Virus record (IMG/VR): IMGVR_UViG_3300045999_010590
Coordinates: 1 to 31,654 of that record
Length of the DNA: 31,654 nt
Source: a virus
Direction: 5' to 3' (one strand)
Under the pieces are notes generated by a model, which was not told where the DNA came from, searched no databases, and was given only the letters and a program-made list of their open reading frames with translations. Position 1 is the first letter of the stretch, and every line of letters starts with the position of its first letter. Positions 1 to 31,654 of this stretch are shown one piece after another. The translations under genes and the position numbers were made by a program.

Positions 1-331
1 TTCTTCCTCGTTGATACTCATTTATTTTTTCTCTATTTTTTTCTCTATATTCTTTCCAATAATCAGGATTTTGTTCAAAAAATAGTTTATTGTTTTTATT
101 TTGTTGAATTTTATAGTCTACATCAGAATAATATTTGTTTTTATTTCTAACTTTATTTTTTTCTTTTTGAACAATATAGTTATCGTTTTTAGACAAATAA
201 TTTTGTATGTATTTTTTGTTACATTCTTTACATGAATTTTTTAATTTATCTTTTGTTGTAGAATGTTTAGAAAAAGAATTTACTTCTAATAATTGATTAC
301 ATTTATTGCATTTTTTAACCTTCGGATTCAT
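1..331 (-). CDS. HNH-type endonuclease-like protein, N-terminal part (runs off the window)
   Basis: Open frame read by hand from an ATG at 331 to the left edge, about 110 residues with no stop. It begins with a CNKC pair (residues 8-11) and a CKEC pair (residues 34-37), a treble-clef-like zinc motif. A very Lys/Asn/Tyr-rich, helical stretch follows, including YWKEYREKNREKINEYQ. This arrangement is typical of phage HNH endonucleases with an N-terminal zinc ribbon. The catalytic HNH residues would lie beyond the edge, so the nuclease call is family-based inference. It could be one of the free-standing homing endonucleases common in this window. Confidence 0.6.
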   Translation of the reverse strand, partial: MNPKVKKCNKCNQLLEVNSFSKHSTTKDKLKNSCKECNKKYIQNYLSKNDNYIVQKEKNKVRNKNKYYSDVDYKIQQNKNNKLFFEQNPDYWKEYREKNREKINEYQRGR

Positions 332-370
332 CGTTTTGTTTATACATATGGTATAAATCAAAAAATGTCA

Positions 371-622
371 TTAAATATTATCTCCTTCTTCAAATTCTGC
401 TCTTATTTCCTTTGGAAGCAGTTCAACCAATACTTTACCGTTTGTAACGTCATAAAAACAGGGAATAGGAATAATTCCGTCTTCTGCTGTTCCAGTTACA
501 AAACGAGATACTTTACGAAGGATAACACCTTCTGCAAAAACCTGGTTTCCATCTTCAGACACAATAGGTCTAGTGTTTTTAATGTCAATATTGACATTGA
601 GTTGTTGTTTTTGATTATTCAT
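371..622 (-). CDS. Small protein of unknown function (83 aa)
   Basis: No family recognised. The protein is acidic, beta-rich in appearance and has no membrane segment. It has an Asn/Gln-rich start followed by NVNIDIKNTRP and an acidic C-terminus (EFEEGDNI). Its start overlaps the end of the upstream membrane-protein gene by 8 bases, so the two are probably translationally coupled. Codon use matches the neighbours and there is no competing frame, so it is likely a real gene. Confidence 0.6.
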   Translation of the reverse strand: MNNQKQQLNVNIDIKNTRPIVSEDGNQVFAEGVILRKVSRFVTGTAEDGIIPIPCFYDVTNGKVLVELLPKEIRAEFEEGDNI

Positions 623-815
623 TGTTTTCTTCTTTATGTTTTTTCCATTCTAAATAAAATCCAGCAGCCACTAATAAATTCATACCAAATGACGCTATTA
701 TTTCATGTATATCTTCATACACATTCATAGTTAAATGAACATGTCCTATTGCCCAAAAAGGGATAGATAAATTACTTGCTACCCACATTATGAAAAATAG
801 GATAAATTTTTTCAT
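615..815 (-). CDS. Small membrane protein (66 aa)
   Basis: Two hydrophobic segments are visible, about residues 3-24 (start KKFILFFIMWVASNL) and 40-55 (SFGMNLLVAAGFYLEW), followed by a charged tail (KKHKEENNE). The first could be an uncleaved signal anchor. It overlaps the upstream GIY-YIG gene by 4 bases and the downstream 83-aa gene by 8, indicating one transcript. Function unknown; small inner-membrane proteins of this kind in phages are often host-takeover or superinfection-related, but nothing here shows that. Confidence 0.6.
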   Translation of the reverse strand: MKKFILFFIMWVASNLSIPFWAIGHVHLTMNVYEDIHEIIASFGMNLLVAAGFYLEWKKHKEENNE

Positions 816-1462
816 ATAACTTTATATTCCCAAATGTAATTAAAAGAAGTGTATTTTCCTAACTTATCTTTATCTCTTTGACGAGAAAGATTTTTAGAAT
901 TATTTCTGCAGCAATTATTAATAGCTGTATAACTTAATCCTAATTCTTGAGAAGCTTGTTTTCCACTGTTCCACTCTTTAATAAAATTTCCTTTTAAATC
1001 ACTTTGAATAACTTTTTTACCAAATGATTCAGTACATGATTTACTTAAATTTTGTTTCCATTCTTCTGTTTTAGAATGCCCTAACATAGCATCACTAATA
1101 GCTTGTTTATGTTCTTTACTTAAAGGAATATCTTTATGTGCCATAGACATTTTTTGTTTTGTTTTTTCAGTAATTGGTTCAAATTTTCTTCCTTCCCAAG
1201 ATCCAAATGCTTTATTGGTTCTATTATAAAATTCTTTATTGTTTTTGACATCATAATAATTTAACCAATATTCTTCTCTTTTCCAAAGTTCTTCTTTATT
1301 ATTACAAACTTCTAAAATAGTTTTTTCAAAATTTTCAGCACCATATTTTTCAATGGCCTTTTTTAGATCTAAACCACTTCCTAAATATTTTGGATTATTT
1401 TGTGTATCTTTACCTAAATATTTTTTACCATTTATTTTATTTGTAGTTAAATATATTACCAT
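812..1462 (-). CDS. GIY-YIG homing endonuclease with NUMOD repeats
   Basis: 216 aa. The N-terminus (VIYLTTNKINGKKYLGKD) is a GIY-YIG nuclease core with the two motifs as IYL and YLG. An aromatic/charged helix (WKREEYWLNYYD, about 62-73) follows, as in SegA/I-TevI-type enzymes. The middle (SMAHKDIPLSKEHKQAIS) resembles NUMOD3 DNA-binding units. The C-terminus (VIQSDLKGNFIKEWNS ... YIWEYKV) is a NUMOD1-like helix-turn-helix module. It interrupts no gene, so it looks free-standing, inserted after the clamp-loader gene. A TTATAAATAT box lies at 1484-1493. The same C-terminal design recurs in the genes at 17520 and 23516. Confidence 0.87.
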   Translation of the reverse strand: MVIYLTTNKINGKKYLGKDTQNNPKYLGSGLDLKKAIEKYGAENFEKTILEVCNNKEELWKREEYWLNYYDVKNNKEFYNRTNKAFGSWEGRKFEPITEKTKQKMSMAHKDIPLSKEHKQAISDAMLGHSKTEEWKQNLSKSCTESFGKKVIQSDLKGNFIKEWNSGKQASQELGLSYTAINNCCRNNSKNLSRQRDKDKLGKYTSFNYIWEYKVI

Positions 1463-1483
1463 AATTAATTATTTCCTTGTCTA

Positions 1484-1493
1484 TTATAAATAT
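1484..1493 (-). promoter_or_regulatory. ATATTTATAA box upstream of GIY-YIG gene
   Basis: On the minus strand the element reads ATATTTATAA, 21 bases before the ATG at 1462. No TTGG box stands 19 bases upstream, so it belongs to the second box class seen at nine genes in the window. Candidate late promoter; inference. Confidence 0.45.
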
Positions 1494-1520
1494 TATCAAA
1501 ATTGACAAAGAAATAATTTT

Positions 1521-2456
1521 TTACAAAACTCTTTTAGGAATAATTAATGATAATATTCTACTAATAAGAGCAGCACAATTTATCTCTTTATCAATTCTAA
1601 AGTTGGAGTGGTATTGATATTCTTCGATAAAAATTACTACCTCACCTACACTTAACGGAGCATATTTTTCTACATTATCGTATAGGAATCTAAATAAATC
1701 CTCAAAATCACTTACACCAGCATCAGCAATTATTTGTCTAATGTTATTAAACGATTTTTGACTTGGTTTGCATAACTCGGTGAGAATTTGGTTTTTGTAG
1801 TTACTAGACACTAATATAGTTTTATCGACAACTATCTGTCCGTCTTTGGCACCCATTTGTAGGGTATTAAGTATCTTACGAACATCAGGATAAAACTGAT
1901 TAACTACTAGTTTTAGATCCTCTAATTCAATTTCTGTTTCCTCTTGTTTTAAAATATTGAAAACGTGTTTGGCAATATCGTTTTTTGAAGGAGGTACAAT
2001 TTTAAGTACCTGGCAACGTGATTGGAGAGGATCAATAATACGCTCAATATAATTACAAGTTAAAATAAATCTTGTAGTACGAGAATAAGTCTCAATTACA
2101 TTCCTAAGAGCTGCTTGACCCTGAATTGTAATAAAATCAGCTTCATCTAAAATAACTACTTTAAGTGGTTTAAATGAGGCAGCAGAGGCAAAACCAGATA
2201 CTTTATCTCTAATTGTATCAATACCTCTTTCATCACTTGCGTTAATATAAAGATAATCACAATCTAGACTATTAACAATAAGTTTTGCTAAAGTGGTTTT
2301 ACCAGTACCAGCAGGTCCATAAAACAAAAAGTTTTGAATATCATTTTGATCTAAATACTTTTGAACTGTTTGTTTGATATTTTCGTTACCAACATAATTT
2401 TCTAAAGTATTAGAACGATATTTTTCAACCCAAAGGGTGTGTTCTTTTTTACTCAT
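1521..2456 (-). CDS. 44: Sliding-clamp loader large subunit, gp44/RFC-like AAA+ ATPase
   Basis: 311 aa, close to T4 gp44 (319 aa). Loads the gp45 clamp onto primer-template DNA using ATP. Walker A GPAGTGKT at 47-54, Walker B VVILDEAD at 100-107, and the SRC arginine-finger motif at 146-148 (LQSRCQV) are all present. The start WVEKYRSNTLENYVGN is the usual RFC box II region. A C-terminal helical collar follows. The small subunit gp62 is not seen in this window. Transcription likely starts at the promoter at 2463-2492, which overlaps the terminator of the preceding gene, with the hexamer ending 6 bases before ATG. Confidence 0.95.
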   Translation of the reverse strand: MSKKEHTLWVEKYRSNTLENYVGNENIKQTVQKYLDQNDIQNFLFYGPAGTGKTTLAKLIVNSLDCDYLYINASDERGIDTIRDKVSGFASAASFKPLKVVILDEADFITIQGQAALRNVIETYSRTTRFILTCNYIERIIDPLQSRCQVLKIVPPSKNDIAKHVFNILKQEETEIELEDLKLVVNQFYPDVRKILNTLQMGAKDGQIVVDKTILVSSNYKNQILTELCKPSQKSFNNIRQIIADAGVSDFEDLFRFLYDNVEKYAPLSVGEVVIFIEEYQYHSNFRIDKEINCAALISRILSLIIPKRVL

Positions 2457-2462
2457 AACTGT

Positions 2463-2492
2463 AATATAATAAAAAAGGCTTGGTTTCCCAAG
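2463..2492 (-). promoter_or_regulatory. Promoter of clamp-loader gene (CTTGG-N19-TATATT)
   Basis: Minus strand: CTTGG (2488-2492), 19 bases, TATATT (2463-2468), then 6 bases to the ATG at 2456. The CTTGG lies in the hairpin arm of the terminator at 2475-2496. The spacing predicts an mRNA starting at or next to the start codon. Confidence 0.65.
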
Positions 2493-2496
2493 CCTT
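2475..2496 (-). terminator. Intrinsic terminator after ADP-ribosyltransferase gene
   Basis: Perfect 9-bp stem (AAGGCTTGG / CCAAGCCTT) with a 4-base loop, followed on the minus strand by a T run. It lies directly after the stop of the gene at 2500. Its left arm doubles as the TTGG box of the next promoter. Confidence 0.85.
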
Positions 2497-2499
2497 AGT

Positions 2500-3105
2500 T
2501 TATAATTTTCCTAATAATATATCTGCTGAGGGTATCATCCATTCTGCATTATTAATGGTATTACCTAAATGGAATATTTCCTTTTCAGCTTTCAAACTTA
2601 ATCTATCAGAAATAGGTTTAGTTAAATTAGGATTACCAACAAAAGTATCATCTATCTTAACTCTTATTACAGCAGGACGCGCTCCTTTATCTAAACGTGG
2701 ATTATTAAATAAACCTTTTTCAGCAAACCGTTGAGCTACTTTAAAATCATATGTCCAACTTTGAGCTTCTGAGGTACTTTCATAAGGAGCTTGTATTATA
2801 GTGTATCCTCCTTCTTTAGTTGTTTGATTATTTTTTATTTTATTATATTGTTCAGGGGTAATAGAAGTACCTCGATATGCATATCCTGATTTAGGTTTCA
2901 GTACGTTAGAGTAGTTGTTTTTATTTTGTAAAAGCCATGTTACCAAATCATTAAACTCATTCCCATCTAAATTATGTTGTGATTCAATATAATGAATAAG
3001 TAAGTTTTTATACTCTGCATTGTCAAGTATATCGATATTAGCAAATAACTTGACTAATGGTTCTTTAGTTTTAACTTCTCGCAACAAATCAATTAATCGT
3101 ATCAT
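2500..3105 (-). CDS. Putative ADP-ribosyltransferase, R-S-E class
   Basis: 201 aa. The three NAD-binding and catalytic signatures of arginine-type ADP-ribosyltransferases appear in order: R78 in YAYRGTS, the STS motif S110-T111-S112 (YESTSEAQSW), and E-x-E at E174-K175-E176 (KAEKEIFHLG). T4 Alt, ModA and ModB belong to this class and modify host RNA polymerase and ribosomal proteins. The N-terminus MIRLIDLLRE is short, hydrophobic and ends in L-x-E, like a T4 capsid-targeting/cleavage signal; T4 Alt is packaged and processed this way. It lies two genes from tagged proteins that carry clearer signals. Length is much shorter than Alt and nearer to ModA/ModB. Target unknown. A variant AT box at 3107-3117 precedes it. 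Confidence 0.72.
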   Translation of the reverse strand: MIRLIDLLREVKTKEPLVKLFANIDILDNAEYKNLLIHYIESQHNLDGNEFNDLVTWLLQNKNNYSNVLKPKSGYAYRGTSITPEQYNKIKNNQTTKEGGYTIIQAPYESTSEAQSWTYDFKVAQRFAEKGLFNNPRLDKGARPAVIRVKIDDTFVGNPNLTKPISDRLSLKAEKEIFHLGNTINNAEWMIPSADILLGKL

Positions 3106-3106
3106 A

Positions 3107-3117
3107 TTAATAAATAT
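3107..3117 (-). promoter_or_regulatory. Variant ATATTTATTAA box before ADP-ribosyltransferase gene
   Basis: Minus strand ATATTTATTAA ends 1 base before the ATG at 3105. It is a one-base variant of the ATATTTATAA box class. No TTGG element at the expected distance. Confidence 0.35.
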
Positions 3118-3124
3118 ACAAAAA

Positions 3125-3388
3125 TTAATCTATAGTATAATCTCCGTATATTGAATATTTTTTAGGTTCTGGTTCTTGTATTTCTATTTCCTCAGATAAT
3201 ATAGCAAAAAGTTTACCTTGAGCCAAATCTAAACGAAATGCTTTAGGTTTAACTGTTGCTATTTGAAACCATGCTTCTAAAGCATCTGTTAAAGATTTTT
3301 GAACAGCATTAACATTATTTACTTTCCATTGATCTCCTGGTGGAACACGTTGAGCAATTTCAATTAGTTTTTCTTGAATTTCTGTCAT
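3125..3388 (-). CDS. Small protein of unknown function, paralogue of the gene at 5188 (87 aa)
   Basis: Function not recognised. The sequence aligns end to end with the 89-aa product at 5188-5457, sharing QKSLTDALEAWFQIA and the C-terminal YSIYGDYTI. The N-terminal half looks helical (EIQEKLIEIAQRV) and the tail is Pro/Glu-rich (EIQEPEPKKYS). It has its own promoter inside the preceding terminator (3395-3424) and probably leads into the ADP-ribosyltransferase gene 19 bases downstream. The second copy leads into the LRR gene, so the pair looks like a duplicated leader gene for effector-like cargo. Confidence 0.7.
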   Translation of the reverse strand: MTEIQEKLIEIAQRVPPGDQWKVNNVNAVQKSLTDALEAWFQIATVKPKAFRLDLAQGKLFAILSEEIEIQEPEPKKYSIYGDYTID

Positions 3389-3394
3389 AATCTT

Positions 3395-3424
3395 AATATA
3401 ATAAAAAAAGCTTGGTTTCCCAAG
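3395..3424 (-). promoter_or_regulatory. Promoter of 87-aa gene (CTTGG-N19-TATATT)
   Basis: Minus strand CTTGG (3420-3424), 19-base spacer, TATATT (3395-3400), 6 bases to the ATG at 3388. The TTGG box lies within the hairpin of the terminator at 3408-3427. Confidence 0.65.
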
Positions 3425-3427
3425 CTT
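3408..3427 (-). terminator. Intrinsic terminator after tagged gene at 3469
   Basis: 8-bp perfect stem (AAGCTTGG / CCAAGCTT), loop of 4, then seven Ts on the minus strand. Same hairpin as at 20753-20772. Confidence 0.82.
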
Positions 3428-3468
3428 AATTTTATTTGTTTTTTTAATATTGTATTTGTGAAATAAAA

Positions 3469-3900
3469 TTATTTAAAGAAATCATCATTATCAGGTAAAT
3501 TATCCAATGAATCTGAGATGTATAAATCTACATCTGATTTAGATACTTTTGTTCCTTCTTCTTCCCAATATGTATTAAAATTTAATCCTAAATCAATTTT
3601 AGCTAAATCTTCATCAGAATAATCATCCCACGTTCCAGATTGTTTTGCTAAACTTAAAGCATCATCCTCACCTCCAGCAGTATGCCCTTTAATACTCCAT
3701 TTAAAATATTCTTTAGGAGTCATATTTGTTAAACCTTTACTGATTTTTTGTAAGTAATAAGGAGCAAATTTTTCTACACCAGGTAAAATATTTAAAGCAC
3801 CTAAGTTGACATTACCTTCATTTAATACTTCTAACATTTTACGAGCTTGGCCTTCGGTGATAATACCTGCCAATTGATTCATTCTAATTATGTCTTTCAT
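3469..3900 (-). CDS. Unknown protein with N-terminal capsid-targeting-like tag (143 aa)
   Basis: Residues 1-28 are nearly the same as the starts of the proteins at 3949 and 20794: MKDIIRMNQLAG, then IITEG, then EVLNEG. ITE-G and LNE-G both match the T4 gp21 prohead-protease rule ((I/L)-x-E before G/A). After the tag the protein is unrelated to the other two. It has a segment NMTPKEYFKWSIKG (about 59-72) and a very acidic C-terminus (DNLPDNDDFFK). No known domain seen. I infer that the tag is cut off during head maturation and the remainder is packaged. Both an ATATTTATAA box and a TTGG-N19-TATATT promoter lie upstream. Confidence 0.72.
   Translation of the reverse strand: MKDIIRMNQLAGIITEGQARKMLEVLNEGNVNLGALNILPGVEKFAPYYLQKISKGLTNMTPKEYFKWSIKGHTAGGEDDALSLAKQSGTWDDYSDEDLAKIDLGLNFNTYWEEEGTKVSKSDVDLYISDSLDNLPDNDDFFK
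3817..3900 (-). repeat. Tag-coding repeat, copy 1
   Basis: The 84 bases encoding the 28-residue N-terminal tag. DNA similarity to 21022-21105 is very high (for example CGAGCTTGGCCTTC on the plus strand in both) and similarity to 5083-5166 is clear. The similarity stops where the tag ends, pointing to module shuffling. Confidence 0.75.
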
Positions 3901-3913
3901 CTTGATAATTTTA

Positions 3914-3948
3914 TTATAAATATAAGAAAAGGATTTAAGGTTTCCAAG
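3914..3948 (-). promoter_or_regulatory. Dual promoter of tagged gene: ATATTTATAA box plus CTTGG-N19-TATATT
   Basis: Minus strand CTTGG (3944-3948), 19 bases, TATATT (3919-3924), overlapping ATATTTATAA (3914-3923), 13 bases before the ATG at 3900. The spacer AAACCTTAAATCCTTTTC closely resembles the one at 21136-21154. Confidence 0.6.
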
Positions 3949-5166
3949 TTAAAAAATAATTGATTTTTTCACCCCAGGTACCATTTTCTTTATTTGTTTT
4001 TGGGTGTATTTCTGGGATAAGGGGGTATCAAATAAAAATACCTCACCCCGAACTTCTAAACTATTGGGTAAAGATTCAATTGGGAGTCCATTTAAATACA
4101 AATTCTCTCCAACTCTTAAATCACCAGGTAAAGATTGGATTTTAGTATCTATTAAACTTAAATTACCCCTAACCTGTAAACCATTAGGTAAAGATTTAAT
4201 TGGAGTATCTTCTAAATTCAAGTCTCCATTAACTTTTAATCCATCAGGTAAAGATTCAATTTGGCTATTTGATAAATCTAATCCACCAGTAAATTTGAAT
4301 CCTTTAGGTAAAGATTTAATGGCTGTATTTCTTATTTCAAAATCCCCTTTGACCTCAAGATTATCAGGTAAGGATTGGATTTTAGATTTTGCTAAATGTA
4401 AACCACCTCCAAGTTTTAAATCATTAGGTAATGATTGAATCTGTGTATGCCACAAATATAAATCACCTCCTACTTTTAATCCCTTAGGTAAAGATTCAAG
4501 TGTAGTAGAACTTAAATCCAAATCCCCTTTAACATCAAGATTATCAGATAAAGATTTAATTGGAGTATAACCTAAACTTAAACCACCTCCAACCTTTAAT
4601 CCTTTAGGTAAAGATTGGATTTTTGATTTAGTTAAATCTAAATTACCTCCAACTTCTAAATCATCAGGTAAAGATTCAATTGGAGTATATCCTAAATCTA
4701 GTTCACCCTTAACCTTTAATCCTTTGGGTAAAGATTTAATAGATGTATAATCTAATTTTAAATCACCCTTAATATCAAGATTATCAGGTAAGGATTGTAT
4801 TTTGGTACTTGACAAATTTAGATTACCGTCAATTTTTAAATCTTTGGGTAAAGATTCAATTGGAGTAGAGCTTGCATTTAAATTACCTCTAACATGTAGA
4901 TTATTAGGTAAAGATTTGATTGAACTCCCAATCAAAACCAAATCACCCCCAACGCTTAAATTATCAGGCAAAGATTGAATTTTAGTATTCATTAAATATA
5001 AATCACCCTTCCCTCCTTTTTCAATATATTGTTGGATTTGTGGTTCAATATCTTTACTTTTATCAATGGTATAATAATTTGCTTCGTTTAATATTTCTAA
5101 CATTCTTTTAGCTTGGACTTCAGTAATAATTCCAGCTAATTGTTGCATTCTTATAATGTCTTTCAT
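3949..5166 (-). CDS. Leucine-rich-repeat protein with capsid-targeting-like tag
   Basis: 405 aa. Residues 1-28 are the shared tag (MKDIIRMQQLAG ... EILNEA, with LNE-A as a T4-type cleavage site). About residues 65-384 hold 16 tandem 20-residue repeats of the form SLPxxLxVxGxLxLxxTxIx. The 20-residue period and the central LP resemble the short LRRs of secreted bacterial effectors (YopM/IpaH type), though no E3 or other enzymatic domain follows. The last 20 residues are basic (KKMVPGVKKSIIF). LRRs bind proteins, so a host-protein-binding, virion-delivered role is an inference. A TTATAAATAT box lies 3 bases upstream of the start. The closest relatives could also be tail or surface LRR proteins. 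Confidence 0.82.
   Translation of the reverse strand: MKDIIRMQQLAGIITEVQAKRMLEILNEANYYTIDKSKDIEPQIQQYIEKGGKGDLYLMNTKIQSLPDNLSVGGDLVLIGSSIKSLPNNLHVRGNLNASSTPIESLPKDLKIDGNLNLSSTKIQSLPDNLDIKGDLKLDYTSIKSLPKGLKVKGELDLGYTPIESLPDDLEVGGNLDLTKSKIQSLPKGLKVGGGLSLGYTPIKSLSDNLDVKGDLDLSSTTLESLPKGLKVGGDLYLWHTQIQSLPNDLKLGGGLHLAKSKIQSLPDNLEVKGDFEIRNTAIKSLPKGFKFTGGLDLSNSQIESLPDGLKVNGDLNLEDTPIKSLPNGLQVRGNLSLIDTKIQSLPGDLRVGENLYLNGLPIESLPNSLEVRGEVFLFDTPLSQKYTQKQIKKMVPGVKKSIIF
4015..4974 (-). repeat. 60-bp tandem repeats encoding LRRs
   Basis: Sixteen in-frame 60-base units inside the LRR gene. The period shows on the plus strand as a recurring AGGTAAAGATT every 60 bases. Units are diverged, with alternating sub-types (IQSLP versus IKSLP/IESLP), suggesting growth by duplication of larger blocks. 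Confidence 0.9.
5083..5166 (-). repeat. Tag-coding repeat, copy 2
   Basis: 84 bases encoding the tag of the LRR protein. It is the most diverged of the three copies: V replaces G after ITE, and K20-R21 replaces R-K. Confidence 0.7.
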
Positions 5167-5169
5167 ATA

Positions 5170-5179
5170 TTATAAATAT
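5170..5179 (-). promoter_or_regulatory. ATATTTATAA box before LRR gene
   Basis: Minus strand ATATTTATAA, 3 bases before the ATG at 5166. No TTGG at the 19-base distance. Confidence 0.45.
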
Positions 5180-5187
5180 ACTAAAAA

Positions 5188-5457
5188 TTACTCTATAGTA
5201 TAATCTCCGTAAATTGAATATTTTTTTGGTTTTGGTTCTTGGATTTCTACTTCCTCAGGAAATATAGCATAAAGTTTTCCTTGAATCAAATCTAATTTAA
5301 AAGCAGTAGGTTTTGATTGTGCTATTTGAAACCAAGCCTCTAAAGCATCTGTTAAGGACTTTTGAACTTGATTTACATTACTCATTTTCCAATTATCTCC
5401 AACAGGGACACGAGTACCAATTTCAATTAGTTTTTCTTTTATTTCTGTTTTACTCAT
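5188..5457 (-). CDS. Small protein of unknown function, paralogue of the gene at 3125 (89 aa)
   Basis: Same protein family as the 87-aa product at 3125, including QKSLTDALEAWFQIA and the YSIYGDYTI end. It differs mainly at the N-terminus (MSKTEIKEKLIEIGTRVPVG). Function unknown. Its start overlaps the stop of the upstream 62-aa gene (ATGA), so it is coupled to the chaperone transcript, and 21 bases downstream the LRR gene begins. The DNA around both stop codons (CTATAGTATAATCTCCGTA on the plus strand) is also conserved, so the duplication covered the 3' flank. Confidence 0.7.
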   Translation of the reverse strand: MSKTEIKEKLIEIGTRVPVGDNWKMSNVNQVQKSLTDALEAWFQIAQSKPTAFKLDLIQGKLYAIFPEEVEIQEPKPKKYSIYGDYTIE

Positions 5458-5642
5458 AACTTGATTTGTTGAGAGAGATAAGGCAGTAGCTTTTCGAAGG
5501 CATAATTAATAGTAGTATTTTGTGGTGTTGAAAGCCCTACATAAAGATAATTAGTACCGGGCACAAAATAGAAGTTTTTAATAATATGGTCAACACCTTC
5601 AATAGAAATAGTTTGACCTTCTAAAGCTACTGCATCTCTCAT
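5454..5642 (-). CDS. Small protein of unknown function (62 aa)
   Basis: No family recognised. It sits 10 bases after groEL and overlaps the next gene by 4 bases, as expected for an operon member. The sequence looks like a small beta/alpha fold (TISIEGVDHIIKNFYFVPG) with no membrane segment. Confidence 0.55.
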   Translation of the reverse strand: MRDAVALEGQTISIEGVDHIIKNFYFVPGTNYLYVGLSTPQNTTINYAFEKLLPYLSQQIKL

Positions 5643-5652
5643 AACTATGAAA

Positions 5653-7263
5653 TTACATCATTCCCATCATGTCTCCAAACCCACCGTCATTTTTCTTTTC
5701 TTCGGGTTTGTCAACTACAACGGCTTCTGTCAATAAGATAGTACCAGCAACTGAAGCTGCATTTTCAAGAGCAGTCCTAGTTACTTTGAAAGGATCAATA
5801 ATACCAGCCTCTTTCATATCAACCAAATCACCTGCTTTAAGATCAAAACCATCCCAAAACATTCCATTTTTAATTTCGTTGATAATTCCATAAGCATACT
5901 CAGGTTCAACTCCAGCGTTTGAAAGAATTTTCTTGAATGGGGCAGCACATGCCTGATAAACAATTGAGGAACCAATACTGTCTATTTCAATTAAATCACG
6001 AACATGAAGCAGAGCAACACCACCACCCGGAACAATACCTTCTTCAAGGGCAGCTTTAGTAGCTTGTAAAGCATCATCCACACGGTCTTTCTTTTCTTTC
6101 ATTTCTGATTCAGTAAAACCACCAACGTGTACAACAGCTACTCCACCAATGAATTTGGCCAAACGTTCTTGCAATTTTTCTTTTTCGTATGGAGAGGTTG
6201 ATTTATCGATTTGTGTTTGAAGTTCTTCAATACGTTGTTTAATGGCTTCAGCATCACCTTTACCATCTACGATAGTGGTTTCGTCTTTACCTACAGTAAC
6301 AACACGTGCCTGACCAAACCAATCCCAACTGAATTTATCTAGTTTCATACCTTTTTCAGTACTGAATACTTGACCACCAGTCAAAATAGCAATATCTTCA
6401 AGGATCAGTTTACGACGATCTCCAAAATCAGGTGCTTTTACAGCAACAACTTTCAAAATACCACGAGCTTTGTTTACAATTAGAGTAGCAAGTGCTTCGC
6501 TGTCAATATCTTCGGCAATCAAAACCAAAGGTTTATTTTGATTTGATACTGCTTCCAAAATAGGTAACAATTCTTTTACTTGAGTAAAACGTTTGTCGGC
6601 AATCAAAATCAAGGCATCATGTAAAATAGTTGTCATTGAGTTATTGTCGGTAACAAAGTAAGGAGATTTGTAACCACGGTCAAACTGCATACCTTCTACT
6701 GTTTCGAGGTATGTTTCACCATTTTTAGATTCTTCAATAAACACAACACCTTCACGACCTACTTTTTGCATAGCGGTGGCAATCAATTCACCTACTTCAG
6801 GATCATTGTTTGCTGAAATAGTAGCAATTTGTTTAAGTTGGTCTTCTGAAGAAATGTCTTCTTTAACTTCCAAACGGAGTTGTTCAACAATTTCTTTTAC
6901 TGCTTTGTCAATGCCTCTTTTAATTTCAACAGCATTTTCTCCATTGTTTAGATAAGCCAAACCTTGTTTAACCATTTCTTGAGCCAACAAAGTAGAGGTA
7001 GTAGTACCATCACCTGCATTTTCTGCTGTTTTAATAGCTGCTTGTTTAACCAATTGTACACCCAATTCTTCGATTGGATCTTCCAATGTAATTGATTTTG
7101 CTACAGTAACTCCATCTTTTGTGCTTTGAGGAATACCACCATTGGCAATTACCACGTTACGTCCATTAGGACCTAAAGTAGAGGTAACAGCATTAGCCAG
7201 TTTATCAATACCTGCAGATAGTTTTTTACGAGCTTCGGGACCAAATTCTATAATTTTGTTCAT
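5653..7263 (-). CDS. groEL: Chaperonin GroEL (Hsp60)
   Basis: 536 aa, essentially full length (E. coli 548). Forms the double-ring ATP-driven folding chamber with GroES. The ATP-site motif AGDGTTT (about 87-93), the [11 protein letters not shown] loop near residue 28, and the conserved DD of the [16 protein letters not shown] region (the equivalent of E. coli D398) are present, as is the VPGGGVALL signature. The end [10 protein letters not shown] is a version of the bacterial GGM tail. It lies 10 bases after groES, forming a groES-groEL operon as in bacteria. Likely acquired from a bacterial host. Phage capsid or tail assembly is the expected client. Confidence 0.97.
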
Positions 7264-7273
7264 AAGTTTTTAA

Positions 7274-7597
7274 TTAAAAAGGTAATTCTGTTTCTTCTGT
7301 TTCTTCATCACTTGATACTTTGGCAAGTACCTGGTTCTCTGGCCCCACCCAGTATTCATCACCTTTGAACTCCAGTTTAGTGAATCCCATTGTAGGAAGT
7401 ACAACAATGTCTCCAACTTTTAGTTCAGTACGGATAAAAGTACCAGTGGCCGAATAATAACCTTCACCAACAGATACTACTGTGGCAAGTTTGTTTTTCT
7501 CATTTCCCAAATCGGGAACAATAATTTTACCATATGAAGTTTCTTCTTCCTCATAGGGTTTTACAACAATAGCGTTATAAATTGCTTTGATTTTCAT
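7274..7597 (-). CDS. groES: Co-chaperonin GroES
   Basis: 107 aa, slightly longer than cellular GroES (about 97). The order IYNAIVVKPYEEEE, mobile-loop region YGKIIVPD, VVSVGEGYYSATG and LKVGDIVVLP follows GroES. It caps the GroEL chamber. Unusual feature: an acidic C-terminal extension ending ETELPF, which is the same kind of tip as bacterial SSB and two other proteins in this window. It lies directly before groEL and 2 bases after a 93-aa unknown gene. Confidence 0.92.
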   Translation of the reverse strand: MKIKAIYNAIVVKPYEEEETSYGKIIVPDLGNEKNKLATVVSVGEGYYSATGTFIRTELKVGDIVVLPTMGFTKLEFKGDEYWVGPENQVLAKVSSDEETEETELPF

Positions 7598-7599
7598 AA

Positions 7600-7881
7600 T
7601 TAAATTTTGATTTTTTCTGTGATTAAATTGTTTACGTTTCTAAATTCTTCAACATAGGCCTGGATAGAATCATAGGATTTACTGTTGGTAATGTCTTTAG
7701 CAATACTGCTTAGAGCACTACTTAGATTACTAAAATGGCCAACAGGTTTAATGTACTCTTTGTTTGATTCGGAGGAATTAACTCTTAGATTAACTGTCAT
7801 ACAATGATCGTCCATTGAAATGAAATAAGGTTCCATTACAGGATCAGTGATAAAACGTGTGTATTCTTTTTCTTTAGTCAT
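7600..7881 (-). CDS. Protein of unknown function at the head of the groES-groEL transcript (93 aa)
   Basis: Not recognised. No membrane segment; a central stretch SNLSSALSSIAKDITNSKSYDSI looks helical. It is separated from groES by 2 bases, and from its promoter (7888-7917) by a gap that gives a leaderless start. This makes it the first gene of the chaperonin operon. A regulatory or adaptor role is possible but unsupported. Confidence 0.65.
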   Translation of the reverse strand: MTKEKEYTRFITDPVMEPYFISMDDHCMTVNLRVNSSESNKEYIKPVGHFSNLSSALSSIAKDITNSKSYDSIQAYVEEFRNVNNLITEKIKI

Positions 7882-7887
7882 AACGGT

Positions 7888-7917
7888 AATATACGAAACT
7901 TTTTTTAATTTTCCAAA
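7888..7917 (-). promoter_or_regulatory. Promoter of chaperonin operon (TTTGG-N19-TATATT)
   Basis: Minus strand TTTGG (7913-7917), 19 bases, TATATT (7888-7893), 6 bases to the ATG at 7881. The TTTGG lies inside the end of the upstream 65-aa coding region. Confidence 0.68.
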
Positions 7918-8102
7918 TTGTCTTCAATAACTTGTGCTTCCTCTATTAATCTTACAAACCAGTAAAGTCCATCTTTTCTAAAAACATGGCTACATTGATG
8001 TTTGATTTTTGTTTTTTCCAAATCAAGAGCTTTTGTTTCTGGCTCCTGATGGATTACTTGATACAAAGTATCATTATTTGTTTTTATTAAATGCATTTTC
8101 AT
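7905..8102 (-). CDS. Small protein of unknown function (65 aa)
   Basis: Charged, soluble-looking protein (HLIKTNNDTLYQVIHQEPE ... LYWFVRLIEEAQVIEDNLEN). No family recognised. It lies 28 bases after the hsp20 gene; the gap holds one arm of the 18-base inverted repeat at 8108-8125. Its end overlaps the promoter of the chaperonin operon. Confidence 0.6.
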   Translation of the reverse strand: MKMHLIKTNNDTLYQVIHQEPETKALDLEKTKIKHQCSHVFRKDGLYWFVRLIEEAQVIEDNLEN

Positions 8103-8107
8103 AACTT

Positions 8108-8125
8108 AGTGAAACCTTAGGAGAC
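8108..8125. repeat. Inverted repeat flanking hsp20, left arm
   Basis: AGTGAAACCTTAGGAGAC on the plus strand. The reverse complement of 8593-8610 matches it at 16 of 18 bases. The two arms bracket the hsp20 gene. Confidence 0.6.
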
Positions 8126-8130
8126 GGGTT

Positions 8131-8565
8131 TTACTTAATTTTTAATGTTTTGGGTTTTGATTCTTTAGCAAATGGAACATAAATTTTTAGCAATCCGTTT
8201 TCCATCTCAGCTTCGGCTTGAGACAGATCGTATTTGGAAGCTATTTTGTAACCTAAATTAAAGGACCTACGGGCAATACCTTTTTGGATGTAGCTACAAT
8301 CGTCTACATCACAGCACTTACTGTCCTGATCCTTGGAATAACTAATTTTTAAAATGTCTCCCTCAATAGAAAGATCTACCTGGTCTTTAGTTAGGCCAGT
8401 ACAAGCGACCTCAAAATAGAGACCTTCTTTGTTTTCGTAAATGTCTACTGGGTGAGAAATCTTGGCTTCAATAGCCGGGGTAAATGGTGAACTTGATTCA
8501 AAAAAGTTCTTGACTAGAATGTCAAACGGTGTAATTTGATTTTCAAAAAATTTTAAATGTGTCAT
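8131..8565 (-). CDS. hsp20: Small heat-shock protein Hsp20 (alpha-crystallin domain)
   Basis: 144 aa, normal for the family. ATP-independent holdase that keeps unfolded proteins soluble. The alpha-crystallin domain runs from about 36 (HPVDIYENKEGLYFEVACTG) to 131, with the family motif NGLLKIYVP at 123-131, and an I/L-x-I-like end (KTLKIK). An inserted Cys-rich loop CCDVDDC at 84-90 is unusual and might bind metal or form disulfides. Hsp20 genes are known from T4-like cyanophages. Unlike most genes here, it has a clear Shine-Dalgarno (AGGAG, 8 bases before ATG) in a long leader. Confidence 0.92.
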   Translation of the reverse strand: MTHLKFFENQITPFDILVKNFFESSSPFTPAIEAKISHPVDIYENKEGLYFEVACTGLTKDQVDLSIEGDILKISYSKDQDSKCCDVDDCSYIQKGIARRSFNLGYKIASKYDLSQAEAEMENGLLKIYVPFAKESKPKTLKIK

Positions 8566-8634
8566 AATTTTATCTCCTAAGATGATTTTAGTGTCCCCTA
8601 AGGTCTCACTTTTGTCCTTTATACATATATGGTT
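8566..8634 (-). promoter_or_regulatory. hsp20 leader with Shine-Dalgarno
   Basis: 69-base gap between the clamp gene and hsp20. On the minus strand it holds GTATAAAGG, then the inverted-repeat arm (8593-8610), then TTAGGAGAT, a strong AGGAG ribosome-binding site. No TTGG-N19-TAYATT promoter is visible. The leader is clearly different from the leaderless starts elsewhere. Confidence 0.5.
8593..8610. repeat. Inverted repeat flanking hsp20, right arm
   Basis: GTCCCCTAAGGTCTCACT on the plus strand; its reverse complement differs from 8108-8125 at two positions. It lies in the hsp20 leader, so it could be an operator or a recombination scar. Confidence 0.6.
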
Positions 8635-9375
8635 TTAAAGTTCTTTTGCTACTAAATAATACTCACTTTTAATACTTCCATTATCAAAGGCAAGTTTCAT
8701 AATTCCATCCAAATTAATTCCCATAGTACAATTGGCTACATCCTTATTACAGTACATAATTTCTTTAATTAAATTAGAATTATAATGGACTTTAAAATCA
8801 TTTGGTAGATTATTTGTGGTAATATCTGGAAGGTAGAAGGATACTTTATTTGAATATTCAATATTACCTCCAAATAGCATTTCCAATTGTAAATCACCAT
8901 CATCGTTTATAAACGGTTTGAATACAACTGTGTCGGTTTCCGCGAGAGCTGATTTTGCTTTGACTATAGCGTTTATACTTTCGTTATCTAACGTGGCTTC
9001 AATGTTGTACACACCATCACCAATGTATTCTCCTGCTTTAGGAATAATCATAGTATCCGCTAGAGCATAATTTAGAGTAAACTGGTTATCTGCTACAATA
9101 AGTTTAGTAACCAGTTTATGTTGTTTTTGGTATTCTAAATTTAAATAACCACTTGTAATAGCAAGTAATTTATTCAATTGAGTAGTATTACTTATACCAA
9201 TTGAGGAATCCTCTAATTCAAATTTATCACAAGTTACAACCCCAATCATTGTTTTATCGGGAGCAGTAAATTTAATAGTTAACTTATTGTCTTGAATGTC
9301 CCACTTAACGGCCTCATTCATTCCATTCAAGAAATACTTGGAAATAATACTGGTTAAATCTAATTTATTTATCAT
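8635..9375 (-). CDS. 45: DNA polymerase sliding clamp, gp45-like
   Basis: 246 aa (T4 gp45 is 228). Trimeric processivity ring for the phage polymerase, also the late-transcription activator in T4. The pattern of a first domain with LTSIISKYFLNGMNEAVKWD and a second starting near YIGDGVYNIEATLD fits the two-fold clamp repeat. Sequence motifs in this family are weak, so the call rests on overall pattern and on its position 1 base after the polymerase gene, with clamp loader and polymerase both present. Confidence 0.85.
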   Translation of the reverse strand: MINKLDLTSIISKYFLNGMNEAVKWDIQDNKLTIKFTAPDKTMIGVVTCDKFELEDSSIGISNTTQLNKLLAITSGYLNLEYQKQHKLVTKLIVADNQFTLNYALADTMIIPKAGEYIGDGVYNIEATLDNESINAIVKAKSALAETDTVVFKPFINDDGDLQLEMLFGGNIEYSNKVSFYLPDITTNNLPNDFKVHYNSNLIKEIMYCNKDVANCTMGINLDGIMKLAFDNGSIKSEYYLVAKEL

Positions 9376-9376
9376 T

Positions 9377-11971
9377 TTAAAATTTAAAAAATTTGTTTAT
9401 GTTTTGGTTAAGTACTACAGCACCCCAACCTAGATCGGAATATAATGACTCTAGTTTGTTTTTCAAAACTCCATCAAAAAGACCGTCTCTGTCTATGTAT
9501 TTTTCAGCAAATTCCAATAACTCAGGAGCATCATTATAACCATTTAAAGCAATAACATCAATTCTATAAGGATTATCCTTTAAATAAACGATATAAATTT
9601 TATCACCTATTTGAAATTTAGGATATTTTTTATCTAAACCTTTAAAACGAAGTATATCATTTGTATAGATAGCTGCTTTTGTATTAATAGGACATTTTAA
9701 AGCTAATTTAGAAAATATTTCACCTGCTCTAGGAGGTCCAGCCAAATACGAACCCATTTTCTTTAATCCTGTTGGTTTTAAAATTTGTTTCCAATTAATT
9801 GTCCTTAATTTAGTTCTAAAATCCAATATTTGTTTATCAATATCTGTTTTAGGTTTACCAAACATAATTTCATTAATAAGATGTTCTCCAAATTTCCTGA
9901 ATAATGGAGGGAAATTGGATTTCATTAGATCTAATCCTTTAACATCTAGTTCATCTGTTGGTACACCTTCTTTATTAACAATATGTTGAGCGTATCTACG
10001 CTTACCAGCAAAATAACCTCTATCAAGTACAACCTCTTGTTTTAATTCAAAGTAATGAGGTGTATCATCTCCCAAATTAAAAGCAGTTTTAGCAAAATCA
10101 CCAATAAATTTATTTGCCATTATTTGTAATTCGGTAGCAATTACTAATATTTTCTTAATTACATCCTCTTGATTAGTAAAATCAATACTAGGATGTCTTG
10201 CTATTAATAAATCTTTACATTGAATAAAAAGTGAATCTGTATCACTTGTAACAATATAATCAATAGGTGTTTCATTACCTAATTCTTTATTTAGGTAATC
10301 ATTCATATTATTAATACTTTCTTGTAAAAGTCTTTGACCAGTTAAAGTGATAGCTTTTGAAATAAACTTATTACCATCAGTGTATCTCCAACCATTAATA
10401 GCAAATACACCATAAACATCATTCAACTTAATTTTATAGGCATGTTGACGTCTATCATAAAAAGATCCCATTACAGGGTCATTATCTTCTTTATATGCTT
10501 TTTTCATGAGTTTTTTATACTCTTGACGTTTAGCAAACCAATCAGATAAAATTTCACATACAACACTTGATTTATCTTTACGGAATATAACACCAGGTGC
10601 TGAAATAATAAAATTATTTTTTTCAATAATCTCAATCAGTTCACCTACTGGAATTTCGGATTGGGCTAGTCTACGATCTTTTTTAACTTTTTCAATAGTA
10701 ACCACTTTATTAGGGTCCATTGCTTTAAGTTCTTTAAGTGACCATTGATTATCAAATTTACCTCTGTTTACAACTCGTCCTACTAATGTTTCAATTCCCA
10801 TATTAAGTGAACGAATAATAGAGGGATACAATGAAGTAAAATCTAAGTCAATAACCCATTCATATAAACCAGGTGTAGGATCTTTTAAATAACCACCAGC
10901 ATATTCTTCCTCTAATGTTTTTAGAGCAGGATTATAAGTAGTAGGTTTATTAGGTGAAACTATACCTTTACGTTTTAGGTAAGTTAAAATAGCACCTTCA
11001 TTTAACATTGTTGAAAAATAAATTGCCTCATATTCTGTATGGCAAAGGTGACCAATTGTAACTGTTAGTTCAATAAACTTGAGTTTTTGTTCTAACTCAA
11101 CAATAATTTCAACATCTCGAAGGTTATACTCAATAAACGTGCTAATGTCTTCTTTAAACAATTTATCTAATGAACCCTGATATTCTATTTTATCTAATTT
11201 AACATATTTTCTACCAATATCACCCAAACGATAAGATGGCTCTTGTTTTGTAATATACTTTTTAAATAAAAGCATATAGTCAAGATGATTAATACCACCT
11301 AATTCTACTGGCTGATCTGGAAATTGGGGTTGTAGCTTGATTTTATTTATTGGGGATAAGGTTTGAGCCAAAGATTCACCTAATACTTTCTTAATTCTGT
11401 AATACAAATAAGGAATATCAAAGAAACCACTATTCCAACCTGTAATAATAGTAGGGTCAAGTTCATACCATTTGTCTAAAAAGCCACTTAATAGTTCCTT
11501 TTCACTTGAAAAGGGAATTACTTCCTTGTTTTCCTCTTTGATATCCTTAAATGTTTTACTCTCGTCTAAAAGTAAGCAATAATACTTTTTTGAATTATGA
11601 TCGTATAGGGCAACCGATGTAATCTTACCTTTAGGGTCTTTAATTGTTTCTTCAGTTAACGCACCAGCAATTTCACACTCAATATCTAAATAAATTGTAT
11701 TGTGAAATTTAGGTGTTTCATCTGATTCGTAATAGTAGTCTACTAATAAACGAGTAATTTTATCTACGTCCTTTTCATAATACTTAGGATCTTTCCAGTC
11801 ATCCATTCTTTTGACTGGAGATACTTTAGTACCTTCTAGTGTTTCGAATTCACCATCAGGATTAGCAACATAAAAAGTAGGCCAATATTGGAATGATTTA
11901 AAACCTTCCCAACGATCATCTCTCAAATAATATTGTTTTTCTTCGTTGTCGTAGAAAACTGCTTGATACAT
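9377..11971 (-). CDS. 43: Family B DNA polymerase, gp43-like
   Basis: 864 aa (T4 gp43 is 898). Replicative polymerase with proofreading exonuclease. Exo I DIE at D96/E98, Exo II ITGWNSGFFDIPYL at 176-189, Exo III YNLRDVE near 282. Polymerase motif A DLDFTSLYPS at 375-384, motif B K-IK-LNDVYG at 513-521, motif C SDTDS at 576-580. The last residues INKFFKF resemble a clamp-binding tail. The gene is uninterrupted, with no intron or intein. Promoter at 11978-12007, overlapping the preceding terminator; sliding clamp follows immediately. Confidence 0.97.
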   Translation of the reverse strand: MYQAVFYDNEEKQYYLRDDRWEGFKSFQYWPTFYVANPDGEFETLEGTKVSPVKRMDDWKDPKYYEKDVDKITRLLVDYYYESDETPKFHNTIYLDIECEIAGALTEETIKDPKGKITSVALYDHNSKKYYCLLLDESKTFKDIKEENKEVIPFSSEKELLSGFLDKWYELDPTIITGWNSGFFDIPYLYYRIKKVLGESLAQTLSPINKIKLQPQFPDQPVELGGINHLDYMLLFKKYITKQEPSYRLGDIGRKYVKLDKIEYQGSLDKLFKEDISTFIEYNLRDVEIIVELEQKLKFIELTVTIGHLCHTEYEAIYFSTMLNEGAILTYLKRKGIVSPNKPTTYNPALKTLEEEYAGGYLKDPTPGLYEWVIDLDFTSLYPSIIRSLNMGIETLVGRVVNRGKFDNQWSLKELKAMDPNKVVTIEKVKKDRRLAQSEIPVGELIEIIEKNNFIISAPGVIFRKDKSSVVCEILSDWFAKRQEYKKLMKKAYKEDNDPVMGSFYDRRQHAYKIKLNDVYGVFAINGWRYTDGNKFISKAITLTGQRLLQESINNMNDYLNKELGNETPIDYIVTSDTDSLFIQCKDLLIARHPSIDFTNQEDVIKKILVIATELQIMANKFIGDFAKTAFNLGDDTPHYFELKQEVVLDRGYFAGKRRYAQHIVNKEGVPTDELDVKGLDLMKSNFPPLFRKFGEHLINEIMFGKPKTDIDKQILDFRTKLRTINWKQILKPTGLKKMGSYLAGPPRAGEIFSKLALKCPINTKAAIYTNDILRFKGLDKKYPKFQIGDKIYIVYLKDNPYRIDVIALNGYNDAPELLEFAEKYIDRDGLFDGVLKNKLESLYSDLGWGAVVLNQNINKFFKF

Positions 11972-11977
11972 AACATT

Positions 11978-12007
11978 AATATAATAAAAAAAGGGCTTGA
12001 AACCAAG
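11978..12007 (-). promoter_or_regulatory. Promoter of DNA polymerase gene (CTTGG-N19-TATATT)
   Basis: Minus strand CTTGG (12003-12007), 19 bases, TATATT (11978-11983), 6 bases to the ATG at 11971. The TTGG box overlaps the hairpin at 11992-12011. Confidence 0.65.
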
Positions 12008-12011
12008 CCCT
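11992..12011 (-). terminator. Intrinsic terminator after fibre gene
   Basis: 8-bp perfect stem (AGGGCTTG / CAAGCCCT), loop of 4, then a run of Ts on the minus strand. Fused to the polymerase promoter. Confidence 0.82.
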
Positions 12012-12034
12012 AATTTATAAAAGTTTTTGTTAAA

Positions 12035-13300
12035 TTAAGCCAACATTATGTATTCTGTTACTCCATTAATAACTACAGCCCATGTTTTAGATGATTGAGT
12101 ACAAACAGCCGAAGCTACTGTTCCTACGTTTGTACCTGAACTACCTACAACTAATTGGTTATTGCCTGTTGCTGTAGCTCCTTTACCTAGGATTACTGAA
12201 TAACTAAAGTTGCCGGATACTGTATTAGCTCCTAAAGCTATATTATCACATCCAGTTGTATTAGCACAAATCGCTTTATATCCTATGGCTATATTACAAC
12301 GTCCTGAGGTGTTGTTACGTAAAGCATCTTTACTTAAAGCTACGTTATAACAGCCTGAGGTATTATAGAACATAGCATTTTGATTCATTGCTATATTATT
12401 TTTACCTGTTGTATTACAAAATAAAACATTACGGCCTATTGCTGTATTATAACAGCCTGTTGTGTTTTTACATAAAGCACTACGTCCTATTGCTGTATTA
12501 TAATTTCCCGAGGTATTGGCACGTAAAGTATCAGTACCCAAGGATGTATTAGAATAACCTGAAGTATTTGAAAGTAAACTGTTACTACCTATAGCAATAT
12601 TATATTTACCTGTTTCATTAGAAGTTAAAGCACTACGTCCTATTGCTGTATTGAATGCTCCTGATGTGTTTTTATATAAAGTTTTAAATCCTATAGCAGT
12701 ATTATTACAACCTATTGTATTATCACTCATAGCAAAATAACCGATAGCGGTATTATGACTGCCTGTTGTATTAAAACGAAGAGTATATACACCTATTGCT
12801 GTGTTATAGCCACCCGAGGTATTAGAAATTAAGGATCTTAAACCTATAGATACATTATGTCTACCTGTTATATTACCTTTTAAAGCATATTTTCCTATAG
12901 CTGTATTGTATTGACCTGTAGTATTATAGAATAAAGTCCCCATACCTATTGCTATATTTTCAGCCCCATTTGGATTAGATTTTAAAGCATATCTACCTAT
13001 TGCTGTATTATTACCCCCAGATGTATTAGCAAGTAAAGCATTATCCCCTATAGCTACATTAAAAGGTCCCGTTGTATTACTACTTAAAGCATTATTTCCT
13101 ATAGCTACGTTACTAGATTGAGTACCTACTCTAAAAGATAAAGAACCAGTAATTCCAATAGATCCACTGTTAAACAGAAGACTATCAGTCATATTAATTA
13201 AATTGTTTCTTACGTCTGCTGCCGAAATATCACCTGATGTGTTATCAGCAAGTAGAGTATTAATGTTGGTTTGTAGTGTGGTTTTATTTTGTTGTGACAT
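12035..13300 (-). CDS. Repeat-rich tail fibre or adhesin-like protein
   Basis: 421 aa. An N-terminal helical segment (NKTTLQTNINTLLADN ... DVRNNLINMTDSLL, 5-42) looks like a coiled or attachment region. About residues 64-368 hold 18 units of a 17-residue repeat NTAIGxxxLxxNTxGxx, expected to form a trimeric beta-helix-like shaft. A 53-residue C-terminal cap follows (VILGKGATATGN ... EYIMLA). Such repeats occur in phage fibres and bacterial surface adhesins. Cysteines are absent from the early units but frequent in units 9-18. Its place between nucleotide-metabolism and replication genes is odd for a structural gene. Probably cotranscribed with the 84-aa gene 13 bases upstream. Confidence 0.78.
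   Translation of the reverse strand: MSQQNKTTLQTNINTLLADNTSGDISAADVRNNLINMTDSLLFNSGSIGITGSLSFRVGTQSSNVAIGNNALSSNTTGPFNVAIGDNALLANTSGGNNTAIGRYALKSNPNGAENIAIGMGTLFYNTTGQYNTAIGKYALKGNITGRHNVSIGLRSLISNTSGGYNTAIGVYTLRFNTTGSHNTAIGYFAMSDNTIGCNNTAIGFKTLYKNTSGAFNTAIGRSALTSNETGKYNIAIGSNSLLSNTSGYSNTSLGTDTLRANTSGNYNTAIGRSALCKNTTGCYNTAIGRNVLFCNTTGKNNIAMNQNAMFYNTSGCYNVALSKDALRNNTSGRCNIAIGYKAICANTTGCDNIALGANTVSGNFSYSVILGKGATATGNNQLVVGSSGTNVGTVASAVCTQSSKTWAVVINGVTEYIMLA
12197..13111 (-). repeat. 51-bp tandem repeats encoding 17-residue units
   Basis: Seventeen full units plus one partial, in frame within the fibre-like gene. The core encodes NTAIG and NTTG/NTSG. Units vary in the three residues after NTAIG. 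Confidence 0.9.
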
Positions 13301-13313
13301 TATATATTAATTT

Positions 13314-13568
13314 TTAAATATTAAAGGCGTTTGAAAAAGCATTTGAAAAAGCTCCTAATACTGGTGGGGTTGGTGGTTCGGGAGCAGGAGTAGTTACATT
13401 AATAGATTGTCTAGATCCTCCAATAGCTCTAATATTACTAGAGTCGTATTTTAAAAACTTTAAAGGAGTAAGAAAACTTTGTTTATCTACTAAATTGTCT
13501 TCTAGAGGATTTTTTACTCTATTACCCGTGGTAGGACCAAACTCACTATTCTTATCTAACAAACTCAT
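13314..13568 (-). CDS. Small Pro-rich protein upstream of fibre gene (84 aa)
   Basis: No family recognised. Polar N-terminus (MSLLDKNSEFGPTTGNRVKNP), then a Pro-rich linker PAPEPPTPPV (about 62-71) and a small hydrophobic repeat AFSNAFSNAFNI at the end. Composition suggests a flexible virion or fibre-associated protein rather than an enzyme. First gene after a terminator, with an ATATTTATAA box 6 bases upstream; fibre gene follows. Function is inferred from context only. Confidence 0.6.
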   Translation of the reverse strand: MSLLDKNSEFGPTTGNRVKNPLEDNLVDKQSFLTPLKFLKYDSSNIRAIGGSRQSINVTTPAPEPPTPPVLGAFSNAFSNAFNI

Positions 13569-13574
13569 TATATG

Positions 13575-13584
13575 TTATAAATAT
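13575..13584 (-). promoter_or_regulatory. ATATTTATAA box before 84-aa/fibre operon
   Basis: Minus strand ATATTTATAA, 6 bases before the ATG at 13568 and directly after the T run of the terminator at 13589-13611. No TTGG element. Confidence 0.5.
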
Positions 13585-13588
13585 GAAA

Positions 13589-13611
13589 AAGGCCTAAAAA
13601 ATTTAGGCCTT
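13589..13611 (-). terminator. Intrinsic terminator after dcd-like gene
   Basis: 10-bp perfect stem (AAGGCCTAAA / TTTAGGCCTT), loop of 3, then TTTTT on the minus strand. Confidence 0.85.
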
Positions 13612-13640
13612 AATTCATAAAAGTTATGTTTATTGTTATT

Positions 13641-14141
13641 TTAACGCTGTTTATCGTTTTGCCACTGACCTTTATAGAGTTGGTCTTCGGCTACTGGTTC
13701 ACACTCATGGAAATACATTTGTGCAACTCGAGCATCTTCTTCAATAAAAATTGTTTCAAAAACAATCATATAAGTACCCAAATTATCAGTTTCAAAACCA
13801 GGATCAAAGATACTTGAGGTAATAATTGCTCCGTTTCTCATCAAAGAGGAACGTTGGCGAACCAATCCTACTTTATCGGCTGCAATTTTACAACCTTCAT
13901 TCATGATTACATCATAAACTCCCTCATACAATATCCAACCTTTTGAACCTTCCAAACTAGTTTTTTCAACGGGGGTATGAGTATTTAAAATGGTTTGATC
14001 CTTTAGTACTCGACCAATTGATCCTCCTACTTTGTTTATTTGTTTAACTGATAAATCATAACCAACTTGTGCTGGTTTTCCTTTAGCATTGTCTAACTTG
14101 ATTAGACCTTGTTCCAATATTTGTTCTGCGTTTAAAATCAT
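13641..14141 (-). CDS. dcd: dCTP deaminase/dUTPase-like enzyme
   Basis: 166 aa. The trimeric Dcd/Dut fold signature is visible: RQRSSLMRNGAIITSS (about 93-108), then FDPGFE and IVFE, where the last Glu aligns with the catalytic Glu of dCTP deaminase (RIDPGWSG...LE in E. coli). The reaction would be dCTP to dUTP, or dUTP to dUMP, feeding dTTP synthesis. Deaminase is favoured over dUTPase by the DPGF-x-VFE pattern, but not decisively. Start lies 2 bases after folE. Followed by a strong terminator. Confidence 0.8.
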   Translation of the reverse strand: MILNAEQILEQGLIKLDNAKGKPAQVGYDLSVKQINKVGGSIGRVLKDQTILNTHTPVEKTSLEGSKGWILYEGVYDVIMNEGCKIAADKVGLVRQRSSLMRNGAIITSSIFDPGFETDNLGTYMIVFETIFIEEDARVAQMYFHECEPVAEDQLYKGQWQNDKQR

Positions 14142-14143
14142 AA

Positions 14144-14773
14144 TTATAAATCTTTTCCGTTTTTTGAAATTGCATGTAAAAATTCTTCTCTAATTAAATT
14201 ATCTGATTCCATAAATACACCAGAAAACTTATTTGTGGTCATTACAGATGTCGGATGTTTTATTCCTCGGTTTCCACAACACATATGCTTTGAGGAAATA
14301 CTTACAGCAACAGATTCACATTGTAATTTTTTAGATAAAAAAGTATGAATTTGTTGTGTAAGTGACTCTTGCATCTGAGGTCTACGAGAAAACCAATCAA
14401 CTACTCGGTTCAATTTAGATAATCCTATCACATTTTCATTAGGAACATAAGCAACAGAAGCATATCCTGTAAAAGGTAGATTGTGATGAGCACACATTGA
14501 TACCACTGGGATTCCAGTTTGTATAACTACTCCATCATAATTTTCTTCGTTAGGAAAAACCGTCATTGAAGGTTCATCTGTAATAGAACCTATAATTAAA
14601 TCTTTTAACCAAGCCTTTGCAACTCTATTTGGAGTATCAACTGTTTGAGGATCAGCTTCATAATCAAAACCCATTGAATTTAAAAAATTTCCATAATGAA
14701 TGGCAGCTTCTCTAACCATTTTCTCAATTTCCTCTTGACTACGAGGAAAATTACTATTTGCTTTCTTAATCAT
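14144..14773 (-). CDS. folE: GTP cyclohydrolase I (FolE)
   Basis: 209 aa. Converts GTP to dihydroneopterin triphosphate, the first step of 7-deazaguanine and folate synthesis. Zinc-site motif CAHHNLPF at C94-H97, with Ala where most enzymes have Glu. The core VAYVPNENVIGLSKLNRVV and RPQMQESLTQQI, and the second Cys in HMCCGNRG (164-170), are all typical. With queC, queD and queE nearby the role is most likely preQ0 synthesis for DNA modification. Own promoter at 14780-14809; dcd follows. Confidence 0.95.
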   Translation of the reverse strand: MIKKANSNFPRSQEEIEKMVREAAIHYGNFLNSMGFDYEADPQTVDTPNRVAKAWLKDLIIGSITDEPSMTVFPNEENYDGVVIQTGIPVVSMCAHHNLPFTGYASVAYVPNENVIGLSKLNRVVDWFSRRPQMQESLTQQIHTFLSKKLQCESVAVSISSKHMCCGNRGIKHPTSVMTTNKFSGVFMESDNLIREEFLHAISKNGKDL

Positions 14774-14779
14774 AACTGT

Positions 14780-14809
14780 AATATAATAATATTTTTTATA
14801 AAAACCAAA
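14780..14809 (-). promoter_or_regulatory. Promoter of folE (TTTGG-N19-TATATT)
   Basis: Minus strand TTTGG (14805-14809), 19 bases, TATATT (14780-14785), 6 bases to the ATG at 14773. No hairpin here, so the promoter pattern exists independently of the terminators. Confidence 0.7.
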
Positions 14810-14814
14810 TTAAA

Positions 14815-15327
14815 TTAATCATCATTCATAACTCCTGTTATGAAAGGTTGGTTTCTTTTTAAACCTTTTTCTCCATCTAATCCATAACCTACAAGCCAGT
14901 ATTCGTTTTCTAACTCAAAACCATAAATTAGATTTGAGGGTGAGGAATGTTGTTTTTTAAATAGAGTAATAGGGGTAATTGATTTAGGATTATTGTAGTT
15001 TAGGTGTTTGATTAAACGATTCATAGTATTGCCTGAATCATAAATGTCGTCTACTAAATAAACATCTTTTCCTTTAATATCAGTATCAATAGATTTTAGG
15101 ATACGGATTTCACCCTGTGATTGATTTTCGTAGGATTTCGCACGTATAAAGTCTATAGTGCAATCACTCATTTGTTTCACTAAATCCGTAAAAAACATAA
15201 AAGCGCCGTTTAAAACGCATATAAACACAGGAGGTTCCTCATGTTTATTGTTTTTAATAAGATTAGCAATTTCGCTTACTTTGTTTTGGATTTCTTTTTC
15301 TGTAAATAAAACTTGGTATTTTGTCAT
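14815..15327 (-). CDS. hpt: Hypoxanthine(-guanine) phosphoribosyltransferase
   Basis: 170 aa, typical length. Transfers phosphoribosyl from PRPP to hypoxanthine or guanine. PRPP-binding motif VYLVDDIYDSGNT at 89-101, the LNGAFMFFTDL loop at 39-49, and the VGYGLDGEKGLKRNQPFI end are characteristic. A purine salvage enzyme beside GTP-consuming FolE would raise the GTP pool; this link is inference. Overlaps the preceding thioredoxin-like gene by 4 bases. Confidence 0.92.
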   Translation of the reverse strand: MTKYQVLFTEKEIQNKVSEIANLIKNNKHEEPPVFICVLNGAFMFFTDLVKQMSDCTIDFIRAKSYENQSQGEIRILKSIDTDIKGKDVYLVDDIYDSGNTMNRLIKHLNYNNPKSITPITLFKKQHSSPSNLIYGFELENEYWLVGYGLDGEKGLKRNQPFITGVMNDD

Positions 15328-15569
15328 AAAACTAATTTTTTCAAAACTTCTTTAATTTCTTTTACACCTTCAAATTTGTGCTTACCGTTTTTATCTTCAA
15401 TTACCAGAGTAGGTACCCATTCAATTTTAAAAGATTCAGTAATCAATTCTTCTTCATAGGTGTTAACCATTTTAATTCCTAAAGGTTCACTAAACTCAGA
15501 AATCAATGGTTTTAATTCATTACATTTTCCACAATCATCTGTGTAGAAAAAAGTTATTTCGGGTCTCAT
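15324..15569 (-). CDS. Thioredoxin/glutaredoxin-like protein with CGKC active site
   Basis: 81 aa. Start ITFFYTDDCGKCNELKPLI has a redox C-x-x-C (C13, C16) and a cis-proline in WVPTLVI, the thioredoxin-fold hallmarks. Short length and CGKC suggest a phage glutaredoxin-like electron donor. It may reduce the ribonucleotide reductase. An ATATTTATAA box lies 2 bases upstream. It is followed by hpt with a 4-base overlap. Confidence 0.85.
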   Translation of the reverse strand: MRPEITFFYTDDCGKCNELKPLISEFSEPLGIKMVNTYEEELITESFKIEWVPTLVIEDKNGKHKFEGVKEIKEVLKKLVL

Positions 15570-15571
15570 TT

Positions 15572-15581
15572 TTATAAATAT
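15572..15581 (-). promoter_or_regulatory. ATATTTATAA box before thioredoxin-like gene
   Basis: Minus strand ATATTTATAA ends 2 bases before the ATG at 15569. No TTGG at the 19-base distance. If functional, transcription would start at or just past the start codon. Confidence 0.42.
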
Positions 15582-15982
15582 TAAAGTTTAGATTCAGGGA
15601 TTCTATATTTGTCTTTTACTGTTTGGGAAATGGAGATAGGTACTCCTTCATCATCCACTCTAACAAATGTCATGTTGGTTGATAAAAGAACTACCTCGTC
15701 TCCTCTAAATACATTATAGGCTCTTGCCTCTACTCTAAAAGTAGCTGATGTATTTCCTATCCTTGATACCTCAGCATAAATTTTAACTAGATTTTTTTCT
15801 CTTGCTGGTTTAGTAAAAACACATTTGTCTATAGCTATAGTAATCATGTTTTGGCTCCTACAAGTTTCCATAGCATAAGCGGCTACTGCGGCATCAACCC
15901 ATGAAAGTAATTTACCACCAAATAGATTACCATGAAAGCCTAAATCTAATTTTTTAACTGGGTGTGTGGATAGTAAGTCCAT
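15581..15982 (-). CDS. Hotdog-fold acyl-CoA thioesterase (YciA-like)
   Basis: 133 aa. Hydrolyses acyl-CoA to free acid and CoA. The hotdog signature HGNLFGGKLLSWVDAAVAAYA (17-37) matches the NxxGDIFGG...D region of YciA/BACH-type thioesterases. The second half (VKIYAEVSRIGNTSATFRVEARA) also fits. Its start overlaps the queE stop by 1 base (TAATG), so it belongs to the trx-queD-queE transcript. A thioesterase is uncommon in phages. It may act on host lipid or CoA pools, or the fold may serve another acyl group; the substrate is not deducible. Confidence 0.85.
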   Translation of the reverse strand: MDLLSTHPVKKLDLGFHGNLFGGKLLSWVDAAVAAYAMETCRSQNMITIAIDKCVFTKPAREKNLVKIYAEVSRIGNTSATFRVEARAYNVFRGDEVVLLSTNMTFVRVDDEGVPISISQTVKDKYRIPESKL

Positions 15983-16797
15983 TAAACTGCTCTCTTAGTA
16001 TCGTAAGCAATAATATGATCTCTACCTGTCCAATTATAACCCATTTCCATACATTTTTCAATTGATATAGGATACATTTCAATCAATGTTTCACGAGTAT
16101 CACCAGCAGGCATTAACCAAGTTTTATTTTTAGGGATATTCAACTCAACTCTAAAAGCCTCAATTTCAGCCAAATTTTCTTCAGTACCATCCCATACAGG
16201 TTTGAAATGATAATCACTATGATATTCGATCATCATTTTCATTGCATCATAATTTAAACGAAATTTATTATGTTGATCAATCATTTTTTGGTCAACCAAT
16301 TTTCCAAGAGGAGTATTAACATCTACTTTAGGAACTGAATTGCTGAATTTAGGGCTAAGAGAAATCAAACCAATAGGAAAATCAGTTTTAATAAAGTGAC
16401 TACCTTCAGTTTCAATAGTAATTATAATTCCTCTTTCATTTGCAAAATGAGTCAATTCATTAACCAAATCTGGTTGCATTGTTGGAGAACCACCAGTTAA
16501 CATCATTTCAGTAATATGAGGATTTTCATCATATATTTTGATAATGTCGTTAAAGGTGTAAATACCTTTTTCAGGATGGATACTCGTGTACCAAGAGTCA
16601 CACCAGCCACCAGCACCAAACCAACACCTGTGAGTACAACCTGTTGTTCTAATTGCTACTGTTGGACGTCCTTGTCTTGAACCTTCTGATTGTACACAAG
16701 TATAAACCTCAAGTACAGGTAATTTTTTACTGTAATCAGTAATACGACCTGGTTCTTGAATATTCCAATTTTTTTCTGTTACTTTACTATGATCCAT
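15982..16797 (-). CDS. queE: 7-carboxy-7-deazaguanine synthase (QueE), radical SAM
   Basis: 271 aa. Converts 6-carboxytetrahydropterin to 7-carboxy-7-deazaguanine with SAM and a 4Fe-4S cluster. The cluster motif is C54-x3-C58-x7-C66 (GCTHRCWF ... GWCDS); the last spacing is longer than the usual x2. The SAM-binding glycine motif reads TGGSP, with Ser for the common Glu. The start region CVQSEGSRQGRPTVAIRTTGC is typical for QueE (the usual form is SxQGEG). Lies 2 bases after queD. Confidence 0.93.
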   Translation of the reverse strand: MDHSKVTEKNWNIQEPGRITDYSKKLPVLEVYTCVQSEGSRQGRPTVAIRTTGCTHRCWFGAGGWCDSWYTSIHPEKGIYTFNDIIKIYDENPHITEMMLTGGSPTMQPDLVNELTHFANERGIIITIETEGSHFIKTDFPIGLISLSPKFSNSVPKVDVNTPLGKLVDQKMIDQHNKFRLNYDAMKMMIEYHSDYHFKPVWDGTEENLAEIEAFRVELNIPKNKTWLMPAGDTRETLIEMYPISIEKCMEMGYNWTGRDHIIAYDTKRAV

Positions 16798-16799
16798 AA

Positions 16800-17264
16800 T
16801 TATCCTTTATAAAATGCTGTGTTTTTTTCGTGTTCCCTAAATTCAACTTGAACTACTTTTACTCGTCCGTTAGTTTCCTCTTGAATAAAGGTATTTAATT
16901 TTTCGTAAAGGTATTTTGCAAACTGTTCTGCTCCTGTTGCTGGGATAATACGAAGTTGAATAATACCATCTTTCCACATTTCTTTAAATTGTTCTAAATA
17001 CGGATCATCATCTGCTACTATAACAGTATGATCAAACATATTATCCATCCATGATTTAGGATTCATACCATCAATAGTACCTTTGGCACGTTTCATACCT
17101 CCAAAATCCCAAACCCAATTACGTTCATCTAGTTCACCTTCAAACCATACTTTAAAGCTTACTCCATAACCATGAAGAAACTGACAATGAGTTCCATCGG
17201 CTTTCCATTGACGGAATACTGTTGAGTAACCATCAAATACTTTTGTTGATCTAAAACTACCCAT
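16800..17264 (-). CDS. queD: 6-carboxy-5,6,7,8-tetrahydropterin synthase-like (QueD)
   Basis: 154 aa. Expected to convert dihydroneopterin triphosphate to 6-carboxytetrahydropterin. Conserved features: Cys27 and His31 in HCQFLHGYG, DFGGMK at 53-58, FDHT at 77-80, and a Glu in TGAEQFAKYL. Canonical enzymes bind zinc with three His (AAH and HGH). Here the third is Tyr33 and the AAH position is not a His, so the site is altered. This may be a recognised QueD subfamily rather than a decayed copy, since the rest is well kept. Overlaps the thioredoxin gene by 8 bases. Confidence 0.85.
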   Translation of the reverse strand: MGSFRSTKVFDGYSTVFRQWKADGTHCQFLHGYGVSFKVWFEGELDERNWVWDFGGMKRAKGTIDGMNPKSWMDNMFDHTVIVADDDPYLEQFKEMWKDGIIQLRIIPATGAEQFAKYLYEKLNTFIQEETNGRVKVVQVEFREHEKNTAFYKG

Positions 17265-17502
17265 TGATAAATTGCATTACTTGTTCATAACTTCTAGCAC
17301 CTACAAATCGACGAATTTCTCTTCCGTTTTCAGCAATTACTACTGTGGGAACACTTGAAACATTAGCAGTTCGTGCTCTATCCATTTCATAATCGATGTT
17401 AATTTTTTCAACATAAATTTGTTGAGATACCTTATCCATAATTGGACCTAATACTTGGCATGGTTCACACCAAGGGCCATAGAAGTAAAATATTTGTTTC
17501 AT
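17257..17502 (-). CDS. trx: Thioredoxin (WCEPC)
   Basis: 81 aa. Active site WCEPC at 11-15, with Glu in place of the usual Gly, and cis-proline in SSVPTVVI. Shorter than cellular thioredoxin (about 105 aa), as is usual in phages. Likely electron donor to the ribonucleotide reductase. First gene of a transcript with queD, queE and the thioesterase. Promoter at 17510-17539 lies over the 3' end of the upstream GIY-YIG gene. Confidence 0.92.
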   Translation of the reverse strand: MKQIFYFYGPWCEPCQVLGPIMDKVSQQIYVEKINIDYEMDRARTANVSSVPTVVIAENGREIRRFVGARSYEQVMQFING

Positions 17503-17509
17503 AATATTT

Positions 17510-17539
17510 AATATAATAATTAGTTTTTAAATTTCCAAA
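17510..17539 (-). promoter_or_regulatory. Promoter of trx-queD-queE operon (TTTGG-N19-TATATT)
   Basis: Minus strand TTTGG (17535-17539), 19 bases, TATATT (17510-17515), 7 bases to the ATG at 17502. Embedded in the last codons of the GIY-YIG gene. Confidence 0.68.
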
Positions 17540-18101
17540 TGTAACCATAAGAACTTTTTTGTTTTCCTCTACAACAAGCTCCTATCCCATGTCCGGTTTT
17601 ATTTAAGTATTTAGTAGCTTCTATTTGTGAAGGCCATTCTTTTATAAAATTACCTTGTAAATCATATTGCAACACAGGGGTATTTTGCCAAGTATTTTTT
17701 CTATTTTTTAAAAAACCTCTAGTTTGTTTAATTTTTTGTTTATGTTCTTCTGTAAAAGGTTTTCCTTTATGGGATTTAATTTTTCCTTTGTTTCCTTCAC
17801 TTATTTTTTTGCCTCGAGTAGGATGTTGTTTTATTTTCTGAATTGATTCTTCTTTCCATTCTTCAGGGCCCCCACCTCCGTTATTTTTATTTTGCAAAGA
17901 AAATCCTTGTTTTTTAAATTTTTCAATATAATATTTTTCCCATTTTCTCCAATTTAAAACCTCAGAAATAATTTTCATAAATATATTTTCACCAAATATT
18001 TTTTTATGATTAGCTAATCTGTGATATTCATTTCTAGTTTTTCCAACATAAAAAGGAATATTATCTCCAAAATGTAAGTAGTAAATTTTAGTGCGATCCA
18101 T
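17520..18101 (-). CDS. GIY-YIG homing endonuclease with NUMOD modules
   Basis: 193 aa. The N-terminal core (IYYLHFGDNIPFYVGKTRNEYHRL) has the two GIY-YIG motif strands as YYL and YVG, with the catalytic-region Arg. Middle NUMOD3-like repeats (GKKISEGNKGKI, GKPFTEEHKQKI) and a C-terminal NUMOD1 (LQYDLQGNFIKEWPSQIEA ... YIWKFKN) bind DNA. It sits between the queC transcript and the trx-queD-queE transcript and disrupts neither. Upstream there is an ATATTTATAA box and an ATTGG-N19-AATATT arrangement. Confidence 0.87.
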   Translation of the reverse strand: MDRTKIYYLHFGDNIPFYVGKTRNEYHRLANHKKIFGENIFMKIISEVLNWRKWEKYYIEKFKKQGFSLQNKNNGGGGPEEWKEESIQKIKQHPTRGKKISEGNKGKIKSHKGKPFTEEHKQKIKQTRGFLKNRKNTWQNTPVLQYDLQGNFIKEWPSQIEATKYLNKTGHGIGACCRGKQKSSYGYIWKFKN

Positions 18102-18103
18102 GA

Positions 18104-18138
18104 TTATAAATATTAAAAAAATCAGGGATCACACCAAT
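18104..18138 (-). promoter_or_regulatory. ATATTTATAA box with upstream TTGG before GIY-YIG gene
   Basis: Minus strand ATTGG (18134-18138), 19 bases, AATATT (18109-18114), overlapping ATATTTATAA (18104-18113), which ends 2 bases before the ATG at 18101. One-base departures from the consensus in each box. Confidence 0.5.
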
Positions 18139-18140
18139 TT

Positions 18141-18419
18141 TTATACTAATTCTTCTATTATTCCTATAATTTCACTTAATATAAGAACAGAGGCTGCAAT
18201 TACCAAGTTAAATGGAATAAAAAGATAGCCAACAATTCTTACACCTGATTTAATAAAACTTACATACCTATGCCATTTTTGATCCGGCATATACTCAATT
18301 TCTTTATGTGGTTCTTGCCACCTAGGAAATGAATAAGGATTTTCTTTTCCAGTAAGTTCTTTATAATAAGGGTTTGCTTCTCCTGTTTGTGGATCGTGTG
18401 TTGGGATTTTTTTACTCAT
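18141..18419 (-). CDS. Small membrane-anchored protein (92 aa)
   Basis: Soluble, Pro/Tyr-rich N-terminus (THDPQTGEANPYYKELTGKENPY) then a long hydrophobic C-terminal stretch of about residues 57-92 (VRIVGYLFIPFNLVIAASVLILSEIIGII), likely one long or two short membrane segments. No family recognised. Coupled to the upstream 72-aa gene by an ATGA overlap, last gene of the dpdA-queC transcript. Confidence 0.6.
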   Translation of the reverse strand: MSKKIPTHDPQTGEANPYYKELTGKENPYSFPRWQEPHKEIEYMPDQKWHRYVSFIKSGVRIVGYLFIPFNLVIAASVLILSEIIGIIEELV

Positions 18420-18634
18420 TTTAATAATTCTTCTTCATCAACAATCTCGGCTCCTGGATTTTCTTCCAAGAGCCAAGATGTTGATTCTTTAAATAGTGGT
18501 TTACCAGCAGTCCATTCATAAGACCAAGTCAGTTGTCCTTTTAACATTCCGGCATAAACCTCTCCATGTTTGTTAATAACAACATACATTGGTTCTTGGG
18601 ACTTTGATTTCTTATACTTTCTTTTGATAGTCAT
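18416..18634 (-). CDS. Small protein of unknown function (72 aa)
   Basis: Basic N-terminus (TIKRKYKKSKS) and acidic C-terminus (NPGAEIVDEEELLK), with a middle segment VVINKHGEVYAGMLKGQLTWSYEW that looks like a beta hairpin. Starts inside the end of queC (23-base overlap), so translation is probably coupled. No family recognised. Confidence 0.55.
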   Translation of the reverse strand: MTIKRKYKKSKSQEPMYVVINKHGEVYAGMLKGQLTWSYEWTAGKPLFKESTSWLLEENPGAEIVDEEELLK

Positions 18635-19448
18635 CTAGTACGGAATGTACGTACTCTTTTGCAAATTCCCAAGTTACTGGTCCGAATTCGTCAGCATAAC
18701 TTACAGGATCAGGACGACCTAATTTAATAAAGGCCTCAATTCGCTCAACTGAAGATGCTGATTTGTAGTCTGAAAACCATTCCTCACTTGCTGTTTCATC
18801 ATCATAAAACACAACATGTTTGATTGGTTTGTAAGAGGTATTTGTACGACGATAAACTTCATGGAAATCGATTCCTAAAGTATTGCAACAAACTTCACCA
18901 TCAACCAAAATACCGAATTTATCACTATGAAGATAAGGAGTATAATAAGTTACTTTTTCAGCACCCCAGTTACCAGCTACAAATGCTTCGTAATCAATAT
19001 CCCTAAATTCTTGTCTGCAATCCGGATAGATAGCATGATCTCCAGCATGTATTCCCATAGCAATATGAACATCTGTATTTTTGGATTCAGCAATTGATAA
19101 AGCTACTGCCTGGATGATTGAGCTAAAGATTTTATTGCGATTAGGTACAACTGTTGCTTTCATATTTTCCTCAGCATAGTGTCCTTCAGGTACTTCTTCC
19201 CCACCTGTTACAAGTGCTGAATTGAGGAGTTGGCTTAAACCATCAAGTTTAATTACTTGATATTTGATACTTTGACCATTTTGGTTTAAATAATCTACCA
19301 ATTCTTTAGCTCGTTCTAATTCAATAGAATGTTTTTGTCCATAATCAAAGGATAGTGCTGTTACTTCATAGCCATTGGCGAGTAGATGAAGCAGCAATGT
19401 GGAGCTATCTAATCCTCCACTTAGTGATAATACTGCTTGTTTATTCAT
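18612..19448 (-). CDS. queC: 7-cyano-7-deazaguanine synthase homologue (QueC) lacking the zinc cysteines
   Basis: 278 aa (E. coli QueC 231). PP-loop ATPase converting 7-carboxy-7-deazaguanine through the amide to preQ0. P-loop SGGLDSS at 10-16, FDYGQKHSIE, the VVPNRNKIF motif and YPDCRQEF are conserved. The family's C-terminal zinc site (TCY ... CGxCxxC) is gone: the aligned positions read TSY, then Asp, Ser and Ser in DYKSASSVERIEAF, and about 17 residues are inserted between. The fold may be stable without zinc, or the product may differ. Overlaps the 42-aa gene upstream by 4 bases. Confidence 0.88.
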   Translation of the reverse strand: MNKQAVLSLSGGLDSSTLLLHLLANGYEVTALSFDYGQKHSIELERAKELVDYLNQNGQSIKYQVIKLDGLSQLLNSALVTGGEEVPEGHYAEENMKATVVPNRNKIFSSIIQAVALSIAESKNTDVHIAMGIHAGDHAIYPDCRQEFRDIDYEAFVAGNWGAEKVTYYTPYLHSDKFGILVDGEVCCNTLGIDFHEVYRRTNTSYKPIKHVVFYDDETASEEWFSDYKSASSVERIEAFIKLGRPDPVSYADEFGPVTWEFAKEYVHSVLDDYQKKV

Positions 19449-19573
19449 TTTGATAATCTTTTTAATATTTCTAAACGTTTTTGTGTAATTTTATGTTTGT
19501 TTTCACGAATTGCTTGAATTGCTTTTTCAATTTCAGCATCCCATGCAGAGTTAATATCGGTTTGTTTTTTCAT
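19445..19573 (-). CDS. Very small helical protein (42 aa)
   Basis: Read by hand. ATG at 19573, 2 bases after the stop of the 71-aa gene; the stop overlaps the queC start (ATGA). Highly charged and helical in look (WDAEIEKAIQAIRENKHKI, then QKRLEILKRLSK). Tight coupling on both sides and absence of any other use of this 120-base gap support it. Function unknown. Confidence 0.55.
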   Translation of the reverse strand: MKKQTDINSAWDAEIEKAIQAIRENKHKITQKRLEILKRLSK

Positions 19574-19575
19574 AA

Positions 19576-19791
19576 TTAGAAAGGCAAATCATCATTAACA
19601 TCCAACTTAAAGTATGAATCCAAAAAAGACTTAGGATACATCATAATATCTCCTTTGTATTTAGGATTTTCAACATACTTAACGGCATATGTAACTTTTT
19701 GTTCTGCTGCTTTTTTAGCAACATCTTTTCCCAAACGATCACCGGCTGCATAACCAAGGTAATCAAATAACGATAACATTTGATTTTCCAT
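19576..19791 (-). CDS. Small protein with SSB-like C-terminal tip (71 aa)
   Basis: No family recognised. Start ENQMLSLFDYLGYAAGDRLGKDVAKKA includes a SLFDYL motif that resembles clamp-binding peptides. The end KLDVNDDLPF matches the acidic tip of bacterial SSB, which recruits repair and replication proteins, and of the gp32-like protein in this window. Placed between the transglycosylase and queC genes. A partner-binding role with host or phage replication proteins is inference. Confidence 0.6.
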   Translation of the reverse strand: MENQMLSLFDYLGYAAGDRLGKDVAKKAAEQKVTYAVKYVENPKYKGDIMMYPKSFLDSYFKLDVNDDLPF

Positions 19792-19794
19792 AAC

Positions 19795-19950
19795 TTATTT
19801 TTTTAGTTCGTTGTAATACAAAAACGCAAACCAAGCCACAAGCAGTTGATTTAAACCCAAAATATAATTTTGAGAAATAATACTAACCAGCCCAGCCAAA
19901 ACATTGATGATAATAACACCTTTGTTAAAAATTTTTTCAAACTTACTCAT
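19795..19950 (-). CDS. Small membrane protein (51 aa)
   Basis: Read by hand. ATG at 19950, 6 bases after the transglycosylase stop. Two hydrophobic segments: about 11-26 (GVIIINVLAGLVSIIS) and 32-46 (GLNQLLVAWFAFLYY), with charged ends (SKFEKIFNK, NELKK). Fills an otherwise empty gap in the operon. Function unknown. Confidence 0.6.
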   Translation of the reverse strand: MSKFEKIFNKGVIIINVLAGLVSIISQNYILGLNQLLVAWFAFLYYNELKK

Positions 19951-19956
19951 ATACTT

Positions 19957-20733
19957 TTATTTTAATAATTTTCTAAACATTCTTAAATTCCAATCCAACA
20001 AATTATAATCAATTTCTGTTGTATAAAAATGATCATTCATATTTGCTTTTGGTTTTTCAGTTAAACCATTTCGACCATATTTGATACCATCTAAAGTAGC
20101 CATAATTGGATTAGATGTATCAATAGTTTCAATAAAAGGCATATCTTTATACAAGCTAAATTCTTGTGGTACCTGACAACCTAATAAATGTACTCTGTCT
20201 TTAGGTAATATTACTCCCATTTCATATAATCTAGAAATTACCTGAAGTCTACCTAATGATTTGGCTATATTTTTATTTGGATGTGAACTATGATCTAAAT
20301 AATATTCAGCACCATAAGAAAACGCAATCTTTTTATATCCTAAATCTTTATAAACCTGATAGCAAGTAAGGGCATCAGCAAAATTGGTTGCTTGAACTAC
20401 TGCTACTTTAGTAACACCTTTAGGTAATTCAATTTGAGCCCATTTTCTAGCATTAACAATAGAATGAATAGTGTCTTGCCAAACATCAGGAACAATAAAT
20501 TCACTTGGTTTTAATTCATCAATCCAATGTAATAAACCATTGTCGTGATATGCTTCTCCAAGTTCATGGAGTGAATTATCTAAAATAATGTAACGGCCTT
20601 GTTGTTTTGCTTTGCGAAAAAAATTAGCGTAATCTTCATCTTTATCTAACAGATGAACTAAAGCATAGTCATAATCATTAAAATCAAGACTATCTTCTAA
20701 TAAACATAAGGGAACTTCATGACTAATTTTCAT
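19957..20733 (-). CDS. dpdA: TGT-superfamily transglycosylase, probable DpdA (7-deazaguanine insertion into DNA)
   Basis: 258 aa. Three stretches parallel the tRNA-guanine transglycosylase barrel: ILDNSLHE (50-57, like the DSGG region with the base Asp), HLLGCQVPQEF (182-192, like the MGVGxPxDL region) and ETIDTSNPI (202-210, like the nucleophile FDxVxPT region). Candidate catalytic residues are D52 and D205. It is short for a tRNA enzyme and lacks the TGT C-terminal Cys3-His zinc site, as phage DNA-acting DpdA proteins do. Collinear with queC, queD, queE and folE, so the likely role is exchange of guanine in phage DNA for preQ0 or a derivative. A related TIM-barrel enzyme cannot be excluded. 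First gene of its transcript. Confidence 0.68.
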   Translation of the reverse strand: MKISHEVPLCLLEDSLDFNDYDYALVHLLDKDEDYANFFRKAKQQGRYIILDNSLHELGEAYHDNGLLHWIDELKPSEFIVPDVWQDTIHSIVNARKWAQIELPKGVTKVAVVQATNFADALTCYQVYKDLGYKKIAFSYGAEYYLDHSSHPNKNIAKSLGRLQVISRLYEMGVILPKDRVHLLGCQVPQEFSLYKDMPFIETIDTSNPIMATLDGIKYGRNGLTEKPKANMNDHFYTTEIDYNLLDWNLRMFRKLLK

Positions 20734-20739
20734 AACATT

Positions 20740-20769
20740 AATATAATAAAAAAAGCTTGGTTTCCCAAG
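20740..20769 (-). promoter_or_regulatory. Promoter of dpdA-queC operon (CTTGG-N19-TATATT)
   Basis: Minus strand CTTGG (20765-20769), 19 bases, TATATT (20740-20745), 6 bases to the ATG at 20733. TTGG box shared with the hairpin at 20753-20772. From 20740 the plus-strand sequence is the same as from 3395. Confidence 0.65.
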
Positions 20770-20772
20770 CTT
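20753..20772 (-). terminator. Intrinsic terminator after tagged gene at 20794
   Basis: 8-bp perfect stem (AAGCTTGG / CCAAGCTT), loop of 4, T run on the minus strand. Same module as 3408-3427. Confidence 0.82.
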
Positions 20773-20793
20773 AATTTAAAAATTTTTTATTTT

Positions 20794-21105
20794 TTATTTT
20801 GGAATTTGACTATTAGAACTAGGTCTGATGTAATCATTTTCCAAAAATTCTTTTTTATCTACATTTATGTCCCAACCTCCATTACTACCTTCCCATCTAA
20901 AGATCAATTCAGTAGGAGTTATTTCTGAAAGTGTTACACCTGTAAACCATTTCCAAGAGGGTTTATCTTTAAAATAAAGGTCATAGATATCACCTACAGA
21001 TAAATCACCTTCAGTCATTCCTTCGTTTAATGCTTCCATCATTTTACGAGCTTGGCCTTCAGTGATTATACCAGCCAATTTGTTCATTTTGATTATGTCT
21101 TTCAT
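20794..21105 (-). CDS. Unknown protein with N-terminal capsid-targeting-like tag (103 aa)
   Basis: Third carrier of the shared tag: MKDIIKMNKLAG, IITEG, EALNEG, with further possible cleavage at MTEG. The rest (about 30-103) is a small beta-rich domain: LSVGDIYDLYF, WKWFTGVTLSEITPTELIFRWEG, FLENDYIRP. It resembles a small SH3-like or OB-like barrel, but I cannot name it. Predicted mature cargo is about 75 residues. Like the gene at 3469 it has both promoter boxes upstream and ends at the same terminator hairpin. Confidence 0.7.
   Translation of the reverse strand: MKDIIKMNKLAGIITEGQARKMMEALNEGMTEGDLSVGDIYDLYFKDKPSWKWFTGVTLSEITPTELIFRWEGSNGGWDINVDKKEFLENDYIRPSSNSQIPK
21022..21105 (-). repeat. 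Tag-coding repeat, copy 3
   Basis: 84 bases encoding the tag; nearly identical in DNA to 3817-3900, 17 kb away. Flanking promoter (spacer with TAAATCCTTTTC) and downstream terminator are also shared, so the whole cassette, apart from the cargo, seems duplicated. Confidence 0.75.
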
Positions 21106-21124
21106 TTTATTAAGTTTTTATTTG

Positions 21125-21159
21125 TTATAAATATACGAAAAGGATTTAATGTTTCCAAA
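21125..21159 (-). promoter_or_regulatory. Dual promoter of tagged gene: ATATTTATAA plus TTTGG-N19-TATATT
   Basis: Minus strand TTTGG (21155-21159), 19 bases, TATATT (21130-21135), overlapping ATATTTATAA (21125-21134), 19 bases before the ATG at 21105. Confidence 0.62.
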
Positions 21160-21174
21160 TTAAAAAAAAAAAAA

Positions 21175-21537
21175 TTAAATAACATACAATAAATTACGAG
21201 GTATGCTATAACCATATCGACTCTTAAATTCATCAGAAGGCATAGGTCCTTCAGTTTCAAAATCATCTTCTGATATTTTGCTATCTATATCTTGAATTAT
21301 TTGGAATAAATCATACTTAGACATCATTAAGTTTTCTTCTGAATCTGATGTAAAAATCATTTTTATAGGTGGGTTAGGATCAGTTTCATCTGTTATGTCA
21401 TAAACTACTAATACGTAATCTAAAGGTTTATCCTGGAGTATACCAAATTCTTGGGATACTTCCTTTATACGAGATTGAGTAGTTATTTTATTTTCTATTA
21501 ACCACTTACCAGGGTTAAAGTTATCAACTTTTTTCAT
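21175..21537 (-). CDS. Unknown protein (120 aa), possibly with a different N-terminal targeting sequence
   Basis: No family recognised. Start MKKVDNFNPGKWLIENKITT then QSRIKEV has two L/I-x-E sites (LIE, IKE) in the first 27 residues, but without the G/A that follows in the clear tags. The rest is acidic with ITDETDPNPPIKMIFTSD and a C-terminus RYGYSIPRNLLYVI. An ATATTTATAA box lies 3 bases upstream, as for the LRR gene. Whether it is also packaged is a guess. Confidence 0.6.
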   Translation of the reverse strand: MKKVDNFNPGKWLIENKITTQSRIKEVSQEFGILQDKPLDYVLVVYDITDETDPNPPIKMIFTSDSEENLMMSKYDLFQIIQDIDSKISEDDFETEGPMPSDEFKSRYGYSIPRNLLYVI

Positions 21538-21540
21538 ATG

Positions 21541-21550
21541 TTATAAATAT
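21541..21550 (-). promoter_or_regulatory. ATATTTATAA box before 120-aa gene
   Basis: Minus strand ATATTTATAA, 3 bases before the ATG at 21537. No TTGG at the expected distance. Confidence 0.42.
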
Positions 21551-21551
21551 G

Positions 21552-22064
21552 TTAAAATTTAGGTGGAGGTTGTATTTTAGGTAGATTTCTTGATTCCCTA
21601 TATGCCTGGATAAATTCAGGGATTGTGCCAACAAATGATTCGAACATTTCTTTGATAGTATCTTCATCACCACCAAAATTGGCTTTAAGGTCTTTGACAA
21701 ATGTAGTCCAACGATTCAATTCATCACGTTCAGCATCAGTCAGTAAACGTTTTCTACGTTGCCAGTACAATTTGGAAATCTGTCTTTCACCCCAACCTAA
21801 ATCCTCATAGGAACCTTTGTAATCTTTTCTATACTTTTCTAGCTCTTGTTCCTCAAACCAATACTCCCACTCACGCTGTTTCCAGTAAGGGGAAACCTCA
21901 TAATCACCATTTGCTGCTTTATCCCAAATAGAGGCCATTTTTGGTAGTGCCTTGTGTTCTTGATAACGGCGCCACCAAAAAAACTTGTTGTATGTTTTAT
22001 TTGGTTTTGGTGGAGTAGGATCAAACGTCTTTTTCCACTCAAAATACTCTTTTATTGTACTCAA
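21552..22064 (-). CDS. Unknown Trp/Tyr-rich protein (170 aa), TTG start
   Basis: No family recognised. Rich in aromatic and charged residues: FFWWRRYQEHKAL, YWKQREWEYWFEEQELEKYR, LGWGERQISKLYWQRRKR. Helical, soluble, Pro-rich end (PKIQPPPKF). The start codon is TTG, overlapping the TGA of the upstream gene (TTGA), which implies re-initiation; the next in-frame ATG would remove a large part of the conserved-looking N-terminus. Confidence 0.6.
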   Translation of the reverse strand: MSTIKEYFEWKKTFDPTPPKPNKTYNKFFWWRRYQEHKALPKMASIWDKAANGDYEVSPYWKQREWEYWFEEQELEKYRKDYKGSYEDLGWGERQISKLYWQRRKRLLTDAERDELNRWTTFVKDLKANFGGDEDTIKEMFESFVGTIPEFIQAYRESRNLPKIQPPPKF

Positions 22065-22291
22065 AACCCTATTTCCTTTCTTAAATCATATTCCTCTTTA
22101 TCAACTTCAGAATACACATTAAGATTCAAATAAGTATTATCCCAAAAATTGTGAAACAAATTTTTAGCTTCTTCAGGATCCCAAGCTTTACAAAAATCAT
22201 ACTCCTCTTGACTAAGGATTTCTTTGCTCATTAATTCATTGTAACGAGCTAACTCTTGTTCTGCTTGGTAAATTTCTTCTTGACTTATCAT
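22061..22291 (-). CDS. Small unknown protein (76 aa)
   Basis: Acidic helical protein (MISQEEIYQAEQELARYNEL ... EEAKNLFHNFWDNTYLN). I place the start at the ATG at 22291, because the 63 bases further upstream cover the terminator hairpin at 22324-22341 and read poorly. Coupled to the next gene by a 4-base overlap. Function unknown. Confidence 0.6.
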   Translation of the reverse strand: MISQEEIYQAEQELARYNELMSKEILSQEEYDFCKAWDPEEAKNLFHNFWDNTYLNLNVYSEVDKEEYDLRKEIGF

Positions 22292-22323
22292 AACTCTTAT
22301 TATTATACCGTGAATGTACGAAA

Positions 22324-22341
22324 GGGCCTCATGCGAGGCCC
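22324..22341 (-). terminator. Intrinsic terminator after membrane-protein gene
   Basis: 7-bp GC-rich stem (GGGCCTC / GAGGCCC) with loop ATGC, extendable by AAAG/CTTT pairs. The minus-strand T tract is short (TTTCG), but on the plus strand GTTTTTC follows, so it could act either way. Confidence 0.6.
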
Positions 22342-22374
22342 GAAAGTTTTTCATTTAGAATGATTCTAAATAAC

Positions 22375-23523
22375 TTAATACGTTATAATATCATCATCTT
22401 GTGGTCTGTTTTTACGTTTTTCCTGGAGTGCTTTCTCGTATTCTTTAAGTCTTGCAATCTCGGCATCAATCATCCTTTGTTTACTTAAAAGATCCACATT
22501 TTGACTATTTATGTTATTTATTCTATCTAGGGACTGGAGTAAGTTAGTGTATGCTTTTTCTTCATCCTCTATAATCCATTCATCTGAAGGTGGAGGAGTG
22601 GGGTTGTTAGATTCTTCTTCTTTTTCCCAATTTTGTAAATCAACTAAACTGGCTTCTTCCCATTCCTTCATTTCCTCTTTTAAGTCATCATATGTATCAA
22701 CTACATTTCTCATACTCTCTACCTTTTCCTCTAGGGGTGTTTCTTTGCGTTTAGTAAGTTGAGAAAAAGCAAAGTTAGCGGCTATTACAAGAGCAATAGC
22801 TAATGGATCAAATACAAATATAATAACTAGTATGTACCAGTTAATGATTCGGTCCATAGCAATTCCAGTAAGTTGACTTAAGTATTTTAAAGGACCTAAT
22901 TCACTTTCGGCTGTGGATTTAGTTTTAACCTCTAGGATTTTACTTTCAATAGCAAAAATAGAGTCATTTACTATATCAATTTTAGAAGATAATTTTTCGT
23001 TTGATTTAGAGGCAGACTCAATATTGCGGATAGCTGCATCATTGGATCTTACCACTACATTACCCTTTCTGTCTGTGTATTGAGTAGTGGATGCCTGAGA
23101 TAAATTCCCTTGTAGACTGGCTAGTGTTTGTTTTTCTTTTAAAATGTTGTCTCTAGTTTCCTCAAATAATTTTTTCTTGGATTCTAAAGATTTTATTTTA
23201 GAGTCAACAATACTAGTTTGGTCTGCTGTTTTTTGGTAACCACTACTTAGCATACCATATATTCCTGCTGAAGTTATAAGAGAAAGTATAATAAGAGAAA
23301 TTATATAATATATTTTAGATATCTTATTTAAATCATTCCAGTAAGAATGCAACATAGTTGCTAATGTTAATTTAGATATTTCTAGAAAACTAGACATTAT
23401 TATAACTGCTGTTGAAACTCCAACAAACATTTTAGATAAGCCTATTATACTGTAATAAGCTGCTGTTCCTCCTAATCCTAAAGCACAAAAAGTAATGAGC
23501 CAAGGTAATAATTTTTTATTCAT
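22375..23523 (-). CDS. Four-helix membrane protein with long coiled coil (382 aa)
   Basis: Membrane segments at about 7-27, 33-57, 71-92 and 229-253, with a charged coiled-coil loop at about 100-215 between the third and fourth (SKIKSLESKKKLFEETRDNILKEK, and IESKILEVKTKS) and a cytoplasmic-looking acidic tail with another coil (EKVESMRNVVDTYDDLKEE; RMIDAEIARLKEYEKALQEK). The last helix ends with the pattern FDPLAIALVIAANFAF. Role unknown; a host-envelope or lysis-timing function is conceivable. Its start overlaps the end of the GIY-YIG gene by 8 bases. Confidence 0.72.
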   Translation of the reverse strand: MNKKLLPWLITFCALGLGGTAAYYSIIGLSKMFVGVSTAVIIMSSFLEISKLTLATMLHSYWNDLNKISKIYYIISLIILSLITSAGIYGMLSSGYQKTADQTSIVDSKIKSLESKKKLFEETRDNILKEKQTLASLQGNLSQASTTQYTDRKGNVVVRSNDAAIRNIESASKSNEKLSSKIDIVNDSIFAIESKILEVKTKSTAESELGPLKYLSQLTGIAMDRIINWYILVIIFVFDPLAIALVIAANFAFSQLTKRKETPLEEKVESMRNVVDTYDDLKEEMKEWEEASLVDLQNWEKEEESNNPTPPPSDEWIIEDEEKAYTNLLQSLDRINNINSQNVDLLSKQRMIDAEIARLKEYEKALQEKRKNRPQDDDIITY

Positions 23524-24271
23524 TTTTATATTTCCATTTAAAGTTATAACATGTTTTTTGTTTTTTCTTACAGCAAGCTGTTATTGGAGAAGGATTAATT
23601 CCCATAAATAAAGCAGCATCTTTAGCACTCTCCCATTCTTTAATAAACACATCCTTTAAATCAAATTGTAATATTGGTTTTTTATTTGATTTTCCTATTT
23701 TATTACTCCATTCTTGGGTTCTAGGATGTGACTTTCCTTTATGAGATTCACTAATTTTTTTATTTCTTTCTTTATTGTTACTTATTTTTTCCCCAAATTC
23801 TTTTGGCTTTGATAATCCTTTATTTGAGTTTGGGATACCTTTTTTAGCTTTACTTATATTATTCTTATGTTCTTTTGATTTTTTCTTTCCTGTTAAAGCT
23901 TGACTTTTTTTGATTGATGATTCTTTACTATATTTACATCCTTTTTTAGCATTTGATATTTTAAGACAAATAGATTTATCTAATTTTCCTCCTTTTTCCT
24001 CATCATATCTTATATTTAATCCTTTTTCAACACTATTAAAATAGGTTTTCCAGTATTTTTCTCTTTTTCCTAATTCTTCCTCGATACATTCTTCAATAAT
24101 TTCCATCAAATGATTTTCCCATCCGTATTTTGATATAGAATTATATAATTTAGTTTGAGAAGAACAATTTAGTTTTTTGTAATTAGCTTTTCTTCTATTA
24201 TAATCAATAGTTTGACCTATATAAATTTTACTTGTTATAACACATGTTATTTTATAAATACAGCCTTTCAT
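23516..24271 (-). CDS. GIY-YIG homing endonuclease with NUMOD modules
   Basis: 251 aa from the ATG at 24271. I reject the 10 extra upstream codons because MKGCIYKITC matches the family start and an ATATTTATAA box lies just upstream. GIY-YIG motifs appear as CIY and YIG (SKIYIGQT). The aromatic helix KREKYWKTYF follows, then several NUMOD3-like units (SNAKKGCKYSKESSIKKSQ, HKNNISKAKKGIPNSNKG) and a C-terminal NUMOD1 (ILQFDLKDVFIKEWESAKDAA ... FKWKYKN). Free-standing, directly downstream of the RNR gene, a common target of such enzymes. Confidence 0.88.
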   Translation of the reverse strand: MKGCIYKITCVITSKIYIGQTIDYNRRKANYKKLNCSSQTKLYNSISKYGWENHLMEIIEECIEEELGKREKYWKTYFNSVEKGLNIRYDEEKGGKLDKSICLKISNAKKGCKYSKESSIKKSQALTGKKKSKEHKNNISKAKKGIPNSNKGLSKPKEFGEKISNNKERNKKISESHKGKSHPRTQEWSNKIGKSNKKPILQFDLKDVFIKEWESAKDAALFMGINPSPITACCKKKQKTCYNFKWKYKNE

Positions 24272-24276
24272 ATCTA

Positions 24277-24286
24277 TTATAAATAT
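24277..24286 (-). promoter_or_regulatory. ATATTTATAA box before GIY-YIG gene
   Basis: Minus strand ATATTTATAA, 5 bases before the ATG at 24271. No TTGG. All three GIY-YIG genes in the window have this box. Confidence 0.45.
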
Positions 24287-24317
24287 TAAACAGCTTATCA
24301 AAAAACAGAAAAATAAT

Positions 24318-24346
24318 AAGAGTAGGGAATTTTTATCCCTACCCTT
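24318..24346 (-). terminator. Intrinsic terminator after RNR gene
   Basis: 11-bp stem with one G-T pair (AAGGGTAGGGA / TCCCTACTCTT on the minus strand), loop of 7, followed by ATTATTTTT. Confidence 0.8.
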
Positions 24347-24355
24347 ATCATTTAA

Positions 24356-26212
24356 TTAAACTATTTCGCAGGCACCTCCAGCACAAGCTGCTTGGTCCAT
24401 TAAAGCTGTATTATCACTCATTTCAATAACTCGTGACAAATCTACCTCATGTAATGATTTTACTGCCTCATTGAATTGTTCTTCAGTAATTGTCTCGAAA
24501 GGAGCCTGCTTATAAGTTCCCAAGTCTTCCGGTAAGAATGAAAGTGCGGTAAAGTATTCTTTATTTTCATAAAGCCATTCTCCAACTGCAGGCCATTCAT
24601 CTTGTTTGATAGTTACTGTAGCTGATACGTTGTGCATGTTAGCACCTTTTCTATGGCCTGGTTTAATCCAGTTTTTGTTAATTGTTTTAATACGCTCTAA
24701 CAAATCCATAGCAGATTCACTACGTGTAATAGCACCTTCTGGAGCACGTTGAGGAACAGAAACAATTGATTGTAATGTTGGTTTGAAGAAATCATCTTCT
24801 AACATTTCAGGATGATACATACTTAAGTAAGTATACAAAGCTTCATTTTTACCTAAACGGATTCGGCGCAAATAGAAATCATCGTGCCAAGCATGGATAC
24901 CTGAGCTAGTACCTAATACCAAAGATGTAGTACCTGAAGGTTTAACTGTAGTAACACGAGCTGCTTTATTAATACCTAAGATTTTAGCAACACGTTCGTT
25001 TTCGTCGCAAGCTACTTTAGCTGCTTCCTTCATGTTCAATTTAAATATAGCACCTGAAGCAATACCTGTCATTCCAATGCCTAGCAATGCTTCTTTTTCA
25101 GTTGTTTTTCTCCAAACATCTCTTAAGTAATGGAAATCAGTGTAACTAGCTTGTAGTGTACCAATAAATGCTGCTGCTTTAGCTCTTGCATTATATTCTT
25201 CTTGTGTTTCAATATCTGAGGCATTGATTTCACACAAGTTACAGAATTGGTTTGCTTTCAAGTTAATTTCAGCGCAAGGGTTAGTACCAGCATCTTTATC
25301 ATTTGTAAATAAAAATCCAGGTTCACCACTGTTAGATGCTTCAATTTTACCCCACAAATTCATAAATGTTTCTTTATCAATCATGTTACGAAGCAATACA
25401 GCAGAGTTGTTAGCACGGCCACGTTGTGGATTATTTTCCCACCAGTTACCGAATTTGCAAGTCAACATATCTTCATCATGAAGATTAAATAAAGCAATAA
25501 GGGCTGCTCTACGAATACCACCTGATAATACAGCATCAGCCAAATGACAAATGATATCGTGACATTCTAAAGTTGTTAATTTTTCACCATCTTTTTTACG
25601 GTCCAAAATCGCTTGCATATGAATCAAAGCAATTTTCAATGGTTCAGGACCTGGTGCTTTACCACCAACTGTAATTAATGAAGCACCTTTGGCTCTAATG
25701 TCCCTAAAATCAAATATAGGAGCAGTTGATGTTTGACCAAAATAAGCTTTAGTCAACATACGAACAGCATCAGCCCATCCTTCAATAGAATCACCTACTA
25801 AATAACGCTTTGATTTCAAAGGTTTTCTAATTTCAGGCAACTTTTCTACGTGGTGAGTTTGTACTGAGTAGCCTACTCCACAGCCTGAAAGTAATAAGAA
25901 CATGATTTCGGAAAATGCTCTAAAATCATCAATTGGTAAATAAGAACAGTTAAAAATACGAGCATTGTTTATTTCAATTGGTTTACCAGCAAACTGCATT
26001 GAACGCATTGATGGTAATACCTTTTTGTCATAAACATACTTGTAAGAGGCTTCAATTTCTTCAGCCAATTGTGGAAACTTTTTGAGGTGCATTTCTTTGT
26101 TTCGGGTAACTAGTTCTTCCCACGTTTCCCTTCTATGCTTTTCAGGTATGAATTTAGCATATTTCAAATGGGTAGTAATCTCCGACAAAATTTGTGATTC
26201 TGTTGTTAACAT
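24356..26212 (-). CDS. nrdJ: Adenosylcobalamin-dependent (class II) ribonucleotide reductase
   Basis: 618 aa. Makes deoxyribonucleotides for phage replication. Active-site motif NPCAEI with N311, thiyl-radical C313 and E315. The redox pair is probably C89 (FNCSYLP) and C324, 11 residues after C313, as in the Lactobacillus leichmannii enzyme. C-terminal shuttle cysteines C610 and C615 (ACAGGACEIV). The KPSGTTSLVLGTSSGIH loop is typical for class II. No NrdB-like subunit is in the window. The class II call means the enzyme would depend on host cobalamin. Thioredoxins encoded nearby could re-reduce it. Follows the helicase gene by 15 bases. Confidence 0.93.
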   Translation of the reverse strand: MLTTESQILSEITTHLKYAKFIPEKHRRETWEELVTRNKEMHLKKFPQLAEEIEASYKYVYDKKVLPSMRSMQFAGKPIEINNARIFNCSYLPIDDFRAFSEIMFLLLSGCGVGYSVQTHHVEKLPEIRKPLKSKRYLVGDSIEGWADAVRMLTKAYFGQTSTAPIFDFRDIRAKGASLITVGGKAPGPEPLKIALIHMQAILDRKKDGEKLTTLECHDIICHLADAVLSGGIRRAALIALFNLHDEDMLTCKFGNWWENNPQRGRANNSAVLLRNMIDKETFMNLWGKIEASNSGEPGFLFTNDKDAGTNPCAEINLKANQFCNLCEINASDIETQEEYNARAKAAAFIGTLQASYTDFHYLRDVWRKTTEKEALLGIGMTGIASGAIFKLNMKEAAKVACDENERVAKILGINKAARVTTVKPSGTTSLVLGTSSGIHAWHDDFYLRRIRLGKNEALYTYLSMYHPEMLEDDFFKPTLQSIVSVPQRAPEGAITRSESAMDLLERIKTINKNWIKPGHRKGANMHNVSATVTIKQDEWPAVGEWLYENKEYFTALSFLPEDLGTYKQAPFETITEEQFNEAVKSLHEVDLSRVIEMSDNTALMDQAACAGGACEIV

Positions 26213-26227
26213 TGTTTTTAAAATAAT

Positions 26228-27592
26228 TTAGTCTGTTTGTAATTCGAAAAATCTTTGCTTAATAAGGGCTTTGTCTACTGAATCTATACCTCCAAAGCTA
26301 TTTGTTTGTGTTGGTGTAGATGTTTCCTCGTCGTCTTCTAGCTGGGATGATACTTCAAAATGACCTGTAGAAGTATCTGCTTTCACTGCGAACGTTAGGC
26401 CGTCCATACCGTAGCGATTTTTCATAATGTGAAATCTTCCTGTCCCATTTGCTTTATCTTGACGTTTACGAGAGAGGGATATAGCAACATCGGTAACCAT
26501 CATTTTATCATAGCTACCGGCAGCTTTATCACCCTCAATAATATCATCTTTTGCACCAGCACGGTTTACTTGAGAAACACTCCAAATAGGTAGGTTCAAT
26601 TCTCTAGCAAGTCCCTTTGTGCTAATATAAATATCATCGATTTCTTCCTTACGCTCACGAGAATTTCTTTTTGAACGAAGAAGATCTACATAATCGATGA
26701 TAATCAAATCTGGTTTAAAATCCATGTCCATACATTTTTTAATGTGGGACTCTAGTGTTGAAATTGATGCTTTACCTGTTGGGTATTCTTTAATCAATAG
26801 TTGTCCTGGAAGTTGTCCTATTGCTTCTTCAACTTGGTTTCTGTGTTTGATAATGTTTTGAACTCCGATTCCTGTAAAGAAAGCATCATAGCGACGTCCT
26901 ACGTAATCGGCTCCTAGTTCTAGAGTATAGTGTAAAACATTATAACCTAGTTTAACAGCAAATCCACCTAAAGCAACTAATGACCAAGATTTACCACCTC
27001 CAGGATTACCAAATATCAATCCAAAGTCACCATTGCCTAAACCACCTTGTAGCAATTCATTAAATTCAGTCCAAGGGGTAGGTACAGGAGTTCTTTGATC
27101 TTCTCTAAAACGAGATTCAATATCTTTATTGTACTCGTGGCCCATATTTTTGTCTTGACCCGCTTTAAGTGCGTTATCAATCATTGACCTGATTGAGTCA
27201 TAGTCTCCCGCGTTTAGAAAATCTACGCTTGTTAACAACGCTTTTTTAAGTTGTTGGTTTTTACAAAAATTGGAAAATTCTTCCTCTACGTACTTAAGAT
27301 CCTCGTCTGAAGATTTGTAGGCCTCTCTCAGTTGTTCTTTGATTGATACCTGGAGTACTTCATTGTCAATTTTCTTTAATTCTACCTTAAGTACATCCAT
27401 TGAAGGGCAAGTATGATACTTTTGGAAATACTTTAGGATTTCTTTAATAATCCATTTGTGTGCTTGGTTGTCAAAGTAGTCTTCACTTAACACATCTTGG
27501 ATATTCAGTAGAAATTCCTTATGTGTTAAGAGAGAAGACAGTACCTTAATCTGGAAGTTTATTCCATATTGTGAGAGATTGTTTAGTGTCAT
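26228..27592 (-). CDS. 41: Replicative DNA helicase, gp41/DnaB-like
   Basis: 454 aa (T4 gp41 is 475). Hexameric 5'-3' helicase. RecA-type core with Walker A GNPGGGKS at 195-202, Walker B DLIIID at 295-300 and motif H3/H4 region LPIWSVSQVNRAG. The N-terminal helical domain starts LSQYGINFQIKVLSSLLTHKEFL. The C-terminus has the expected ISLSRKRQDKANGTGRFHIMKNRYG with the arginine finger region. No primase (gp61) or loader (gp59) is seen nearby. Confidence 0.95.
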   Translation of the reverse strand: MTLNNLSQYGINFQIKVLSSLLTHKEFLLNIQDVLSEDYFDNQAHKWIIKEILKYFQKYHTCPSMDVLKVELKKIDNEVLQVSIKEQLREAYKSSDEDLKYVEEEFSNFCKNQQLKKALLTSVDFLNAGDYDSIRSMIDNALKAGQDKNMGHEYNKDIESRFREDQRTPVPTPWTEFNELLQGGLGNGDFGLIFGNPGGGKSWSLVALGGFAVKLGYNVLHYTLELGADYVGRRYDAFFTGIGVQNIIKHRNQVEEAIGQLPGQLLIKEYPTGKASISTLESHIKKCMDMDFKPDLIIIDYVDLLRSKRNSRERKEEIDDIYISTKGLARELNLPIWSVSQVNRAGAKDDIIEGDKAAGSYDKMMVTDVAISLSRKRQDKANGTGRFHIMKNRYGMDGLTFAVKADTSTGHFEVSSQLEDDEETSTPTQTNSFGGIDSVDKALIKQRFFELQTD

Positions 27593-27612
27593 TTATAACT
27601 TATTTTTAAAAC

Positions 27613-28125
27613 TTATTTCTTAATTAATATAAAACCATCTCTGTAAGTATCAAAACCAAATTGGGGAATTTGTTGCAATTGTTTTGAAATAAATGCTTTA
27701 TATAGATTGGTTTTTTGAGAAGTGTTCCCACTTCCTATTTCTTTTTCACTACCTTTAACATACAAACCATCAATATCATTGTTTTCTATAAAATTTTTTA
27801 TTATATCAACTACTGTAGATAAAATGGTAAGTAATGTTTTTAAATCTGTTTTCGCAAACTGTGTTTCAGTCCCTGATACTTCATATCCTACATTATATAT
27901 TTTATCTAAATTTCTATATTTTGGAGGAAATATATATTTAATATCTCCTTCAATTTGTTCAAAATCAACAGTTACTACTTCAGTAAAATCTCCTATATCT
28001 ACTAAAAATTTATATCTAACAGGAGAAACTCTAGTCCATTTTAATGGAGTAATATTTGCTTCCCCAATTTCTTTTATTAAAAGTTCATGAATTATAGGTA
28101 TAAGCAATGTTTTATAGGATGACAT
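27613..28125 (-). CDS. Unknown protein between helicase and RNase H genes (170 aa)
   Basis: No confident family. The C-terminal part VKGSEKEIGSGNTSQKTNLYKAFISKQL (130s to 150s) recalls a pattern seen in uncharacterised phage proteins, and FLVDIGDFTEVVTVDFEQIEGDIKYIF looks like antiparallel strands. Starts 2 bases after the RNase H stop, so cotranscribed with rnh. TATAAATATG at its start is probably chance. Confidence 0.6.
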   Translation of the reverse strand: MSSYKTLLIPIIHELLIKEIGEANITPLKWTRVSPVRYKFLVDIGDFTEVVTVDFEQIEGDIKYIFPPKYRNLDKIYNVGYEVSGTETQFAKTDLKTLLTILSTVVDIIKNFIENNDIDGLYVKGSEKEIGSGNTSQKTNLYKAFISKQLQQIPQFGFDTYRDGFILIKK

Positions 28126-28127
28126 AT

Positions 28128-29168
28128 TTATACGTATTTAAAACTGTTTAATATTTTGTAAGTATCGTTTAATGCAAATTCTGGATTTTTAATTAATTTA
28201 CCTAATCCATCCTCGTGGTAAAATCGTAAAAATCCTTCAATATTCAAAGCTGGAGTTGGGGCTTCTATTTCCTCTTGCATGTATTCTCTATCGTTATCAT
28301 CAATCAACGGATTTGCCAAATCCATAATACGATAAGTATTTTCTAGGCGCTCAACTTCAAAAACAACTCTTGAATAAACCACGTGTTCTTTATGTTTTGA
28401 AGCACATATTTCAATTAGTTCTTTAAAACTAATATGTCGTTCAGCCAATTCAGGAAATTTTTTCAATATACCTTTTTGACCCAAACCTTTAACACCTACT
28501 ACTTTATCGGATTGGTCACCCAACAATGTTTTGTAAATAATAAAGTTTTCAGCCAATATTCCAAAGTTATTTTTTACCGTTTGTGGGGTATAAAATTCTT
28601 TTTCTGCTGGTCTATACAACGTGACTTTATCGTTTACTAATTGAACAAAATCCTTATCGTTGGATACTATGAAAACCTGTGAATTGTGTTTATTAGGCAA
28701 TATATCACTTAGATATGCGATAATATCATCGGCTTCTACCTTGTCTAAACTCAATGTTTTAACTGGTAGGCATTTTAGGTAATGAATCAAACGTACAATT
28801 TGATCTACTTTAGCATCATGTTCATCTTCCAAACTCTCAAACACATCCCAGTTAGTAATACGAACCAAATTACGTCCTGATTTGTATTCCGGCAACATGT
28901 TTTTACGGTTTGTTGAAGATCCTACTCCATCAAACACAACATAAACAGATGTTGGATGAACTTGGTTAATTAGCGAATTTAGAGAGCGAATGAAACCTCC
29001 TAGACCTCCTATGTGAACACCTTGTTCGTTCACAAAATTCATCATTGCAAAGTTCCTAAAAAACAAATTTAACCCGTCAATAAGTAATACTCTCTCGTGT
29101 GGGCTGGCAGGAGATGGCTCCTGTTTATCCATTTGGTCTAGGAGATTTAACAATTCACTCTTTTTCAT
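28128..29168 (-). CDS. rnh: RNase H / 5'-3' flap exonuclease (T4 Rnh-like)
   Basis: 346 aa (T4 RNase H is 305). FEN-family nuclease that removes RNA primers. Metal-binding acidic motifs: LLIDGLNLFFRNF (about 28-40), VYVVFDGVGSS, VEADDIIAYL, IVSNDKDFVQL, and the helix-hairpin region GDQSDKVVGVKGLGQKG. A short extra N-terminal helix (KKSELLNLLDQMDKQEP) precedes the nuclease domain. Own promoter at 29175-29204. Confidence 0.92.
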   Translation of the reverse strand: MKKSELLNLLDQMDKQEPSPASPHERVLLIDGLNLFFRNFAMMNFVNEQGVHIGGLGGFIRSLNSLINQVHPTSVYVVFDGVGSSTNRKNMLPEYKSGRNLVRITNWDVFESLEDEHDAKVDQIVRLIHYLKCLPVKTLSLDKVEADDIIAYLSDILPNKHNSQVFIVSNDKDFVQLVNDKVTLYRPAEKEFYTPQTVKNNFGILAENFIIYKTLLGDQSDKVVGVKGLGQKGILKKFPELAERHISFKELIEICASKHKEHVVYSRVVFEVERLENTYRIMDLANPLIDDNDREYMQEEIEAPTPALNIEGFLRFYHEDGLGKLIKNPEFALNDTYKILNSFKYV

Positions 29169-29174
29169 GCTATA

Positions 29175-29204
29175 AATGTACGAAGTTTTAGTTTAAGAGC
29201 CAAA
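29175..29204 (-). promoter_or_regulatory. Promoter of rnh (TTTGG-N19-TACATT)
   Basis: Minus strand TTTGG (29200-29204), 19 bases, TACATT (29175-29180), 6 bases to the ATG at 29168. The hexamer continues as TACATTTATA, one base off the ATATTTATAA pattern. Confidence 0.66.
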
Positions 29205-30290
29205 TTAATCAGGTTCTTGTTCAAAAAGATTCATTGAACTTTCCAGTACATCTTCTTCCTCGTAGATATCGAAATCCATACCACCTAAGATTTTACTCCA
29301 TTCTGAAGCATGGTCATCTTTATATGCTTTGATTTCTTTATCGGTATCATTAATGAATCCGTGTGGAGTCATAATAATTTTACCTCGAGTAGTAACACCA
29401 TTAATGTGGTTTTTATCAATTTGAATATTTGTGCGTTTAGCAAATTCAACTTGCTTACCATCTTTAATAGCTTTGATTTTACTGGTACCAGCATTTGAAA
29501 CATTACCAAAAGTAATTACAAATGTAGCATCAAACCACATAGCAAAACCACCTTTATTCATCAACTTAGGTTGGCCCATTGGTACTTCTGCTTTTGCGGT
29601 CCAAACCTTATTTACACATACTAATGTATTAGTGTAAGGTGAGGATTCTTTACGTGACAATGTAATTTTTTGGTTTACGTTGTTACCAAATTGTGTTGAC
29701 ATTGCACCTGCATTCCATTCATTGTTATTTTTGTTTGATCTAACTGACAATTCACAAGGAACTGAACCAATTGAATCCCACAAGAACAATAAATCGTAAG
29801 GTAAGTTACCTTTTTTCTGTTCATCAAGCAAATCCAAAATAAATGCTGCTACATCTTCGATTGTATGTAAAGTTTCCCTATCTACATAAAGGAAAAATCC
29901 ACTATAATTTCCAACCTCACCTGTTTCTTCATCTACTTCTGTGTTTACTTGCATTCCCATTTGAACTGCGTGTTCCCAATTCCATTTCATTTCAGTAATA
30001 ATGAATACTGGTAGAATACCCATTTTTTGAGCATTAACAGCACCTTCAATCATTGCTGTTGTTTTACCTGTATCACTATGTCCACGAAGTAGAACAATGT
30101 GCCCGGTAGGAATACCAGGCACACTTGTTACTTCTTGAAATGCTGGACTAAGGGGAATCCACTTTTGTTCTTTAAACTTAACGTTGCCATTAAGCATTTT
30201 CTTTTCCTTGAATTTATCAAGGTTAAAATTGGCTTTAATCTCTTTGGAGACTGCTGCCGTTAGCGATTCGCTTTTCTTAGTTCTAGCCAT
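29205..30290 (-). CDS. uvsX: UvsX-like RecA recombinase
   Basis: 361 aa (T4 UvsX is 391). Strand-exchange ATPase for recombination-dependent replication. Walker A GHSDTGKT at 70-77, Walker B LLFLWDS at 167-173, and the downstream segment NVNQKITLSRKESSPYTNTLVCVNKVW typical of UvsX. Acidic C-terminus (EEEDVLESSMNLFEQEPD). Lies 17 bases after the ssb gene, in one transcript with it. T4 UvsY was not recognised in this window. Confidence 0.95.
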   Translation of the reverse strand: MARTKKSESLTAAVSKEIKANFNLDKFKEKKMLNGNVKFKEQKWIPLSPAFQEVTSVPGIPTGHIVLLRGHSDTGKTTAMIEGAVNAQKMGILPVFIITEMKWNWEHAVQMGMQVNTEVDEETGEVGNYSGFFLYVDRETLHTIEDVAAFILDLLDEQKKGNLPYDLLFLWDSIGSVPCELSVRSNKNNNEWNAGAMSTQFGNNVNQKITLSRKESSPYTNTLVCVNKVWTAKAEVPMGQPKLMNKGGFAMWFDATFVITFGNVSNAGTSKIKAIKDGKQVEFAKRTNIQIDKNHINGVTTRGKIIMTPHGFINDTDKEIKAYKDDHASEWSKILGGMDFDIYEEEDVLESSMNLFEQEPD

Positions 30291-30307
30291 AACTTCAATT
30301 TAATTAA

Positions 30308-31156
30308 TTAGAAAGGCAGATCGTTGTTGTCCTCGTCTTCAAACAATGAATCGAACTTGTCTGCTTTTGATGCTTTAGGAGCCAAAGGTTGTTTCAAAGT
30401 ATAAGCTTTAGCATTTGTAGTTGCTGTTTCTTCTACTTCTGGTTCGTCCTCATCATCAATGATTGCTCCTTCTTCTGGTTCTTCTGGAGATAACCAATTT
30501 TGGAGAATTTCTTTGATTTCCTCGTAAGTACGCTTACGTTGAATTTCCAAAATATTTGGTTGTTCACTAAGGAAAGTACCGATCAAAGTAGCATCTGTAC
30601 TTACTGGAGTGGTTTTGGGTTTAATACGAATAGATGTTTTCAATCCTTGACGACCACCAATATCACCTTTAACGGCTTCAACTGTAAAGTCTCTACCTTC
30701 GTTGATGTCTGTGTAATCACCATAATCTTCATCATCTGCAATACCTAAAAGCTGCATGTAAATTTCTTTACCAAATTCCCAAAGGCGCACACCTTTTTCT
30801 TCTTCACCCCTAACAATAACGGGAGCATAAATCCTCATTTTAGGGTCCAATTTTTTAGCTAATGACCAATTTTCTTTGTCATTAGTTTTTCTTAATTGAG
30901 CGGCAAATTCTACGATTGGATCTTTTTCACCCCAGTTAGTTAGAGCAAAAATAGGAAATTTTCCAAACCCATAATGAACAAAAACCTCTTTAAATGGGTT
31001 TTTAGGATCTAGTTTAGACGGCACAATACGAATTTGGTACTTGCCTTCCTCTTTTGGTTTCCAGTAAACTTTTGAGTAATCGATTTTTTCTTTCTTGCCT
31101 GTGTTGTTCGTCGACTGTAAAGCATTTAGTCGTTGTTTAATTGATGCAATATCCAT
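30308..31156 (-). CDS. 32: gp32-like single-stranded DNA-binding protein
   Basis: 282 aa (T4 gp32 is 301). Coats ssDNA and organises replication. The N-terminal region DYSKVYWKPKEEGKYQIRIVPS and the core VRLWEFGKEIYMQLLGIADDEDYGDYTDINEGRDFTVE match the gp32 core. There is no cysteine in the whole protein, so the T4-type zinc site (His-Cys3) is absent. The acidic C-terminus ends NNDLPF, a bacterial-SSB-like tip rather than the T4 tail. Own promoter at 31186-31215, leading on to uvsX. Confidence 0.92.
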   Translation of the reverse strand: MDIASIKQRLNALQSTNNTGKKEKIDYSKVYWKPKEEGKYQIRIVPSKLDPKNPFKEVFVHYGFGKFPIFALTNWGEKDPIVEFAAQLRKTNDKENWSLAKKLDPKMRIYAPVIVRGEEEKGVRLWEFGKEIYMQLLGIADDEDYGDYTDINEGRDFTVEAVKGDIGGRQGLKTSIRIKPKTTPVSTDATLIGTFLSEQPNILEIQRKRTYEEIKEILQNWLSPEEPEEGAIIDDEDEPEVEETATTNAKAYTLKQPLAPKASKADKFDSLFEDEDNNDLPF

Positions 31157-31185
31157 GATTATAAATTAATTAGTTTAATGTCGGA

Positions 31186-31215
31186 AATGTAAGAACGAGG
31201 TGTTGTATAACCAAG
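31186..31215 (-). promoter_or_regulatory. Promoter of ssb-uvsX (CTTGG-N19-TACATT)
   Basis: Minus strand CTTGG (31211-31215), 19 bases, TACATT (31186-31191), 29 bases from the ATG at 31156. Unlike most, this leaves a 5' leader of roughly 20 bases, which also holds ATTTATAAT. Confidence 0.6.
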
Positions 31216-31222
31216 TTAAGTT

Positions 31223-31243
31223 GAGCCCTCTTTTGAAGGGCTC
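31223..31243 (-). terminator. Hairpin upstream of ssb, probable terminator of preceding gene
   Basis: 7-bp stem (GAGCCCT / AGGGCTC) with a 7-base loop. On the minus strand it is followed by AACTTAACTT, a weak T tract; on the plus strand by TTATTATTTT. Confidence 0.5.
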
Positions 31244-31251
31244 TTATTATT

Positions 31252-31422
31252 TTAATCTAATCCATCAGGTTCACTGAAATAATAGAAGCTTAATTCTTCG
31301 CGCATAGAGTCTTCTAATTCTTTATCAGTCATTAATTCGGGATCCTCTAGATATTGTTCAAATTCTCCCCAACCTTCATCATCTTTGATAAACTGTTTAG
31401 CATTAACCTCTTTAGAGTTAAA
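31252..31422 (-). pseudogene. In-frame fragment behind a TAA stop (56 codons, no start)
   Basis: Continues in the same frame as the partial gene at 31423, directly after its TAA. It encodes a protein-like acidic segment (FNSKEVNAKQFIKDDEGWG, EFEQYLEDPELMTDKELEDS, ending EPDGLD). The only ATG inside is at 31332, which would give 26 residues. It could be the true C-terminus cut off by a recent stop mutation, a stop read-through product, or a decayed small gene. Confidence 0.45.
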
Positions 31423-31654
31423 TTATTTTAAATAATCAAGTGCTTTCTTTTTATCAATAAAATAAACGTCATATCCATTTTCATCACTTAATTCTTCATC
31501 TTTAACAACGTATTTATTTTTAACTTTAGCTTCGTTTAATTTAGATTCATTCATACCCTTACCAGTTATAACAACTGGAGTGTTTGGGGCAATTATTTTC
31601 ATTTCTTCATCTGATACTAAATCTGCTATTCTAGCATTTTCAGAGGCTACTAAA
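31423..31654 (-). CDS. C-terminal part of an unidentified protein (runs off the window)
   Basis: Open frame from the right edge to TAA at 31423-31425, about 76 residues: LVASENARIADLVSDEEMK, then IIAPNTPVVITGKGMNESK, LNEAKVKNKYVVKDEE, ending KKKALDYLK. No family recognised. It contains LNEA, the same four residues that end one of the tags, but in a different context. Its start lies outside the window, or at the internal Met before NESKLNEA. Confidence 0.5.
   Translation of the reverse strand, partial: LVASENARIADLVSDEEMKIIAPNTPVVITGKGMNESKLNEAKVKNKYVVKDEELSDENGYDVYFIDKKKALDYLK

Follow-up and report, generated by a model that had tools for sequence, protein, structure and literature searches.

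Putative terminator hairpins superimposed on predicted Bacteroidota-type promoters in a group of T4-like phages

Introduction

Composite terminator-promoter cassettes termed promoter-early stem-loops (PeSLs) were reportedly described in T4-type phages by Arbiol et al. in 2010 and Comeau et al. in 2014. In these cassettes a GC-rich stem-loop and T run end one transcription unit and a promoter starts the next, and the cassettes recur as near-identical copies. PeSLs are also associated with modular shuffling of genes. The titles cited in PMC4503421 present PeSLs as composite promoter-terminator motifs of T4-type phages. A second arrangement, the ESAS of cluster K mycobacteriophages, combines an inverted repeat with a promoter a short way ahead of some gene starts (Pope et al. 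2011, PMC3203893; PMC11373665). The ESAS combines 17 bp imperfect repeats, a variable spacer, a SigA-like promoter and a 13 bp SAS, with no T run reported.

Two further lines of work bear on the locus described here. Housekeeping promoters of Bacteroidota carry TTTG at -33 and TANNTTTG at -7 (PMC6847099, PMC2483708), and in F. johnsoniae TANNTTTG spans -12 to -5, leaving 4-5 nt to the start (PMC6847099). After intrinsic termination RNA polymerase often remains bound to the DNA and can start again from promoters close by (PMC6978380, PMC6978322); for the E. coli enzyme in vitro, reinitiation followed 37% of terminations, rising to 55% with added sigma (PMC6978380). Here we analyse a phage sequence in which a terminator and a promoter appear to occupy the same bases.

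Results

The window and its phage

The stretch of DNA analysed, which we call the window, comprises positions 1-31,654 of IMGVR_UViG_3300045999_010590. This is the entire virus record, and at 31,654 bases it is probably a fragment. The larger open reading frames lie on the minus strand, hereafter the gene strand. Pfam matches were obtained for a family B DNA polymerase (DNA_pol_B), a clamp-loader AAA protein and QueC, and a GroEL gene was recognised by homology. As judged from the sequence, the phage is T4-like. The closest named phage by polymerase is Microcystis phage Mel-JY01 (PP395634), with 34% identity, and a polymerase search of IMG/VR provided 61 related contigs or loci, referred to below as the relatives.

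Several other reading frames in the window have recognisable features. The frame at 3949-5166 contains about twenty LRR-like repeats of ~60 bases each. The frame at 12035-13300 consists of ~20-residue repeats (NTAIGxxAL...NTTG) that look adhesin- or tail-fibre-like; it sits directly upstream of the polymerase module described below and is unlike the neighbour found at that place in the relatives. By eye, the frames at 812-1462, 17520-18101 and 23516-24301 resemble GIY-YIG/NUMOD homing endonucleases.

Four modules join a hairpin to a promoter box

An earlier note on this DNA had proposed that at four places the CTTGG arm of a terminator doubles as the promoter box of the following gene, with a 19-base spacer. 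All four sites proved to be as described, each reading on the minus strand as a GC-rich hairpin, a T run and TATATT (Table 1), and the distance from TTGG to TATATT is exactly 19 bases at 4 of 4. The identity of the arm with the box holds at three sites; at the remaining one the last G of the box (12006-12003) falls in the predicted loop. In every module an ATG follows TATATT by 6 bases on the minus strand. All four lie between co-directional genes and begin 3-41 bases past the upstream stop codon.

RNA folding gave the four hairpins energies of -13.2 to -15.8 kcal/mol (z of -3.6 to -5.1), the lowest being that of module 1 over a 42 nt region, and none of 200 shuffles folded as well. A GC-rich RNA hairpin with a T run directly after it is the arrangement expected of an intrinsic terminator.

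Table 1. Coordinates of the modules and of the comparison and contrast sites in the window
Feature	Position	Strand	Details
Module 1 upstream gene	2500-3105		
Module 1 hairpin	2496-2475	-	AAGGCTTGG-GAAA-CCAAGCCTT, 9 bp stem; TTGG 2488-2491
Module 1 remainder of T run and TATATT (-10/-7 element)	2463..2474	-	TATATT 2463-2468
Module 1 downstream gene, clamp loader (gp44-like AAA)	ATG 2456	-	Pfam AAA, weak Gp44_lid
Module 2 hairpin	3427-3408	-	AAGCTTGG-GAAA-CCAAGCTT; TTGG 3420-3423; after gene 3469-3900
Module 2 T run and TATATT	3395..3407	-	TATATT 3395-3400; ATG 3388
Module 3 hairpin	12011-11992	-	AGGGCTTG-GTTT-CAAGCCCT; TTGG 12003-12006; after gene 12035-13300
Module 3 T run and TATATT	11978..11991	-	TATATT 11978-11983
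Module 3 downstream gene, family B DNA polymerase	ATG 11971	-	Pfam DNA_pol_B
Module 4 hairpin	20772-20753	-	AAGCTTGG-GAAA-CCAAGCTT; TTGG 20765-20768; after gene 20794-21105
Module 4 T run and TATATT	20740..20752	-	TATATT 20740-20745; ATG 20733
Hairpin-free promoter	21130..21158	-	TTGG-N19-TATATT, no stable hairpin; comparison site
Hairpin-free promoter	17510..17538	-	Comparison site
Hairpin-free promoter	14780..14808	-	ATG 6 nt downstream, FolE-like gene (by eye); comparison site
Hairpin-free promoter	7888..7916	-	ATG 6 nt downstream; comparison site
TTGG-N19-TATATT without terminator hairpin	3919..3947	-	Comparison site
Stand-alone terminator-like hairpin and T run	13589..13611	-	No TTGG; contrast site

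A promoter motif with a fixed 19-base spacing

The window holds 11 copies of TTGG-N19-TATATT, every one of them on the gene strand, compared with an expectation of 0.30 +/- 0.58; none of 100 shuffles reached 11. Four copies are fused with a terminator hairpin, five stand hairpin-free ahead of gene starts and two lie in coding sequence, where those at 18206 and 3226 may be chance occurrences. Across the 61 related contigs TTGG/TATATT was enriched at spacing 19 only (250 versus ~6 at other spacings), with 3 on the opposite strand. A scan of all 256 four-base boxes singled out TTGG (196 distinct sites), followed more weakly by TTTG (19), and among the relatives TACATT, TATCTT, TACCTT and TAAATT were likewise enriched with TTGG at this spacing. 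The peak at 19, the box scan and the TANNTT variants therefore establish the promoter motif as real and independent of the hairpin.

A TANNTT core at a fixed spacing from an upstream TTG box matches what is expected of a promoter for Bacteroidota sigma-A. The complete TANNTTTG element at -7 is missing, the base after TATATT being mostly A, T or C rather than the start of TG, and TTGG combined with TANNTTTG gave no peak at spacing 19. The phage GroEL was closest to Bacteroidota among the 22 genomes compared, by a small margin. Because the 19-base spacing and TANNTT fit this group and GroEL matches it best, the host is probably a member of the Bacteroidota.

TTGG-N19-TATATT was not found in Mel-JY01. 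That genome has ~20 TTG-N20-TANNTTTG sites (L217-L220), often of the form TTGcat...cgTATATTTG and mostly ahead of plus-strand genes, which by their sequence are classical Bacteroidota promoters. Its recorded host is Microcystis elabens; the phage may in truth infect a bacterium that lives alongside the cyanobacterium. A Sigma70_r4 search of seven large relatives returned one sub-threshold match in one contig, within a 199-codon open frame (L221, G001:159036-159164) of a 269 kb relative, which is a possible phage sigma factor.

At the minus-strand starts 5166, 13568, 15569, 18101 and 21537, where TTGG is absent, we observed another motif linked to gene starts, ATATTTATAA, lying a few nt ahead of the ATG. 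Within it the T4 late box TATAAATA is present in reverse complement, and motifs of this type were enriched 2-3 nt ahead of ATG in the relatives.

Hairpin and promoter are fused across the relatives

Looking for the joint module in related phages was one check suggested in the earlier note, and the module was found both in the 61 contigs and in a scan of IMG/VR. A terminator search blind to TTGG returned 37 distinct gene-strand terminators followed by TATATT, 34 of which carry TTGG in the hairpin at exactly 19; five other gene-strand terminators are the same module with TACATT, TATGTT or TATTTT. Upstream of orthologous gene starts we found 46 hairpins with a T run, among which a promoter was present in 42, with the box inside the hairpin in 41, and 4 had no promoter; a stricter cut-off in this ortholog-based search gave 40 of 45. 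Hairpin-free TTGG-N19-TANNTT stands upstream of ~160 orthologous gene starts, and overall about four-fifths of the TTGG/TANNTT promoters lack a hairpin. In these stretches, then, almost all terminators that separate genes of the same direction incorporate a promoter box, most promoters are free of a terminator, and the hairpin is an optional addition to the promoter. The related sequences are not independent, and the counts are therefore not counts of events.

The two classes of site differ in the spacer. The values for fused and hairpin-free promoters were -13.6 versus -0.1 for the hairpin dG and 6.5 versus 3.6 T for the last 8 spacer bases, and the hairpin-free promoters fill a spacer of the same length with mixed A and T. 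At fused sites the gap between the end of the stem and the -10 varies from 4 to 10 nt while TTGG keeps its distance of 19.

This constancy speaks against a reading in which the module is a terminator only, TTGG and TATATT merely accompany a terminator sequence that is favoured, and the downstream gene is reached by read-through. The hairpins would make good terminators, and CTTGG also occurs in some terminators that have no recognised promoter, but such a reading leaves the ~160 hairpin-free copies unaccounted for. It is also at odds with the IMG/VR scan for CTTGG-N4-CCAAG-T run-TANNTT, which retrieved modules by the fused pattern itself: at least 120 stretches matched at spacing 19, and one matched with the spacing lengthened by three bases to 22. 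With the shuffles and this spacing control we rejected both chance and the terminator-only account, the latter being extremely improbable.

The same fused pattern gave 33 matches in 257 Gb of prokaryote genomes, scattered over many phyla. We read these as background and rejected an origin in host genomes; the fused pattern is therefore a phage feature.

Pairing is conserved and the box is fixed

In 20 distinct stems 100% of the cells pair, and 10 cells have changed on both sides (shuffle mean 2.7, reached by 0 of 500), with the proviso that the shuffles ignore relatedness and that hairpin detection itself favours paired sequences. Nine of the 10 double changes fall in the two outer pairs, as A-U, G-C and G-U. 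In the four pairs that involve TTGG the box side is fixed apart from one TTGA/TCAA, and 7 cells on the partner side have drifted by G-U. Tolerance of wobble pairs points to RNA; that the box stays frozen opposite a drifting partner suggests a further constraint acting on the box alone.

A palindrome over a -35 box is also the classic layout of an operator, and an operator role has been proposed for the ESAS repeats (PMC11373665), so that the module could instead be a DNA site for a dimeric regulator with the T run incidental. In that case it is difficult to see why the loop varies in length (3, 4 or 6, on stems of 6-11 bp), why the outer arm bases vary with compensatory changes and why the partner strand accepts G-U wobble with pairing still complete. 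The T run is not incidental either: at least 5 T in a row adjoin the stem at 105 of 124 hairpin sites versus 31 of 258 hairpin-free ones, in a comparison set partly retrieved by the fused pattern. On the basis of the wobble-tolerant pairing, the variable loop and the T run we rejected the operator, which we consider very unlikely.

The module also comes and goes as a unit. Ahead of the polymerase gene, with the same upstream neighbour, relatives have either the module with a ~60-base gap (twice ~185) or no module and an ATG overlapping the stop codon. The polymerase module is further found beside ~9 other upstream neighbours, giving ~10 unrelated neighbours among the relatives. Individual loci depart from the standard form: L033 has TTGA with a matching partner, and L053 has TTGG with a differently paired stem and TATTTT at 19. 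In L048 the box and -10 are kept and the hairpin has decayed, and in L038 the hairpin lies in the spacer next to the box; the overlap is therefore not absolute. We also observed sites (L038:15234, G002 4975-5003 and G007 18037-18065) whose spacer is occupied by a long GC hairpin that begins within or right after TTGG, with almost no T run ahead of TATATT.

Taken together, the enrichment specific to spacing and strand, the covariation with a frozen TTGG, the presence or absence of whole modules and the hairpin-free promoters of the same spacing strongly support the central proposal of the earlier note, that one module carries the terminator of the upstream gene and the promoter box of the downstream gene; this support is comparative, and we infer the two activities from it.

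Discussion

The most probable explanation by far, in our view, is that an intrinsic terminator physically overlaps a Bacteroidota-type promoter that gives leaderless or short-leader transcripts. The 5' stem arm of a Rho-independent terminator would hold TTGG as the -33/-35 element for the co-directional gene that follows, and the terminator's remaining parts (loop, 3' arm and T run) would make up the fixed 19-base spacer to TANNTT (-10/-7). As RNA, the hairpin would fold and the transcript of the upstream gene would be released within the T run, ~13-20 bases ahead of the next start. As duplex DNA, the same bases would be read by a Bacteroidota-type RNA polymerase holoenzyme, presumably with a host sigma factor, and initiation at or next to the ATG would yield a leaderless or nearly leaderless mRNA. 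In this way ~45 bases of DNA could stop one transcript and start the next.

The predicted start sites follow from the spacing of the ATG. At 29 of 42 fused sites it lies 6 nt past the -10, and by the F. johnsoniae rule six bases between TANNTT and ATG would place +1 at the A of the ATG; for the remaining fused sites we predict leaders of ~1-20 nt. In the window the minus-strand starts at 2456, 3388, 11971, 20733, 7881 and 14773 all have an ATG 6 nt past TATATT, with or without a hairpin, and are predicted to produce leaderless mRNAs.

The overlap may serve compaction or insulation only, and this fits the sequences as well as does a coupling of the two events, which the earlier note had raised as a possibility. 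Two proposals of this kind extend the terminator-promoter explanation and are not alternatives to it. The first is insulation, in which the terminator keeps upstream read-through out and the gene is made solely from its own leaderless transcript. The ATG spacing just described would agree with this, as would the frequency of fused sites ahead of replication genes (polymerase, clamp-position gene, clamp loader and a primase-like gene). Hairpin-free promoters also lie 6-9 nt ahead of an ATG, however, so leaderless starts do not require a hairpin, and we hold insulation only tentatively, as somewhat less than an even prospect.

The second is a relay, in which a polymerase terminating in the T run would already be on the next promoter and, captured by sigma, would initiate there, so that successive genes would be transcribed as linked yet separate leaderless messages. 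The release point would lie inside the promoter, and the idea is mechanistically plausible because it is established in vitro that polymerase can be retained and can reinitiate once it has terminated. The promoter could just as well be occluded by the terminating polymerase, though, and with some four-fifths of the promoters hairpin-free a relay is not needed for initiation. We regard it as unlikely.

It is of interest that opposite signals, one read in RNA and the other in DNA, are kept in the same bases across a large group of uncultured phages. With stop codon, terminator, promoter and start in ~45-80 bases, the module offers a defined natural template for testing whether polymerase is handed over or blocked at an overlapping promoter. 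For Bacteroidota genetics it could also be a compact part, and in the genomes of these phages it could mark promoters and the ends of operons automatically.

Comparison with known systems

Any coupling would rest physically on polymerase recycling (PMC6978380, PMC6978322); such recycling was shown in vitro with the E. coli enzyme and separated signals, whereas the present module is natural and its signals overlap. The phage promoter shares with the Bacteroidota housekeeping promoter the TANNTT core and its 19-base spacing to a TTG-containing box, but has TTGG as that box and lacks the final TG of TANNTTTG. Most F. johnsoniae transcripts carry leaders, whereas those from the phage modules are predicted to be leaderless or to have short leaders.

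The ESAS resembles the module in pairing an inverted repeat with a promoter close to gene starts and in having repeat-free versions elsewhere. We found no SAS-like sequence in the present modules, and their stems adjoin the T run. In the literature searched, which left most subscription papers and both PeSL papers outside its scope, we found no description of a superimposed terminator and promoter.

The closest known kind is the PeSL, likewise a short intergenic cassette in which a stem-loop terminator and a promoter are combined between genes of T4-like phages. The PeSL promoter is a strong sigma70-like early one (TTGACA/TATAAT), and the module has TTGG/TATATT in its place. We measured the PeSL geometry in RB49, where nine terminators have a strong downstream promoter whose -35 starts 16-19 nt (7) or 33-34 nt (2) past the stem; the same search found no terminator with a strong downstream sigma70 promoter in the first 50 kb of KVP40. 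The signals of RB49 thus stand side by side, whereas in the present module the stem encloses the box and the promoter spacer contains the T run. From this geometry the module is therefore the same kind of cassette, in which another promoter is used and the signals are superimposed. Composite cassettes of terminator and promoter are already known from T4-type phages; what appears to be new is the superposition of two opposite transcription signals in the same bases.

Follow-up and report, generated by a model that had tools for sequence, protein, structure and literature searches.

The locus described here raises the question of how a phage may swap the guanine of its DNA for a modified base, and what a purine phosphoribosyltransferase (PRTase) gene contributes beside the first gene of such a pathway. 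Phages with genes of this kind exchange guanine for modified guanine in their DNA, a known armour against restriction. The window (the whole stretch of DNA that was analysed, 31,654 bases long) is a fragment of the genome of an uncultivated virus; our account of gene content refers to this fragment, and the rest of the genome lies outside its view. On the minus strand, positions 14144 to 20733 hold folE, queE, queD, queC, a transglycosylase-like gene and an hpt-like gene that adjoins folE (Table 1). An earlier note on this DNA had described folE, queD, queE, queC and a TGT-like gene as collinear within 6.6 kb, and every one of these genes was found again, with coordinates that agree.

Table 1. 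Features of the 7-deazaguanine gene cluster in the window, with the matches on which each assignment is based.
Feature	Position	Strand	Evidence
folE, GTP cyclohydrolase I, entry step of the route from GTP	14144..14773	-	PF01227 2.9e-51; PHROG 2197 3.1e-62
hpt-like 6-oxopurine phosphoribosyltransferase	14815..15327	-	PF00156 2.3e-24; TIGR01203 6.9e-39, under cut-off
thioredoxin-like protein	15324..15569	-	PF00085 1.1e-7
hotdog-fold thioesterase-like protein	15581..15982	-	PF03061 3.4e-17; tblastn match in 11/45 relatives (at least 6 kb)
queE, radical SAM 7-carboxy-7-deazaguanine synthase	15982..16797	-	PHROG 2076 (QueE) 2e-49; TIGR03365 1.1e-15, under cut-off
queD, 6-carboxytetrahydropterin synthase	16800..17264	-	PF01242 1.9e-15; PHROG 2389 (QueD) 2.4e-39
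thioredoxin-like protein, conserved in cluster	17257..17502	-	PF00085 9.6e-16; tblastn match in 42/45 relatives (at least 6 kb)
queC, zinc-less 7-cyano-7-deazaguanine synthase	18612..19448	-	PF06508 8.2e-37
transglycosylase, DpdA type common to immuto and CP220	19957..20733	-	fold match; PHROG 19058 1.1e-42

Megablast of the cluster region found nothing in 50,697 phage records, and relatives were therefore sought by distant protein searches, which found the cluster again in uncultivated relatives. Where the sequence of a relative ran for 6 kb or more beyond the transglycosylase gene towards the cluster, queC and queE were each present in 45 of 45, queD in 44 and folE in 39; these counts include near-identical loci (e.g. 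L011/L012, L021/L028 and L077/L078), and one relative, L001, has a transglycosylase 100% identical to that of the window. Given this co-occurrence in 45 relatives, the gene grouping is not due to chance. The QueE of the window has a CX3CX7C cluster motif, and so do all 50 ORFs matched in the phage loci that were retrieved. The 6.6 kb also contain two thioredoxin-like genes, a hotdog thioesterase gene and an ORF (17520-18101) that resembles a homing endonuclease. Further nucleotide genes of the window are RNR-like (by eye) and dCTP deaminase-like, besides the thioredoxins.

The transglycosylase of the window has no match in Pfam or NCBIfam, and among profiles it matches PHROG 19058, a family with no assigned function. 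Its AlphaFold2 model (pLDDT 96.1, pTM 0.91) is closest, among solved structures, to TGT 1iq8 (Z 17.1) and to DpdA 7ui4 (Z 17.0), DpdA being the DNA preQ0 insertase, and it has the TGT fold that defines the tRNA-guanine transglycosylase superfamily. Alignment with hhalign gave a probability of 0.3% against the profile of bacterial TGT, the tRNA enzyme that uses preQ1 as its substrate, and of less than 1% against DpdA1. The DpdA1 alignment pairs both invariant Asp regions, at a level that is not significant. PF01702 matched none of 36 members of the transglycosylase family at E up to 0.1, and a profile search of PDB sequences returned mostly designed TIM barrels, in a match of repeat-like character. 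Sequence profiles thus miss TGT, and the link to it rests on the fold. The motifs DNSLHEL, IDTSNP and HLLG are kept in all 78 full-length relatives (the short frames L036 and L067 were left out of this count), and Asp52 and Asp205 are candidate catalytic residues. The protein is a bare barrel of 258 aa with only three scattered cysteines. Its nearest named relatives are found in Flavobacterium phage immuto and in the Campylobacter phages CP220 and CPt10, with 36.8% identity to the CP220 protein over query residues 1-234 (E 8e-38). The DpdA3 subfamily, a name reportedly due to Cui et al. in 2023, is said to comprise phages with complete guanine replacement; we take the CP220 protein, to which that of the window is homologous, to be a member. 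Homologues occur together with folE/que genes in immuto, CP220 and Bacillus phage BSP7, while Cellulophaga phage phiST has folE/que genes and a homologue at the level of the fold, with QueC absent.

Several known systems resemble that of the window. Immuto is annotated with FolE, QueD, QueE, QueC, DpdA, a folE-adjacent phosphoribosyltransferase and a thioesterase (GenBank annotation, Flavobacterium phage vB_FspM_immuto). Its QueC is 64% and its transglycosylase 37% identical to those of the window, and QueC is zinc-less in both. The PRTase of immuto is Gpt-like, whereas that of the window is Hpt-like. Immuto also has QueF and a formyltransferase, unlike 30 relatives of the window: their records hold no QueF above the cut-off (one weak match of 16.7 bits, below it, is attributed to a related fold, for instance that of FolE) and no formyltransferase (0 of 30, against one of the four named phages, immuto). 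CP220 and CPt10 have a homologous transglycosylase of about 36-37% identity, and CP220 shares QueC, FolE, QueD-like, radical SAM and PRTase-domain genes as well as T4-type core genes, but its genes are scattered and its QueC carries the zinc motif. The CP220-type group has been listed as lacking DpdA (Hutinet 2019). Phages of the CAjan and 9g type (DpdA1) likewise combine FolE, QueD, QueE and QueC with a DNA transglycosylase, and in Escherichia phage CAjan dPreQ0 makes up about 32% of G and is lost without dpdA. In contrast to the window, no PRTase was found in CAjan or 9g, the CAjan QueC keeps the zinc motif, and the transglycosylase of the window is not detectably related in sequence to DpdA1. 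Judging from gene content, synteny, predicted folds and conserved motifs, we consider it highly probable that the window phage modifies its DNA with a 7-deazaguanine.

In CP220 and CPt10, 100% of dG is reported to be replaced, by dADG (PMC8306585). As these nearest studied relatives replace all guanine, replacement in the window phage may be extensive or complete, and the earlier expectation that part of the guanine is replaced may understate it. By analogy with the Campylobacter phages, complete or near-complete replacement appears somewhat more probable than a partial one. A gene for the conversion of preQ0 to ADG was sought among the genes common to CP220 and a 268-kb relative, where 17 CP220 frames had matches; these were read as core phage genes, 7-deazaguanine genes and one P-loop kinase, with no obvious candidate among them. 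The final base would most likely be dPreQ0, or dADG as in CP220.

The QueC step in the window phage is not the textbook one, since the zinc motif C(x)8CxxCxxC, held to define the QueC family, is missing. The protein keeps SGGxDS, YxQxHxxE, VPxRN and YPDC, the four canonical QueC motifs (PMC13329287), and its predicted model matches the solved QueC 3bl5. CxxCxxC is missing in 64 of the 67 QueC sequences compared, including those of the window and immuto, and present in CAjan, CP220 and BSP7. A classing of loci by script left four as partial, of which three also lack CxxCxxC by eye and L118 is cut. In E. coli QueC the zinc motif has been reported as required, and the QueC reaction passes through ADG. 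A zinc-less QueC might accordingly stop at this amide, its own intermediate, leaving ADG as the DNA base without a separate enzyme, and the results for QueF and formyltransferase in the 30 relatives fit such an outcome. We nevertheless regard it as unlikely: the 15 cellular genomes with a zinc-less QueC that were checked, archaeal and bacterial, apparently have no other strong QueC, and 14 of them encode a TGT, which suggests preQ0 as its output, and CP220 has dADG although its QueC carries the zinc motif. Gene content, the predicted fold, the invariant acidic residues of the transglycosylase and synteny lend good support to the earlier note's reading of a self-sufficient route from GTP to a 7-deazaguanine with a DNA transglycosylase, except that its QueC step is atypical.

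The hpt-like protein passes the cut-off of PF00156 and scores 133 bits against TIGR01203 (cut-off 150). A PRTase is present in 36 of the 40 relatives with folE, in all but one of them (35/36) within 700 bp of folE, start to start, and these folE-linked PRTases belong to two subfamilies and occur in both gene orders. PRTase-FolE fusions were seen directly in two phages, and the fused PRTase domain alone matches 33 phage records, 30 of them in GTP cyclohydrolase genes and three unannotated. An annotated xanthine PRTase adjoins folE in Brevundimonas phage MaInes, gpt adjoins queE in Pseudomonas phage MIJ3, and the PRTase lies away from folE in CP220 and phiST. PF00156 detected a PRTase in no more than 7 of the 31 records and did not pick up that of CP220. 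The A2 profile was built from immuto, CP220 and phiST sequences, so that matches in these three arise by construction and the 17 DpdA1/DpdA2 control genomes are its informative part; two of the controls have a PRTase, both as FolE fusions. No PRTase was found in the other 15, nor by profile search in BSP7, which has the transglycosylase, and the guanine loop proposed below would therefore be dispensable in some phages, possibly those whose host salvages guanine. A PRTase specific to the CP220-type transglycosylase was considered and rejected, given the FolE fusions in DpdA1 phages and the lack of a PRTase match in BSP7; the fusions extend the PRTase link beyond that type.

The earlier note had correctly placed hpt in this phage, where it lies beside folE, but had assigned it to purine salvage. 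General salvage with no special tie to DNA modification would be in line with the other nucleotide genes of the phage (RNR-like by eye, dCTP deaminase-like, thioredoxins) and with the wide distribution of Hpt among bacteria. It is a doubtful reading, however: 35 of the 36 relatives with both genes have the PRTase next to folE, fusions with FolE exist, one slot is filled by two PRTase subfamilies, and Hpt-like matches are rare, since 18 phage records out of 50,697 have one and 15 of these 18 are unannotated. We posit that the hpt-like PRTase is probably a part of the DNA modification system and not a generic salvage extra.

In the mechanism that we propose, FolE, QueD, QueE and QueC would make a 7-deazaguanine base from GTP, which the short DpdA-type transglycosylase would insert into phage DNA by base exchange, and the modified DNA would resist restriction enzymes that read guanine. 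Each exchange would free one guanine. The PRTase would probably turn it into GMP, which kinases would raise to GTP for FolE, and one guanine would thus be returned for each GTP used. Taken as a whole, from synthesis through insertion by exchange to recycling by the PRTase, this explanation seems likely to us. The guanine loop via the PRTase, suggested by gene linkage, has slightly better than an even chance of being right. More tentatively, and at a little less than even chance, a purine PRTase adjacent or fused to FolE may be a regular part that closes a one-to-one guanine loop, with the last step carried out by a zinc-free QueC.

Alternatively, the PRTase could act on preQ0 or ADG to give a nucleotide and then a modified dGTP for the DNA polymerase, the transglycosylase being secondary. 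Such a route would likewise give full replacement, and it has been proposed for Campylobacter phages, as mentioned in Hutinet 2019. CP220, immuto and BSP7 each have a kinase-like P-loop gene next to their transglycosylase gene or not far from it, and the window has the RNR-like gene. We consider it improbable all the same, because the transglycosylase gene is retained with its invariant acidic residues in 78 of 78 full-length relatives, the PRTase is linked or fused to FolE, the first enzyme, and not to QueC, the last, and no kinase was seen adjoining the transglycosylase gene of the window. Very improbable is a role in raising queuosine in host tRNA for better translation, with the transglycosylase acting on tRNA: the fold is equally near tRNA TGT and DpdA, and such a role has been suggested for phages with preQ0 genes but without DpdA (Hutinet 2019), yet the protein is a bare barrel with scattered cysteines whose family shows no PF01702 match in 36 members, QueF above the cut-off is absent from the records of 30 relatives, and CP220 and CPt10 are reported to carry the modified base in DNA (PMC8306585).

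The occurrence of a zinc-less QueC as apparently the sole strong QueC of 15 genomes calls into question the zinc requirement of QueC chemistry. The linkage of the PRTase to folE and its fusions offer a concrete and testable answer to how a phage can exchange most or all of its guanine for a costly analogue and not run out of purines, and may serve as a marker for 7-deazaguanine systems of phages. If exchange by the transglycosylase is indeed coupled to guanine recycling by the PRTase, replacement across the full genome would come without net purine cost, and millimolar free guanine would be avoided.

According to our analysis, the window carries what its genes predict to be a phage DNA 7-deazaguanine modification system of known kind, in which QueC is zinc-less, a phosphoribosyltransferase (PRTase) gene is tightly linked and the transglycosylase is of the type found in Flavobacterium phage vB_FspM_immuto (immuto) and Campylobacter phage CP220. 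The earlier note had described a folE, queD, queE, queC and TGT-like gene set within the 31,654 bases of this virus record, and profile matches and gene calls upheld both its content and its coordinates (see table). Among relatives fetched by homology, 80 loci were retained out of 112 confirmed. The 45 whose sequence covers 6 kb or more towards the cluster contain queC (45), queE (45), queD (44), folE (39) and a PRTase gene (41), with all five together in 36. Neither QueF above the cut-off nor a formyltransferase was found in 30 relatives' records, which are mostly fragments (one has 268,739 bases), and either absence therefore counts as weak evidence. The cluster motif of QueE is CX3CX7C in the window's group (50/50 matched ORFs of fetched phage loci), compared with CX3CX2C in Escherichia phage CAjan and Bacillus phage BSP7.

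Location of the modification cluster and of other features in the window and in related phages
Feature	Position	Strand	Remarks
Modification cluster	14144-20733	minus	folE, hpt-like PRTase, thioredoxin-like, hotdog thioesterase, queE, queD, second thioredoxin-like, queC, TGT-like gene (258 residues)
QueE	15982-16797		CX3CX7C
QueC	18612-19448		zinc-less
Leader-bearing proteins	20794-21105; 3469-3900; 3949-5166	minus	28-residue leader
Homing-endonuclease-like ORFs	812-1462; 17520-18101; 23516-24301		GIY-YIG or similar, by eye
GroEL-like and GroES-like genes	5653-7597		by eye; both also annotated in immuto
P-loop kinase-like genes of immuto, CP220 and BSP7	L082 25570-26094; L083 11494-12036; L090 19336-19899		adjoin or neighbour the transglycosylase gene

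Within the cluster, a homing-endonuclease-like ORF separates queC from the second thioredoxin gene. Three otherwise different window proteins share the leader MKDIIxMxxLAGIITExQAxxMxExLNE, and two more proteins bear it in the 268-kb relative. Judging by its sequence and the consensus of T4-type prohead proteases, the leader could target proteins to the capsid and be removed after LNE by such a protease.

The TGT-like protein matched no Pfam or NCBIfam model, and its PHROG matches were solely of unknown function. Its AlphaFold2 model (36 aligned sequences; pLDDT 96.1, pTM 0.91) was compared with the PDB using Foldseek, where tRNA-guanine transglycosylases (TGT) ranked at the top and the DNA preQ0 insertase DpdA (7ui4) at rank 26. 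A second structural aligner scored 1iq8, an archaeal TGT, at Z 17.1 and 7ui4 at Z 17.0, so that the fold does not separate a tRNA from a DNA enzyme. Sequence homologues are the annotated DpdA of immuto and hypothetical proteins of the CP220 group (~37% each), while the BSP7 homologue is a weaker match. The motifs DNSLHEL, IDTSNP and HLLG are kept in all 78 full-length relatives, two short ones being left aside, and we take Asp52 and Asp205 of the candidate, by their position, to be counterparts of the TGT catalytic aspartates. Pfam DUF6610 (PF20314) was matched by 22 of the 36 members of the transglycosylase alignment (best E 2.9e-5), which suggests that this family belongs with the DpdA-type transglycosylases. 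Such enzymes were reportedly named DpdA3 and tied to complete replacement by Cui et al. in 2023, so the transglycosylase itself is not the new element.

Campylobacter phages were grouped with those without DpdA, and a modified-dGTP route was left open for them, by Hutinet et al. (2019; PMC6884629); dADG, an amide-type 7-deazaguanine, makes up 100% of dG in CP220 and CPt10 according to PMC8306585. The QueC, FolE, QueD-like and radical SAM genes of CP220 are dispersed across its genome, while BSP7 has queC, queD, queE and folE near its transglycosylase homologue. Cellulophaga phage phiST has folE, queD, queE and a fold-level transglycosylase homologue (TM-score 0.84, 20% identity), and QueC was not found in it. 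The P-loop kinase-like gene of CP220 has a homologue elsewhere in the 268-kb relative.

QueC is defined by SGGxDS and C(x)8CxxCxxC, with ATP and zinc described as required, in PMC13329287. The window QueC retains SGGxDS, YGQKHxxE, VPNRN and YPDC and reads TSYKP...SDYKSASSVER at the expected cysteine position; among 67 QueC sequences 200 or more residues long, CxxCxxC is limited to CAjan, CP220 and BSP7. Cellular or binned loci fetched with the window QueC numbered 80 (two with the motif, 74 classed as without, four unclassed), and five of them (L111, L112, L114, L116, L118), whose neighbours look phage-derived (dpdA, or queD/queE with phage-like identity), are probably phage contigs within genome bins. 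A single strong QueC match was present in each of 16 genomes checked, 15 zinc-less and one motif-bearing control (G046), and TGT was found in 15 of the 16. QueC adjoins queE and queD in Cysteiniphilum, Facilibium and a Thiotrichales genome, and the predicted structure of the window QueC best matches the solved QueC 3bl5. These observations place the window QueC in a real clade and not among decayed genes, and it probably still makes preQ0. The clade spans the window phage and its phage relatives, marine Euryarchaeota (Poseidoniales), Pirellulaceae and Thiotrichales (loci L113, L115, L117, L119-L190). The QueC frame of L119, L121, L124, L150 and similar Poseidoniales loci runs on into an additional C-terminal part whose motif, by eye, resembles that of methionine sulfoxide reductase B.

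The PRTase in this neighbourhood is of two kinds. Of the 41 relatives having one, 27 carry an Hpt-like type; the other, shorter type is Gpt-like, as in immuto, CP220 and phiST. A PRTase is present in 36 of 40 relatives with folE, and none was found in L045, L058 (contig edge), L064 and L069. In 35 of these 36 the two gene starts are no more than 700 bp apart, and the PRTase precedes folE in 26 and follows it in nine. The PRTase profile matched two of 17 DpdA1/DpdA2 control genomes, both times inside long folE genes that, read directly, have a PRTase-like domain (DDIIDSG motif) fused to the FolE N-terminus, with a weak or no Pfam PRTase score. Used alone as query, the fused domain hit 33 phage records, 30 on GTP cyclohydrolase features and three unannotated. 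The immuto PRTase matched 40 of 50,697 phage records, 14 within FolE fusions (seven Vibrio, three Stenotrophomonas, two Pseudomonas, two Sphingomonas; one record unannotated) and the others in four immuto, five Cellulophaga, two Brevundimonas and 11 PA5oct-like Pseudomonas phages and four unannotated contigs. Two of these neighbourhoods were inspected: in a Brevundimonas phage the PRTase adjoins folE, with queC, queD and queE also there, and in a PA5oct-like phage gpt adjoins queE and a search for QueC found none. PF00156 alone was less sensitive (7/31 records, 0/17 controls), missing the CP220 PRTase.

We posit that TGT-type exchange would free one guanine per modified site, while one GTP would be consumed per deazaguanine synthesised, and that a guanine PRTase could return the freed guanine via GMP to GTP, on which FolE acts. 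At 32.4% GC, the 268-kb relative carries ~87,000 dG per genome; for an assumed 100 genomes in a one-femtolitre cell, replacing all dG would release an estimated ~14 mM guanine. FolE adjacency and fusion suit guanine recycling better than a PRTase role on preQ0. No published mention of PRTase guanine salvage in phage 7-deazaguanine systems was found in a search that the main recent papers lay outside, nor did word searches of PMC6884629 and PMC7472734 return such a role, which is short of proof that the idea is novel. We regard guanine recycling as the most useful new idea here, and it is directly testable.
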